A DNA stretch of 47,101 nucleotides. It comes from Candidatus Saccharibacteria bacterium HGW-Saccharibacteria-1. GTDB taxonomy: Bacteria > Patescibacteriota > Saccharimonadia > Saccharimonadales > Saccharimonadaceae. Of this stretch, positions 1 to 47,101 are shown piece by piece. Numbering within the stretch: the first letter of the stretch is position 1; each line of letters opens with the position of its first letter. A program made the translations under genes and the position numbers. The notes under the pieces were generated by a model that was not told the DNA's origin, did not search any database, and was given only the letters and a program-made list of their open reading frames with translations. The DNA lies in contig PGXZ01000001.1 of the NCBI GenBank assembly GCA_002839415.1, forward strand, positions 121,259 through 168,359, given 5' to 3'.

Positions 1-1137
1 ATGAGGGGTTTTACGATAGTAGAACTTCTGGTGGTAATTGTGATCATAGGTATTCTGGCCGCTATAACAATAGTTTCCTATACTGGTCTTGCTAAAAAAG
101 CTACTGAAGCTAGTCTAGTCTCGGGTTTGGATGGCGCCAAAAAACAACTTTTGTTATATCAGGCAGACCACGGCTATTTCCCTGATCATTTCAACGATAA
201 TTGTCCCGCTGATTCGTCTGATAATATCGACTCTAGATATTGTTTAAAACCTAGTTCGGGGGGTTCTTATGAATATAGTTCATCTTCGCCTAAGGTATAC
301 TTGTTAAAATATATTAAAGGCGATATTAGCTATATGATAAATGATAATTCAAGTCCGACCGTGGCTTGCCCGGCTGGATTTATAGCCGTGCCTGGCAGTG
401 CAACTTATGGCACTTCAGATTTTTGCGTTATGAAGTATGAAGCAAAAGATAACGGAAGCGGTTTACCTGTTAGTAAATATGACACAAACCCCTGGGTTAA
501 TATTTCATATGACAATTCAGTTACCAAGTCGGCAGCGGCGTGTTCTGGCTGTCATTTAATCTCGGAAGCTGAATGGATGACTATTGCGCAAAATTTGACA
601 AGCGTTGCAGATAACTGGAGTGGTGGATCAGTTGGAAGCGGCTATATTTATAGTGGTCATAATGATGATGCACCTGCCTATGCACTAGAAGCTAGTGGTG
701 ATGACGGTCAAGGCTACTACCTCGAAACAAACACTGGCGGAAAGCAAAAAAGGACATTGACATTGACGAATGGTGAGGTTATTTGGGATTTGGCGGGTAA
801 TGTTTATGAACGCACGTCTGGTGAAATTATCGGTAGCCAACCAGGTGTAATTGGCATATCTGGATATGGATGGAAGGAATGGTCGGCTGTTAATAACGGT
901 GTTATACCAACTGTTAATCCATTTCCTGTAAATGCGAACGCATTAGCGAGCACCTGGAACGCAAGCTCTAATGGTATTGGTAGGCTTTATAGTAATATCG
1001 ACGAGACGGCTGATCGAACTTTTGTCAGAGGTGGCGATTGGAATTACGGTACACCAGCCGGCATTTATTCATTAAATCTTGATGGAGTTCATGGTGGAAG
1101 TGGCGATAGTAGTATTGGCTTTAGGGTTGCTAAATAG
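1..1137 (+). CDS. type IV pilin-like protein fused to an FGE-sulfatase (SUMF1-fold) domain
   Basis: The N-terminus is a class III prepilin signal: a very short leader (MRG) followed by FTIVELL with Glu at +5, then a hydrophobic helix and the ITIVSYTG continuation typical of pilins. From about residue 120 to 378 there is a formylglycine-generating-enzyme-like domain: CVMKYEAK, ISEAEWMTIAQN, WDLAGNVYERT, VRGGDWNYG and a C-terminal IGFRVAK. This fold serves as a binding scaffold in several surface proteins and as the variable protein of some diversity-generating retroelements. I infer a surface adhesin or pilus-tip protein, not a sulfatase activator. The gene begins at the first base of the window, so promoter and RBS are unseen and an earlier start cannot be excluded. 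It converges on the subtilase gene. Confidence 0.85.
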   Translation: MRGFTIVELLVVIVIIGILAAITIVSYTGLAKKATEASLVSGLDGAKKQLLLYQADHGYFPDHFNDNCPADSSDNIDSRYCLKPSSGGSYEYSSSSPKVYLLKYIKGDISYMINDNSSPTVACPAGFIAVPGSATYGTSDFCVMKYEAKDNGSGLPVSKYDTNPWVNISYDNSVTKSAAACSGCHLISEAEWMTIAQNLTSVADNWSGGSVGSGYIYSGHNDDAPAYALEASGDDGQGYYLETNTGGKQKRTLTLTNGEVIWDLAGNVYERTSGEIIGSQPGVIGISGYGWKEWSAVNNGVIPTVNPFPVNANALASTWNASSNGIGRLYSNIDETADRTFVRGGDWNYGTPAGIYSLNLDGVHGGSGDSSIGFRVAK

Positions 1138-1158
1138 TCTAGTTTAGCAAAAGTTTAT

Positions 1159-1191
1159 AGACAATCAATTCGTTGATTGTCTATTTATTTT
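1159..1191 (+). terminator. intrinsic terminator with TTCG tetraloop
   Basis: A perfect 10-bp stem (AGACAATCAA / TTGATTGTCT) closes on a TTCG loop 22 nt after the pilin-FGE stop and is followed by a T-rich tract. It also lies just beyond the stop of the convergent subtilase gene, so it may serve both strands. Confidence 0.85.
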
Positions 1192-2867
1192 ACGCCCAGA
1201 AAATAAGAATTGGAACGATTGTCTCCTTGAACCGCTTTGATTGTCCACGAGCTAGATGGTATAAATGAGCCGTTCCACGACCAGCCCGTCAAACCTTGCT
1301 GATTGGCTAGAGTATATGGTAGATATCGTTCGCGTCCATTTGAATTATCTCGAAACCAAATTGAACAGTACGTTCCTATTGTTGTGTTGCAACCGCTACT
1401 TAGGTTATCGGTACTCGCATAGCGATGTTCGGTTACAGAGCCGCCAGATTGTAGTAGTTTTGGAATTGAACTGATGGAATTTAATGAAGCGGCAACGGTT
1501 AACGCGGCATTAGAGTTTATAATGCCGTGGCCATATTCGTTTGTGTATGGTAGGCCGTTCATGACTGATAATTTTGTGCTAGTTGCCAGTATCAAAGCGG
1601 TAATATCGTCAGCTGAAGAGCTGGGTCGAATTGATTTAATTAGCGACACTAGGCTAGCAACCTGAGGTGATGAAAATGATGTACCGGATAGCGAGCTAGT
1701 GTATAGTGACGTTCCGTTGCTTGGTGTCCAAGTTGTTGTGTTTATAGTGCCCGATCCGGGCGCAACTATATCAAGATCGGGGCCGTAACTACTAAAGCTT
1801 GCCCGTTGGTCGCTGACAGTTGTTGCCCCAACCGAAATTACATGATCATTAAGGGCTGGGTAACCCATCGTGCCAGCCGGTAGCCCCGTGCAACCCTGTT
1901 CTGTTCCGGTACCACAATTACCAGCGGCTGCAACTACGACTACATTGTGGCTGTATGCATAGTCAGTGGCGGTTTTTAAATCGGCGTCGTAATCTGAACC
2001 GCCAATGCTCATATTGATTACATCGGCGCCGTTGTCAACGGCGTAATAAACAGCAGCTACGACATTGCTTGTATAGCCTGGGCCGTCGTCACTAAGTACT
2101 TGAAGTGGCATTATTTTTGTATTCCAGTTAATTGTTGCTATTCCGGTATTGTTGTTACCGGCTGCGCCAACTAACCCAGCAGTTTGAGTGCCGTGTGATA
2201 CTCCTACGCCATAAGCGTTTGTTCGGCCGGCTTGCGGATTGTTATCTCCAATTGAAAAGTTCCAACCACGATAGTCGTCAATATATCCATTACTGTCATC
2301 ATCGCAACTATTAGTAGCTTTATTTTGTGGATCGCCAGTCCAGCAGTTGTCTCCAGCGATTGTGTTTCCGTTTTCGCCTGAATTTAAATACCAGTTGTTT
2401 TTCAAGTCATCATGGTTTAGTGCAAAGCCAGTATCAATAACAGCAACTACGGTTTGTCCGTTACCAGTTGAAATATCCCAGGCCGCAGGAGCGTTTACTT
2501 TTTGGATTGCCCAGTTACTAGCATAGCCTGGATCATTGGCGGTTTGCAGGGGGTAGTATATATGTTCGTTCGATACCGCTTGGCGTACCTGGGTTTGTTT
2601 TGTTGAATCAGGCGTGGGTTCGAGAGGTTTTGCTGGCGGTTCGACTCGCGGTACTTCTATGGCAGATTTTTCTGTTTGGCTAGCGGTATTCTGAGTGAGT
2701 GTTTTCTTGGCAAGCTCTTTGTCGGTGTAGGTCTCAGTCTCAGTGGTTTTGGTGTTGGTTGCAGTTGAAACTGGTTTAACTTGTAGGTAGCGAATACTTA
2801 AAACAGCAGAGACAATAATTATTGCCAATGATAAGGTTGTGATTATAAGTTGTTTTTTGTTTTTCAT
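1185..2867 (-). CDS. membrane-anchored subtilisin-like serine protease (S8)
   Basis: 560 aa. Residues about 6-28 form one hydrophobic segment (signal anchor), followed by a Thr/Pro-rich linker to about residue 110. The S8 catalytic triad is intact: Asp145 in VVAVIDTGF, His225 in VSHGTQTAG, Ser397 in SGTSFSSPQVA, with the oxyanion Asn317 in AAAGNCG. After the protease domain a Cys-containing C-terminal region of about 90 residues (470-560) is unrecognised and may bind substrate or wall. No I9-type prodomain is evident, unlike the second subtilase at 34.9-36.2 kb. Likely exported and acting at or beyond the cell surface; the substrate cannot be inferred. Confidence 0.93.
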   Translation of the reverse strand: MKNKKQLIITTLSLAIIIVSAVLSIRYLQVKPVSTATNTKTTETETYTDKELAKKTLTQNTASQTEKSAIEVPRVEPPAKPLEPTPDSTKQTQVRQAVSNEHIYYPLQTANDPGYASNWAIQKVNAPAAWDISTGNGQTVVAVIDTGFALNHDDLKNNWYLNSGENGNTIAGDNCWTGDPQNKATNSCDDDSNGYIDDYRGWNFSIGDNNPQAGRTNAYGVGVSHGTQTAGLVGAAGNNNTGIATINWNTKIMPLQVLSDDGPGYTSNVVAAVYYAVDNGADVINMSIGGSDYDADLKTATDYAYSHNVVVVAAAGNCGTGTEQGCTGLPAGTMGYPALNDHVISVGATTVSDQRASFSSYGPDLDIVAPGSGTINTTTWTPSNGTSLYTSSLSGTSFSSPQVASLVSLIKSIRPSSSADDITALILATSTKLSVMNGLPYTNEYGHGIINSNAALTVAASLNSISSIPKLLQSGGSVTEHRYASTDNLSSGCNTTIGTYCSIWFRDNSNGRERYLPYTLANQQGLTGWSWNGSFIPSSSWTIKAVQGDNRSNSYFLGVK

Positions 2868-2932
2868 ATAATCTTATCGATTTCTGTATATAAATATAAC
2901 ATGTAACAGATAAAATAGCATTAGCAATATGA

Positions 2933-2938
2933 TAGAAT
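2933..2938 (+). promoter_or_regulatory. -10 element (TAGAAT) of P-type ATPase gene
   Basis: TAGAAT lies 8 nt before the ATG at 2947 with no Shine-Dalgarno between them, consistent with a leaderless or near-leaderless transcript. Confidence 0.5.
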
Positions 2939-2946
2939 AATACAAT

Positions 2947-5430
2947 ATGAATACAAGTGGTATTGAAGGCCTTTCTAATAGGGAAGCAACATCGAGACAG
3001 AAAAAATTTGGTTTTAATGAATTACCTAATCGCGACAAGAAAAACTTTTTCAAGATAATAATTGGTATTTTGGCAGAACCGATGATATTTCTGTTGATTG
3101 CTACGGTTGGGATTTATTTTATTTTGGGCGACCGAAATGAAGCTTGTATGTTGTTGCTTTCATTTTTTGGAATAATTGGCATTGGACTCTACCAAGAATC
3201 TAAAACTGAAAAATCATTAGAAGCTTTGCGTAATTTATCGAGCCCAATTTCAGTTGTGATTCGTGGTGGTAAGAGGATGACTATACCGGGCAGGGAGGTT
3301 GTGGTGGGCGACATTATGATTTTGTCTGAGGGTAGTCGAGTACCTGCTGATGCCAAGCTAATTTCTGCTGAAAATCTCAAAATTGATGAATCGCTTTTGA
3401 CGGGTGAGTCAATTTCGGTTGAAAAGCACACTCGCGATATCAAGGATTATCGAACAAATTCAGTTTTTTCTGGAACACTAGTGGTCGATGGGCATGGCAT
3501 TGCCGAGGTTATAGGTATTGGAATTGACACCGAAATCGGTAAGATTGGCAAATCACTAAAATCAATTAAGGCTGAAAAAACCTTACTTCAAAAGGATGTT
3601 AATCGGGCGGTTAAACTTGTTGCAACGCTGGCGATTGGCTCGTCAGTGTTACTCGCTTTGATTTATTGGGTTCAGCGAGGTGATTTGATACAGGGCATGT
3701 TGGCTGGTTTGACGCTAGCGATCGCAATCTTGCCCGAGGAATTTCCGGTCGTACTGACGATATTTTTGACACTTGGCGCATGGCGACTTGCGAAAAACAA
3801 TGTCCTGGCGCGAAGGTCGCGTACGATTGAAACTTTGGGCAGTGCCACGGTACTTTGTGTTGACAAGACTGGTACTTTGACCGAAAACAGGATGAAAATT
3901 ATGAAGATTGTTGACGCTGAAGATAATTTGCACGAAGACAATTTTGATTACGTGTCTGAGGTAGTTGAATATGGCGTTTTGGCGTCACAACGGAATCCTT
4001 ATGACCCTATGGAAGAAGCATTTATTGCAGCTGGCAAGGAAGTATTTAAGGATTTAGATGATATTTATGGCAAGCAAAATATAATCAAAGAGTTTCCGCT
4101 ATGCGAAGATTCGTTGTCGGTTGTTTATGTGTGGGGCAATGACAAGAAATCGAATGTTGTCGCAGCAAAAGGCGCACCCGAGGCGATTTTCAAGCTATGC
4201 AAATTGGACGACGTAAAAATACAGGCCTATAAATTAGAGGTTATCAAGTTGGCGAAACTTGGCCTAAGGGTGATTGCGGTTGCCAAGGGTGGCGTTCGCC
4301 AAGATATTCCAAAAGATCGCAACGATTATGACTTTGAATTCTTAGGCTTGTTTGGCTTGGCTGACCCAATCAGAAAAGAAGTCCCGGCGGCTGTTGCGCT
4401 TTGCAAAGAGGCAGGTATCAGGGTAATTATGATAACTGGAGATTATCCAGAAACTGCTATTTCGATTGCTTCAAAAATAGGACTAGGCCAGCAGGGAATA
4501 ATAACTGGCGCCGAATTTGATAAATTATCAGCGAGTGATAAAAAGGATGTCTTAAAATCAGTGTCAGTATTTAGTCGAGTTAGTCCCGCGAATAAATTAA
4601 CGATTGTTAATGCCTTTAAAAAATCTGGTGAAGTTGTTGCTATGACGGGCGATGGTGTGAATGACGCCCCAGCTCTTAAATCAGCGCATGTTGGAATCGC
4701 AATGGGTAAAAAAGGTACTGATGTCGCGCGCGAAGCGGCTAGTATTGTACTGCTGGACGATGACTTTGCGTCAATCGTAAAAGGTGTTCGTTTGGGCCGT
4801 CGTGTCTATGATAACTTGCGAAAAGCAATGTCATATATTATCTCGGTTCATATACCGATTGCCGCTTTGTCGCTGCTGCCAGTTCTATTCAAGTGGCCAC
4901 TGGTGCTAACGCCTATCCATATTGTTTTCTTGGAGTTTATTATCGACCCAAGCTGTACAATCATTTTTGAGAATGAAAAAGAGAGCAAAGATATCATGAA
5001 GCGGTCGCCAAGGAAATTGAATATGTCAATTTTTAATCGACGAATGGTATTGGGTAATATCGCACAGGGTATGTTAATTGCAATCGCAGTAGTAGCGTCG
5101 TTTAAGCTGATGTTAAATATGGGTTACAGCGAAGATGAAGCCCGTGGTATTACATTTTTGATATTGATCGTGGCGAACATTTTGCTCGTATTAGTAATTT
5201 CTGGCAAACAAGCTTTAGCTAATATATTCCATCACGAAAATATGGCAATGCTTACAATCCTAACTATAACTTCGATTTCATTGATTTTAATTTTTAATGT
5301 TCCATTCTTGCGCGATTTATTCAGCTTTGCACCGATTTCGGCCGTTGAGGCGCTTGTTGGTGTTTGTATCGGCGCACTCTCGACCCTTAGTACAATACCA
5401 ATAAAACTATTAGTAAAACGAATTGGTTGA
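2947..5430 (+). CDS. P-type cation-transporting ATPase (P2-like, PEEFP type)
   Basis: 827 aa, full length for a P2-type ATPase. Cation-ATPase N-terminal domain (about 5-60); actuator domain with LTGES at 151-155; the M4 ion-binding motif reads ILPEEFPVVL (261-270); the phosphorylated Asp306 is in CVDKTGTLT; the hinge TGDGVNDAPA is at about 566-575. M6 carries FIIDPSCTIIFE. A C-terminal membrane bundle completes the protein. It hydrolyses ATP to move cations across the membrane. Resemblance to Ca2+/Mn2+ pumps suggests a divalent cation, but the PEEFP signature differs from the usual PEGLP/PEALP of SERCA-like pumps, so the ion is uncertain. Confidence 0.93.
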   Translation: MNTSGIEGLSNREATSRQKKFGFNELPNRDKKNFFKIIIGILAEPMIFLLIATVGIYFILGDRNEACMLLLSFFGIIGIGLYQESKTEKSLEALRNLSSPISVVIRGGKRMTIPGREVVVGDIMILSEGSRVPADAKLISAENLKIDESLLTGESISVEKHTRDIKDYRTNSVFSGTLVVDGHGIAEVIGIGIDTEIGKIGKSLKSIKAEKTLLQKDVNRAVKLVATLAIGSSVLLALIYWVQRGDLIQGMLAGLTLAIAILPEEFPVVLTIFLTLGAWRLAKNNVLARRSRTIETLGSATVLCVDKTGTLTENRMKIMKIVDAEDNLHEDNFDYVSEVVEYGVLASQRNPYDPMEEAFIAAGKEVFKDLDDIYGKQNIIKEFPLCEDSLSVVYVWGNDKKSNVVAAKGAPEAIFKLCKLDDVKIQAYKLEVIKLAKLGLRVIAVAKGGVRQDIPKDRNDYDFEFLGLFGLADPIRKEVPAAVALCKEAGIRVIMITGDYPETAISIASKIGLGQQGIITGAEFDKLSASDKKDVLKSVSVFSRVSPANKLTIVNAFKKSGEVVAMTGDGVNDAPALKSAHVGIAMGKKGTDVAREAASIVLLDDDFASIVKGVRLGRRVYDNLRKAMSYIISVHIPIAALSLLPVLFKWPLVLTPIHIVFLEFIIDPSCTIIFENEKESKDIMKRSPRKLNMSIFNRRMVLGNIAQGMLIAIAVVASFKLMLNMGYSEDEARGITFLILIVANILLVLVISGKQALANIFHHENMAMLTILTITSISLILIFNVPFLRDLFSFAPISAVEALVGVCIGALSTLSTIPIKLLVKRIG

Positions 5431-5510
5431 TATCTTAGCCATTTATTTCTGCTTATGCTAAACTAAGGTTAAATGGTTAAACTGATTATTTAATTAGTAA
5501 AAGGACTTTT

Positions 5511-6854
5511 ATGAAACCAGAGGATTTAAGAAATATCAATCAAACGCCTAATCCGGTAATTCCGCCGCAACCAGATTTGAGCGTAGCTGAGAACGGTGCG
5601 ATTAACCCTGTCCAGCCTCAAGCCGCCGCTAGTAATCAACCTAACGCGCAGGACTCACCTGTTATTTCCGGTGAAAACCAATTAGAGCCATTGACGCCGA
5701 TTGAAACAGCTTCTTTCCCGGCCGCCTCTCCGATTACGCCAGACTTGGCTCAAAACATTTATCCGGACATGACAAACCCAGGTCAACCTCGACCACTTGC
5801 TAACCAAACAATAACTGTTGATAATACTACAACAAAGAAAAGCAAGAAAGGTCTGTTTATTGGCCTAATTGCTGCAGGCGCATTAGTCCTGATGGGCGGC
5901 GGGTCGGCCGCTGCATATACCTTCTGGTATTCTAATCCTGATAAAGTAATCGCTGATGCCATGGTAAATACAATTAACGCCAAAACTTCAATTTATGCAG
6001 GAACGATAAAAGTCGATAATGACGATATGAAGGTGTCGGTTGATATTACTTCAAAGCAAGCGGATGTTAAAAATGATCTAAGTGCAAAGTTGTCTGTGAC
6101 GATGGGCGAAAAGACTTATTCGGCCAGTGGCAATGCGATAGTCGACGGAACGGGGGATGTTTATTTCAAGGTAAATGTTGAGAGTCTCGTATCCGATGCC
6201 AAGAGTTATATTGGTTCAGTTACTGCCGATGCCAACTTTAATAAGTCAGTTTCAAAAGCGATTGATGATTTTGCGGCCAAGGTTAATGACAAATGGATAA
6301 AGATCACAAGTTCGGATTTGGCAGGTTTTGATAAGAGCTATTCTAAATCCAAAGATTGTATAAATGAAACCGTCAAAAAATACAAAGACGACAAAGCGGC
6401 CATTGCCGAAATTACAAATCTGTACGGCAAGCAGCCATTTATTGTAGCTGATAAAGAGTTAGGCCAAAAAGACGGCAGTCTTGGTTATCAAATTAAAACT
6501 GACGAGACAAAATTAAAAGCGTTTACGACGGGACTAAAAGACACTCAAATCTATAAGTCGATTAACAGTTGTGACAGTAGCTATTCGGTCGATGATTTAT
6601 CGAAATCAATGACTAGCGAAGTCGCTCATTCGAACAAAGCTACTGTTGAACTTTGGATTGACGCGTGGTCTCACTATGCAACTAAAATGACAGTTGCTGG
6701 TGAAGGTTCGGGTACTAAGGTCTCGGCCGAAGTTCTACCAAAATACAATCAAACGGTAAATATTAGCACGCCATCAAGCTCGATAACTTTAACTCAATTA
6801 ACTAAATATTACGAGGAGCTAATTAGCTCGGTGTATGGAGCGGATTTAAACTAA
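5511..6854 (+). CDS. Pro/Gln-rich single-span membrane protein of unknown function
   Basis: 447 aa. The first ~110 residues are rich in Pro, Gln, Asn and Ala and look disordered and cytoplasmic. A Lys-rich stretch precedes one membrane segment (about 113-138, Gly/Ala-rich). The remaining ~300 residues are probably extracellular and contain two similar-looking beta-rich stretches (for example the region around KVSVDITSKQADVKNDLSAK), resembling repeats seen in bacterial LppX/LprG-like proteins. The start is supported by the RBS AAAAGGA about 6 nt upstream. I do not recognise a family. It ends at a strong bidirectional hairpin. Confidence 0.75.
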   Translation: MKPEDLRNINQTPNPVIPPQPDLSVAENGAINPVQPQAAASNQPNAQDSPVISGENQLEPLTPIETASFPAASPITPDLAQNIYPDMTNPGQPRPLANQTITVDNTTTKKSKKGLFIGLIAAGALVLMGGGSAAAYTFWYSNPDKVIADAMVNTINAKTSIYAGTIKVDNDDMKVSVDITSKQADVKNDLSAKLSVTMGEKTYSASGNAIVDGTGDVYFKVNVESLVSDAKSYIGSVTADANFNKSVSKAIDDFAAKVNDKWIKITSSDLAGFDKSYSKSKDCINETVKKYKDDKAAIAEITNLYGKQPFIVADKELGQKDGSLGYQIKTDETKLKAFTTGLKDTQIYKSINSCDSSYSVDDLSKSMTSEVAHSNKATVELWIDAWSHYATKMTVAGEGSGTKVSAEVLPKYNQTVNISTPSSSITLTQLTKYYEELISSVYGADLN

Positions 6855-6876
6855 AGCTTGATTTATCAAAGTAACT

Positions 6877-6903
6877 AAATAGGGCTAGGTGATAGCCCTA
6901 TTT
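6877..6903. terminator. bidirectional intrinsic terminator
   Basis: An 11-bp stem (AAATAGGGCTA / TAGCCCTATTT) with a 5-nt loop sits between the convergent Pro-rich membrane protein and SHOCT genes, with T-rich flanks on both strands. Confidence 0.8.
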
Positions 6904-6905
6904 CT

Positions 6906-7145
6906 TTATTCGGTTAAATCTTTTTTCAGCTGGTTAAATTCGTCTTGGTTAATTTCACCTTTTGCGTAACGTTCTTTGGCGATTTCAATTGCCTTCGTTT
7001 CGGTTTCTTTTATTTCGGACTTCTCCGAGTCTTTGTATAATTTAAAGATTATCGTTCCTAATAAAATGATAAACAAAATACCGATTATTGTCATAATTAA
7101 ACCGGCTGCGATGTTTTCATGGTCAACCATTTGATAATAGTGCAT
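6906..7145 (-). CDS. small SHOCT-domain membrane protein
   Basis: 79 aa. One membrane helix (about 14-36) is followed by a charged linker and a C-terminal SHOCT (short C-terminal) motif: AIEIAKERYAKGEINQDEFN, ending in LKKDL. SHOCT domains are short oligomerisation or association modules often attached to small membrane proteins; no enzymatic role is expected. The start is chosen for the AAGGAG sequence 11 nt upstream (7157-7162); the in-frame ATG at 7130 is an alternative. Monocistronic, between a hairpin terminator and tRNA-Pro(UGG). Confidence 0.8.
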   Translation of the reverse strand: MHYYQMVDHENIAAGLIMTIIGILFIILLGTIIFKLYKDSEKSEIKETETKAIEIAKERYAKGEINQDEFNQLKKDLTE

Positions 7146-7262
7146 AAAATAATCAACTCCTTAATTAAATTTATAAGTTTAATTATAGTATTTAGGGGCT
7201 TGGGGAAGGCTGAGAAGTGTTTCTTGGGTCGAAGGTCTGGGCCCGCCATCTCTGGATCAAAT

Positions 7263-7286
7263 AAAAAAGACCGTCCAAAGACGATC
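7263..7286 (-). terminator. terminator of tRNA-Pro(UGG)
   Basis: On the minus strand, directly after the tRNA, GATCGTC and GACGGTC pair (one G-T wobble) around a 4-nt loop and are followed by six T. Confidence 0.8.
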
Positions 7287-7295
7287 ATTTTTATT

Positions 7296-7371
7296 TGGTC
7301 GGGGTGAAAGGACTCAAACCTTCGACCTCTCGGTCCCAAACCGAGCGCGCTATCAACTGCGCCACACCCCG
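7296..7371 (-). tRNA. tRNA-Pro(UGG), CCA encoded
   Basis: The 7-bp acceptor stem CGGGGTG/CACCCCG, D-arm, anticodon stem CTCGG/CCGAG around loop TTTGGGA (anticodon TGG) and the T-arm GAAGG-TTTGAGT-CCTTT are all readable on the minus strand. Discriminator A is followed by an encoded CCA. It is followed by its own terminator. Confidence 0.95.
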
Positions 7372-7480
7372 ATGGTGTTACTTGATGAATTATAGCGCAA
7401 TTTGAATTGAATTTCTAGTACCTAAGTTATTTTTTACTTGTAGGTTGTAATATAAAAGGATAATATAGAAAGAACGAGTT

Positions 7481-9052
7481 ATGTTAAACAAAATATTTAG
7501 CAGTAAAAAAAAGATATTAACACTACATCTAACTGATTGGTTGTTTATTTTCGCTGCTTTGATTGTCTTTTCGGCACTAGTGTTGTTTACGATTTCTAAA
7601 TCGTCAGTTTGGTTTGATGAGGCATTTGGGGTATATCTGTCTCGCTTTAATTTGATAGATATTGCAAAATATACCGCCGCTGATGTTCATCCGCCATTTT
7701 ATTATTGGCTACTTAGGGCTTGGGGCGCAGTTTTTGGCCATACCGAGCTAGGGCTACGCTCTATGAGTTTGTTCTTTGGCTGCTTATCGATAGTTTTCGG
7801 CTATCTAATTACTAATAAATTATTTAACAAGGATGTCGCTAGATTCAGCCTGATTTTTATGGTTTTGTCGCCGATGATGATTCGTTATAGCCAAGAAGCG
7901 CGAATGTATACACTAGTAACCGCTATTGCGCTTGCGGCGACTTATGTTTTGACGATTGCTGTTAATTCCAAAAATAAAACACCTTGGATTATCTATGGAG
8001 TCTTACTAAGCCTGGGTATGTGGACTCACTATTTTACCGCGCTTGTTTGGCTAGCTCATTGGATTTGGCGAGCCGATAACATTAGGCGAGTTGCCAAAAA
8101 AGGCGAGTTTATGAATATTTTCTTTTCTCGCGACTGGTTGATTGCGCATATTATTGCAATTGCGTTATTCGTTCCTTGGATTCCGTCGCTAGTGTATCAA
8201 CTGGTTGTTGTTCAAGCCGCCGGCTTTTGGATATCACCTGTAACGCCTGATACATTGTCTAATTTTATAACTAATGTTGTTTATTATTTGGAATTAAAAA
8301 ATGTTACGGGCTGGCTTGCGCTTGCGGTTATCGTTTCCGTCTTTGCGCTGTGCTATTTGGCTTTTAAGGTTTATAAGTCCCAGGATAAAGCCCGTAAACA
8401 GTCTTATCGCTTAATTATCGGCCTTGCGACTTTGCCTGTTGTTTTGTTGTTCTTGTCATCTATGCCGCCGCTGCGTCCGTCCTTTGTTGATCGATATTTA
8501 ATACCGTCAACTTTTGGTATAGCCATGTTTGTCGGTATTACTTTAGCATTTAGTTTGAAAGCTGCACAAAAGAAGCGGCATTTGGTTGTTTTTTCTGTAA
8601 TATTTGCAGGTCTGTTGATGTTTGGGATTTATAATGTCTGGCAATATGGAAACTACAACAAAACCCTAAGTACGTCAAACAATACCAGACAAATTATTGA
8701 AAAGATAGTTAGTGCTTCTGGCGATAGTCAACCGATTATTGCTGATTCTCCGTGGCTATTTTATGAGGTTAATTTCTACGAGACCAAAAACCATTTAACG
8801 TATTTTATAAATGAAAAGACCGAATATAAATATGGTTCTCTTGATATGTTGAAATATAACAGTGATCATAAAATTATGGACATTAGCTCTTTTGCGCAAA
8901 CAAATCCGGTGGTGTGGTACGTTGGCTGTCCGGGCGAAGGTGATTTTAAGCCGCCATATTCAAACTGGAAACAATTAAAAGTAGTTAATATAGTTGATTC
9001 GACCACGCAAAAATCGACATATAAAGCCATTCAATATCAAATTGACAATTAG
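7481..9052 (+). CDS. polytopic GT-C glycosyltransferase (family 39 / ArnT-like)
   Basis: 523 aa with about 9-11 membrane segments. After the first helix comes the GT-C signature VWFDEAFG (Asp46-Glu47, the metal/acceptor acidic pair), then ADVHPPFYYWLLRAWG (about 68-82), typical of dolichyl/polyprenyl-phosphate-mannose-dependent protein mannosyltransferases and ArnT-like enzymes. The last ~120 residues form a soluble external domain. It probably transfers a sugar from a polyprenyl-phosphate donor to protein, lipid or glycan on the outer face of the membrane. Its stop codon lies 5 nt before tRNA-Pro(CGG), so the two may share a transcript. Confidence 0.88.
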   Translation: MLNKIFSSKKKILTLHLTDWLFIFAALIVFSALVLFTISKSSVWFDEAFGVYLSRFNLIDIAKYTAADVHPPFYYWLLRAWGAVFGHTELGLRSMSLFFGCLSIVFGYLITNKLFNKDVARFSLIFMVLSPMMIRYSQEARMYTLVTAIALAATYVLTIAVNSKNKTPWIIYGVLLSLGMWTHYFTALVWLAHWIWRADNIRRVAKKGEFMNIFFSRDWLIAHIIAIALFVPWIPSLVYQLVVVQAAGFWISPVTPDTLSNFITNVVYYLELKNVTGWLALAVIVSVFALCYLAFKVYKSQDKARKQSYRLIIGLATLPVVLLFLSSMPPLRPSFVDRYLIPSTFGIAMFVGITLAFSLKAAQKKRHLVVFSVIFAGLLMFGIYNVWQYGNYNKTLSTSNNTRQIIEKIVSASGDSQPIIADSPWLFYEVNFYETKNHLTYFINEKTEYKYGSLDMLKYNSDHKIMDISSFAQTNPVVWYVGCPGEGDFKPPYSNWKQLKVVNIVDSTTQKSTYKAIQYQIDN

Positions 9053-9057
9053 AATAT

Positions 9058-9134
9058 CGGGGTATGGCGCAGTCAGGTAGCGCGCGGCGTTCGGGACGCT
9101 GAGGTCGTCCGTTCGATTCGGATTACCCCGACCA
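9058..9134 (+). tRNA. tRNA-Pro(CGG), CCA encoded
   Basis: Acceptor stem CGGGGTA/TACCCCG; anticodon stem CGGCG/CGCTG around loop TTCGGGA gives anticodon CGG; T-loop TTCGATT is closed by GTCCG/CGGAT. Discriminator A and CCA are encoded. It begins 5 nt after the glycosyltransferase stop codon. Together with tRNA-Pro(UGG) this window carries two proline isoacceptors. Confidence 0.95.
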
Positions 9135-9148
9135 AAAAGTTTTATTGA

Positions 9149-9177
9149 TTGACAATTATAGCTTAGTGTGATATAAT
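9149..9177 (+). promoter_or_regulatory. consensus sigma-70-type promoter with extended -10
   Basis: A perfect TTGACA (9149-9154), a 17-nt spacer and a perfect TATAAT (9172-9177) preceded by TGA (extended -10). This is the best promoter match in the window; it drives the gene starting at 9210. Confidence 0.85.
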
Positions 9178-9209
9178 ATTCATTGAGAAATACCTAGGAG
9201 GTGTTTAAA

Positions 9210-9746
9210 ATGAAAAAGTTCTTTGAAAATTATGATGAAAATGATGTATTTTTGATTTGTTGGTTGGTTCTGGCTGCGCTTGTATTTTATATTGGATATG
9301 GTGCTGGTTTTAATGCCAAAGGCGAGCAAGATGGTTGTTGTGACGTCTATTATCAGGGCTATAATCAAGGTATTGTCGATAGCGTCTCGGAATCTGACCC
9401 GCTTACGATTACAGAATTCAAGGTTGTTAGCCTTGATGTTTTGACTGCAAGCTCTAATAAAGATAATGGTAAAAACACTAATCTTTTCCAGATTTCACTG
9501 AGTCCAATTGATATCAATGATCAAATACTGAACGTCGATATCTTGCGGATAAATGATCCGGCGCTAGATGCAGACCTTAAAATTGGTAGCATAATGTACT
9601 GCATTAACGGTACGGAATATGTAACGGCATCCGATAAACGAATCGGTATGTCGTCACTGCCGGAACCTATGCCTGATATATACGATGGTTATGTCGGGAG
9701 CGATCGACTTGAGCCGATAGGGCAGGAGGCGGTACCAAATTGGTAA
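9210..9746 (+). CDS. strongly promoted exported/membrane-anchored protein of unknown function
   Basis: 178 aa. A charged N-terminus (KKFFENYDENDV) precedes one membrane segment (about 13-33) ending in YIGYGAGF. The exterior part starts with a Cys pair and Tyr-rich stretch (DGCCDVYYQGYNQG) and continues with a beta-rich region. No family recognised. Start: the ATG at 9210 sits 7 nt after a near-perfect Shine-Dalgarno (TAGGAGGTG, 9195-9203); the in-frame GTG at 9201 lies inside that RBS and is rejected. Consensus promoter, strong RBS and a strong terminator suggest high expression. Confidence 0.8.
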   Translation: MKKFFENYDENDVFLICWLVLAALVFYIGYGAGFNAKGEQDGCCDVYYQGYNQGIVDSVSESDPLTITEFKVVSLDVLTASSNKDNGKNTNLFQISLSPIDINDQILNVDILRINDPALDADLKIGSIMYCINGTEYVTASDKRIGMSSLPEPMPDIYDGYVGSDRLEPIGQEAVPNW

Positions 9747-9770
9747 TCATCTAATTTTCAATTAAGAACT

Positions 9771-9807
9771 AGGTACAGTCTTTTTACAGACTGTACCTTA
9801 TTTTTTA
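9771..9807. terminator. bidirectional intrinsic terminator
   Basis: A perfect 10-bp stem (AGGTACAGTC / GACTGTACCT) with an 8-nt loop and a T-rich tail separates the unknown exported-protein gene from the convergent gatD gene. Confidence 0.88.
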
Positions 9808-10527
9808 TCTGGGCCGTTTTGCTGCATGCTTACGTGCCAGTTCGGCGTATTTATCATCGATGTCTTTTTTGATAAATTTGCCATATTTGTTAGTTACTGC
9901 TTTTTCAATCAAGTAATCGGCAATCTTGGGGTTTTTAGGCAGCAATGAACCATGTAGATAGCTGCCGATTACGTTTTTGAAGCGAGCGCCTTCGCTAATA
10001 CCGGTTGTGTTGTTGCCAGCGCCAAGCCTTACTCGGCCAAGGGCGGGAACTTGATGCCCCAAGAATGTTTGTCCGCTGTGATTTTCATAACCAATGATAT
10101 CGCCAAATTCTTCACTATGAGTAATTATATTGCCAATTAGTCGTTCGGGTTTTGCGAGTGTTTCGATGTCCATCAGGCCAATACCTTCAATTATTTGATC
10201 GTCGGCAGTTTTAAAAAATTTACCAAATAGTTGATAAAGGCCGCAAATTACTAGCATCGGTACGCCGTTATCGGCAAGTTGTTTTAGCTTAGGCCCAATC
10301 ATTAGTAAATCTTTTTGAATTTTATTTTGACCGCTGTCTTGGCCGCCGCCGCCAATTACAATATCAATATCGTCAGGAAATTTATCACCTTGATTATAGT
10401 CAATGATATTTGCTTTAAAGCCGTACCATTCAAGTCGGCGTTTAACCGTCAGGACATTGCCGTAATCGCCATAGATATTCATATCATTTGGATACAGATG
10501 TAAGATTGTGATTGTTTTATTTTTCAT
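9805..10527 (-). CDS. gatD: GatD, glutaminase subunit of lipid II isoglutaminyl synthase
   Basis: 240 aa, class I glutamine amidotransferase of the CobB/CobQ-like type. The oxyanion/glycine region VIGGGGQDSG (57-66) and nucleophile Cys95 in MLVICGLYQLFG are clear; the catalytic His is in GSYLHGSLLPKNP (about residue 192). With MurT it amidates the D-Glu alpha-carboxylate of the lipid II stem peptide, using ammonia channelled from glutamine. The gene overlaps the murT stop by 4 nt (ATGA), so translation is probably coupled and the subunits made together. Confidence 0.95.
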   Translation of the reverse strand: MKNKTITILHLYPNDMNIYGDYGNVLTVKRRLEWYGFKANIIDYNQGDKFPDDIDIVIGGGGQDSGQNKIQKDLLMIGPKLKQLADNGVPMLVICGLYQLFGKFFKTADDQIIEGIGLMDIETLAKPERLIGNIITHSEEFGDIIGYENHSGQTFLGHQVPALGRVRLGAGNNTTGISEGARFKNVIGSYLHGSLLPKNPKIADYLIEKAVTNKYGKFIKKDIDDKYAELARKHAAKRPR

Positions 10528-11795
10528 TCAATAACCTCCACTTGGGTAACTTTGTTCAGGTTGCGGCGAATGGCTAGCATAGCGGTGTAGGTGCAATAAA
10601 TTCGTTTTGGTTTGCCTGAATTATTTTTGATAAAGTCGTTGAGTGACTTTTTGAGGTTTGGCTCGACACGTTTAATTGAAATCTCGTCGTACTGCAAACG
10701 AAGTGCCATATCATAAGCCCGTACACCTGAAATATCAGCCACCCCCGTCTTTTTTAGGCTGGCAAAATCGACGTCCCAAAGCCATGACATATCGCGACCG
10801 TCGGCATAATTATCGTTTATAGCAATCATAGTTGCATATTTTGATGGGTTGAATGATTTTAGCCCCAATCTAAAGCCTGATGGATTTTTGACTAGTACGA
10901 GTTCGAGCGGTTGCCCGTTTAAAGTAAGTTTTTCACCGCGGCCAAACGCTGGCGTAACACTAGCGAGTGATTTGATCAATTTCTTTTGATCCATAATATC
11001 GCCGATCATTGCTCGAACAAGTGTAAGTGCAGCGGCCGCATTAAAGACATTATATATACCTGTTAGCTTTAGGTTGGTAGTGATTGATTCATTACCGATT
11101 GTAAAAGTTGCGGACTCGCCAGCGAATTTTGACAAGACGACATCGGCTTTGATGCTGTTGTGTGATTTTAGATTGTTATTGTGTAAATCATCATCACTAG
11201 GAAAGGTTTGTAGTAAACCCTCATCAAGTCCAAAAAAATTAACTTTTTTGTCGTCAAGTGATTTTGAAATATTGGCGATACGAGCATCCTCGCGATTAAG
11301 TACGACTTTGCTGGTTGTTGCGCAAGCTATTTTTCGGAGTAGGCTGGCAGTATGGTCGATTTCGCCAAATCTATCTAGTTGATCGCGCATTACATTAAGG
11401 ATAAGGCTGTAATTCGGTGGTATTTTATTAACAAAATGTACAGCATGAGCTTCGTCAAGTTCGAGCACGGCCACATCTGCATGCAATCGCCCCTTAATAT
11501 CCACTTCGCCAAGTAGGGCAGCGGCAACGCCCCTGGTAAAGTTGCTACCGGTTTTATTAGTGAATACTTTTAAGCCTTGACCTTCAAGTAGCTCAACTAC
11601 CATTTTAGTTGTGGTAGTCTTGCCATTAGTGCCGCTAATTACGACAACGCCAAGTGGTAAACTGGCTAACGTGTTTTTAATAAAGTCTGGGTCGATTTTT
11701 TCAACGACTAACCCGGGTAGCGCCGAACCGCCACCGCGGAGTTTAGCAACGCGCCTAACGGTTTTACCTAGAATTGTAACAAGTGGTTTTGACAT
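10524..11795 (-). CDS. murT: MurT, Mur-ligase-like subunit of lipid II isoglutaminyl synthase
   Basis: 423 aa. N-terminal hydrophobic/basic segment, Mur ligase P-loop VISGTNGKTTTTK (about 53-64), central domain with LELDEAHA and NVMRDQLDRFGEIDH, and a C-terminal DUF1727 domain with VKNPSGFRLGLKSF, INDNYADGRDMSWLWDVDF. It activates the D-Glu carboxylate with ATP. The Cys4 zinc ribbon that characterised MurT proteins carry inside the central domain is absent: there is no CxxC pair in the corresponding stretch (about residues 200-245). The start has TATAAT 7 nt upstream and no RBS, implying a leaderless mRNA. Confidence 0.95.
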   Translation of the reverse strand: MSKPLVTILGKTVRRVAKLRGGGSALPGLVVEKIDPDFIKNTLASLPLGVVVISGTNGKTTTTKMVVELLEGQGLKVFTNKTGSNFTRGVAAALLGEVDIKGRLHADVAVLELDEAHAVHFVNKIPPNYSLILNVMRDQLDRFGEIDHTASLLRKIACATTSKVVLNREDARIANISKSLDDKKVNFFGLDEGLLQTFPSDDDLHNNNLKSHNSIKADVVLSKFAGESATFTIGNESITTNLKLTGIYNVFNAAAALTLVRAMIGDIMDQKKLIKSLASVTPAFGRGEKLTLNGQPLELVLVKNPSGFRLGLKSFNPSKYATMIAINDNYADGRDMSWLWDVDFASLKKTGVADISGVRAYDMALRLQYDEISIKRVEPNLKKSLNDFIKNNSGKPKRIYCTYTAMLAIRRNLNKVTQVEVIE

Positions 11796-11802
11796 GTAGC
11801 CT

Positions 11803-11899
11803 ATTATAACTTAGGTAGTTATAATGGGCCAACATAACATTAGGTTGCCTTAAAAATGTAAATAAATTTACCCTTTACTCGTCTTGCTAATGTTATAAT
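11803..11899. promoter_or_regulatory. divergent promoters of murT-gatD and the membrane protein/Clp pair
   Basis: Minus strand: TATAAT at 11808-11803, 7 nt from the murT ATG. Plus strand: TGTTATAAT with TATAAT at 11894-11899, 6 nt from the ATG at 11906. Neither has a Shine-Dalgarno, so both first genes look leaderless. A further TATAAT-like hexamer is on the plus strand near 11819. Confidence 0.7.
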
Positions 11900-11905
11900 A
11901 GGAAT

Positions 11906-12292
11906 ATGTTTTTGGCAAATATCTTGTATTGGTGGTACGGAGGTGGCTGGCTTGGCCGTGTTCAGTTGTTGAAAAGCCGTTTGGTGGCTTCGGCTGATTT
12001 TTTCTCGATCGACCTTTTGGCTTCAACATTGTTTGCGCCATATCGACAAATTTCTGCCGGTTCGGTGGATGGGCCAATTGGCGTAAAAGTTCAAGCGTTT
12101 TTTGATAAATTATTATCTCGATTTATTGGCGCGATTGTCCGTAGTTTTATGGTCATTTTCGGAATAGTTGCAATGTTTTTACAGCTACTAGTTGGACTGG
12201 TTATGCTTGGTTTTTGGCTGATTCTGCCGTTATTTCCAGTGATTGGGTTAATTATGATGGTTTTAGGATGGGTGCCTAGATGGACAGTTTAA
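11906..12292 (+). CDS. small two-helix membrane protein encoded upstream of Clp ATPase
   Basis: 128 aa. A Trp/Gly-rich N-terminus (ILYWWYGGGWLGR), a central amphipathic region (SIDLLASTLFAPYRQI) and two strongly hydrophobic segments (about 73-97 and 100-122). No family I can name confidently. The reading frame overlaps the start of the next gene by 13 nt, so the two are probably translationally coupled and the protein may partner the membrane-anchored Clp ATPase. Translation probably starts on a leaderless message from the TATAAT 6 nt upstream. Confidence 0.75.
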   Translation: MFLANILYWWYGGGWLGRVQLLKSRLVASADFFSIDLLASTLFAPYRQISAGSVDGPIGVKVQAFFDKLLSRFIGAIVRSFMVIFGIVAMFLQLLVGLVMLGFWLILPLFPVIGLIMMVLGWVPRWTV

Positions 12293-14727
12293 AATTTAAT
12301 TATCGAAGTGCTCGTAGTGACAAAGCTAGGATTGGTGCTAAATTCGATAAAAAGATAGTCATATCGCTAACGATTTTTGCGGTTTTGTTGTCAATTGGGG
12401 GTGTGGCACTGGTAGTTTTTAAATTTCCATTTGGATGGGCATTGGTTGGTCTGTCGGCCATCCCGGCGATAATTGTTGAATGGTACAAGGGCGAACTGTA
12501 TCATTTATCTGTTTCAAAAGATTTTAAATCAATCGACGATATTTTGTCGGGTGAAGTACTGGGACGACTTTCAAAAGATCCAACCCCTAAGCAACTTGCG
12601 GGTATAATTGGCACATTGCCTGGAGGACATTTTTTTGCGGTTAGATTTGGCATATCGTCAAATTTCTTGCAGGAGTTATCGTCCGAGAACAAAGATGATA
12701 TAAATGCCGTATGGCAAGAGGCGATAAAACTTAGGCAATTAACTGATGGTAAAAATATATCGGCTGTAATACTGGTTGTTGCGCTTTTAAAATGTTCGGC
12801 TAATTGCCAACTTTTGTTAAGCCATTTACAGCTTGATATTGATGATTTAATTCGCGGTATCGAGTGGTATGATCATTTGCGCGATTTGATTGATCAGCAC
12901 AAGGCACCGATGCGAACAGGCGGCATCGCCCGTGATTGGTCATTTGGCTGGACACCGTATCTCAGTCGTTTTGGTCAAAATATTAGTCAGCAAATTGGCG
13001 TTAACGGCGCGTTACTTATTCGATTGGCTGCGCACGATGATTCGTTGGGCCAGTTAATGAATATTTTTAGTAAAAATGGTCGGCAGAATGCGGTATTGGT
13101 TGGCCCTGCTGGTGTCGGCAAGACCGAAATCGTACATGCTTTTGCCTCTAAATTACTTGACGCCTCGGCTAATCTGTCAAAAAATTTACAATTTAGACAA
13201 GTATTTATGCTAGATGCTTCGACGTTAATCGCGGCTGCGCCCGGACGAGGCCAGTTGGAACAATTGTTGCCGCGAATTTTAGGCGAGGCATATAGTGCAA
13301 AGAATATTATTATTTGTTTAGATAATGCGCAACTATTTTTCGAGGACGGTATTGGATCGGTTGATATATCGAATGTTTTGTTGCCGATACTTGAGGCTGG
13401 TAACTTGCGGATGATTTTAACGATGGACGAACAACGGTACTTGCAAATCAGTCAAAGGAATCCGGCAATTGTTAATGCCCTTAATAGAATCTCGATTGCG
13501 CCGGTAAATCGGGCTGAAACTTTGGCTGTAATACAGGATCGCTCAATTTTAATTGAATTTCAACACAAGGTTACATTCATGTATCAATCGCTAGTAGAGG
13601 CTTATCGTTTGGGAGACAGATATGTTCACGAACTTGCAATGCCAGGCAAAGCAATAAAATTATTAGAATCAGCTGCTAATTATAGTCAAAACGGTTTAGT
13701 AACCGCCGAATCGGTCCGTCAATCAATCGAGAAAACCTTGGATATTAAAGTTGGTGTGGCAACAGACGAGGTCGAGCGCGAGAAATTGCTTAATCTTGAG
13801 GAACTAATTCATTCACGTATGATTAATCAAACCAGAGCAGTTAAGGTTGTATCTGATGCCCTACGTCGGGCAAGGGCCGGGGTGAGGAATCAAAACCGTC
13901 CAATAGGTACTTTCTTGTTTTTGGGTCCAACTGGTGTTGGCAAGACCGAGCTGGCTAAGGCGCTAGCGAGTATTTATTTTGGTGGTGAAGACAGGATTAT
14001 TCGTATGGACATGAACGAATACGTCAATAGCGACGACGTGTCGAGGTTAATTGCCGACGGAGCTGACAATATCAACAGCTTGACGGCGCGTGTGATGAAG
14101 CAACCCTTTAGTGTTATATTGTTGGATGAAATTGAAAAAGCCCACACTAATGTACTGTCGACTTTGTTGCAAATGTTGGACGAGGGGATATTACGTGATG
14201 TAAAAAATCGTGAAGTTAGTTTTCGCGATGCGATTATTATTGCTACCAGCAATGCTGGATCGGATAGAATTCGTGAATATATTGAACGTGGCTATGATAT
14301 AGAACAATTTGAAAGCCAATTTACTGACGAGTTAATTAACACAAATCAATTCCGGCCGGAATTTTTAAATCGATTTGATGAAATAGTTGTATTTAGGCCA
14401 CTAAATAAACCTGAATTATTACAGGTAGTTGATTTGATGTTAAATAGTGTGAACAAAACTTTGTCGCTGCAAAAGATTAGCGTCGAGGTTGACGCTGACG
14501 CAAAAGAATATTTGGTTCACGCGGGTTATGACCCTCGGCTTGGTGCGCGTCCAATGCGACGTGTGGTTCAAAGAGCGGTCGAAAATACTGTGGCTAAACA
14601 AATGTTAAGTGGCAGTGTGATGCCAGGTAGTGTTATAAAAATCAGTCTTGAACAGGTACGGCAAATTCTTGATTCAAAAGCCGACGCTCAGGCAATTATT
14701 GATAATAATCTTTCAAAAACTAGCTAG
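12280..14727 (+). CDS. membrane-anchored ClpA/ClpC-like double-AAA+ ATPase
   Basis: 815 aa. Two adjacent membrane helices (about 25-47 and 52-66) precede a Clp-N-like segment (about 100-200), AAA1 with Walker A GPAGVGKTE (275-283), and AAA2 with Walker A GPTGVGKTE (about 549-557), Walker B LLDEIEKAH (about 614-622) and the C-terminal arginine-finger region LGARPMRR. The AAA1 Walker B reads ICLDNAQLF, with Asn replacing the catalytic Glu, so AAA1 may bind but not hydrolyse ATP. There is no long coiled-coil M domain and no obvious IGF/VGF ClpP-docking tripeptide. It likely unfolds or remodels proteins at the membrane; whether it feeds ClpP is open. Confidence 0.9.
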   Translation: MDSLKFNYRSARSDKARIGAKFDKKIVISLTIFAVLLSIGGVALVVFKFPFGWALVGLSAIPAIIVEWYKGELYHLSVSKDFKSIDDILSGEVLGRLSKDPTPKQLAGIIGTLPGGHFFAVRFGISSNFLQELSSENKDDINAVWQEAIKLRQLTDGKNISAVILVVALLKCSANCQLLLSHLQLDIDDLIRGIEWYDHLRDLIDQHKAPMRTGGIARDWSFGWTPYLSRFGQNISQQIGVNGALLIRLAAHDDSLGQLMNIFSKNGRQNAVLVGPAGVGKTEIVHAFASKLLDASANLSKNLQFRQVFMLDASTLIAAAPGRGQLEQLLPRILGEAYSAKNIIICLDNAQLFFEDGIGSVDISNVLLPILEAGNLRMILTMDEQRYLQISQRNPAIVNALNRISIAPVNRAETLAVIQDRSILIEFQHKVTFMYQSLVEAYRLGDRYVHELAMPGKAIKLLESAANYSQNGLVTAESVRQSIEKTLDIKVGVATDEVEREKLLNLEELIHSRMINQTRAVKVVSDALRRARAGVRNQNRPIGTFLFLGPTGVGKTELAKALASIYFGGEDRIIRMDMNEYVNSDDVSRLIADGADNINSLTARVMKQPFSVILLDEIEKAHTNVLSTLLQMLDEGILRDVKNREVSFRDAIIIATSNAGSDRIREYIERGYDIEQFESQFTDELINTNQFRPEFLNRFDEIVVFRPLNKPELLQVVDLMLNSVNKTLSLQKISVEVDADAKEYLVHAGYDPRLGARPMRRVVQRAVENTVAKQMLSGSVMPGSVIKISLEQVRQILDSKADAQAIIDNNLSKTS

Positions 14728-14738
14728 GTTTTTAAAGT

Positions 14739-15380
14739 TCACTTTATTTTTAAGCCAAGCTCACTAGCGAGATATGGTGCTAGTTGTATCAATTGCTCAT
14801 AGCTAATTGTTATGCCCTTTAGACAACCGGCGCCTTTTATATTGCTGAGTTTAGAGTTTGATAGATCGATATTTTTCATAAATGCGTTAGCAAAGTTTAC
14901 GTTATCGATAGTACAACCTATAAATTCGATATTCTTAAGTTTTGAATTATAAAAATCTAGGTCGTCAATCATACAATCTTCAAATATAATATTTTCTAAT
15001 ATTGAAAATCTGAAATTGACAATCTCTAGTTTTGAATTTTTAATCGTAACGTTTTTAAGACCGCTATTTTGAAAATCAGCGCCACACATTCTGGACGAAT
15101 CGATTGAAGTAATATGCCAATTAGAACTGGGAAACTGGCTACCTGAAAAATCACAACTTTTAAATTCGCAGTCGATAATTTCTAATTTTTCACAAAATAT
15201 TCTTGAGAAATCACTTTTCGATACGGTCGAGTCGGATAGTTTTATGTCTTTTAATTTAAGCCCTGACAAATTAGCATCATTTATAGACACTTCATAAATT
15301 GTTTCTTCATTTAGAAATAAATTAGTTGCGTCGTCAATAGCCTTCAGGTCTCTTTTGATAGTTGGTTTGAGTGTTTTCAC
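14739..15380 (-). CDS. pentapeptide-repeat-like protein
   Basis: 213 aa. From about residue 35 onward the sequence cycles in five-residue steps with L/F/I at the central position (ANLSGLKLKDI, CDFSGSQFPS, ADFQNSGLKNVTIKNSKLEI, IDFYNSKLKNIEF, VNFANAFMKNIDL), the pattern of a right-handed quadrilateral beta-helix. Some members protect gyrase from toxins or quinolones; most have no known role. The start is a GTG; the upstream ATG is out of frame and soon stopped. A TATGAT hexamer lies just upstream. Gene tail-to-tail with the Clp ATPase gene, 11 nt apart. Confidence 0.82.
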   Translation of the reverse strand: MKTLKPTIKRDLKAIDDATNLFLNEETIYEVSINDANLSGLKLKDIKLSDSTVSKSDFSRIFCEKLEIIDCEFKSCDFSGSQFPSSNWHITSIDSSRMCGADFQNSGLKNVTIKNSKLEIVNFRFSILENIIFEDCMIDDLDFYNSKLKNIEFIGCTIDNVNFANAFMKNIDLSNSKLSNIKGAGCLKGITISYEQLIQLAPYLASELGLKIK

Positions 15381-15450
15381 AGACTAATCATATCAGATTT
15401 ATATAAACTAATTCCTTAAATATATTGCGATTGGCTAACATAACATAAAT

Positions 15451-15930
15451 TTAATCTTCGTTAGACAAGATTTTGTTTTCAAAAAACTCAATTTTACGTC
15501 TCTCATATTCTGCGTAGGGTACACCGTCGCATTCAATTTTTAATTTTTTGTATTCTTCTTTTAGCATATTATTGTTTTTTAGATTTTCAAATACTTTTTG
15601 TTGAATTGGCACATGTGAAGTTTTTGGATCTGATAATATTAGGTCAATTTCAAAACCATTTAGCTCATAATTCCAAGCTGTCAAATCATTATTTATTTCT
15701 TTCGGCATACCAAGAATTGGAATCAATTTTTCGCGGTAGTATTCAATATCTTTATGGTCACACAAGATATCTAAATCGATATCGTTTTTGCCGGGCAACT
15801 CAAGTGCGGCTGCGCCCATAAACAATACCTCAAGTTCAGGTACGACCGATTTTATAGTTTTTATTAAATTTTCAGCGACGTTTTTAACTTCTGGTGCCCA
15901 TGGCTCAAGTTTGAATATCTTTTCTGTCAT
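15451..15930 (-). CDS. GrpB-family (UPF0157) nucleotidyltransferase-fold protein
   Basis: 159 aa. It matches the GrpB architecture: LEPWAPEV near the N-terminus, then the nucleotidyltransferase-like core MGAAALELPGKNDIDLDILC (about 38-57, with the G-[A]-x(n)-D-x-D pattern), FEIDLILSDPK and a charged helical C-terminus. GrpB proteins are related to the minimal nucleotidyltransferase fold but lack an established reaction. Accessory gene with its own start; no convincing RBS. Confidence 0.85.
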   Translation of the reverse strand: MTEKIFKLEPWAPEVKNVAENLIKTIKSVVPELEVLFMGAAALELPGKNDIDLDILCDHKDIEYYREKLIPILGMPKEINNDLTAWNYELNGFEIDLILSDPKTSHVPIQQKVFENLKNNNMLKEEYKKLKIECDGVPYAEYERRKIEFFENKILSNED

Positions 15931-16011
15931 AAGTCTAAGTTTAGCTGCTCGTATGGTAAATGGGTGTTTTAGGGAAGATATTGAGTGTAAAAATTTGAAC
16001 CAATAAAAACG

Positions 16012-16071
16012 TTGATTGTCTTTGCTACTGTGTGATACTATATAGATGTAATAAGTGGTACTTAGTACTAA
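16012..16071 (+). promoter_or_regulatory. promoter and palindromic operator of padR-DUF1048
   Basis: TTGATT (16012-16017), 18-nt spacer, TACTAT (16036-16041). Downstream, TTAGTACTAA (16062-16071) is a perfect 10-bp palindrome within the likely 5' leader. PadR regulators usually bind short palindromes near their own promoter, so this is a candidate autoregulatory site. Confidence 0.55.
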
Positions 16072-16085
16072 AGCAAAGAAAGGGG

Positions 16086-16412
16086 ATGAATTTGGAAAAT
16101 ATCACAGAAATGTTAAAAGGAGTGTTAGAAGGTTGTGTTATGGAAATAATCAGCCGCGATAAGACATATGGTTATGAAATTACACAACAATTGCGTGAAC
16201 TTGGTTTTTCTGAAGTAGTCGAGGGGACTGTTTATACTATTTTGGTTAGGCTTGAAAAAAGAAATTCTGTGAACATTGAGAAAAAACAATCCGACATGGG
16301 GCCGCCACGAAAATTTTATTCGCTAACAAAAGATGGGCGCAGAGAATTAAATCGCTTCTGGTCAAAGTGGGCTTTTGTGTCATCGAAAATAAATCAATTA
16401 AAGGAGGGTTGA
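16086..16412 (+). CDS. PadR-family transcriptional regulator
   Basis: About 108 aa: LKGVLEGCVMEIISRDKTYG, YEITQQLRELGF, a winged helix with EGTVYTILVRLEKRN and a wing ending GPPRKFYSLTKDGRRELNRF are diagnostic of PadR. PadR proteins are dimeric repressors often released by small molecules, commonly controlling a neighbouring efflux or membrane gene. The ATG at 16086 abuts an AAAGGGG Shine-Dalgarno too closely; an in-frame TTG at 16092 has ideal spacing and could be the real start. Translation is coupled to the DUF1048 gene (stop TGA, one base, then GTG). Confidence 0.93.
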   Translation: MNLENITEMLKGVLEGCVMEIISRDKTYGYEITQQLRELGFSEVVEGTVYTILVRLEKRNSVNIEKKQSDMGPPRKFYSLTKDGRRELNRFWSKWAFVSSKINQLKEG

Positions 16413-16413
16413 A

Positions 16414-16752
16414 GTGAGTAGTGTGATAGAAAAAATACTAGGGGATATGAATGGTAAGCGTGAATGGAGATCATTGGAAAAGCGCGCTAAGGTGCTACCA
16501 CATGACTATAAAGTTGCATACGATGAAATCAAACAATATATATGGAAAAGCTCGGGCGTTAGTACAATAGATGTCTTTAAATTTTTGCTTGATATGTTCG
16601 AGGAGGGTGCTGCAAGTAACAAAAAAGTCTTGGATATTACCGGTAGCGATGTAGCAGCTTTTTGTGATGAATTAGTACGCGGCGAGCAGTCGTATTTCGA
16701 AGATTGTCGCAAGAAATTAAATAAAAATATTGCGAAGAAACTTGACAAATAA
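16414..16752 (+). CDS. DUF1048-family protein, PadR partner
   Basis: 112 aa. Characteristic DUF1048 features: EWRSLEKRAKVLPHDYKVAY, IKQYIW, FKFLLDMFEEGAASNKKVLD and ITGSDVAAFCDELVRGE. The family is small, helical and soluble, very commonly encoded immediately after a padR gene; its biochemical role is not established. Start is GTG at 16414, one base after the padR stop, with an AGGAGG-like RBS at the end of padR. The pair looks like a self-contained regulatory cassette. Confidence 0.9.
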   Translation: MSSVIEKILGDMNGKREWRSLEKRAKVLPHDYKVAYDEIKQYIWKSSGVSTIDVFKFLLDMFEEGAASNKKVLDITGSDVAAFCDELVRGEQSYFEDCRKKLNKNIAKKLDK

Positions 16753-16790
16753 ACACATATAACAGAGTGGAATTATCTTGTTGCGGCCTG

Positions 16791-16796
16791 TAAAAT
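16791..16796 (+). promoter_or_regulatory. -10 element (TAAAAT), leaderless start
   Basis: TAAAAT lies 6 nt before the ATG at 16803 with no RBS in between. Confidence 0.5.
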
Positions 16797-16802
16797 AGGT
16801 AT

Positions 16803-17333
16803 ATGAACTTAATTTTTATTTATGGTCCACCCGCTGTCGGTAAATTAACAGTCGCCGAAGAGTTAGCAAAAATAACCAATTATCGCGTGTTTCACAATCA
16901 CTTAACGCAGGATTTAGCTAGCGAAATTTATCCAGATTTTTGTAAAAATAAATTTAAACTTGCGGAAGCAATTCGCCTTGAAGTGTTTGAATTTGCAGCT
17001 AAAAATAACACTAATTTAATCTTTACGCATGTTTATGCCAGTGGCGATGATGACGATATGTTCGTTGGTAGTCTGATTGATATTATTAAAAAATATAGCG
17101 GTTCAATATATTTTGTGCAACTAACTGCGCCGAGGGGTGTACTGTATAGCAGGGTCGGAAACGAATCACGAAAGAGGTTTAAAAAAGCTCATGATAGGGA
17201 AACGTTAGAATGGAAACTGGACGAGTTTGAACTTGAGGGCGCATTAGATTTAGATAACGCTATGGTAATCGATACCTCTTTGCAGGACGCTGATTTATCA
17301 GCAAGACAAATCGTTGAATATTTTAAACTTTAA
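16803..17333 (+). CDS. P-loop kinase-like protein (AAA_33/shikimate-kinase-like)
   Basis: 176 aa. Walker A is at the extreme N-terminus: IYGPPAVGKLTVAEELAK (about 6-23). It is followed by NHLTQDLASEIYPDF, a hydrophobic strand NLIFTHVYASGDDDD, a strand IYFVQLTAPRGVLYSRV, and a lid-like SRKRFKKAHD. This order matches small nucleotide/metabolite kinases of the zeta-toxin/CPT/shikimate kinase class. The substrate cannot be told from sequence. Starts on a probable leaderless transcript; converges on the DNPH1-like gene 7 nt away. Confidence 0.75.
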   Translation: MNLIFIYGPPAVGKLTVAEELAKITNYRVFHNHLTQDLASEIYPDFCKNKFKLAEAIRLEVFEFAAKNNTNLIFTHVYASGDDDDMFVGSLIDIIKKYSGSIYFVQLTAPRGVLYSRVGNESRKRFKKAHDRETLEWKLDEFELEGALDLDNAMVIDTSLQDADLSARQIVEYFKL

Positions 17334-17340
17334 TAGTTGT

Positions 17341-17757
17341 TTAATTATGATTGTTTATAAAAATATCAATCGCGTTTTTCGCTTCTTTTAAATTGTTATA
17401 ATAAACAACTCCTGTTTTAGGCGAACCTTCTATCATGGCTGATAAACGACTACCACCCTTTGGCTGATAGAGTGCTAAGATGGGTTTACCTAATTCTTCG
17501 GCTTTGGCTATTTCATAACCTACTCCCAGACTTGGGTTGGTTACTTCTGCGATAATTGCATCAGCCTCTTTTATCCAATTCATATCAGTTTGCCAAATTT
17601 GGTTATTTGGCTCGTTCATGCCTTGGGATGTTAGTTTTGAGTCGGCAAAAATCTCTGTTAACAAAGTTGATTTTGATTTTATATACACAGCCAGCTCGGC
17701 GTATATTTCAGCGTCATTACGTCCACCGCGAATTGAACAAGCAAAGTATATTTTCAT
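17341..17757 (-). CDS. 2'-deoxynucleoside 5'-phosphate N-hydrolase-like protein (DNPH1/Rcl)
   Basis: 138 aa. The sequence follows mammalian Rcl/DNPH1 closely: IYFACSIRGGRND, TDMNWIKEADAIIAEVTNPS, LGVGYEIAKAEELGKPILAL and LSAMIEG. Active-site residues line up with the rat numbering spacing: Tyr4, Asp58, Ser76, Glu82 (nucleophile) and Ser106. The expected reaction is hydrolysis of the N-glycosidic bond of deoxynucleoside 5'-monophosphates to base and deoxyribose 5-phosphate, useful in nucleotide sanitation or scavenging. TATAAT sits 6 nt before the ATG (leaderless). Confidence 0.88.
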   Translation of the reverse strand: MKIYFACSIRGGRNDAEIYAELAVYIKSKSTLLTEIFADSKLTSQGMNEPNNQIWQTDMNWIKEADAIIAEVTNPSLGVGYEIAKAEELGKPILALYQPKGGSRLSAMIEGSPKTGVVYYNNLKEAKNAIDIFINNHN

Positions 17758-17763
17758 TAGTTA

Positions 17764-17769
17764 ATTATA
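17764..17769 (-). promoter_or_regulatory. -10 element (TATAAT), leaderless start
   Basis: A perfect TATAAT on the minus strand, 6 nt before the ATG of the DNPH1-like gene; no Shine-Dalgarno. Confidence 0.65.
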
Positions 17770-17812
17770 ACAAATATTATTATTAACAAAAGCAACTGAC
17801 GGACATTCAATA

Positions 17813-18670
17813 TCATTGTGATTTCTTTGACAGCGACTTGGCTTGTGCGCGCCAAAACAAAATCCAAACAATCAAAGTTAATATCCATACAATATAATTT
17901 TCAACTGCCATGGATTCCATTGAAGGTCTTTCGTCGAGATACTGTGATAGACCAGCAATAAATGGCGATAATACGAATAAGGCTATATAGGCTACTGATA
18001 TTGATATAGCCGACCATGTTAATTTAGTAAATACGTTCAGTTTACTATTTCTTAGTGTGGCGTATGATACCATCCCAATTAGCGCAGTAATAATCAATGT
18101 CGCGAACGAGTATATATTCACACTTTGCGTGAATATGCTATTAGCCAATGACCAAACTGGCAGTAGAACGATAAATCCAATAAGCAGTATACTATATGGC
18201 TCGTACTCAAGAATATCGTGTTTCGCTTGATAGCTTCGTACATGAGAAATAGCGACAATAGACGTAATAATGGCCACAGCAATACTTGGTATAAAATTAA
18301 CTAATATTATTCTCACCGTCAATGATGACGCAAAATATTCAGTTGGAATTAGCACAACCGTTGAAAATATGGACATTATCCAGAATGCTAACAGGCCTAA
18401 AAGCATCCCATTAAAATGATGACTCATTTTGCTCTTGGATTTTACGAAGTGATTGCCAACTATATACGCCAGGAGAGCTGGAAGAAGCGTACCTACGGTA
18501 AGTGAGGTCATAATTAAGACGACATTATAGTGCAGTGTACGTGGATCAAATAACATTCTTCCGTACGGGATAGTGGTTGAGAATAGTACTCCAATGATTA
18601 GCAATGCAAATAAAATACAACCAAATGCTACAAGTGGAGATTGTGGGTTTACTATTCTTGTTTTTGCCAT
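17813..18670 (-). CDS. polytopic membrane protein of unknown function
   Basis: 285 aa with about 8 predicted membrane segments (for example VAFGCILFALLIIGVLF near residue 14, NVVLIMTSLTVGTLLPALLA, GMLLGLLAFWIMSIFSTVVL, and a C-terminal YIVWILTLIVWILFW). Cytoplasmic Lys-rich C-terminus (AKSLSKKSQ). No transport or enzymatic motif is recognisable. TATACT lies 10 nt before the ATG. Monocistronic. Confidence 0.75.
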   Translation of the reverse strand: MAKTRIVNPQSPLVAFGCILFALLIIGVLFSTTIPYGRMLFDPRTLHYNVVLIMTSLTVGTLLPALLAYIVGNHFVKSKSKMSHHFNGMLLGLLAFWIMSIFSTVVLIPTEYFASSLTVRIILVNFIPSIAVAIITSIVAISHVRSYQAKHDILEYEPYSILLIGFIVLLPVWSLANSIFTQSVNIYSFATLIITALIGMVSYATLRNSKLNVFTKLTWSAISISVAYIALFVLSPFIAGLSQYLDERPSMESMAVENYIVWILTLIVWILFWRAQAKSLSKKSQ

Positions 18671-19083
18671 ACTATTTACTAGTATACGTAGAATATAAGC
18701 AAAAGCAACTTGTTAATATGGGTTATTTTATAAATAATTTCTACGTGTGGCTTGATTTTGACATAGTGCGATTGCCAAGGTTAGAAAAAGCCTTGGTTTA
18801 ATTTGTATGCTGCCAACATATTTAAAAAATAAAGATGATATTCTATAGTCTGTTATAATTTGCCTAAATGAACGATGCGGTAGGGGCGCTGTTTTTAATT
18901 TATTATAGATAAATAGGGTTCCAGACAAAGGCATGAAAGAAAAAATAGATGTTATATTGAATTGTGATTTTGAAATTATTCTTGATGATTTTGGGCAGGG
19001 TGTTTTAGGCTTATAGTTATTTTGGTAAAATGTAAGTTTAAATATATTTATTATTCTAAGATAGGTTATGGTTAAATGGTTGT
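18671..19083. other. 413-bp gap with hairpin and short leaderless-type ORFs
   Basis: No convincing gene. It contains a hairpin (CCAAGG/CCTTGG, 18775-18796, loop 10 nt) followed by a T-rich stretch, then TATAAT (18854-18859) placed 8 nt before an ATG opening a 14-codon frame (18868-18912), and a 27-codon frame (18933-19016, MKEKIDVIL...) in a different phase. These may be a decayed gene, tiny peptides or chance. Confidence 0.35.
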
Positions 19084-19395
19084 ATGGCAAATTTAAACCA
19101 TTCTCTGTATGTAAAAAATAAAAGCAAAAATAAAATTATATCAAAATTTGATAAATTTATTTTTATTGCTTCATTTATAGCGCCTTTAAACGGAATTCCG
19201 CAGGTTATTGATGTATTTCATGGAAATACAAACGGTGTATCTTTGTTTTCGTGGTTGGGTTTTATGGTTTTCTCGTCTATGTTTTTTATTTATGGATTAA
19301 TTCATAAAATTAAGCCAATGATAATTACAAATTTGTTATATGCAATTATCGACGGTTTGATTGTTTTAGGTTTGATATTATCAAAAATAAGCTAG
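19084..19395 (+). CDS. SemiSWEET-type (PQ-loop/MtN3) transporter
   Basis: 103 aa. Three membrane helices with the PQ-loop signature: IASFIAPLNGIPQVIDVFHGNTNGVSLFSW in helix 1 and loop, then FMVFSSMFFIYGLI and NLLYAIIDGLIVLGLIL. SemiSWEETs dimerise into a facilitative sugar pore. The N-terminal 25-residue polar extension is longer than usual; two upstream ATGs (19068, 19075) are out of frame. Sugar uptake would suit an organism dependent on scavenged carbohydrate. Confidence 0.85.
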   Translation: MANLNHSLYVKNKSKNKIISKFDKFIFIASFIAPLNGIPQVIDVFHGNTNGVSLFSWLGFMVFSSMFFIYGLIHKIKPMIITNLLYAIIDGLIVLGLILSKIS

Positions 19396-19452
19396 CGTTA
19401 ACATTGATCACGCTATGTTTTTTGACTGAGAGGTAATTTGATTCTTGACTTA

Positions 19453-19485
19453 ATTACTTTACTTTAGTAAAGTAATTTATATAAT
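19453..19485 (+). promoter_or_regulatory. operator palindrome and -10 element upstream of TrpR-like gene
   Basis: An 11-bp perfect inverted repeat, ATTACTTTACT / AGTAAAGTAAT, with a 2-bp centre occupies 19453-19476 and covers the natural -35 position; TATAAT follows at 19480-19485. TrpR-family operators have an ACT-N-AGT core, which this palindrome contains, so autoregulation by the adjacent gene is likely. A TTGACT at 19445 is too far for a standard -35; TTTACT inside the palindrome is a better one. Confidence 0.75.
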
Positions 19486-19810
19486 GAATTCAACAGATAA
19501 AGCATGGACTACGAATGCGTCTATGCAATTAGCCCGTACAATAACTGACATTACTGATATACAAGTCATGCAAGACTTTTTGCGTGACGTGATGACTGAA
19601 AAAGAAATTATAGAAATTTCGATGCGACTGGAGGCGGCACGAATGTTGAGCAAAGGTTATAAATACAAAGAAATAATCAGTAAAACAAAACTAAGTAGCC
19701 GAACGGTTGCTCGCATAAGTGAATGGCTGCAAAACGGCACTAATGGTTACTCTGAAGTCCTAAGCCAAGTAAATAATCATCATGACCATATTCCGCCAGC
19801 TCGTGACTGA
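19484..19810 (+). CDS. TrpR-like regulator, YerC/YecD family
   Basis: 108 aa. The TrpR-fold signature is clear: VMTEKEIIEISMRLEAARML followed by SKGYKYKEIISKTKLSSRTVARISEWL (helix-turn-helix) and NGTNGYSEVL. YerC/YecD proteins are TrpR homologues of mostly unknown ligand. The ATG at 19484 overlaps the TATAAT hexamer, so either another -10 is used or translation starts at the in-frame ATG 19523 (95 aa, closer to family length). It lies directly upstream of the VanX-DapF fusion gene, separated by a perfect palindromic terminator. Confidence 0.88.
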   Translation: MNSTDKAWTTNASMQLARTITDITDIQVMQDFLRDVMTEKEIIEISMRLEAARMLSKGYKYKEIISKTKLSSRTVARISEWLQNGTNGYSEVLSQVNNHHDHIPPARD

Positions 19811-19831
19811 CAGTGTGCCTATTTAATAGTC

Positions 19832-19859
19832 AAAATGCCAGCTACGTAGCTGGCATTTT
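19832..19859 (+). terminator. perfect 28-bp palindrome, probable terminator of TrpR-like gene
   Basis: Two 14-nt half-sites, AAAATGCCAGCTAC and GTAGCTGGCATTTT, are exact reverse complements with no spacer, ending in TTTTAAAAT. Its position 22 nt after the TrpR-like gene and before the next RBS fits an intrinsic terminator or attenuator; being perfectly symmetric it could also bind a protein dimer. Confidence 0.75.
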
Positions 19860-19888
19860 AAAATATATCATTTTACGAAAGGACTGTT

Positions 19889-21331
19889 ATGGAAAAATAT
19901 CAAATACAAACTTACGATGACATTATAAGGGTATCGGTCGGCAAATCCAAAGAAGCTTTGGTTGATGTTTGCACTTATGATGAGTCTATTTTATCTGAAT
20001 ATGAAAATAACGACATGCTACCTTATGCAGGACAAATTATATTAGTCAGGCGTACACTCGCAAAAAAATTAGCCCGTATAAATAAATATCTCAAAGAAGA
20101 GTATCGATTAAAGCTTAAGGTGGTTTATGGCTATCGACACCCCGAGATTCAGATGCGATATTTTCAAGATAATCGAAGCGTTTTAGCGAAAAAATTCAAT
20201 AATCTGAACGACACGGAACTTAATGCACTTACTCATAATTTAATAGCTATACCAGAGATTGCTGGTCACCCAGTTGGAGGGGCGGTTGATTTGACATTGG
20301 TCGATATTAACGACGTAGAATGCGATATGGGCACTAGAATAGCTGATTTTTCAGATAGCGACAGAATACGAACATTTTGTCGAAATATTACTGATGATCA
20401 GTTGATGAATCGACGAATATTATTAGAAGCCATGACGAATGAAAACTTCGCCCCATTTTATGGTGAATGGTGGCACTTTTCGTATGGTGATCGCGAATGG
20501 GCTGCGTTTTATGGTAAGGCTTCAGCAATTTATGGAACGGTAGATTTGGCACCGATCGAAAAACCAGATACTATATCGCTTATAACATCTGCAGGCGGCA
20601 ATGGTACGGCAATTCAATTGATTGACCGGCCTTGGGAGCGATATGAATATGAAGCAGCAGGCAAGGCACTCGTTAGCTCACTCGAAGTTTACGGAGCTGA
20701 ACAAGCCGGTTTTTTAATTGCTGATATTTCTCACTTTGAGATGGCGGGTGGTGAATTCTGTGGGAATGCTACGTGCGCTGCGGCTTTGATCTTATCAAAA
20801 CTAAGCAATCAGCCAATAGTTAACTTTTCTGTTTCGGGAATGAATGTGACTGTCAGCTCACAGATTAACGAGTTATCGATCGGCGCTTATCGGGTTATAA
20901 GTAAATTTGCAAACATTGACTATATGTTGAGCAAGGGTTGTCTGTCAGACGGTGGTTTAGTTGATATAGTTGATTTTGGCGGCATCGTCCACATAATAAT
21001 ACGGGCTGCTTTTCCAGCTTCGGCAGACGAACGTCGTCGCGTTCATGAATCGGTCATTAAGGAGTTTGGTTTTGCCGCAAAAGATGCTGTTGGTGTTATT
21101 TGGTTTAATCAAATCGAAAAAATAGTAGCAATCAACCCGGTTGTATGGGTTAAATCGGTCAATTCATTTTGTTATGAATCATCTTGCGGGTCAGGTTCGA
21201 TAGCGGTTGCACTAATAACAAACCGGCGGGTTATCAGACAGCCAACTGGTGAAACTATAAAGGTGGGTGTTGATAATAATCAAATATCTCTTGAAACCAT
21301 GATGAAATTTGTCGAATATGCAAAAAAATAA
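19889..21331 (+). CDS. fusion of VanX-like D-Ala-D-Ala dipeptidase and DapF-like racemase/epimerase
   Basis: 480 aa, two enzymes in one chain. Residues about 25-215: M15D (VanX/DdpX) dipeptidase with zinc ligands His127 and Asp134 in GHPVGGAVDLTL and the catalytic Glu193/ligand His196 in GEWWHFSYGDREW. Residues about 228-480: diaminopimelate-epimerase fold with both catalytic Cys, Cys291 in GGEFCGNATC and Cys433 in SSCGSGSIAVA; this variant motif is closer to DapF-like amino acid racemases (for example histidine racemase CntK) than to canonical DapF. It could hydrolyse D,D-dipeptides and racemise the released amino acid. RBS AAAGGA supports the start. Controlled possibly by the upstream TrpR-like regulator. 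Confidence 0.88.
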   Translation: MEKYQIQTYDDIIRVSVGKSKEALVDVCTYDESILSEYENNDMLPYAGQIILVRRTLAKKLARINKYLKEEYRLKLKVVYGYRHPEIQMRYFQDNRSVLAKKFNNLNDTELNALTHNLIAIPEIAGHPVGGAVDLTLVDINDVECDMGTRIADFSDSDRIRTFCRNITDDQLMNRRILLEAMTNENFAPFYGEWWHFSYGDREWAAFYGKASAIYGTVDLAPIEKPDTISLITSAGGNGTAIQLIDRPWERYEYEAAGKALVSSLEVYGAEQAGFLIADISHFEMAGGEFCGNATCAAALILSKLSNQPIVNFSVSGMNVTVSSQINELSIGAYRVISKFANIDYMLSKGCLSDGGLVDIVDFGGIVHIIIRAAFPASADERRRVHESVIKEFGFAAKDAVGVIWFNQIEKIVAINPVVWVKSVNSFCYESSCGSGSIAVALITNRRVIRQPTGETIKVGVDNNQISLETMMKFVEYAKK

Positions 21332-21461
21332 TTTTAATGAGCTCGCGCGCAAAAAAACTGAGCTGGATAATTATGCTTTCCGATGCTCCACAGCTAAAGA
21401 TTGTTTTTTACTTCAAGTCGTTTGTTTATGTAATTCAATTCAATATACCAAAATAAAATGA
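21318..21461 (+). CDS. possible small ORF overlapping the VanX-DapF gene end
   Basis: 47 codons, ATG at 21318, overlapping the previous gene by 14 nt. It opens FNELARKKTELDNYAFRC and contains four Cys. The first half looks protein-like; the second half (CFLLQVVCLCNSIQ) less so. No RBS of its own, so translation would need coupling. It may be the stub of a truncated downstream gene or chance. Confidence 0.3.
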   Translation: MQKNNFNELARKKTELDNYAFRCSTAKDCFLLQVVCLCNSIQYTKIK

Positions 21462-21487
21462 CTAACTTATGGCTAGCTATTGTATTT

Positions 21488-21563
21488 TGGTACCCCGGGT
21501 TGGGATCGAACCAACGACCTTAGGCTTAGAAGTCCTCTGCTCTATCCACTGAGCTACCGGGGC
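21488..21563 (-). tRNA. tRNA-Arg(UCU), CCA encoded
   Basis: Acceptor GCCCCGG/CCGGGGT (one G-T pair), D-arm GCTC/GAGC, anticodon loop CTTCTAA (anticodon TCT), T-arm GTTGG-TTCGATC-CCAAC, then A and CCA. The anticodon stem GAGGA/GCCTA has mismatches at its first and last pairs, which is unusual. Confidence 0.9.
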
Positions 21564-21621
21564 ATAATGTACCTTAGATATTATACCAAAGATTTATATT
21601 TCTTGGTGGTGTCATAATTTT

Positions 21622-21651
21622 TTGACCTAAAAAATTTACGTAGAGTATAAT
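21622..21651 (+). promoter_or_regulatory. promoter of cupin gene
   Basis: TTGACC (21622-21627), 18-nt spacer, TATAAT (21646-21651), followed by a GGGGGA RBS ending 8 nt before the ATG at 21675. Confidence 0.75.
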
Positions 21652-21674
21652 AGTAACAAAGGGGGATTAGTAAT

Positions 21675-22085
21675 ATGATAGAAATTAATGACAATGGTCC
21701 GGCTCCGTTTGTAGGTAATATCGAGAACTTTACATTAGGTAATGAAAATTATCGAACGACTTTATGGACGGGAAGTAACCTTCAGATTACGTTAATGGCG
21801 ATTTTACCAGGACATGATATTGGCATGGAAGTTCACATGGATCATGACCAATTTTTGAGAATCGAGCAGGGTCAAGCGACTGTTCAAATGGGTCCAGATG
21901 AAAGTCAGCTGCAAACTTGGCAAGCGGGTGACAATGACGCAATTGTTGTGCCTGCAGGAACTTGGCATAATTTAGTAAATAGTGGCGAGGAAGTTTTGAA
22001 GGTTTATTCTATTTACGCACCACCAGAACATCCACACGGAACAGTTCATGTAACCAAAGAAGATGCTGAAGCGGGTGAAAACTAA
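21675..22085 (+). CDS. cupin-domain protein
   Basis: 136 aa, a single cupin beta-barrel. Motif 1: GMEVHMDHDQFLRIEQGQATVQMG, with His/His/Gln/Glu-like metal ligands; motif 2: VVPAGTWHNLVNSG with the third His. The C-terminal HPHGTVHVTKEDA is typical of small cupins of the mannose-6-phosphate isomerase-like group. The function is unspecified: such proteins range from isomerases and dioxygenases to sugar binding. Own promoter and good RBS; ends at a hairpin shared with pyrF. Confidence 0.88.
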   Translation: MIEINDNGPAPFVGNIENFTLGNENYRTTLWTGSNLQITLMAILPGHDIGMEVHMDHDQFLRIEQGQATVQMGPDESQLQTWQAGDNDAIVVPAGTWHNLVNSGEEVLKVYSIYAPPEHPHGTVHVTKEDAEAGEN

Positions 22086-22108
22086 TTTAGATAATTTTAT
22101 GTAAATAA

Positions 22109-22147
22109 AAAAGCGACTTTATCATATTTAATGAAAGGCGTCGCTTT
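22109..22147. terminator. stem-loop between cupin and pyrF genes
   Basis: AAAGCGAC (ending 22117) pairs with GTCGCTTT (22140-22147) across a 22-nt loop; A/T-rich on both flanks, convergent gene ends on either side. Confidence 0.6.
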
Positions 22148-22161
22148 ACCTAAGTTTTGGG

Positions 22162-22902
22162 TTATCGAGCTTGTAATTTTATAATTGCTTGCTCGATTTC
22201 TTTTGTGGTTAAAATTGCCGCATCGACGGGTGTGCCGATTTCAGACGGCGGTTGAGTAATCTGACGACCAATCACTAGATAGTCGGCACCTGCAAGAATT
22301 GCTTCGTATGGTGTCGCGACGCGCTTCTGATCGTTTGACGGAGCCCATTCCGATCGAATGCCAGGGGTGACTTTTAGTAAACGGCTTAGGTCTGGGTATT
22401 TTTTTAAAAATACTAAATCGTTTGCTGAACAAATGATTCCATCTAAACCGGCTTCTTTACCTTTGTGTGCAAATTTTGTTACTTGTTGTTCAATACTTGC
22501 TCCATTATAGATATCTCGGCACTCCTCTTCGTCTATTGAGGTTAATACGGTAACTCCTAGGACTTTAGCATTGCTATTGACGTCTTTGGCTGCTTTGATA
22601 GCCGCTTTGACCGAATCCTTGCCTGAATTTATGTGTACATTATACATAATAACCGACGGCTTGTTCAACGAACTAGAGGCTCTCTCTGTAGTGTTTGGAA
22701 TATCACTATATTTTCCATCATAGAATATTTTGCCACCAAGTGATTTTACATAGTCTAAGACTTTAGGGCCGCCAATTTCACTTATGAGCTCAAGGCCAAC
22801 CTTAAAGCCACCCACATAAGGGTTTAGGGTTGTTACTAGATTTTTAATCTCGTCGAGTGTTTTGACGTCGAGTGCTACAATGATCTTGCTTTTCGCGTTC
22901 AT
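22162..22902 (-). CDS. pyrF: orotidine 5'-phosphate decarboxylase
   Basis: 246 aa from the ATG at 22902, where homology begins (MNAKSKIIVALDVKTLDEIK). The catalytic D-x-K-x-x-D is FYDGKYSDIPNTTE (Asp62, Lys64, Asp67); phosphate-binding residues are in VTPGIRSEW, DQKRVATPYEAI and GADYLVIGRQIT. It converts OMP to UMP. The frame is open further upstream but that part overlaps tRNA-Gly and is not protein-like. Upstream sequence AGTGGTGA can serve as a weak RBS. No other pyrimidine biosynthesis gene is in the window. Confidence 0.95.
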   Translation of the reverse strand: MNAKSKIIVALDVKTLDEIKNLVTTLNPYVGGFKVGLELISEIGGPKVLDYVKSLGGKIFYDGKYSDIPNTTERASSSLNKPSVIMYNVHINSGKDSVKAAIKAAKDVNSNAKVLGVTVLTSIDEEECRDIYNGASIEQQVTKFAHKGKEAGLDGIICSANDLVFLKKYPDLSRLLKVTPGIRSEWAPSNDQKRVATPYEAILAGADYLVIGRQITQPPSEIGTPVDAAILTTKEIEQAIIKLQAR

Positions 22903-22939
22903 TTTTTCACCACTTTCTGTTTTTGGGTAAAAATTTAGC

Positions 22940-22953
22940 CAAACGATCGTTTG
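22940..22953 (-). promoter_or_regulatory. 14-bp palindrome in the pyrF leader
   Basis: CAAACGATCGTTTG is a perfect palindrome between the probable pyrF promoter (TTGCTT-N17-TATTTT on the minus strand) and the start codon; candidate operator. Confidence 0.45.
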
Positions 22954-23004
22954 ACTACCCTGCATATAAAATACAATATAAATATTAAAAAAGCAACAAA
23001 ATAA

Positions 23005-23022
23005 CCACACATGCGCGTGTGG
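23005..23022 (-). terminator. terminator of tRNA-Gly(UCC)
   Basis: On the minus strand CCACAC/GTGTGG pair around a 6-nt loop and are followed by TTATTTTGTTGCTTTTTT. Confidence 0.7.
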
Positions 23023-23031
23023 GTGAATACT

Positions 23032-23106
23032 TGGTGCGGGCGGAGAGAATCGAACTCTCATCGTTTGCTTGGAAGGCAGACATATTAGCCGTTATACGAC
23101 GCCCGC
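23032..23106 (-). tRNA. tRNA-Gly(UCC), CCA encoded
   Basis: Acceptor GCGGGCG/CGCCCGC, anticodon loop CTTCCAA (anticodon TCC), T-arm GAGAG-TTCGATT-CTCTC, discriminator A, encoded CCA. The anticodon stem TCTGC/GCAAA has one C-A mismatch. Confidence 0.93.
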
Positions 23107-23213
23107 ATAATTGTATAGATTATTATACCAGGGGTTGCGATGTTATGGAAGTAATATTGCATATTTTAATATTTGTTTTAATCTGTTACAATAATTAGGC
23201 CTAGTAATTATAT

Positions 23214-23291
23214 GGCGAATGTAGCTCATCTGGTTAGAGCGCCGGGTTGTGGTTCCGGAGGTAGTGGGTTCAATCCCCATCATTCGCCCCA
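23214..23291 (+). tRNA. tRNA-His(GUG), CCA encoded
   Basis: The extra G-1 at 23214 opposite C73, the diagnostic histidine identity element, is present. Acceptor GCGAATG/CATTCGC, anticodon stem CCGGG/TCCGG around TTGTGGT (anticodon GTG), T-loop TTCAATC. CCA is encoded. Confidence 0.95.
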
Positions 23292-23299
23292 ATTAAAAT

Positions 23300-23330
23300 A
23301 GACGACTTGATTTGTCGTCTTTTTTATTTT
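23300..23330 (+). terminator. terminator of tRNA-His
   Basis: AGACGAC / GTCGTCT with a 7-nt loop followed by TTTTTTATTTT. Confidence 0.88.
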
Positions 23331-23390
23331 ACCAAATTGACCACAAACTTTTTTATGTTTATAATGTTAATCAGATAAAGCAAAATAAAT

Positions 23391-23723
23391 ATGAATTTCA
23401 ATAAACGCATAGTAATGAATAGCGATGACAGACCTTTTCACAGTAGTGGATATGCTAGGGTGGCAAATGGAAATCGGATTGGATCAGTCGCAAATGTATC
23501 ATTTGATAAGCGACAACAAGTTGAAAATAATAGACAAAAGGTCGATTCTTATAGACGCTCAACTGTGGGTAATCCGTATGGAGTCTTGAGGGCGAAACGA
23601 TATATAAAGCCAACAACGCCCACGCTAGGTGCTAAGAATTCATTACAAAGTAACAATGCTACTGCGCCAGCTCGAAGGGCTTTCAACGAGCCTGGTGGTA
23701 GAAGCTACAATCCTTACTCTTAG
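23391..23723 (+). CDS. small basic, probably disordered protein of unknown function
   Basis: 110 aa, rich in Arg, Asn, Ser and Pro, with no hydrophobic core (RVANGNRIGSVANVSFDKRQ; ends in GGRSYNPYS). It looks intrinsically disordered and could bind nucleic acid or be a surface/structural peptide. A TATAAT-like hexamer lies upstream but no good RBS. Its stop overlaps the convergent murA stop by 4 nt. Coding potential is moderate. Confidence 0.5.
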   Translation: MNFNKRIVMNSDDRPFHSSGYARVANGNRIGSVANVSFDKRQQVENNRQKVDSYRRSTVGNPYGVLRAKRYIKPTTPTLGAKNSLQSNNATAPARRAFNEPGGRSYNPYS

Positions 23724-25249
23724 ATTTCGCGCAAAGTTTCGATATCTGCGCCAAGTAAATTCAAACGGTTAGCAAAATCTTCATAACCTCGATTGATTGA
23801 ATATACATCTCTTAGGATTGAGCGGCCTGGTGTTGCAAGCATAGCAAGCATAATTACGACTGATGGGCGAAGCGCCGGTGGAGCAACAACATCAGCTGGT
23901 TTCCAATTGGTGGGTCCTGATATGAATACGCGGTGCGGGTCGACTAATTCAATTTTAGCGTTAAGCTTGGAGAGCTCTGTAAAATAAATTGCTCTATTTT
24001 CATAAGACCAGTCGTGAACCATAGTGCGACCTTCTGCTACTGTGGCAATCAAGCCGAGGAATGGTAGGTTGTCCATATTGACGCCCGGAAATGGCATACT
24101 GTGTAGCTTGTCTTTTGGCGCATTTAGTTTTGAATGCTTAATCTTAATATCAACAAGGCGGGTCTCGTTATTGCGCGCTTTGTATTCTTCGCTTATTTCA
24201 TATTTCAAACCCATTAACTCAAGAATTGCCAGTTCAATTTCAATAAATTCAATTGGTGCACGTTTAATGGTAATTTCTGAATCTGTCACTAATCCAGCGG
24301 CGATTAAGCTCATAGCTTCGATCGGGTCTTCACTTGGGTAATATTCAACATTTTTATTTATATTGCGGACACCTTTGATCTTAAGTGTAGTTGTGCCGAT
24401 TCCGTCAATTTTAACACCAAGTTTTTTTAGAAAAAAGCATAAATCCTGAACCATATAATTTGGACTGGCATTTCGAATAGTAACTTCGCCATCGTAAAGC
24501 GCCGAGGCCATAATCACGTTTTCAGTGGTAGTATCGCCCCTTTCAGTAAGTAGAATGGTTTTTGTAACGGCCTTTTTATGCACGACAGCGTGGTAATTCT
24601 CATCAATCGTATCAACCTTTAATCCAAATGGGGCGAGCCCTGTCATGTGGGGCTCGATCGTCCTCTTACCAAGATTGCAACCCCCCGCAAAAGGTAGCTG
24701 AAATTCTTTATACTGGTGGAGTAGTGGTCCTAGAAGCATTATTACTGTGCGGGTCTTTTTAGCGGCTTCGATGTTAATGTCTGCAAGCTTAAGCCTTGCG
24801 GGGGGCGTAATCTCAAGGTCATTTTTATCGTTTAGCCAGCGAACTTTCACACCGATACTTTGCAGGACTTCAATAATACGGTTTACTTCCTCAATTCTAG
24901 CGACGCGTCTGATGATGGTTGTCCCATGGTTCAACAAACTAGCACATAGCAGGGCTACGGCAGCGTTTTTACTGGTTTTTACCTCAATTTCTCCGGATAG
25001 TTTTTTGCCGCCATTTATTTTGAAATTGATTTTACCTGACTGGTTAAGACTGACGATTTCACTTGACAATACTTCGCTGATGCGGGCCAACATCTCAAGG
25101 CTGATATTTTGTCCACCTTTTTCAATTCGGTTTATGGCGCTTTGGCTAGTGTTTAAAGCTTCGGCTAGCTGTGATTGAGTAAGCCCCCTGGATTGTCTCG
25201 TCTCTTGAATTAGTTTTCCGATTTTAGATTTGTAATCATCGTTTGTCAT
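23720..25249 (-). CDS. murA: HTH-MurA fusion: UDP-GlcNAc 1-carboxyvinyltransferase with N-terminal Cro/CI domain
   Basis: 509 aa. Residues about 7-65 are an HTH_3 (Cro/CI) domain: IGKLIQETRQSRGLTQSQLA, LNTSQSAINRIEKGG, SLEMLARISEVL. From about residue 73 to 509 is MurA: Lys94 in VKTSKNAAVALL, catalytic loop Cys191 in PFAGGCNLGKRTIEPH, then FPGVNMDNLPFLGLIATVAEG and the C-terminal RSILRDVYSINRGYEDFANRL. MurA transfers enolpyruvate from PEP to UDP-GlcNAc, the first committed peptidoglycan step. The HTH may target DNA, possibly its own divergent promoter. -35 TTGACC, 17-nt spacer, TATTAT, then 7 nt to the ATG: leaderless. Confidence 0.95.
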   Translation of the reverse strand: MTNDDYKSKIGKLIQETRQSRGLTQSQLAEALNTSQSAINRIEKGGQNISLEMLARISEVLSSEIVSLNQSGKINFKINGGKKLSGEIEVKTSKNAAVALLCASLLNHGTTIIRRVARIEEVNRIIEVLQSIGVKVRWLNDKNDLEITPPARLKLADINIEAAKKTRTVIMLLGPLLHQYKEFQLPFAGGCNLGKRTIEPHMTGLAPFGLKVDTIDENYHAVVHKKAVTKTILLTERGDTTTENVIMASALYDGEVTIRNASPNYMVQDLCFFLKKLGVKIDGIGTTTLKIKGVRNINKNVEYYPSEDPIEAMSLIAAGLVTDSEITIKRAPIEFIEIELAILELMGLKYEISEEYKARNNETRLVDIKIKHSKLNAPKDKLHSMPFPGVNMDNLPFLGLIATVAEGRTMVHDWSYENRAIYFTELSKLNAKIELVDPHRVFISGPTNWKPADVVAPPALRPSVVIMLAMLATPGRSILRDVYSINRGYEDFANRLNLLGADIETLREI

Positions 25250-25256
25250 ATTTTTT

Positions 25257-25323
25257 ATAATATATCATTTATGGTATAAGGTCAACATGCTCGACGAATG
25301 GTATAATTAAAGTAAATAGGAGG
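25257..25323. promoter_or_regulatory. divergent promoters of HTH-murA and glyA
   Basis: Minus strand: TTGACC (25285-25280), 17-nt spacer, TATTAT (25262-25257), 7 nt to the murA ATG. Plus strand: extended -10 TGGTATAAT with TATAAT at 25302-25307, then AGGAGG (25318-25323) before the glyA ATG at 25333. Opposite initiation styles (leaderless versus RBS-led) from one intergenic region. Confidence 0.8.
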
Positions 25324-25332
25324 ATTTTTGCC

Positions 25333-26592
25333 ATGAAAGATAAGATTGTTGCCGCGTTAATAGCGGGAGAAGAAGATAGACAAAGAAAAGGACTTGAGTT
25401 AATTCCAAGCGAGAATTATGTTAGTGAAGATGTATTGACTGCACTGGGTAGTGTATTTACTAATAAATATGCGGAAGGATACCCAGGTAAACGCTATTAT
25501 AGTGGTCAGGAATTCACTGATGGTATTGAACAGCTTGCAATCGATAGGGCGAAGGAATTGTTTGGGGCTGACCACGCTAATGTCCAGCCACATTCTGGCG
25601 CGCCTGCTAACGAAGCCGTTTATAGTGCATGGTTAGAGCCAGGTGATACAGTGCTGGCGATGGATCTTAGTCATGGCGGACATTTAACCCATGGTGCGCC
25701 AGTAACTCGTAGTGCTAAGCTTTATAATTTTGTCCGATATAAGATGAAGGATGTTTCAACTGGTGAAATTGACTATGATAATCTTCGAAAGCTGGCGTTA
25801 AAACATAAACCAAAAATTATTTTAGCTGGTTTTAGTGCGTATCCTAGAAGCCTTGATTATGCAAAATTTGCTGAAATTGGCAACGAAGTAGGGGCACTAT
25901 TGATGGCTGACATGGCTCATATTGCGGGTTTGATTGCAGGTGGGGTAATTGAGAATCCGTTTGATTATGGTTTTCATGTTATTACGGCAACTACTCATAA
26001 AACATTGCGCGGACCAAGGGGCGGTTTAATCTTAAGTAAAGGAATTGTCAGTAGCCCGCTTACTGCTCCAGAAAAGACGATTGCAAATATTCCGACCTTA
26101 ATCGACCGAGCTGTATTTCCTGGCATGCAGGGTGGTCCACACATGAACACTATTGCGGCCAAGGCTGTTGCTTTTGGAGAAGCTTTACGGCCAGAGTTTA
26201 AACGATATGCCAGCCAGGTTGTTAAGAATGCCGCCGTACTAGCTGACGAGCTTAAGTATCGTGGATTCAAGCTTGTAACTGGTGGTACGAGTAACCATTT
26301 AATATTGATTGATATATACGCTAGTTTTGGCATTGACGGCAAGGTTGCTGACGAGGCGCTTGATGCGATTGGACTGACGGTTAACGCAAATGTCATCCCT
26401 GATGATAAGCTTCCGTATTATCGTCCAAGTGGAATAAGAATTGGGACTCCTGCGATTACGACGCGAGGATTAGTTGAAAAGGATATGGCACAGATAGCGG
26501 AGTGGATGAAGGCTGCTATTGATGGGCGGGATGATTTGGATGTACTTGCTAGCTTGAGGGGTGAGGTGGAGGGATTTTTGTCTAAATTGTAG
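25333..26592 (+). CDS. glyA: serine hydroxymethyltransferase
   Basis: 419 aa, full length. Conserved blocks: [58 protein letters not shown] and the PLP-lysine motif [15 protein letters not shown] (Lys223). It interconverts serine and glycine, loading a one-carbon unit on tetrahydrofolate; with FolD (42.5-43.3 kb) it supplies one-carbon groups. The start follows an AGGAGG box. Ends at a long hairpin. Confidence 0.97.
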
Positions 26593-26604
26593 AGTTTAAT
26601 TTTT

Positions 26605-26645
26605 AGAAACAAAATACATGCAGATTATGCATGTATTTTGTTTCT
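26605..26645. terminator. long bidirectional terminator between glyA and pilin copy A
   Basis: Perfect 18-bp stem beginning AGAAACAAAATACATGCA with a 5-nt loop; T/A-rich flanks on both sides. Confidence 0.88.
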
Positions 26646-26666
26646 AATTTTCTGTAGTCATCTATT

Positions 26667-27119
26667 CTAGTAAACGTAGGTTGATCCGGAAGTCGCCGTA
26701 CCTACATAAACATATTTAATACCTGGGGTTCCGCTTGGGTCCCAGTATGCAAATCTTAATCCTGTAATGTTTTTCGCTGTATCTCCGGCGCTACAGCTCG
26801 CGGCTGCTGTTACACAGGAAAGTGCCACCTGGGAAAATGTAGTATCCCATCCTGCTATAACGGGCGTTGAAGCTGCATCTGCGACTATAACTGTTCCTGC
26901 AGGAAGTTTAGCTGTTGCACCCGCGTGAAATGTTGCGTTAGTGCCAGGATAGTAATTATTTTCTGCGAAGAAAGTTTCAGCCGTGGATTGAGCTGATTTT
27001 GCAGCGCTTTGAGCTTTTGATGCGTTTGCCTTAGCTGTAATACCAGTATAAGAAACGATAGTAATAGCTGCCAATATACCGATAACTACGATAACGACTA
27101 GAAGCTCAACGATTGTAAA
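26667..27119 (-). CDS. type IV pilin-like copy A, lacking a start codon and the -1 glycine
   Basis: Reading from the conserved +1 Phe (27119) the product is FTIVELLVVIVVIGILAAIT and so on, about 150 aa, with a variable globular part (NYYPGTNATF, GLRFAYWDPSGTPGIKYVYVG). However, upstream in frame are only ATT, CTA, TCA and then a stop (27129-27131): no ATG/GTG/TTG and no Gly at -1, so a normal prepilin cannot be made. The only usual start (TTG 27074) would cut the pilin helix in half. The first 100 nt are identical to copy B. Possible silent donor cassette, non-canonical start or decayed gene. Confidence 0.7.
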   Translation of the reverse strand, partial: FTIVELLVVIVVIGILAAITIVSYTGITAKANASKAQSAAKSAQSTAETFFAENNYYPGTNATFHAGATAKLPAGTVIVADAASTPVIAGWDTTFSQVALSCVTAAASCSAGDTAKNITGLRFAYWDPSGTPGIKYVYVGTATSGSTYVY

Positions 27120-27120
27120 A
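27021..27120 (-). repeat. 100-bp exact direct repeat, pilin 5' segment, copy A
   Basis: Identical base for base to 27606-27705. It covers codons +1 to about +33 of the pilin. Upstream both copies also share AAGCATAATCAC (minus strand), but copy A has four extra bases (TAAT) between this and the repeat. Confidence 0.95.
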
Positions 27121-27197
27121 ATTAGTGATTATGCTTATTATATTACTATGTCGTATGAATTATTGCAATATGACAATTTAGCAGTGAACTGTATCAA

Positions 27198-27240
27198 ACT
27201 AATAAAATACGCTTGAATATCTCATGCGTATTTTATTAGT
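27198..27240 (-). terminator. stem-loop downstream of pilin copy B
   Basis: 15-bp perfect stem ACTAATAAAATACGC / GCGTATTTTATTAGT with a 13-nt loop, between copies B and A; the T-rich tail is weak. Confidence 0.65.
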
Positions 27241-27254
27241 GTCGGTCTTTTTCT

Positions 27255-27704
27255 TTATGAACAGGTCGGTGTTGATAATGTAAAGTTTGCAGTTGTTGCA
27301 TTTCCAACAAACACATATTTAAGACCTGGAGTAGGGTTGTTGCTAAAGTCGTAATATGCAATACAGCCACCGGTCGTGCCTTTAGCTAAGTAAGATACAT
27401 AGGCAAGCCCATTGTTAACCCCGGTTGTTGCATTTGTTGGTACGTTTTGAGCTGCTGCAACTACAGTTATACCTGTTGGTACTTTTGCTGTGCCTGTAGT
27501 ATACCCCATGATAGCTGCCGCGTCCGCTGGATAAACATTAGAACCTTCAGCATTAAAGATCTCAACGACATTTTGTACAGATTGTGCATTACTTAACGCC
27601 TTTGTTGCGTTTGCCTTAGCTGTAATACCAGTATAAGAAACGATAGTAATAGCTGCCAATATACCGATAACTACGATAACGACTAGAAGCTCAACGATTG
27701 TAAA
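27255..27704 (-). CDS. type IV pilin-like copy B, lacking a start codon and the -1 glycine
   Basis: Same conserved N-terminal helix as copy A from +1 Phe (27704), about 149 aa, then a different variable region (EIFNAEGSNVYPADAAA, GCIAYYDFSNNPTPGLKYVFVG). In-frame upstream codons are ACT, ATC, ATA, AGC, AAA, ATT, TAT, then TAG (27726-27728): again no standard start, and Thr instead of Gly at -1. A TATATT hexamer lies about 6 nt upstream of the ATA codon, so a leaderless AUA start is imaginable here but would be out of frame in copy A. It follows three intact minor pilin genes. Confidence 0.7.
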   Translation of the reverse strand, partial: FTIVELLVVIVVIGILAAITIVSYTGITAKANATKALSNAQSVQNVVEIFNAEGSNVYPADAAAIMGYTTGTAKVPTGITVVAAAQNVPTNATTGVNNGLAYVSYLAKGTTGGCIAYYDFSNNPTPGLKYVFVGNATTANFTLSTPTCS

Positions 27705-27705
27705 A
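27606..27705 (-). repeat. 100-bp exact direct repeat, pilin 5' segment, copy B
   Basis: Identical to 27021-27120. Beyond it, on both sides, the two copies diverge, so the identity is restricted to the constant helix region, as expected of gene conversion or a recent partial duplication. Confidence 0.95.
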
Positions 27706-27762
27706 GTGATTATGCTTTTAATATACTATTTTAGCTAAATATAAGCAAGTGGATCAAGCGTT

Positions 27763-28587
27763 TTATTTTGGTAGAGTAGCCCTAATAGTGCCCGACTGGC
27801 TAATTTCGCGACCAGCAATCGTTTTTGTAGCGTTAATAGTAATTCCAACGGTCGTGGTTGCTAGGAGTGAGGTTTGCCTATCTGTTGCTGTTTTATTGTA
27901 GTTATTAGCTATTTCATCGGCCGTTGTTGAATCCGGATTAACATAATAGCTTATTTTAAACCCAGTTGCATTGGTTATTCCATCAACTAGCTTTGTGTCG
28001 CTAGCCTTACAAAACGTACCCACCGGTATTGATGGGTCGCAAGTGGCTTGTTGCCAGATGGTTGTTGAGGCTTTTGTAATCGAGTCACAACCGTAGCCAG
28101 CTGAATAGTAATTAGCTGGCATTATTACTCTTCTCCAGAGTGCTCCATTTTTTAGAAAATATACAAGATTTAAGATTACGGGTTCATTTTGGTCAACTTG
28201 AGCATTGCTGCAGGCGTATGGTGCGTTTTTATATACAATATTACGAGACGACGATAGTGGGTTGTTAGTGGTGGCGACGGTACTTAAGATTAACGATGAA
28301 CTTTGTGATGTGGCGTTTATAAATGGGGCATTCGTAGAATCGTCAGTACCTTGCGGTGCGGTCAATGTGAAGCTGTTTGTGGCTAGATATCCGCTGCTTA
28401 ATTTAACGTCCTGTTCTATTCGATTTAGCGCATCATGAACGTTATATATTAAGGTATTTGCACCCCTAGAAGCCATGACTTCGCCGGTCATATTTACTAT
28501 TGCAGTAATAAATACGCCAATTACCAATATTACGATCGGTACTACGATCAAAATTTCTACGACTGTGAAGCCTTTGTTTTTTTGCAT
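27763..28587 (-). CDS. minor pilin (PilW/PulJ-like)
   Basis: 274 aa from the ATG giving leader MQKNKG^FTVVEILIVVPIVILVIG; Glu at +5 is present. The hydrophobic helix contains an unusual Pro. The long C-terminal domain includes ALNRIEQDVKLSSGYL and GFKISYYVNPD, resembling PilW/PulJ-class minor pseudopilins that cap or prime the filament. In-frame starts at 28605 (ATG) and 28614 (GTG) would overlap the preceding gene; the short leader is preferred but not proven. Confidence 0.82.
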   Translation of the reverse strand: MQKNKGFTVVEILIVVPIVILVIGVFITAIVNMTGEVMASRGANTLIYNVHDALNRIEQDVKLSSGYLATNSFTLTAPQGTDDSTNAPFINATSQSSSLILSTVATTNNPLSSSRNIVYKNAPYACSNAQVDQNEPVILNLVYFLKNGALWRRVIMPANYYSAGYGCDSITKASTTIWQQATCDPSIPVGTFCKASDTKLVDGITNATGFKISYYVNPDSTTADEIANNYNKTATDRQTSLLATTTVGITINATKTIAGREISQSGTIRATLPK

Positions 28588-28591
28588 AAGG

Positions 28592-28978
28592 TTATTTTGT
28601 CGCATAAGTTGCACTACTTACTGTTATTTGTGGGTCGTTGTATTTTATCGTCGCGGTTATTTTAGAGACCGAATTTGGTGAGGTGTAGGGACATGTTATG
28701 GCGACGGTGATGGTTGCATTTGATAGGTTTTCGACAGTAATGGGTTGATTATTCACTAATGCTAAATTTTGAACACATGGGTTGGAAACGCTTGATTTAT
28801 AACGTTGTAAATAATCGTAGGCGACGTTACTGGCTTGGGCTTGTGCGCGGGCTTCGCCGCTATCTTTAATTACTAAACTATAAAGTTGATAGCCCGATAT
28901 CAGGAAAGCTGCCGCTACAAATAGTGTAATTAACAGCTCTATTGTAGTGAATCCAGGCTGTTTATTTATTGTTTTCAT
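28592..28978 (-). CDS. minor pilin
   Basis: 128 aa: leader MKTINKQPG^FTTIELLITLFVAAAFLISG, Glu+5 present, then a short domain with one Cys pair (CVQNL, ITCPYT) and C-terminal beta strands. The start is chosen because the ATG overlaps the previous pilin stop as ATGA, the hallmark of translational coupling. Second gene of the three-pilin operon. Confidence 0.85.
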   Translation of the reverse strand: MKTINKQPGFTTIELLITLFVAAAFLISGYQLYSLVIKDSGEARAQAQASNVAYDYLQRYKSSVSNPCVQNLALVNNQPITVENLSNATITVAITCPYTSPNSVSKITATIKYNDPQITVSSATYATK

Positions 28979-29535
28979 TGGTTTTTGCTCGTAATTACGC
29001 AAACGTTATTGGGTGCTGGGCATTCGGTGCTTGCAATCTCAAGTTTGTAATAAATATTAAACTTACGGCATTCCTCTGTTTCAAGAGTGCATAAGCTGCC
29101 ATCATTTTTAAGTGGTTGATAGACATATTGGTCTTTGGTGATTGCTGTCCCGCCGATTGCCTTTATGTCGTTTGCGACCAGTGAGTTGTCGTTGGCTGCC
29201 ACTAACGAAGCGCTCGAACTATTGATGTCGGTTCCTGGCGTCATGATAGATTTAACATCAACATCCCTGAGCATGCTTTTAATATTAGATTTATTTTGCG
29301 CTAGAACGATTGAGGGGTAGCGGCCGATTTTAGTACTAGTGTCATCACCTGTTTTATAGTATGTTTCAAGATGTAGGGCTATAGTTTCAGCATCGGTTTT
29401 TCTTTCGGAATCACGCCCATTTGCCTGTGAGCTTCCGAGGTTAACTACGCCAAGAATCAACAAAATGCCCATAACTGCGATAACAACTATAAGTTCAGCT
29501 ATGGTAAATCCACGACTATTCATATTAACAATCAT
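28975..29535 (-). CDS. type IV pilin / pseudopilin (PulG-like)
   Basis: 186 aa: leader MIVNMNSRG^FTIAELIVVIAVMGILLILG, Glu+5 present; the helix runs into SSQANGRDSERKTDAETIALHLETYY, a common pseudopilin stretch, followed by a domain with four Cys that could form two disulfides. The ATG at 29535 has TATAAA 6 nt upstream (leaderless); the inner ATG 29523 (leader MNSRG) is also plausible. First gene of the pilin operon, about 30 nt downstream of murB. Confidence 0.85.
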   Translation of the reverse strand: MIVNMNSRGFTIAELIVVIAVMGILLILGVVNLGSSQANGRDSERKTDAETIALHLETYYKTGDDTSTKIGRYPSIVLAQNKSNIKSMLRDVDVKSIMTPGTDINSSSASLVAANDNSLVANDIKAIGGTAITKDQYVYQPLKNDGSLCTLETEECRKFNIYYKLEIASTECPAPNNVCVITSKNQ

Positions 29536-29541
29536 AAGCTT

Positions 29542-29547
29542 TTTATA
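29542..29547 (-). promoter_or_regulatory. -10 element (TATAAA) of pilin operon
   Basis: TATAAA on the minus strand, 6 nt before the ATG at 29535, inside the short murB-pilin gap. Confidence 0.5.
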
Positions 29548-29565
29548 TTTAAACCACAAGCGTTC

Positions 29566-30585
29566 CTATATTTCGAGTGGCTCTTGCTGGACTTGTATAC
29601 GGAAGCTGTCTCTTATTTTACCAATTATTTCGTCTCTTGCATTAGCGACGTCAGTGTACGATTTAGCCGACTCGTTTATTAGGACTAGTGCATTTTTATT
29701 GTATATGCGCATGCCATGTAAAAGCTGACCCTTTAGTCCTAATTGTTCAATTAGCCATCCGGTCGGAACCTTATAGCGCCCATCGCCCATATCATAGGTA
29801 GGTATGTCTGGATATTTTGCTCTTAAATCATTTAGTTGCCAAGCTTCTACCATTGCATTTTTGAAAAAAGATCCAGTATTTGGCAAAAATTTTGGATCAG
29901 GCAGTTTATTCTTTCGAATTTCGATAATCGCATTTCTTATTGTCTCGACTGTATACAATTTAATTTTATGTTCGTCGAGATATTTTTGCAGGGCATCATA
30001 AAAAGGTGGCTTCGGCTGGTTCTTAGATAATTTTATAGTTATCGAAGTAATTACGTAACGACCGATTGATTCATTACGAAAAATACTGTCTCGGTATGAA
30101 AAGCTGCAATCTGAATTTTGCAGTGTTACGAACCGCTCTTCTTGCTTGTCATATGCCTCGAGTGACTGCAAAGTATCGGCGATTTCTTGACCATAAGCGC
30201 CTACATTTTGAACAGGTGCTGCACCGGCCGTACCTGGTATGGCCGACATTGCTTCGATGCCGCTAAGATTTAGATCGACAGCTTTTTTTACGACTGAATC
30301 CCAATTTTCACCGCCACCTAATTTTATAGTTGTAGAATTGATATCATCAGCAATTATTTCAAAGCCAGGTATTCTCATTCGAAAGACGATTCCATTAAAG
30401 CCTTTGTCGGTAGCGACTATGTTGCTACCACCACCAAGTATGAATATGGGTAGTGATTTTTCTTTCGCTTTTTGACAAATACTAGCAACCTCATCCATAT
30501 TATGTACGTCGGTCATGAAACGTGCATTACCGCCAATTTTCATTGTTAAATAGTTCTTTAGGGGAATATTTGTGTGTATTTCCAT
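29566..30585 (-). CDS. murB: UDP-N-acetylenolpyruvoylglucosamine reductase
   Basis: 339 aa from the ATG at 30585. FAD-binding domain: TMKIGGNARFM and FILGGGSNIVATD; MSAIPGTAGAAPVQNVGAYGQE; SYRDSIFR; catalytic Ser239 in NTGSFFKN; C-terminal GLKGQLLHGMRIYNKNALVLINES with the active-site Glu. It reduces enolpyruvyl-UDP-GlcNAc to UDP-MurNAc with NADPH. The longer open frame upstream crosses tRNA-Arg on the other strand and is rejected. TATAAT lies 9 nt before the ATG. Confidence 0.96.
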   Translation of the reverse strand: MEIHTNIPLKNYLTMKIGGNARFMTDVHNMDEVASICQKAKEKSLPIFILGGGSNIVATDKGFNGIVFRMRIPGFEIIADDINSTTIKLGGGENWDSVVKKAVDLNLSGIEAMSAIPGTAGAAPVQNVGAYGQEIADTLQSLEAYDKQEERFVTLQNSDCSFSYRDSIFRNESIGRYVITSITIKLSKNQPKPPFYDALQKYLDEHKIKLYTVETIRNAIIEIRKNKLPDPKFLPNTGSFFKNAMVEAWQLNDLRAKYPDIPTYDMGDGRYKVPTGWLIEQLGLKGQLLHGMRIYNKNALVLINESAKSYTDVANARDEIIGKIRDSFRIQVQQEPLEI

Positions 30586-30594
30586 GATGTCTGT

Positions 30595-30627
30595 ATTATA
30601 GCCTATGATTAAAATATATGGTATAAT
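30595..30627. promoter_or_regulatory. divergent promoters of murB and tRNA-Arg(UCG)
   Basis: Minus strand TATAAT at 30600-30595 for murB; plus strand GGTATAATC with TATAAT at 30622-30627, about 20 nt before the mature tRNA-Arg 5' end. Confidence 0.7.
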
Positions 30628-30647
30628 CAACAGTGATAAAATTTTAT

Positions 30648-30724
30648 GCACCCGTAGCTCAGCTGGATAGAGTACTTGGCTTCGAACCAAGGGGTCGTAG
30701 GTTCGAATCCTGCCGGGTGTACCA
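30648..30724 (+). tRNA. tRNA-Arg(UCG), CCA encoded
   Basis: Acceptor GCACCCG/CGGGTGT, anticodon stem CTTGG/CCAAG around CTTCGAA (anticodon TCG), T-loop TTCGAAT, discriminator A and CCA. Confidence 0.95.
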
Positions 30725-30736
30725 ATTGTTTATGTA

Positions 30737-30765
30737 AATAACCTCGATTTGAGGTTATTTTTTAT
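30737..30765 (+). terminator. terminator of tRNA-Arg(UCG)
   Basis: AATAACCTC / GAGGTTATT with a 5-nt loop followed by a run of T. The rest of the gap up to 30934 shows no gene or clear signal. Confidence 0.88.
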
Positions 30766-30934
30766 AAGCCGCTTATGCCGACAAAATGATGTATGTGTCT
30801 TTTCTTTATATAAAGATGTCGATAGGTTGATTCAATTCGGCTCAACTATTTTTGACACCAGTAATAATGAAGAGCCATTGATATTGTCAAAAGAAGTTAC
30901 TTGATTTAAGGTTATTTCGTTGCTGATTTGTTAT

Positions 30935-30940
30935 TATAGT
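30935..30940 (+). promoter_or_regulatory. -10 element (TATAGT), leaderless uppP start
   Basis: TATAGT is 7 nt before the uppP ATG at 30948; no RBS. Confidence 0.55.
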
Positions 30941-30947
30941 TTATGTT

Positions 30948-31745
30948 ATGTCTATTATTGATGCTATTATCTTAGGGCTAGTTCAGGGTGTTACCGAGTT
31001 TATTCCGGTCAGTAGCTCGGGCCATCTGGCAATTACAAGCCATTTATTGGGCGTCGGTGGGGCGTTTGAATTTGATGTTTTATTAAACTTTGGAACATTA
31101 CTGGCTTTGATTATTTTTTATCGAAAAAAGCTTGGTTTAATTATTAAGCGAATTGTGATTGACGGGCAATGGACTTTGGCTTTAAAGATTGTCGTTGCAA
31201 CTATTCCAGCTGTTTTTTTTGGAATCCTGTTAAAGAGCCAAATCGAGAAGTTGAGTGAAATGATTTGGGTGGTGATTGTTATGCTAGTGGTGATTGGTAT
31301 ACCTATGATTTTATACGGGAAGCAGTCGACAGATGCAGATGATAGGGGAGTTGAAGAATCTGTTGATTGGAAAACTAGCTTAAGGATTGGTTTTGCTCAG
31401 GCGTTAGCTTTGATTCCTGGCACTTCGCGTTCGGGTATTACAATATTAGTCGGGTTGAAATCAAATCTAAGCGCAGCGCGTGCAGCTGAATTTAGTTTTT
31501 TGCTAGCTATACCTGTTATTGCGGGTGCAAGCCTTAAGACCCTGTTGTCTCATGACGGCACGGGCTTTTTAAAAGATAATTTAGGCATTGTACTTATTGG
31601 AAATTTAGCTTCGTTCGCTGCTGGCATTCTGGCGATTAGTTTTTTGATGAAATTTATTTCAAAACGAGGCTTAAAAGATTTCGGTTGGTATCGAATTGGA
31701 CTCGCGACTATATTAACTTTTTTGATTATATTTAAAGTTATATGA
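30948..31745 (+). CDS. uppP: undecaprenyl-diphosphatase (BacA/UppP)
   Basis: 265 aa polytopic membrane enzyme. Both signature loops are present: GLVQGVTEFIPVSSSGHLAI (about 10-29) and ALIPGTSRSGITI (about 153-165), holding the catalytic Glu, Ser/His and Arg. It dephosphorylates undecaprenyl pyrophosphate to recycle the lipid carrier for peptidoglycan and glycan export. The stop overlaps the start of the HAD hydrolase gene (ATGA), indicating coupling. Confidence 0.96.
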   Translation: MSIIDAIILGLVQGVTEFIPVSSSGHLAITSHLLGVGGAFEFDVLLNFGTLLALIIFYRKKLGLIIKRIVIDGQWTLALKIVVATIPAVFFGILLKSQIEKLSEMIWVVIVMLVVIGIPMILYGKQSTDADDRGVEESVDWKTSLRIGFAQALALIPGTSRSGITILVGLKSNLSAARAAEFSFLLAIPVIAGASLKTLLSHDGTGFLKDNLGIVLIGNLASFAAGILAISFLMKFISKRGLKDFGWYRIGLATILTFLIIFKVI

Positions 31746-32398
31746 CAATCAAGGCCGTAGTAATTGATATTGACGATACACTTTGTTTGACCGAGGGTGT
31801 ATGTTACGATATGGAAACCGAGATTATGTTAAAAATGGGCCGTAAACCATTTTCGCGCGCAGTCCATATATCAACTTGGGGAACAGTGTTAAGGGAGGCA
31901 ATTTTAATTAGGTCGCCCGGGATTGACTATGGTGAGTTTAAAGCGTGTTTTCAGTCAGTTATGCGAGAATATGTTCAGGCTGGCAAATTAGATGTAATTC
32001 CGTTAGAAAATTATGCTACTCTCGATAAACTGATTGACGATGGCAAAAAGATAATACTACTAACATCACGCAGTGAGTTGGAGCTCGAGCATATGTTAAG
32101 GCCAGATCATGAATTGGCATCAAGTGTTCATGAATTTTACCACAAAGATAATATTAAATATCATAAACCAGATCCACGCGCCTTTGACGAGCTGCTATTG
32201 AATAACTCGCTAAATCCTGATGAATGTGTTTATGTTGGCGACTCTGTTGGTGATGCGGCGGCTGCAATTGGAGCGGGTTTAAAGTTTATTGCTAGTTTAG
32301 AAAGTGGACTTAGGAGTGAATCTGATTTTGCTAATTATCCGGTAGATGCTTTTGTTTATAAATTTCCTGATATAATAAAGTTTATTGATAAAATGTAA
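31742..32398 (+). CDS. HAD-superfamily hydrolase
   Basis: 218 aa. Motif I is VVIDIDDTLCLTEG (nucleophile Asp and acid Asp), motif II IILLTSRSE, motif III Lys in KYHKPDPRAF, motif IV VYVGDSVGDAAAA. The insertion after motif I fits a C1-cap phosphatase of the phosphoglycolate phosphatase/beta-phosphoglucomutase type. The substrate is unknown. Coupled to uppP by an ATGA overlap; the following membrane-protein gene starts 10 nt after its stop. Confidence 0.9.
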   Translation: MTIKAVVIDIDDTLCLTEGVCYDMETEIMLKMGRKPFSRAVHISTWGTVLREAILIRSPGIDYGEFKACFQSVMREYVQAGKLDVIPLENYATLDKLIDDGKKIILLTSRSELELEHMLRPDHELASSVHEFYHKDNIKYHKPDPRAFDELLLNNSLNPDECVYVGDSVGDAAAAIGAGLKFIASLESGLRSESDFANYPVDAFVYKFPDIIKFIDKM

Positions 32399-32408
32399 AG
32401 AGGACGAA

Positions 32409-33134
32409 ATGAAAGACTTGTTACTAAAAAAGATTCGGCTAAGTTATTATTTTATAATTTTATTCATTATATTTATGGTTGTTGTTGTGTTTTTGCCGCA
32501 TATTAAATTTGAAAGCGGCGCGCTGATGCTGTTTTCTGTCAACTCGTTTTTATATGGTTTTTATATCTCACCGATATTAGGTGCGCAAAAATCTAGGGTA
32601 GAGGAATTGCATAAAATTATACGATCCGAAGCAAATTCTATTTTTGCGATGGTTCTAAGTCTCAAAAAGCTGCCGAAAAACCTCCGTAATGAAATTCAAG
32701 GCATGTTCATGGACTATCTTAAGATTTCGGTTGCGCAAAAAAAGCCAGGTGAAGGCGAAATTAAATACGAGGCAATGATAACGTTTTGTTTGGATTATAA
32801 GGGTGATTATCAAGCTGAAATTGTCAAGCTGTTGGATAAGCTGGTGGCTAATCAGCAAAACCGCACAAATTTTGCAATGCAAATGGGCAATAAGGTTTAT
32901 AACAACGAGTGGATTATTATATTTATGTTGTTTGGTATCACGCTATCTTTCGTAATCTTGCTTGATGCTGGCGGTGGGTTTGTTTTCAAATTTTTGGCGG
33001 CTGTTTTATGTACTGGGCTTTCTATGCTTCTTGTAATCTTGGCAAAAATGTCGACACTTACTCATAAAAAGGCAAAACAAATTTGGGATCCTTTTAAAAA
33101 ATTGATTAGTAGTAGTTTTTATAGAATTGATTAG
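32409..33134 (+). CDS. four-helix membrane protein of unknown function
   Basis: 241 aa. Two N-terminal membrane segments (YYFIILFIIFMVVVVFLPHI; LMLFSVNSFLYGFYI), a cytoplasmic helical middle of about 100 residues (EELHKIIRSEANSIFAMVL), then two C-terminal segments (IIIFMLFGITLSFVILL; FLAAVLCTGLSMLLVIL). The arrangement resembles DUF4239-type proteins but I cannot assign it. The ATG at 32409 is preferred for the AAAGAGGA RBS; an upstream in-frame ATG at 32385 overlaps the HAD gene. Confidence 0.75.
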   Translation: MKDLLLKKIRLSYYFIILFIIFMVVVVFLPHIKFESGALMLFSVNSFLYGFYISPILGAQKSRVEELHKIIRSEANSIFAMVLSLKKLPKNLRNEIQGMFMDYLKISVAQKKPGEGEIKYEAMITFCLDYKGDYQAEIVKLLDKLVANQQNRTNFAMQMGNKVYNNEWIIIFMLFGITLSFVILLDAGGGFVFKFLAAVLCTGLSMLLVILAKMSTLTHKKAKQIWDPFKKLISSSFYRID

Positions 33135-33210
33135 TTATTTTATTATCATAGGTGTTGGCAAGCACTTGCGTCAACAGGGGTAATGGTGTACAATTGTTTT
33201 CTGTAAATAC

Positions 33211-33287
33211 GGGCCAGTAGCTCAGCTGGTTAGAGCGTCTGCCTCTTAAGCAGAATGTCGTGGGTTCAAGTCCCACCTGGCCCTCCA
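33211..33287 (+). tRNA. tRNA-Lys(CUU), CCA encoded
   Basis: Acceptor GGGCCAG/CTGGCCC, anticodon stem TCTGC/GCAGA around CTCTTAA (anticodon CTT), T-arm GTGGG-TTCAAGT-CCCAC, discriminator T, CCA. A TGTACAATT hexamer region (TACAAT near 33189) may be its -10. Confidence 0.93.
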
Positions 33288-33325
33288 AGAAAATAGACCT
33301 GTCGTCAAGATAGGTCTATTTTCTT
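33287..33325 (+). terminator. terminator of tRNA-Lys
   Basis: AAGAAAATAGACCT pairs with AGGTCTATTTTCTT across an 11-nt loop, ending in a T-rich tract. Confidence 0.82.
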
Positions 33326-33410
33326 GACTTAGCCCTAAGATGTCTATTGCGCTTATACTTACAATTTGATTAAATTAAGTGAATCATCATATTTAATGAA
33401 AGGTTGCAAT

Positions 33411-34256
33411 GTGAAAAATCAGAAACATCAATTTGGAAGTGCACATTTAGTTATTATCGTAGTTCTGTCGCTCGCTCTGATTGGCGCGCTTGGTTTTGTA
33501 TTTTGGCAGAATTTCATGCAACCAAAGGAAATCACTACTCAGACAAATAGTGTTGTCAAATCAACAACTGAAGATAAAGTTGAACAAATATCGCAAAATG
33601 AATTAGAGGCAATCGTAACGAGCGAACTAGGCTTTTTAAATGGAAAAACCAGCCTTGATCAGGTAACCAATCAGGAAAAGCTACATCTCGCCATAACTCT
33701 TTATGCAAAGGCTCACCCATCCGCTAGTGGTGTATACGTTCGAACAATTACAGCTAGTGAAGTCGATGATACTTTAAGTAGGGCGAGCATTTCGACCGAC
33801 GGCCTTGTCCACGAGTCGATTAAATGCACAACCGCAACAACACCGGTACATAATGAATATGATTATGATTCAAAAACCAAGACATACTCAAATGCTAATC
33901 ACGGTGGACATGGCATCGAAAAGCAGATAAGCGCCATATACTCAAAGGCTTCAAATTTCAAACAGGACAATAACCAGTTCTCAATAACATATAAATATGT
34001 GTTTGGTGTTTTGAGGGAATTTGGCGCTGGTGATTCGCCAATATTCGGAACTTATTCGGACGCAGAAAATGAAACTAATGCAATTTATGTATTTAAAGCC
34101 GCAAATGACGAAATTGGTTCTTCGGTGAGTATAGATGATCAGAAGAGTTATATTGAAAATAACTATAATTCATTTGAAAATAAACTATCAGCCTATACAT
34201 ATACTTTTAAAAAGAATGACGGTAAAATTAAATTAGTTGATTTTAGTGTTAAATAG
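33411..34256 (+). CDS. membrane-anchored extracellular protein of unknown function
   Basis: 281 aa from GTG at 33411, supported by GAAAGG 6 nt upstream; earlier in-frame ATGs would give a non-homologous extension. The N-terminus KNQKHQFGSAHLVIIVVLSL is the short basic stretch plus anchor helix I associate with many Saccharibacteria exported proteins. The outer domain is mixed alpha/beta with HNEYDYDSKTKTYSNANHGG, two short Glu/Asp-rich segments and a single Cys. No family recognised. Confidence 0.78.
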   Translation: MKNQKHQFGSAHLVIIVVLSLALIGALGFVFWQNFMQPKEITTQTNSVVKSTTEDKVEQISQNELEAIVTSELGFLNGKTSLDQVTNQEKLHLAITLYAKAHPSASGVYVRTITASEVDDTLSRASISTDGLVHESIKCTTATTPVHNEYDYDSKTKTYSNANHGGHGIEKQISAIYSKASNFKQDNNQFSITYKYVFGVLREFGAGDSPIFGTYSDAENETNAIYVFKAANDEIGSSVSIDDQKSYIENNYNSFENKLSAYTYTFKKNDGKIKLVDFSVK

Positions 34257-34299
34257 TTTTTTGACATTATAATTAAATAATCTGTAATAATAAGGTGCT

Positions 34300-34836
34300 A
34301 TGGCAATATACTTTTTAAGACACGGTGAAAGCGTTGCGAATGTACAAAATATATTTGCTGGACAAAAAAATAATGCACTATTAACACCCTTAGGTGTTGA
34401 ACAGGCGCGACAAGTTGGCGCTGAAATTAAAAAATTAAATATCAACCGAATAATCGCGTCAAATTTAACCAGGGCTATTGAAACGGCAACAGAAGTGGCT
34501 AATGTAATTGGTTTTGATAGTAACCGGATAGAAATTGATGAAAGAATTGCTGAATACGACACTGGCACTTTGACTAACGAGCCAATCAGAAAGATTTCTT
34601 CGTTAGATTTTATTAAAGTTGATGGCGCTGAAGATGTTAAACATTTTCATGATAGAGTTGTGTCATTTTTAAAGCAATATAAAAACAGCACCGATAATAT
34701 TTTAATGGTTAGCCACGCTGGAGTTGATAGGATGATTAAGGCCTCAAGTCGAGGGATTGATTTGAAGACTTTTTATGACATTCCAGGTTGTCCAAACACT
34801 TATTTGATCAAGCTAGATTTGGCTTGGCTAGATTAA
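34300..34836 (+). CDS. histidine phosphatase family protein (phosphoglycerate mutase-like)
   Basis: 178 aa. Catalytic RHG motif YFLRHGESVAN with His8; NLTRAIETATEVA gives the second Arg; EYDTGTL the acid/base region; second His in MVSHAGVDRMI. Short for dPGM, matching the broad-specificity phosphatase branch (CobC/PhoE-like). Substrate unknown. TATAAT at about 34267 and AAGG close to the ATG. Confidence 0.9.
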   Translation: MAIYFLRHGESVANVQNIFAGQKNNALLTPLGVEQARQVGAEIKKLNINRIIASNLTRAIETATEVANVIGFDSNRIEIDERIAEYDTGTLTNEPIRKISSLDFIKVDGAEDVKHFHDRVVSFLKQYKNSTDNILMVSHAGVDRMIKASSRGIDLKTFYDIPGCPNTYLIKLDLAWLD

Positions 34837-34935
34837 ACTAATTAAAAAACTGTTGTATATTGTGTGTTTTGTATTGTGCCGAAGGATTAAGCTCCCTATA
34901 ATTACTTTCAGTAAATAATTTAAAAAGGAGAAGGT

Positions 34936-36201
34936 GTGGTTCTACGTAAATATTTAATTATTGGTCTTACCGTTGCGGTGGCGGGTTTTACATTGGGTCA
35001 AACAGTCGTTTCGGCTCGACAAAATAATAATTATGGAAAGATTTCTGGTAAATATATTGTTGTTTTGAAAAACAACGCTAGCGCTTCGGATATTCAGACC
35101 GTTATTGGTAAACACGGCATTCAGACTACCGAGGAGTATAGTAATGTTATAAAAGGCTTTTCTGCTAACATGACAGAAGCAAAGGTTTCGGAAATTAAAA
35201 AAGACTCGAGAGTAGTTTATGTCGTTCAGGATCGCGTTGTTAGTGCTGATGGCAAGGTTTCACCAACTACTTCTACAACTAATACCCAAACAATTCCAAA
35301 TGGAGTCAAGCGTATTGGTAATAACGTTGCTAATAACGGTTCCGGCGTAAAAGTTGCAGTCTTAGATTCTGGTGTTGATTTAACGCACCCTGATTTGAAG
35401 GCTAACTTAGCTACTGTTAGCAAATCTTGTGTTTCAACGGCAAGAACGGCAAATGACGATAACGGACACGGAACGCATGTTGCCGGTACTATTGCTGCTG
35501 TAAATAATACTGTCGGTGTAGTAGGCGTTGCATCTGGTGCTAAAATCGTGCCAGTTAAGGTGCTTGATCGAACCGGTAATGGATCTTGGTCGACGGTTAT
35601 TTGTGGAATTGATTGGGTAACGGCAAATGCTGCGGCTTATAACATCAAGGTTGCAAATATGAGCTTATCAGGCACTGGCGTTAGTGATAATAATTGTGGT
35701 TATACTAATAATGATCCGCTTCATCAGGCAATCTGTCGATCGACTGCGGCTGGAGTAACTTATGTTGTTGCGGCTGGTAATGAAGGAGTGAATACTTCGA
35801 ACTCGGTACCGGCTTCTTATGATGATGCTGTGATTGCCGTCTCGGCCTTGGCTGATACTGATGGCGTAAAAGGTGGATTAGGTTTGTCAACTACCTATGG
35901 GGCTGACGATACTTTTGCTTCGTTTAGTAATTACGGTTCATCAGTAGATATTGCCGCACCTGGTGTAAACATCAAATCAACTTGGAAGGGTGGCACATAC
36001 TCAACAATCAACGGCACCAGTATGGCTTCACCACACGTTGCTGGAGCGGCTGTATTGTACTTGAAAACTAATCCATCGGCTAATTGGCAAACTGTAAAGA
36101 ATGCTTTAATTTCGGCAGGTGAAGCAAATGGCTTTGGCCATGTTGATGCTTCTGGGAATAATTTACACCCAGAACCAGTCGTGCTTGTAAATAATCTTTA
36201 A
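34936..36201 (+). CDS. secreted subtilisin/proteinase-K-like serine protease with I9 propeptide
   Basis: 421 aa. Signal peptide (about 1-27, GLTVAVAGFTLGQTVVSA), inhibitor_I9 prodomain (about 35-95: GKYIVVLKNNASASDIQ ... VVYVVQDRVV), then an S8 domain with Asp in VAVLDSGVDLTHPDL, His in DDNGHGTHVAGT and Ser in NGTSMASPHVAGAA. The likely product is a self-processed extracellular protease. Start is GTG with an AAGGAG RBS. Unlike the subtilase at 1.2-2.9 kb it should be released rather than anchored. Confidence 0.95.
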   Translation: MVLRKYLIIGLTVAVAGFTLGQTVVSARQNNNYGKISGKYIVVLKNNASASDIQTVIGKHGIQTTEEYSNVIKGFSANMTEAKVSEIKKDSRVVYVVQDRVVSADGKVSPTTSTTNTQTIPNGVKRIGNNVANNGSGVKVAVLDSGVDLTHPDLKANLATVSKSCVSTARTANDDNGHGTHVAGTIAAVNNTVGVVGVASGAKIVPVKVLDRTGNGSWSTVICGIDWVTANAAAYNIKVANMSLSGTGVSDNNCGYTNNDPLHQAICRSTAAGVTYVVAAGNEGVNTSNSVPASYDDAVIAVSALADTDGVKGGLGLSTTYGADDTFASFSNYGSSVDIAAPGVNIKSTWKGGTYSTINGTSMASPHVAGAAVLYLKTNPSANWQTVKNALISAGEANGFGHVDASGNNLHPEPVVLVNNL

Positions 36202-36223
36202 TTTTAAATAATTAGCGATAAAT

Positions 36224-36250
36224 AAATAGCCTACGTATAGTAGGCTATTT
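36224..36250 (+). terminator. terminator of secreted subtilase
   Basis: AAATAGCCTAC / GTAGGCTATTT hairpin with a short loop, ending in TTTTG immediately upstream of the next -10 element. Confidence 0.85.
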
Positions 36251-36253
36251 TGC

Positions 36254-36259
36254 TATAAT
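36254..36259 (+). promoter_or_regulatory. -10 element (TATAAT), leaderless start
   Basis: A perfect TATAAT 6 nt before the ATG at 36266, only 3 nt after the upstream terminator. Confidence 0.65.
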
Positions 36260-36265
36260 CAAATT

Positions 36266-36880
36266 ATGGATAAGATTGATTATAAGAAAAAGTTGAAGGA
36301 ATTATACCAAGCGAAATTAAACAAGGTTGCTACGGTTAATGTTCCCAAGATGAATTATCTGATGATTGATGGACATGGCGATCCTAATACCTCGCAGGAA
36401 TATGTAAATGCGATACAGGCACTATATCCGGTAGCTTACGGTATTAAATTTTACTGCAAAAAAGAACTAGGAATTGATTATGGCGTTATGCCATTAGAAG
36501 GTTTGTGGTGGTCGATCGATATGGAAAATTTTAGTACAAATACGAAAGAAGATTGGATGTGGACGGCGATGATTATGCAACCAGATTTTGTCGACAAGGC
36601 AATTTTTAATAAGATTATCGAACAGGTTAGGGTCAAGAAAGGTTTATTATCGATTGATAAAATAAGGTTTGAATCATATGATGAGGGCCGAGCGGCACAG
36701 ACTTTATATGTCGGTCCATATTCTGATGAAGATGATACTATTAAAAATGTACACGCATTTATAAGGGATCAAGGTGGCAGCTTGGCGTTGACTAATAAGC
36801 ATCATCACGAAATTTACCTCAGTGACCCGCGCCGTACTGATGCGGCCAAATTAAAAACGATAATTAGGCAACCTTATTGA
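36266..36880 (+). CDS. GyrI-like small-molecule-binding domain protein
   Basis: 204 aa. Matches stand-alone GyrI-like proteins: NYLMIDGHGDPNTSQEYVNA, IQALYPVAYGIKFYCKKE, PLEGLWWSIDMENF, DWMWTAMIMQPDFV and a second SHS2-like half with LYVGPYSDEDDTI, HHEIYLSDPRRTDAAKLKTI. These proteins bind hydrophobic or cationic ligands and may act as hydrolases or sequestering proteins. Monocistronic. Confidence 0.9.
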   Translation: MDKIDYKKKLKELYQAKLNKVATVNVPKMNYLMIDGHGDPNTSQEYVNAIQALYPVAYGIKFYCKKELGIDYGVMPLEGLWWSIDMENFSTNTKEDWMWTAMIMQPDFVDKAIFNKIIEQVRVKKGLLSIDKIRFESYDEGRAAQTLYVGPYSDEDDTIKNVHAFIRDQGGSLALTNKHHHEIYLSDPRRTDAAKLKTIIRQPY

Positions 36881-37000
36881 TATAATTTTTACATAATATA
36901 TTTAAAAAAGATTTTGCTTGAGATTATTTATAAAGTTTTTGAAAGCTATAGACTGTAAGTAATTACATATTACTATCGTGTTCTGATAAAATGATAATAT

Positions 37001-37810
37001 ATGTTTAAACGTTTACTAAATTTATTTGACAAATTAAGGCCAATTGAAACACTAAATGTTGGCTTTGATTCTGGTGGTAGATTCAAGCCGACTATCGTGA
37101 TGTTGCATGGAATTGGTGCAACGTATAAAACCTGGGATGTTTTAAATGCCGAACTTGAGACCTCTAAATATAGAATTATTGCAATTGATTTATTGGGCTG
37201 TGGTTTATCGCCAAAGCCTAGGCTGTGTCAGTATAGTGTCGATGATCATGTTAAGTATTTACGAAAAACAATAAAAAAATTAAAAATACGTAGGCCCTTT
37301 AAAATTGTTGGACATTCGATGGGCTCTATTATAGCCGCTAAATACTGCAGGCTGTACCCAAGCCGAATAAAAGAAGTATTTTTGCTTAGTTTACCGATTT
37401 ATTTTAAAGATAATAAAAACGTTAATTTTTCACACAAACGTACAGACTTTTATCTAAAAGCTTATGAATTTATATCTCAAAAAAAAGATTTGACAATTAA
37501 ATATTCAAAACATGTTCGTAACATCCTGCGAATTAAGGACGGAATAAATATTGACGAGGATTCCTGGGATGGTTTTAGTAGGTCACTAAGGAATACTATT
37601 ATTAAACAAAATACATTTGATGATATATCTAATTTAAAGTTACCCGTACATATAATTTTCGGTGCATTGGACGAGTTTTTAGTGCAAGAAAACGTATACA
37701 AATTAGATAAATTTAAAAATGTAGACATTACGAAATTGAGTGGAATAAATCACACGATTACACCCCGTTTCGCAAAAAGTGTAGCTGAAATCATAAATAA
37801 GTCCTATTGA
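37001..37810 (+). CDS. alpha/beta hydrolase
   Basis: 269 aa. VMLHGIGATYKTWDVL (oxyanion), DLLGCGLSPKP, nucleophile elbow IVGHSMGSIIA, acidic residue in FGALDEF and catalytic His in INHTITPR: a complete triad. Substrate unknown; the class includes esterases, lipases and C-C hydrolases. AATATATG sequence directly before the start implies a leaderless message. The 120-bp gap upstream holds nothing else. Confidence 0.9.
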   Translation: MFKRLLNLFDKLRPIETLNVGFDSGGRFKPTIVMLHGIGATYKTWDVLNAELETSKYRIIAIDLLGCGLSPKPRLCQYSVDDHVKYLRKTIKKLKIRRPFKIVGHSMGSIIAAKYCRLYPSRIKEVFLLSLPIYFKDNKNVNFSHKRTDFYLKAYEFISQKKDLTIKYSKHVRNILRIKDGINIDEDSWDGFSRSLRNTIIKQNTFDDISNLKLPVHIIFGALDEFLVQENVYKLDKFKNVDITKLSGINHTITPRFAKSVAEIINKSY

Positions 37811-37869
37811 TGGTTTATCGTTGTATCTGTTTTGGATAGTCGCGAGGCAATCTTGTGGTTGCAATCTGT

Positions 37870-37875
37870 TATAAT
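37870..37875 (+). promoter_or_regulatory. -10 element (TATAAT), leaderless Nudix start
   Basis: Perfect TATAAT 6 nt before the ATG at 37882; it decides the start against an earlier in-frame GTG (37855), which would lie upstream of the promoter. Confidence 0.7.
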
Positions 37876-37881
37876 ACATCT

Positions 37882-38343
37882 ATGAGTTCAAATTATTTAT
37901 TTCAATATTGTCAAAAATTAGTGGTGTTGTCAGCCGACAAACAAGCGGTTTTACTGGCAAAGCGCAAAGACGAAGCTGATTACAATGGTGTGTTTTCATT
38001 TATTGGCGGTAAGTTGGAGACTACTGATTTAGATTTAGTCGAAGGTATGCGACGTGAAAAAAACGAAGAAATTGGCGCCGATGCAATTGTAAAGATATTA
38101 CCAAATGAAACTTTTAATAAATATTTTATTAAAAAGGATGGTAGTTGCATGGTACTGCCTCATATTGCTGGCGTGTTTAAATCAGGTGAAATCAAATTAA
38201 ATAACGAATACAGTGAGTACAAATGGGTGCCGATTGCCGAGCTTGATAGTTTTGAGCCAAAGATCGAGAATATAAATGAACTTACGATTTGGGCGGCTAC
38301 AAAAGTATATATTGCCAATGACGGTGAATTTGTTGAAATTTAG
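37882..38343 (+). CDS. Nudix hydrolase
   Basis: 153 aa. The Nudix box is SFIGGKLETTDLDLVEGMRR then EKNEEIGA: the RE..EE.G core is intact, with one extra residue between the first Gly and the REx part compared with the consensus. AKRKDEADYNGVF precedes it. It should cleave a nucleoside diphosphate linked to another moiety (house-cleaning or RNA/NDP-sugar turnover). The stop is 4 nt before the esterase gene, so the two are probably cotranscribed. Confidence 0.88.
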   Translation: MSSNYLFQYCQKLVVLSADKQAVLLAKRKDEADYNGVFSFIGGKLETTDLDLVEGMRREKNEEIGADAIVKILPNETFNKYFIKKDGSCMVLPHIAGVFKSGEIKLNNEYSEYKWVPIAELDSFEPKIENINELTIWAATKVYIANDGEFVEI

Positions 38344-38346
38344 TCG

Positions 38347-39246
38347 ATGATTAGTAAGCAGGCAAAGGTTATCAAGAAAATATTAAAAGCTTCTAATAAG
38401 AAATTGGAGCATAATATCAAGCATACCCTTGAAAAACGTAAAAAATACGAAAAAAGCTTGACCGCTATTAAATTATTATCCAGAAAATCAAAAATTGAGT
38501 GGACTGACGTTGAGGGTGTTAGGGTTGCATGGGTTAGTCCGCTTGTTGAAGACGTGGAACGTACAATCATATATATCCACGGTGGTGGTTTTGTTTACGG
38601 TCTTTCTGCGGTTCATGTGGCCTACGTCGATCGATTAGCAGAGGTTTGTCGAGCAAAGGTGTTATTGATCGATTATAGTTTGTCGCCCGAAGCTCGGTTT
38701 CCAGTTGCTTTGAATGAAATCTATAAAATCTGGAAACACTTAATTAACGATGGGCTTGATCCTAGTAAAGCAGTTTTAATGGGTGATTCAGCTGGGGCAA
38801 GTTTGTCAATCTCGGTCGCATTGAAACTTAGGAGTAATCAATTACCTCAGCCTTCGTGCTTAGTGCTTTTTTCGCCATCCGTTGACAGTACTCTGGGTCA
38901 AGAAAGTTATATTTATAATAATGACAAAGATATTATTTTAGACAAAGAAATTATGGACTATTTTGTTGACTCGTATGTCGGACAGACTGATCGAACTGAT
39001 GTTTTAATATCACCAATACGAGCTGATTTACATAGTTTACCATCATTGTTATTACAAGTTGGGTCTGATGAAGTTTTACTTGATGAGTGTAAAATATTTG
39101 TTGAAAATGCAAAAAGAGACGGCGTTGATGCGACGTTAAAGATTGGAAAGGGTATGTGGCACAACTGGCATTTGTCAGCTGAGCGTATGCCCGAATCAAG
39201 TGAGTCATTAAAAACAGTTGCCGACTTTATTGCCGGCAACTGTTAA
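38347..39246 (+). CDS. alpha/beta hydrolase, HSL-family esterase
   Basis: 299 aa. Hormone-sensitive-lipase family motifs: IIYIHGGGFVYG (HGGG oxyanion), VLMGDSAGASLSISV (GDSAG nucleophile), acidic residue in VGSDEVLLDE and His in GMWHNWHL. Acts on short-chain acyl esters. Preceded by an N-terminal Lys-rich helix. Follows the Nudix gene by 3 nt; an inverted repeat overlaps its last codons and stop. Confidence 0.92.
   Translation: MISKQAKVIKKILKASNKKLEHNIKHTLEKRKKYEKSLTAIKLLSRKSKIEWTDVEGVRVAWVSPLVEDVERTIIYIHGGGFVYGLSAVHVAYVDRLAEVCRAKVLLIDYSLSPEARFPVALNEIYKIWKHLINDGLDPSKAVLMGDSAGASLSISVALKLRSNQLPQPSCLVLFSPSVDSTLGQESYIYNNDKDIILDKEIMDYFVDSYVGQTDRTDVLISPIRADLHSLPSLLLQVGSDEVLLDECKIFVENAKRDGVDATLKIGKGMWHNWHLSAERMPESSESLKTVADFIAGNC
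39213..39244. terminator. inverted repeat overlapping the esterase stop codon
   Basis: AACAGTTGCCG / CGGCAACTGTT, perfect 11-bp stem with a 10-nt loop, spanning the last codons and stop at the convergent esterase/phosphoketolase junction. The T-tract is poor, so termination is only probable. Confidence 0.6.
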
Positions 39247-39264
39247 TTGATTAGTTAGTTTAGA

Positions 39265-41598
39265 CTATCTATTCCACTGCCATGCATCAATTTCGGCAAT
39301 GTCATTGCCAAATTTCTTAATGTACTCGGTGTTATCGATAATTTTTTGTTGATATTCAGTTATAATACGTCGAGCTTCTTCGCTTGGCATCAAACCTTGT
39401 TCAGCCATGTTTTCAAAAATTGCAATTACTAGGTGGTGACGACTTGTTTCGTTTCGAACGTGCATGTCAAATGGAGTTGTTGTGCTGCCGCATTCAATGT
39501 ATCCGCGAATGTCGAATCGACTTGCATCGTTTACGTAATTGAACAGAATCGCTTTCAATGTCTCTGGGTAGCCGTGGAAGTTGCATATAACTGGTTTGTC
39601 ATATGTAAAGATCTCATTAAACTCGTCTGCGTTAATAAAGCCCTGTCCTTGACCAAATCCGCGGCTTGTTAGTGAGCTGACGTTTACGAAGCGAAGTCTA
39701 ATGTCAGGCCATTCATTTTTTGCAAGGTCGATAGCGGCTAAAACCTCTTTGGTTGGATAGTCACCGATACCCGCCAAGACAACGTCTGGATTCTCGTCGC
39801 TTGCAAAGTCCCATGTCATTATACCGGTGTTAATTTGCTTGCGTGCAAGTTCTGGCGTTAGCCATTGTGGCTCAATTGTTTTTCCGGCGACTACAACATT
39901 TATTTGTCTTTTGGACGATAGCATTTTTTCCATTGTTACTAATGTGCTGTTGACGTCGGCAGGGAAGTATACGTCTACGAAATCGCCATGTCGCCTTAGT
40001 GCGTCATCGATAAAGCCTGGGTTTTGGTGGCTAAAGCCGTTGTGGTCTTGTCTCCAGCCAGAGCTTGTAAGAATGTAGTTAAGTGACGGGAAATCACCTC
40101 GCCATTCGTATTCAGCGGTGTGCTTAATGAATTTTGCGTATTGATCCATCATACTGACAACAACTTGAACAAAAGCTTCGTAGCTTGCAAATACTGCGTG
40201 TCGTCCAGTAAGGATATAACCCTGAGCTAATCCCTGAAGGTTGTGCTCACTTAGCATCTCCATTACGCGACCGTCATGAGCCATGTCTTTATCCCATTTT
40301 TCGTTTGGCCAAACCCAGGCGCGTGAAGTTTCTTGGAAAATTGCATCTAGTTTGTTCGAGTAGGTTTCATCTGGTGACATAAATCGGAAGTTTTTGTTGT
40401 CTTTGTTTAGTTTAAAGACTTCGTTTAGGTACTTACCGGTTTGAATCATGCTGCTTGAGCCATTTACGCCAGGTTGGCTTGCGTCCTGCGCAAATTCGTT
40501 GATAGATGGTAGATTAAGTGGTTTGTAGACTGTGTCTCCACCGTGTGCGTGTGGACTCATACCCATGCGTTGTTCGCGAATCGGTACGATATTTTTAGCA
40601 AAATCGCCAAATCCAGTTTCAGCATCGAATAGTTCGCTAAATTTGTATGCGCTTAGCCATTCTTCAAGAAGTCGTAGTTGTTCTGGATCGGTTTTAGCTT
40701 CGGTTAAGACAACTTGGTGGGACAAGCAATTGCCTTCAATTTTATTACCGTCAAGTTCTTTAACGCCCGTCCATCCCTTTTCGGTCCGCATTATAATCAT
40801 TGGCATTCGAGGCGAGACAATTTCCTCTGGAGATTCTTTGATGCTCCAGATTAGTTTGTGTGCCCAATCCAAAGTTTCTTCCATTTGGTCGTCAAGGTTT
40901 TCGCCGCTGACAATACGCGGCTCATAGCCGTAGCCCCAGAATAGCGCAGTTAATTCTTGATCGCTCATTCGACCAAAGATAGTTGGTGCAGAAATTTTAT
41001 AGCCATTTAAGTGCAGAATAGGTAAAACTGTACCATTTGTTTTTGGGTCAACTAATTTATTTAGATGCCAAGCGGCAGCGGCTGGGCCAGTTTCAGCTTC
41101 GCCATCACCAACCAAACAGGCGACAATCATATTAGGGTTATCAAGCGCAGCGCCATAAGCTGTCGAAAGTGAATAGCCAAGCTCGCCGCCCTCAAGGATT
41201 ACTCCAGGTGTGCCGGGGTTACTGTGGCTTGGGAAGCCGTATGGCCAACTAAAATTACGGCAAATATGACTAATACCTTTGTAGTCTTGGCTTGCTTCTG
41301 GATAGAATTCAGTTAATGTACCTTCAATAAATAGGTTAGCCTGAAGCGCAGGGAAAGCGTGTCCAGGTCCTAAGATGAACATCATTTCTTGGCCATATTT
41401 TTTAATTAGGTTGTTTAGGTGTGCGTAAATTAGGTTTACGCCAGGTCCTGACCCCCAATGCCCTAATAATCTAGGTTTGATATCGTCGTGCGTCAGGGGT
41501 CGTTCCAGCAAGAAGTTATCCTGCAAAAAAATCTGCGCAGCAGTTAAATAGTTTGTTGCTCTTCTGAACTTGTCGAAATCTGTTGTTTTATTATTCAT
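39265..41598 (-). CDS. D-xylulose 5-phosphate/D-fructose 6-phosphate phosphoketolase
   Basis: 777 aa, full length. Characteristic XFP blocks: LLGHWGSGPGVNLIYAHLN, LGPGHAFPALQANLF, GGELGYSLSTAYGAALDNP, thiamine-diphosphate motif CLVGDGEAETGPAAAAWH, SPHAHGGDTVY, and SGWRQDHNGFSHQNPGFID in the C-terminal half. It cleaves Xu5P or F6P with phosphate to acetyl-phosphate plus glyceraldehyde-3-P or erythrose-4-P, giving ATP via acetate kinase. This is central energy metabolism in organisms lacking complete glycolysis. Monocistronic. Confidence 0.97.
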   Translation of the reverse strand: MNNKTTDFDKFRRATNYLTAAQIFLQDNFLLERPLTHDDIKPRLLGHWGSGPGVNLIYAHLNNLIKKYGQEMMFILGPGHAFPALQANLFIEGTLTEFYPEASQDYKGISHICRNFSWPYGFPSHSNPGTPGVILEGGELGYSLSTAYGAALDNPNMIVACLVGDGEAETGPAAAAWHLNKLVDPKTNGTVLPILHLNGYKISAPTIFGRMSDQELTALFWGYGYEPRIVSGENLDDQMEETLDWAHKLIWSIKESPEEIVSPRMPMIIMRTEKGWTGVKELDGNKIEGNCLSHQVVLTEAKTDPEQLRLLEEWLSAYKFSELFDAETGFGDFAKNIVPIREQRMGMSPHAHGGDTVYKPLNLPSINEFAQDASQPGVNGSSSMIQTGKYLNEVFKLNKDNKNFRFMSPDETYSNKLDAIFQETSRAWVWPNEKWDKDMAHDGRVMEMLSEHNLQGLAQGYILTGRHAVFASYEAFVQVVVSMMDQYAKFIKHTAEYEWRGDFPSLNYILTSSGWRQDHNGFSHQNPGFIDDALRRHGDFVDVYFPADVNSTLVTMEKMLSSKRQINVVVAGKTIEPQWLTPELARKQINTGIMTWDFASDENPDVVLAGIGDYPTKEVLAAIDLAKNEWPDIRLRFVNVSSLTSRGFGQGQGFINADEFNEIFTYDKPVICNFHGYPETLKAILFNYVNDASRFDIRGYIECGSTTTPFDMHVRNETSRHHLVIAIFENMAEQGLMPSEEARRIITEYQQKIIDNTEYIKKFGNDIAEIDAWQWNR

Positions 41599-41646
41599 GG
41601 TTATGCTTATTGTATATTATTTTATAGGTTTTAGGCAACATAAAAA

Positions 41647-41683
41647 TATTACACCCGATTTTATAAAATAATCGGGTGTAATA
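41647..41683 (-). terminator. terminator of DUF5684 membrane protein gene
   Basis: 14-bp stem TATTACACCCGATT / AATCGGGTGTAATA with a 9-nt loop; on the minus strand it is followed by TTTTTATG. Confidence 0.85.
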
Positions 41684-41703
41684 AGTGGGTTTTTGTTGCA
41701 TTT

Positions 41704-42366
41704 TTATACTGCAGTTGGTGGCTGCGGTGGCTGATTTTCGGGATTTGGATTTACATTTTGTGGTTGTGAAACTGGAGCTTGACTAGGGATATTTGGGGGC
41801 ATATACGTCGGTTGCTGAGTAAACTGCTGATTGTTTGGATTATTCGCGTATACTGATTGAACATTCTGCGCGGGCATTGCATTAACTGTTTGCACTTGGT
41901 TGTGATTAGTTCCGTGCCAAGTTGATTTATCAAAAGCTAGTATTCCTAGCCAGACTGTGTAGAAAAAGACACCTAAGACTACAAATCCGGTACTCTTTCC
42001 AAGATTGCTTCCGATATTTATCATCGCTCTTATGAAAAATACAAGACTGGCTATTGATGCCGCTATACTTATTAGTGAGACAGCGATACTTATTGCCGGA
42101 ATGGATGTTGATGCGCTGCCGGCGCCAGATAAAGAAATGCCCACGTAAGCTAATAATGACAGATATCCTTTTTGTCCACCCAATTCAAAAAGTTCCCAAT
42201 TATTCCAGGCTGGTATCCATGCTATATATTCCGGTACGCCTGCTTTTTTAAATATTTTACTAAGAAATATTGAATTTACGATGTAAAATATGATCGATAT
42301 AAATATAAAAAATATAAAGAAAATAAAAATAGCACCCAAGACTGCATAGTCTTCTACGTCACCCAT
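41704..42366 (-). CDS. DUF5684-like membrane protein with Pro/Gln/Asn-rich tail
   Basis: 220 aa. First helix FFIFISIIFYIVNSIFLSKI, then the conserved FKKAGVPEYIAWIPAWNNW and LFELGGQKGYLSLL typical of DUF5684, two or three more helices, and a ~75-residue hydrophilic C-terminal tail rich in Pro, Gln and Asn. Function unknown; the tail is probably disordered and exposed. The 155-bp gap to folD holds only its promoter region. Confidence 0.8.
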   Translation of the reverse strand: MGDVEDYAVLGAIFIFFIFFIFISIIFYIVNSIFLSKIFKKAGVPEYIAWIPAWNNWELFELGGQKGYLSLLAYVGISLSGAGSASTSIPAISIAVSLISIAASIASLVFFIRAMINIGSNLGKSTGFVVLGVFFYTVWLGILAFDKSTWHGTNHNQVQTVNAMPAQNVQSVYANNPNNQQFTQQPTYMPPNIPSQAPVSQPQNVNPNPENQPPQPPTAV

Positions 42367-42508
42367 TATTCATTACCCGCATAACTTAGTTTATTTAATG
42401 CCATATTTTCCCTTTTTATATTTTCTAAACTTAAGATTTTATTAAAATAATTGTAACATAGCATCTAAGTTTGTATACAGTGTATTTTACTAGTGTAGTC
42501 TTTTTTGC

Positions 42509-42514
42509 TAAGAT
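42509..42514 (+). promoter_or_regulatory. -10 element (TAAGAT), leaderless folD start
   Basis: TAAGAT 7 nt before the folD ATG (42522); no RBS. Confidence 0.5.
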
Positions 42515-42521
42515 ATAGACA

Positions 42522-43349
42522 ATGAAATTATTAGATGGACTAGAATTATCTGGTTATATAAAAGAGCGACAACTCAAACAGTCGCGCGCGCTTCGTCAAT
42601 CGTGGCGAGTAGTTCCGCGCATAGCGATTATTTACACAGGTAACGATCCTGTAATCAACACCTATATGCGCCTTAAGAGCGAGTATGGTAAGGATATTAT
42701 GGTCGAAGTTGATATTTATAATCCATCTGTAGCTGAATTGTTAAACCAGATAAAATCATTGAATAATGACGAAAATGTTCACGGAATAATTGTTCAACTG
42801 CCACTTGCAGACATTTCGCAAACCGAAGAGGCTATTGCCGCTATCAGTGAAGAAAAAGACGTAGATGGCTTGAGGGGTGGATTGGATTTTATCCCAGCTA
42901 CGGCTATGGCGATTGATTGGCTTCTAGCGGGCTATAATGTTAATTTATCTGGCAAGAAAATTGCAATTGTTGGCAACGGTCGTTTGGTTGGCGCTCCATT
43001 GTCAAATTTATGGACAAAGGCTGGTTTAGATGTGTCGGTTTATGACATCAACACAAACAATCTGGCAGATGAAATTAAATCATCAGAAATTATTGTTACT
43101 GCAACTGGCAATCCCAACTTAATCAATAGTGAAATGATAAGTCCGAAATCTGTCGTGGTTGATGCCGGAACGGCCTCTGAGCATGGCAAAATTGTTGGTG
43201 ATTTAGCAGCTGATGTTCGCCAGAGGCAAGATTTAACTATTACACCAGAAAAGGGCGGTGTTGGTCCACTGACTGTTGCGGCGTTGTTTGATAACGTACT
43301 GCTCGCCGCGCGAAAAGTGGCTGATAAAAAAGGTCAACAGGATATTTAA
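42522..43349 (+). CDS. folD: bifunctional methylenetetrahydrofolate dehydrogenase/cyclohydrolase
   Basis: 275 aa. Tyr48 and Lys52 of the catalytic motif (INTYMRLKSEYGKDI), GIIVQLPLADI, EKDVDGL, Rossmann NADP site IVGNGRLVGAPLSNL, TATGNPNLI and the C-terminal GGVGPLTVAALFDNVL are present. It interconverts 5,10-methylene-THF and 10-formyl-THF. Odd points: the usual PCTP segment is replaced by IPATAMA, and VGxSxxVGxP by VGNGRLVGAP, so the nucleotide/folate pocket is divergent. Its last 4 nt overlap the convergent response regulator gene. Confidence 0.94.
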   Translation: MKLLDGLELSGYIKERQLKQSRALRQSWRVVPRIAIIYTGNDPVINTYMRLKSEYGKDIMVEVDIYNPSVAELLNQIKSLNNDENVHGIIVQLPLADISQTEEAIAAISEEKDVDGLRGGLDFIPATAMAIDWLLAGYNVNLSGKKIAIVGNGRLVGAPLSNLWTKAGLDVSVYDINTNNLADEIKSSEIIVTATGNPNLINSEMISPKSVVVDAGTASEHGKIVGDLAADVRQRQDLTITPEKGGVGPLTVAALFDNVLLAARKVADKKGQQDI

Positions 43350-43717
43350 ATTAAATTCAAAGCTTCTTTGACGCGTTGGGCAACTTGTCGCGGCGTTAAG
43401 TTGGCTTTAACGATATAGCTATGTATGCCGAGTGAGCGGAGTTTTTTTGGAGCTTCCTCTTCGCCGAGGTTAGTAAGGATTATAACTGGTGTATTTTTAC
43501 CCCATTCATTTTGTCGGATAATTTCGAGAGCCTCAACACCATTCATTTCTGGCATTTGAAGGTCTAATAGTATAATATCTGGCGTAAAAGCCTCGACTAG
43601 TTCAACGCCATACTTGCCATTATTTGCCAGTTGCACATCAAAGCCGTCTGCCTCAAATTTCATGCGATACATTTGGCTGATAACTTGGTCGTCTTCGATT
43701 ATAGCAATTTTTGTCAT
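43346..43717 (-). CDS. single-domain response regulator (CheY-like receiver)
   Basis: 123 aa, receiver domain only. Acidic pocket IIEDDQ (Asp9/Asp10), phosphoacceptor Asp in IILLDLQMPEMNG (about residue 52), Thr in VIILTNLG and Lys in SYIVKANLTP. No output domain, so it acts by protein contact. No kinase is adjacent; the nearest is the broken kinase at 45-47.1 kb. TATACA 6 nt before the ATG suggests a leaderless transcript. Confidence 0.95.
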   Translation of the reverse strand: MTKIAIIEDDQVISQMYRMKFEADGFDVQLANNGKYGVELVEAFTPDIILLDLQMPEMNGVEALEIIRQNEWGKNTPVIILTNLGEEEAPKKLRSLGIHSYIVKANLTPRQVAQRVKEALNLI

Positions 43718-43723
43718 GATTTA

Positions 43724-43729
43724 TGTATA
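43724..43729 (-). promoter_or_regulatory. -10 element (TATACA), leaderless response regulator start
   Basis: TATACA on the minus strand, 6 nt before the ATG at 43717. Confidence 0.55.
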
Positions 43730-43818
43730 CAATGATACGTTATCGCGTGCATCCGTACAAGAGCTTGTGGTATAATGACAATTAGAATACTTGAATAATT
43801 ATAAATATAGGTGATAAT

Positions 43819-44160
43819 ATGCTTGATTTAGCTCCGATGATTTATCGACAACGTCTCGTGATGGAGGCGTTTCCTAAAAAGGCCATTGCAGCCGATGAGA
43901 TCAAAGAATATCTCTCTGGTTTGTCTAAAGTAACTGACATGAACCAGCTAATAGAGCCTGTTACGCATTGTAGTGATATGTACGGTTGGGCTGGTTGGAT
44001 ACACTGGGAAACATCTGGTGCTCATTTTTATGCCTGGGAGCGTCCAATTTTGTTTTATAGTGTAGATGTCTATACTTGCAAAAAATTTGACCCACAGGTC
44101 GCCATTGAATACACAAGAAATTTCTTTAATAGCGATACGATTGAGTTCAAGGAGTTTTAG
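43819..44160 (+). CDS. SpeD-like (AdoMet decarboxylase family) pyruvoyl-type protein
   Basis: 113 aa, the length of prokaryotic SpeD. It aligns with class 1B AdoMet decarboxylase: self-cleavage segment HWETSGAHFYAWER in place of ESHISIHTWPE, so Ser66 (future pyruvoyl) is kept but preceded by Thr rather than Glu, and the His after it is Gly. The following block FYSVDVYTCKKFDPQVAIEY retains catalytic Cys87 (cf. DVFTCG). SpeD homologues with altered pockets in CPR bacteria have been shown to be arginine or ornithine decarboxylases, so the substrate may not be AdoMet. RBS AGGTGAT before the ATG; the next gene starts 3 nt after the stop. Confidence 0.75.
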   Translation: MLDLAPMIYRQRLVMEAFPKKAIAADEIKEYLSGLSKVTDMNQLIEPVTHCSDMYGWAGWIHWETSGAHFYAWERPILFYSVDVYTCKKFDPQVAIEYTRNFFNSDTIEFKEF

Positions 44161-44162
44161 AG

Positions 44163-44963
44163 GTGGAGCGTGATTGCGGCAATTGTAATGAGATTGTAAA
44201 GCCGCAATACGACATATCAATTGATAATACCATTGATTTAACGGCAGAACTTTTACTTGAAAATTCTGAAAAAGCTTTGCATACCAAAGAAATTGTTATC
44301 GAGGTCGCCGGGGATAGTAAATTTGCTAATCTGGGTCGATATGTCGAGTCAGTGGTTTTTGAAAAATCTTTTGGAAATGATAGCGTAGAGATGGCTGAAG
44401 CTTATAAGGATTACGAGAAATCTAGCCGTTTCAATATCTGTATTGACACCGAATCGTCTAGGCCTATCGGCGCTATTAGAATTATAGAAAACGCGGATAG
44501 TGGCCTTAAAACATTAAATGACATATCGGATTCGCCATTTAATGTTGATATTGATGAATTTATCAAGCAGCGTAATATCGATGATTTAATTAAAGTTTGG
44601 GACGTGGGTACTGTTGCAGTTTTGCCAGAGTTTCAAAGCAGTGGGGCGAGTATTTTATTGTTTAGAGCAATGTACACCTCGGCCTTGAGGAATGGTATTG
44701 ACCATATAGTCTCGGTAATTGATGAAAAGCCGTTTAAATTGTTAACGAAATATTTCTCTGTCCCGTTTGTACCGATAATCGATGGCTTAGAGCCTTTGCC
44801 GTATATGGGATCAAATAAAAGCCACGCTGTTTATGGCTATGTGCCGAGATTTTTTGACGAAATGAGCAAAAGTAACAGTCGCATTAGCAATAAATTCTCA
44901 AAAATCTTTAACACCTTGGTTATGGGTGATGATGATAATTTAATAGTTCCATTGCAAAAATAA
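44163..44963 (+). CDS. GNAT-fold acyltransferase resembling autoinducer synthases (LuxI-like)
   Basis: 266 aa. After a 40-residue N-terminal extension with CGNC, the order of elements matches the GNAT fold as in LuxI/PEP-CTERM-associated acyltransferases: RYVESVVFEKSF, DYEKSSRFNICIDTESSRPIGAIRII, then VWDVGTVAVLPEFQSSGASILLFRAMYTSA, NGIDHIVSVIDEKPFKLL. The acyl-CoA/ACP-binding loop is not the standard Q/RxxGxG/A of typical acetyltransferases but FQSSGAS. GTG start with AAGGAG 8 nt upstream, 2 nt after the SpeD-like gene: an obvious functional pair. I infer N-acylation of the decarboxylation product; LuxI resemblance is by eye. Confidence 0.72.
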   Translation: MERDCGNCNEIVKPQYDISIDNTIDLTAELLLENSEKALHTKEIVIEVAGDSKFANLGRYVESVVFEKSFGNDSVEMAEAYKDYEKSSRFNICIDTESSRPIGAIRIIENADSGLKTLNDISDSPFNVDIDEFIKQRNIDDLIKVWDVGTVAVLPEFQSSGASILLFRAMYTSALRNGIDHIVSVIDEKPFKLLTKYFSVPFVPIIDGLEPLPYMGSNKSHAVYGYVPRFFDEMSKSNSRISNKFSKIFNTLVMGDDDNLIVPLQK

Positions 44964-44989
44964 ACAATAAGTATAAGTACTATTAATTA

Positions 44990-44995
44990 TATAAT
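44990..44995 (+). promoter_or_regulatory. -10 element (TATAAT), leaderless kinase start
   Basis: Perfect TATAAT 6 nt before the ATG at 45002. Confidence 0.65.
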
Positions 44996-45001
44996 AAACC
45001 C

Positions 45002-46411
45002 ATGGAAAGCATTATTCTAGTTATTACGTGCTTCGTAAACCTAGCCTTGGGTTTATTTATATTGCTTCATGATCCTAGGGCTAAATTTGCTCAAATATTC
45101 GCCGTGATGAGCTTTTTTATTTGTGTTTGGACTTTTGTAAACTACGCCACAAACAGCTATGCTGGTAATCTTCATTTAAACGACGTGGCCAATAAACTAG
45201 CTTATGTTAGTGGCTATGGTGTTGTTTTTTTTGGTTTACTATTTACTTATTATTTCCCAATAAGACGCAAATTTTCTAGATTAGAAATTATTATATTAAC
45301 AATAACTAGCTTGTCGTTAGCCATCTTGTCCTGCACCAGTCTAGTATCGGGTGAAGTGATTTTATTAAATGATGGTACGCTGCAGTTTTCGATTGGCCCG
45401 TTAATTAGTGTTTATATATATGGTTTTCTTATACTAATAGTACTTATAGCTAAAAATTTAATTAAGGCTTCAAGGGATCTTGATCACGATCACAAGATGC
45501 AGGCTAATTTGGTTTCGGTGGCTTTTTGCATTAGTGCCTTTGGGGGGTTATTTCTGAATGTCTTGATTCCACTGGCTTTAAACAACTGGAGCTTGACTAT
45601 GTTTGGTCCGCTCACAACAATCGTCCTAGTTGTTGTAATTGTTTATGCGATTATCAGACATGGGCTGTTTGATATAAGGTTGGCGTTGGTTCGTACATTT
45701 GCTTATGTTCTTTCCTTAACTGTATTTGTGGTAGGTTACTATTTATTGGCGTACTTATTGTCGATCCTAGTGCTTGGCTCTAGTACTTTCTTTAATGAGC
45801 AAAATGGCTTGAGTATTGTAATTGCGCTAGTTTTAGCTTCTTTTTTTCAACCTGTCAAAAGATTATTTGACCGCTTAACTAATGCAATTTTCTATAAAGA
45901 TAATTATAACAGCGATGAGTTTTTTGCTCGTATTAACCGAATTGCAACTCAGACTACTGATCTTTACGATTTGATTAGAAGTTCGTCAGGTGAAATAGAA
46001 AAAACAATTAAACTTGAACAGGTTGTTTTTGCTATTATAAATGAGCAAAAAACTTTCTCGATAGGAACTGGCCATCATATCAGAATGCCTCACTCTGATG
46101 TTCTAAAATTAAAAGATTTTATTAGTAGTGATTCATATCGAATTGTCGAGGATGGCTTTATCGGAAGCGCTACTCTCGACCACCAAACCAAACGTCTCCT
46201 AATAAGCCACAAACTAGAACTAATAATTCCACTGACAGTCTCTAAAAAAATAGTCGGTATCTTGTGTCTTGGGTTTCCGATGAGTTATCTATTGCAATTC
46301 AAAATGCCCTTGCGATTCAAGAAATTCGCGACCTTAACGACAGCTTGCAACAAAAGATATCCAATGCCACCAAAGAGCTACGCGCCAGCAATGCTCAGCT
46401 GCAACGTCTAG
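45002..46411 (+). CDS. sensor histidine kinase, N-terminal part (7TM sensor plus GAF-like), frameshifted
   Basis: 469 codons to the first stop. Eight or so hydrophobic segments (residues about 1-270) form a histidine-kinase N-terminal 7TM-type sensor (LYVSGYG-like core: NKLAYVSGYGVVFFGLLF; IIRHGLFDIRLALVRTFAY), followed by a linker (FFQPVKRLFDRLTNAIFYKDNY) and a GAF-like domain ending at VSKKIVGILCLG. After that (about 46270) the sequence loses kinase character and runs to a stop. The kinase core continues in another frame. Base composition also flips inside this gene from about 46.1 kb. Either a true lesion or a mis-join. Confidence 0.8.
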   Translation: MESIILVITCFVNLALGLFILLHDPRAKFAQIFAVMSFFICVWTFVNYATNSYAGNLHLNDVANKLAYVSGYGVVFFGLLFTYYFPIRRKFSRLEIIILTITSLSLAILSCTSLVSGEVILLNDGTLQFSIGPLISVYIYGFLILIVLIAKNLIKASRDLDHDHKMQANLVSVAFCISAFGGLFLNVLIPLALNNWSLTMFGPLTTIVLVVVIVYAIIRHGLFDIRLALVRTFAYVLSLTVFVVGYYLLAYLLSILVLGSSTFFNEQNGLSIVIALVLASFFQPVKRLFDRLTNAIFYKDNYNSDEFFARINRIATQTTDLYDLIRSSSGEIEKTIKLEQVVFAIINEQKTFSIGTGHHIRMPHSDVLKLKDFISSDSYRIVEDGFIGSATLDHQTKRLLISHKLELIIPLTVSKKIVGILCLGFPMSYLLQFKMPLRFKKFATLTTACNKRYPMPPKSYAPAMLSCNV

Positions 46412-47100
46412 ACAAGGCAAAGGATGAATTTGTCAGTATGGCTAGTCACCAGCTCCGTACGCCCTTAACGACCGTCAAGGGCTATATAAGTATGGTAGTA
46501 GAAGGCGACGCCGGTGAAATCACTAGCGAACAACGCCGCCTACTTGATGAAGCCTTTATGAGTAGTGAACGTATGGTTAATTTAATTAACGACTTCCTTA
46601 ACGTCTCACGTATTCAAACAGGCAAGTTTTTAATAGACAAACACGAAACCAACCTTGGCGAACTTGTTAAGCAAGAAATCGATCGACTAAAATCAAATGC
46701 CGATTCGCGTAAATTAGAATTTATCTACAAAAAACCAAAAGATTTCCCAATCATGAACATTGACGAAGCTAAAATACGCGAAGTAGTAATGAACTTTGCC
46801 GACAACGCTCTTTATTATTCTCATGAAGGTGCAAAGATTGATGTTAAATTGCACGTTGATGAAAACAATCAAGCTATATTTGAAATCATTGACACCGGCA
46901 TCGGCGTATCCCTAGAAGACCAGTCAAGGCTCTTTACTAAATTCTATCGTGCCAGCAACGCTAAAAGACAAAGACCTGACGGCACTGGCGTAGGTCTCTT
47001 CCTAGCAAAAAAAGTCATCAGCGCTCACGGCGGCAAAGTACTATTCAGCTCAGTCGAAGGCAAGGGGAGTACTTTTGGGTTTAGTTTGCCAGTTGAATAA
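46264..47100 (+). CDS. histidine kinase C-terminal part (HisKA-HATPase), out of frame with its N-terminal half
   Basis: The open frame begins VSDELSIAIQNALAIQEIRDL (end of a GAF domain and signalling helix), then a coiled coil (LQQKISNATKELRASNAQLQ), HisKA with phosphoacceptor His62 in VSMASHQLRTPLTT, N-box NFADNALYYS, G1 DTGIGV, F box LFTKFYRA and G2 GTGVGLFLAKKVI. All catalytic boxes are intact. GTG 46264 is only the first possible start in this frame and not a credible one: the piece is the continuation of the gene at 45002. Relative to a normal GAF domain about 20 codons seem missing at the junction. Confidence 0.85.
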   Translation: MSWVSDELSIAIQNALAIQEIRDLNDSLQQKISNATKELRASNAQLQRLDKAKDEFVSMASHQLRTPLTTVKGYISMVVEGDAGEITSEQRRLLDEAFMSSERMVNLINDFLNVSRIQTGKFLIDKHETNLGELVKQEIDRLKSNADSRKLEFIYKKPKDFPIMNIDEAKIREVVMNFADNALYYSHEGAKIDVKLHVDENNQAIFEIIDTGIGVSLEDQSRLFTKFYRASNAKRQRPDGTGVGLFLAKKVISAHGGKVLFSSVEGKGSTFGFSLPVE

Positions 47101-47101
47101 T

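Follow-up and report, generated by a model that had tools for sequence, protein, structure and literature searches.

We identified a two-gene cassette in which a gene for a SpeD-like protein was paired with a gene for a LuxI/FeeM-type N-acyltransferase, beside a membrane sensor. The window, that is, the whole stretch of 47,101 nucleotides that was analysed, belonged to a Candidatus Saccharibacteria genome (1.10 Mb, 98.9% complete). The two genes are tightly coupled and neighbour a membrane sensor, and some 76 genomes from Saccharibacteria and Actinobacteria carry them together. Their probable role is therefore to produce and perceive an acylated-amine signal. In full, this would be a two-enzyme pathway with its receptor, in which the SpeD-like decarboxylase and the acyltransferase make an N-acyl amine that is read by the adjacent sensor. 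Our confidence in this full reading was evenly balanced. The features of the cassette and its surroundings were as follows.

43346-43717, reverse strand: stand-alone response regulator of the CheY-like type, divergently oriented to the cassette (Response_reg E 9e-24; same place in relatives).
43809-43814, forward strand: Shine-Dalgarno-like AGGTGA upstream of the ATG of the SpeD-like gene (read directly).
43819-44160, forward strand: SpeD-like protein, 113 aa, ATG start (PF02675, AlphaFold2 model, invariant residues in 91 members).
44149-44154, forward strand: Shine-Dalgarno AAGGAG of the acyltransferase, within the 3' end of the SpeD-like gene, 8 nt from the GTG (read directly).
44163-44963, forward strand: LuxI/FeeM-type GNAT N-acyltransferase, 266 aa, GTG start, candidate signal synthase (fold matches, AlphaFold2, weak FeeM HMM).
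45002-46411, forward strand: sensor histidine kinase, N-terminal 7TM and middle part (homology to the intact G026 kinase).
46264-47100, forward strand: continuation of this kinase in a different frame, with the HisKA (E 4e-17) and HATPase_c (E 8e-26) domains.

The original prediction had placed two tightly paired reading frames here, flanked by a response regulator and a 7TM sensor kinase. Both frames were found, with a gap of 2 nt between the SpeD-like stop and the acyltransferase start. Both flanking genes were present as well, and this context was conserved in relatives. Judged from the Shine-Dalgarno site of the second gene lying inside the first, the two genes are translationally coupled. 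A promoter scan stayed near chance level. The intact kinase of the relative G026 had 716 aa in the order 7TM-GAF-HisKA-HATPase, and the kinases of relatives matched HisKA_7TM. In the window, the kinase changed frame near 46260-46290, where it looked about 50 nt shorter than the genes of relatives. The split kinase (45002-47100) looks like either an assembly error or a broken receptor. Further upstream, two alpha/beta-hydrolase-like genes (window 37001-37810 and 38347-39246) preceded a phosphoketolase gene, in an order shared with G026.

The family and fold of the SpeD-like protein were examined. The Pfam AdoMet_dc profile PF02675 matched it with E 3e-9 and 37.6 bits, above the cut-off of 25. 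An AlphaFold2 model built with a 47-sequence alignment reached a pLDDT of 97.2, and among solved structures AdoMetDC from T. maritima and from A. aeolicus matched it best (Foldseek E 2.7e-7). Compared with T. maritima AdoMetDC (1vr7), the model gave Z 14.1 and TM 0.78 over 106 residues at 2.4 Å, with 17% identity. The AdoMetDC fold was thus looked for and found, in agreement with the prediction of a SpeD homologue. Single sequences of both cassette proteins searched against the PDB with phmmer gave no credible relative for either. In comparisons with the congeners G026 and G013, pN was 0.14-0.19 and pS was 0.70-0.91, which indicated that the SpeD-like gene is under strong purifying selection. 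Family and fold would also fit an ordinary AdoMetDC of spermidine synthesis. However, the catalytic motif was altered. Spermidine synthase (SpeE, PF01564) was absent from the source genome, and the AdoMetDC equivalog TIGR03330 gave only 20.5 bits against a cut-off of 75.65. The spermidine pathway was ruled out on the last two grounds, and we considered this explanation barely conceivable.

The remodelled self-cleavage site that had been predicted, ETSGAH, was confirmed as written, and the whole motif read W-E64-T-S66-G-A-H69-F-Y71. In T. maritima AdoMetDC, the pyruvoyl group arises from S63, and processing and catalysis involve H68 and C83 (PMC10407285). Profile alignments to the solved AdoMetDCs 2iii and 1tlu placed S66 at S63, Y71 at H68 and C87 at C83. 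Ala58 occupied the position of T. maritima Ser55, which we take to have a role there. Because profile alignment brings Tyr to the position of the catalytic His and Ala58 to that of Ser55, the protein may not process itself in the known way. Alignment to the ornithine-decarboxylase-type SpeD (SpeDC) could instead put His69 at the catalytic His. These alignments suggested that the catalytic His was either replaced by Tyr71 or moved two residues to His69. S66, G67, Y71 and C87 were invariant in 91/91 unique SpeD-like members, and H69 was kept in 86/91. The Nostoc and Halioglobus plasmid copies were missing His69 and kept Ser, Tyr and Cys. Some SpeD homologues decarboxylate arginine or ornithine (PMC10407285), and such an activity had been suggested as one option for the window protein. 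This suggestion was not supported, as the diagnostic set of SpeDC consists of Gln, Thr, Phe and Tyr (PMC10407285) and Gln was absent from the active-site region (residues 44-88). If the two-enzyme reading is true, the pyruvoyl decarboxylases would gain a new SpeD subfamily in which a catalytic residue is changed.

The substitutions seen in the profile alignments, Tyr71 at the H68 position and Ala58 at Ser55, would also suit a non-processing partner of the SpeD fold whose task is ligand binding or control of the acyltransferase and not decarboxylation. The loss of H69 in distant branches and the existence of acyltransferase loci without SpeD pointed in this direction. However, invariance of S66, G67 and C87 in all members would be expected mainly if pyruvoyl chemistry were kept. 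In addition, a putative ornithine-decarboxylase-type SpeD with the canonical S..H..C substituted for the SpeD-like gene in the genome G290. We therefore judged a non-processing role quite unlikely.

The acyltransferase had been predicted to be a LuxI-like GNAT, and this was weakly reflected in its sequence and clearly reflected in its fold. The FeeM HMM (PF21926) scored 22.2 bits and so missed its cut-off of 27, and there was no match to PF00765 (Autoind_synth, LuxI). Single relatives matched Acetyltransf_5, Autoind_synth or FeeM. The AlphaFold2 model (pLDDT 94.7) was most similar to FeeM (Z 15.8, 180 residues), LasI (15.6), RpaI (15.6) and BjaI (14.9). RimI (12.2), GCN5 (about 12) and PaiA (11.7) scored lower, and the plain GNAT SACOL1063 (5jph) reached Z 15.3 over a shorter stretch of 142 residues. 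These fold scores grouped the acyltransferase structurally with the LuxI/FeeM type, without formal membership in either family. A RimI-type acetyltransferase, which had been named as the alternative, was not the best match.

The LasI, RpaI and BjaI folds would agree as well with an acyltransferase that is by itself an AHL synthase (LuxI) with a sensor kinase, where SpeD merely adjusts the AdoMet supply. In CPR, 18 LuxI homologues were reported beside sensory kinases and were read as candidate quorum-sensing systems, without SpeD (PMC7567580). The core without SpeD was also common among our loci. However, one-to-one translational pairing with SpeD over 76 loci is unexpected for a side role, and decarboxylation of AdoMet would compete with AHL synthesis. 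The Autoind_synth HMM matched only 5/41 acyltransferase relatives, even at E 0.1 or better. An AHL synthase acting alone was therefore considered very unlikely.

The two-enzyme reading drew on how the pair was conserved. Relatives of the SpeD-like protein were sought in 84,980 species genomes; 109 were found, and 80 loci were analysed. The carriers were Saccharibacteria, Micromonosporaceae, Geodermatophilaceae, Actinotalea, Mycolicibacterium sphagni and Acidimicrobiia, with one Planctomycete and one Micavibrio as outliers. The acyltransferase lay directly downstream of the SpeD-like gene in 76/80 loci, so that the predicted linkage of the pair was kept in relatives. Its start was located -10 to +5 nt from the SpeD stop in 73/80 measured pairs. 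A membrane signalling protein stood within 600 bp in 49/80 loci, being a 7TM histidine kinase in 10 and a GGDEF-EAL protein in 39. The 10 kinase-adjacent pairs came from nine Saccharibacteria and M. sphagni. The pairs without a recognised sensor within 600 bp (about 31/80) were mostly from Micromonosporaceae, and some lay at a contig edge.

The pair was not confined to Saccharibacteria, and most of the carriers found were Actinomycetota. In a concatenated tree, which was quick and had long branches, a single Saccharibacteria clade was rejected (p-AU 0.0025), and M. sphagni was placed with the group of the window (support 92). The rejection of a single clade points to repeated transfer between both phyla. 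The M. sphagni locus (L030:5863-9419) carried the SpeD-like gene, the acyltransferase and a 7TM-GAF kinase, a three-gene cassette of the Saccharibacteria type in an actinobacterial genome. In Micavibrio sp. UBA2137 (L096:5953-8614), the genes after the SpeD-like one coded for an unknown protein of 255 aa and for an enzyme with the PLP aminotransferase fold, in place of the acyltransferase. On the Acaryochloris marina plasmid pREC2 (L118:3908-5357), a gene for an unrelated double-GNAT protein directly preceded a sister SpeD-like gene. Two other readings were considered and rejected. For a phage origin, viral contigs contained no relatives of the SpeD-like protein, and PHROGs gave only the generic AdoMetDC family. 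For a defence system, PADLOC gave no credible match.

We then looked at the acyltransferase within the class of the window. Its profile was run against 393 Saccharimonadia genomes and found 32 carriers, of which 30 loci were examined. A synthase-like gene beside a membrane receptor is the arrangement of quorum-sensing modules, and a 7TM kinase lay next to or near the acyltransferase in 27/30 of these loci. The predicted sensor and regulator context was thus conserved more strongly than could be foreseen from the window. A CheY-like regulator was found in 22/30 loci, and the SpeD-like gene in only 11/30. The constant core in Saccharimonadia is the acyltransferase, the 7TM kinase and the CheY-like regulator, and the SpeD-like gene is accessory. 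In our reading, a single synthase-receptor core is combined with tailoring enzymes that can be exchanged. In the congener G010, this locus lay between the same neighbouring genes and kept the acyltransferase, kinase and regulator, and the SpeD gene was missing.

Other enzymes were seen at these loci. In G290 (L121:6313-8518), a SpeD shared a regulator/acyltransferase/7TM-kinase locus with an unknown protein of 245 aa; from the diagnostic residues of PMC10407285, we infer that this SpeD is of the ornithine-decarboxylase type. LPG_synthase_C-type genes adjoined either the acyltransferase or the SpeD-like gene (L152:2259-3155, L154:473-1375, L155:547-1455 and L068:4000-4905; the match was weak for L068, and L154 was assigned by sequence resemblance only), as if they replaced or added a tailoring step. 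Acyltransferase-ThiF fusions of 547 aa stood beside the same kinase type (L156:1141-2784 and L158:490-2133; Pfam shown for L156), and a methyltransferase was present in the acyltransferase locus L149. LPG_synthase_C-like genes, the ThiF fusion and the methyltransferase fit small-molecule tailoring.

The LPG_synthase_C-like genes, with PlsC-like genes in some loci, also bear on an envelope-lipid pathway. Here the pair would make an acyl-amine membrane lipid, such as an ornithine-lipid-like or acyl-polyamine compound, and the kinase would sense the envelope and not a secreted signal. Acetyltransf_5, a family that includes OlsB-type lipid acyltransferases, matched 12/41 acyltransferases, which favoured this explanation. 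However, the nearest folds were signal and N-acyl amino acid synthases. The constant neighbour, a 7TM kinase among the Saccharibacteria and a GGDEF-EAL protein elsewhere, was likewise no lipid gene. An envelope lipid as the product was considered unlikely.

Under the two-enzyme reading, the substrate and the acyl donor were considered next. AdoMet synthetase (MetK) was not found in the source genome. It was present in 15/20 carrier genomes, so its absence here is uninformative and AdoMet remains a possible substrate. AdoMet was backed by a single case, L123 (4234-6659, G211), where MetK was near a distant member. In that locus, the distant SpeD-like gene had as neighbours the AdoMet synthetase gene and a gene resembling nicotianamine synthase (PF03059 E 3e-20), possibly a pathway of the opine type or one derived from AdoMet in this Saccharibacterium. 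Ornithine and arginine were likewise backed by single cases, the replacement by a probable ODC-type SpeD in G290 and an ADI-family gene at L074. In this Planctomycetaceae locus (L074:5821-7562), the SpeD-like gene was followed by an arginine-deiminase-family protein, possibly an amidinotransferase. Since each substrate was backed by single cases only, no choice was made between AdoMet and ornithine or arginine.

Acyl carrier protein was not found in 20/20 carrier genomes searched, and CoaE and AMP-binding ligases were not found in the source genome. The acyl thioester must therefore be host-derived, that is, imported, or unusual. The missing ACP and AMP-binding enzyme also argue against long acyl chains, as would be expected if the acyltransferase merely acetylated a polyamine in the manner of SpeG or PaiA. 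Both SpeG and PaiA were among the structural matches, and xfp was nearby. However, PaiA scored below FeeM and the AHL synthases, the linkage to a sensor would be left unexplained, and the absence of CoaE from the source genome counted against it. Polyamine acetylation or detoxification was considered highly improbable.

The two-enzyme reading leads us to propose the following course, from the processing and decarboxylation steps through the choice of substrate and acyl donor to export and sensing. S66 of the SpeD-like protein would become the pyruvoyl group by self-processing, with C87 as proton donor and Tyr71 or His69 standing in for the usual His. The enzyme would decarboxylate AdoMet, ornithine, arginine or a related compound of amino-acid type to an amine. 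The co-translated LuxI/FeeM-type acyltransferase would N-acylate this amine, and the acyl amine would exit the cell. It would be read by the 7TM histidine kinase and the CheY-like regulator in Saccharibacteria, and by the GGDEF-EAL c-di-GMP enzyme in many Actinobacteria. The G010 locus without a SpeD gene, the sensorless pairs, the split kinase, the missing ACP, CoaE and AMP-binding ligase, and the Tyr and Ala substitutions of the profile alignment were counted against this pathway.

A broader proposal, which we put forward tentatively, is that Saccharibacteria and Actinobacteria have horizontally exchanged undescribed N-acylated-amine cell-cell signals, made through a Tyr-for-His pyruvoyl decarboxylase and a LuxI/FeeM acyltransferase. 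Saccharibacteria would then use one dialect of a modular system with a fixed core of acyltransferase and 7TM kinase, in which the tailoring enzyme (SpeD-like, ODC-type SpeD, LPG-synthase-like, ThiF or methyltransferase) is swapped between lineages. If true, this would provide a concrete signal pathway in epibiotic ultra-small bacteria and a new route to quorum-sensing-type molecules. The same pair occurs in cultured Actinobacteria (Actinoplanes, Blastococcus, Modestobacter and Mycolicibacterium sphagni), the phylum to which the known Saccharibacteria hosts belong, so strains that grow in culture are available for working out the chemistry.

The cassette was compared with known systems. In the open-access literature searched, no description of a SpeD-acyltransferase pair was found, and the text of PMC10407285 nowhere mentions an acyltransferase. 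Kinase-adjacent LuxI homologues were already reported, and a coupling to SpeD was not found in these papers. We regard the cassette as a variation on the synthase-receptor module, which is of a known kind, and its SpeD-like proteins as a new subfamily. The same fold, length, and pyruvoyl-serine and catalytic-cysteine positions are found in class 1b AdoMetDC/SpeD (T. maritima and A. aeolicus, with SpeDA and SpeDC of PMC10407285). Like the neofunctionalised arginine and ornithine decarboxylases SpeDA and SpeDC (PMC10407285), the SpeD-like protein is an anomalous SpeD without SpeE. The family of the window differs from all of these in its invariant Tyr, which profile alignment places at His68, in Ala at Ser55, the SGAHFY motif and the lack of the SpeDC-diagnostic Gln. 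It has about 17% identity to AdoMetDC/SpeD and is nearly always paired with an acyltransferase. The N-acyl amino acid synthase FeeM was the best structural match and a weak HMM match of the acyltransferase. However, the acyltransferase fell below the FeeM cut-off, has extra N- and C-terminal parts, and has a SpeD-like enzyme and a sensor as partners. The LuxI AHL synthases LasI, RpaI and BjaI share the fold (Z 15-16) and the adjacency to a sensor, and BjaI and RpaI take acyl-CoA rather than acyl-ACP. In contrast to the LuxI family, only a minority of members gave a sequence match, there is no LuxR partner, and the coupled decarboxylase would supply an amine and not AdoMet itself. In LuxM/LuxN, a synthase gene also lies beside a multi-TM sensor kinase. 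CqsA/CqsS and the CPR pairs of LuxI homologue and kinase (PMC7567580) have the same layout, in which a gene resembling a signal synthase immediately adjoins one for a multi-TM histidine kinase. Compared with these synthase and sensor-kinase pairs, the present system adds a pyruvoyl decarboxylase or another swappable enzyme, and it is shared with Actinobacteria, in which a GGDEF-EAL protein often takes the neighbouring position.

Follow-up and report, generated by a model that had tools for sequence, protein, structure and literature searches.

A strand-composition switch inside a Saccharibacteria histidine kinase gene lies at the edge of a repeat, at a putative site of enzyme and sensor cassette exchange

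Introduction

Why should a single histidine kinase gene change its strand composition abruptly and break its reading frame within about 200 bp? The question is raised by the right end of the window, the whole stretch of 47,101 nucleotides analysed here (C27:121259-168359), whose right edge is the exact end of contig C27. The source is a Saccharibacteria genome (1.10 Mb, 30 contigs, 98.9% complete; coded G000 in our comparisons). A reading made from the sequence alone (hereafter the sequence-only reading) had proposed that two paralogous kinase genes from opposite replichores are joined there by an inversion endpoint, by proximity to the origin or terminus, or by an assembly chimera. Almost nothing is known about how these tiny epibiotic bacteria communicate, and a fixed exchange locus would naturally pair a sensor with the enzyme likely to make its signal.

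The composition switch and the repeat

The plus strand is G/T-rich through most of the window and A/C-rich later, as the sequence-only reading had described, and its three hand counts were exact on recount. The switch is real, but it lies at 46174 and not at about 46.1 kb; it does last to the window end, yet it is confined to 928 bp, and the adjoining contigs C1 and C8 start again with leading-type composition. At position 46174 begins a direct repeat of 928 bp, R (46174-47101, plus strand), which is used by two kinases, A and B. The keto excess of R is -0.116. For windows of the same length along C27, all but 1.3 kb of which was covered, the mean is +0.070 (sd 0.058), and just 0.09% of them have so low a value. 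Synonymous codon usage in R is lagging-type (0 of 64 leading-strand genes are as lagging-like), while the sensor halves of kinases A and B have ordinary leading-type usage, as do the FeeM-like, LuxI-like and ThiF-like genes. Data-driven change points in third-codon composition, for which the repeat position was not used as input, fell at codon 386 (about 46159) in kinase A and at codon 394 in kinase B, which is C1 base 3130 and the exact repeat edge. A comparably strong change point was found in only one of 34 other kinases, that of G018 (L209, 3879-6182), at codon 225, close to where the membrane domain ends; this is another mosaic kinase, with a breakpoint different from that of kinase A.

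We infer that R derived from a relative in which the locus lay on the other strand relative to replication. No such lagging-strand donor was found among the sampled congeners, in which the R-type orthologues are in leading orientation by local skew, nor was a donor found elsewhere in the genome itself, where other kinases match R at only 26-34%.

A search of the genome with 45002-47101 gave matches at four other places. The last 99 bp of C27 (47003-47101, plus strand) are identical to C1:1-99 and C8:1-99, and the last 99 bp of C1 (length 3228 bp; C1:3130-3228) are identical to 46174-46272. Since 97-99 bp are common to two ends at most contig ends of this genome, these overlaps are vertices of a k=99 assembly graph, and 47003-47101 is the vertex leading to C1 and C8. 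On C1 lie genes for a LuxI-like and a ThiF-like protein, together with the sensor half of kinase B, which enters R, so that kinase A on C27 and kinase B on C1 both run into the same 99-mer, 46174-46272. By graph logic, the simplest layout using all links is a tandem array C27-R-C1-R-C8, with R present in at least two copies and collapsed in the graph. The C8 side of this order is confirmed by synteny, because C8 begins with the DUF11 surface protein gene that adjoins the transmitter in relatives. The C1-R unit could alternatively be an excised circle. A kinase repeat has probably been collapsed in this way a second time in G008, where contigs C15 and C16 have their first 141 bp in common (L051:1-141, L052:1-141), inside 7TM kinase genes.

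Genes of the locus

The constant left flank is folD (tetrahydrofolate dehydrogenase/cyclohydrolase; 42522-43349, plus strand; Pfam PF00763/PF02882), which lies beside the kinase locus in most congeners. The next constant part is a receiver-only response regulator gene (43346-43717, minus strand; PF00072), whose 123-aa product is 70-87% identical in congeners and has no output domain in Pfam. Cassette A follows on the plus strand. Its first gene encodes an AdoMet-decarboxylase-like protein (43819-44160; PF02675, 37.6 bits, cut-off 25) and also occurs, together with the sensor type of kinase A, in G026 and G013. The second encodes a FeeM-like GNAT protein resembling acyl-amino-acid/autoinducer synthases (44163-44963; PF21926, 22.2 bits, below the cut-off of 27), which is 41-44% identical to the homologues beside the kinases of G013 and G026. 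The first gene stands directly upstream of the FeeM-like synthase gene, and it is conceivable that the product of this pair (43819-44963) is made from decarboxylated AdoMet.

The sensor half of kinase A (45002-46173, plus strand) comprises a membrane domain and the first part of a GAF-like domain. It has no Pfam match and groups in the tree with other AdoMetDC/FeeM-linked sensors (support 100/99). The 7TM model PF16927 likewise gave no match to kinase A, and 23.0 bits for kinase B, below the cut-off of 28.6. R supplies the end of the GAF domain and the HisKA/HATPase transmitter common to the two putative 7TM kinases. The predicted transmitter half (46276-47097, plus strand), with a coiled coil, HisKA (PF00512, 62.4 bits) and HATPase_c (PF02518, 91.2 bits), is a secure assignment, both scores being above cut-off, and is 60-74% identical throughout the genus. 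Kinases A and B differ in their sensor halves and in their upstream enzymes, which are AdoMet-decarboxylase-like plus FeeM-like for A and LuxI-like plus ThiF-like for B.

The LuxI-like ORF (C1, 190-942) scores 29.7 bits with Autoind_synth (PF00765, cut-off 24); its predicted product is uncertain, because NCBIfam AHL-synthase models score far below their cut-offs. No LuxR-type cytoplasmic receptor gene adjoins it, its neighbours coding for the ThiF-like protein and the histidine kinase. In G067 a single protein of 547 aa combines a LuxI-like with a ThiF-like part (L202:4151-5794), which suggests that the two act in one pathway.

Enzyme and sensor variation among relatives

A strong R-type transmitter match, one per genome, was found in 27 of 28 genomes of the genus, and the locus order, where readable, is folD, response regulator (opposite strand), enzyme gene(s), kinase and DUF11 protein. 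The enzyme sets are diverse: an AdoMet-decarboxylase with a FeeM-like protein; a FeeM-like protein by itself; small GNAT/LuxI-like proteins; a LuxI-like with a ThiF-like protein, seen in C1 and outside the genus; polyprenyl synthase plus UbiA, with or without methyltransferases; other methyltransferases; and ligase-like plus ThiF-like. Pfam families among the cassette enzymes include Autoind_synth (above cut-off), ThiF, AdoMet_dc, polyprenyl_synt, UbiA and methyltransferases; the small GNAT/LuxI2 proteins owe their label to inspection by eye and to BLAST among themselves, the sole one scanned having no Pfam match. Some loci have no enzyme gene and a kinase without the membrane part. Such kinases, of about 430-460 aa and with no adjoining enzyme gene, occur in G016 (L059), G008 (L050:5303-6679), UBA2018 (L169) and G014 (L211), and the locus may thus exist in an empty state. 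G017 has an orphan sensor half of 321 aa without transmitter (L054:2722-3687), beside a second copy of the UbiA and methyltransferase genes, possibly a cassette leftover.

Enzyme-kinase units with two R-type kinases stand in tandem at this locus in G227 (L197, a one-contig genome), G247 (L200) and Co129 (L170). The members of these pairs have different sensor halves, with N-terminal identity of 17-22% and C-terminal identity of 53-66%. In the tree the two transmitters of G247 are sister to each other, which suggests homogenisation.

Enzyme classes were assigned from neighbour genes before tree building, except that G001, whose contig ends at this point, was put in the FeeM group without its upstream genes in view. 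In the sensor-half tree (33 kinases), the five enzyme classes are accounted for by 4 changes, the minimum possible (class support 96-100), compared with 8 changes in the transmitter tree. In the transmitter tree, the AU test rejected monophyly of the GNAT/LuxI2 group (p = 3e-32) and a grouping of R with the LuxI/ThiF kinases found outside the genus (p = 5e-6). In the sensor tree it rejected monophyly of G022, G027 and G018 (p = 4e-5), and a sister relation of the two G000 sensors was rejected as well (p = 7e-5). These rejections argue that kinase B combines a transmitter of the type usual in the genus with a sensor that belongs with the LuxI/ThiF cassettes outside it.

DNA comparisons gave the same picture at the level of pairs. 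G022 and G018 share 84% identity across folD and the response regulator gene but have no detectable similarity over enzyme and sensor. Similarity returns 153 nt before the H-box, and from that point on, the DUF11 gene included, the two are 91% identical. The same pattern was found between G019 and G025, where similarity resumes 96 nt before the H-box, and between G022 and G027 it resumes at 78 nt. The repeat edge in G000, about 270 nt before the H-box, is near the congener breakpoints but not identical to them. Because the sensor tree follows enzyme class and close relatives lose similarity across enzyme and sensor, the enzyme genes and the sensor half appear to be exchanged as one block, with breakpoints inside the kinase gene.

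A possible mechanism and function

The variable block of enzyme genes and sensor half sits between the constant response regulator gene and the constant transmitter half. Judging from the breakpoints, enzyme and sensor would be replaced together by homologous recombination, on one side within the conserved transmitter and on the other close to the response regulator gene. In G000 a second cassette would have been added and not substituted, leaving R on both sides, and recombination between the R copies could remove cassette B again. The enzymes would make a diffusible signal sensed by the adjoining putative 7TM half, a role suggested by gene neighbourhood, co-inheritance and enzyme families, and the two cassettes, with their identical transmitters, would both signal to the one response regulator. 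Saccharibacteria would then have one chromosomal socket in which signal-synthesis and sensor cassettes of different chemistry are recombined into a kinase gene with the same transmitter and response regulator; here two would stand in tandem, with two signals readable and a cassette losable or gainable through the repeats. We hold this socket reading with about even confidence.

The cassettes might instead be sensor modules for host- or environment-derived compounds, whose enzymes degrade or modify the ligand and make no signal. Saccharibacteria are known epibionts, and the mixture of enzyme families (methyltransferases, ThiF, UbiA) fits such a role. But LuxI/FeeM-type GNAT and prenyl synthases beside cognate sensors are typical of signal synthesis, and the LuxI-like genes score with autoinducer synthases, so we regard ligand modification as rather unlikely, though deserving some weight.

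Signal synthesis by the cassettes invites comparison with ComQXPA of Bacillus, in which signal-synthesis gene(s) lie upstream of a multi-TM histidine kinase with a variable sensor half and a conserved transmitter, exchanged as a block. The Saccharibacteria locus resembles it in having the enzyme(s) upstream of the kinase, co-variation of enzyme and sensor half, a conserved transmitter, a breakpoint inside the kinase gene and apparent exchange of the unit, as in pherotype switching; prenyl enzymes even occur in some cassettes. It differs in that the enzyme class itself changes (GNAT, ThiF, prenyltransferase, methyltransferase), in that the response regulator is receiver-only and not a DNA-binding protein of the ComA type, and in that two cassettes can stand in tandem. 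In the agr and comCD loci of Gram-positive bacteria, signal and sensor half also co-vary at a fixed locus, as here; the signals there are peptides, whereas the Saccharibacteria cassettes carry small-molecule enzymes.

A LuxI-family gene beside a sensor kinase in CPR genomes has a precedent: Bernard et al. (2020; PMC7567580), the one relevant earlier study found, gives 18 LuxI homologues adjoining sensory kinases. The passages of it consulted here mention neither exchange of enzyme and sensor at one locus nor a shared transmitter, and neither tandem cassettes nor other classes of enzyme. An exchangeable enzyme and sensor cassette was not found described in the literature searched, a body that leaves out most subscription journals. 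LuxI-kinase pairs in CPR are thus already known, and the exchangeable cassette appears to be new. The pairing of enzyme and sensor spans several chemical classes, which makes signal identity and sensor specificity directly testable.

The frame break and other explanations of the join

The frame break reported near 46270 is present, between 46270 and 46276. The accompanying loss, put at roughly 20 GAF residues in the sequence-only reading, is real in the assembled sequence but amounts to 52 nt, about 17 residues, relative to congeners, which have 17 residues between an 'LCLG' motif and '(I/V)(A/S)DEL' that are missing here. The join lies on the plus strand between 46272 and 46273 and reads GG/GTT (the slash marks the join), both sides being in perfect family register, and contig C1 ends at precisely this base, 46272, a graph vertex.

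If the 52-nt deletion and frameshift lay in the chromosome, kinase A would be an inactivated pseudogene, and the assembled sequence does contain the lesion. R is one collapsed sequence, so a real deletion would sit in both kinases; the join falls exactly at the end of the 99-bp overlap of C1, roughly a 1-in-900 position; the register is kept on either side; and the remainder of R has no decay. We therefore consider a real pseudogene improbable. Because a chance coincidence with the C1 end within 928 bp is unlikely, the loss and frameshift are, by family spacing and graph logic, probably an assembly artefact, and the real kinase genes are probably intact. A repeat-collapsed contig end can thus mask a real tandem array behind an apparent frameshift. 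In answer to the opening question, we think it quite probable that 46174 is the edge of R, a repeat of two tandem kinases, at a cassette-exchange site, and that the frame break is a loss at a graph vertex.

The assembly might also have made the mosaic itself, with the true C-terminal half of kinase A lying elsewhere and R belonging only to kinase B. C27 does end in a repeat and has a faulty internal join, and to this extent the sequence-only reading was right that an assembly problem is involved. Kinase A nevertheless does enter R, because the C27 sequence leading up to R runs on into the common 99-mer; the genome has no other transmitter of R type, and an R-type transmitter stands at the same locus in nearly every congener. 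Since both upstream sequences enter the same 99-mer and tandem kinases occur in a one-contig genome, the mosaic was not created by assembly, and a pure chimera is very doubtful. The search of the genome for a second kinase with reciprocal halves found none; the second kinase has the same C-terminal half instead.

The join does bring together kinase pieces of different strand histories, but an inversion endpoint or replichore boundary near 46.1 kb, although the lagging-type codon usage of R and a weak overall GC skew in C8 could be taken to favour it, is hardly credible and was rejected on the skew of C27 and C1, as the switch spans only 928 bp, GC skew is positive in every 10-kb block of C27 and resumes with the same sign in C1 (+0.20, again G/T-rich), and the folD-response regulator-kinase-DUF11 order is conserved; an origin or terminus is set aside on the same skew.

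Two further features were seen near the locus or in the window. C8 carries a serine-recombinase-like gene and helicase/methylase/restriction-like genes (L007:4848-6566 and 13724-19999), possibly a genomic island. Within the window, 26995-27149 and 27580-27729 form a direct repeat of 155 bp with 90% identity.
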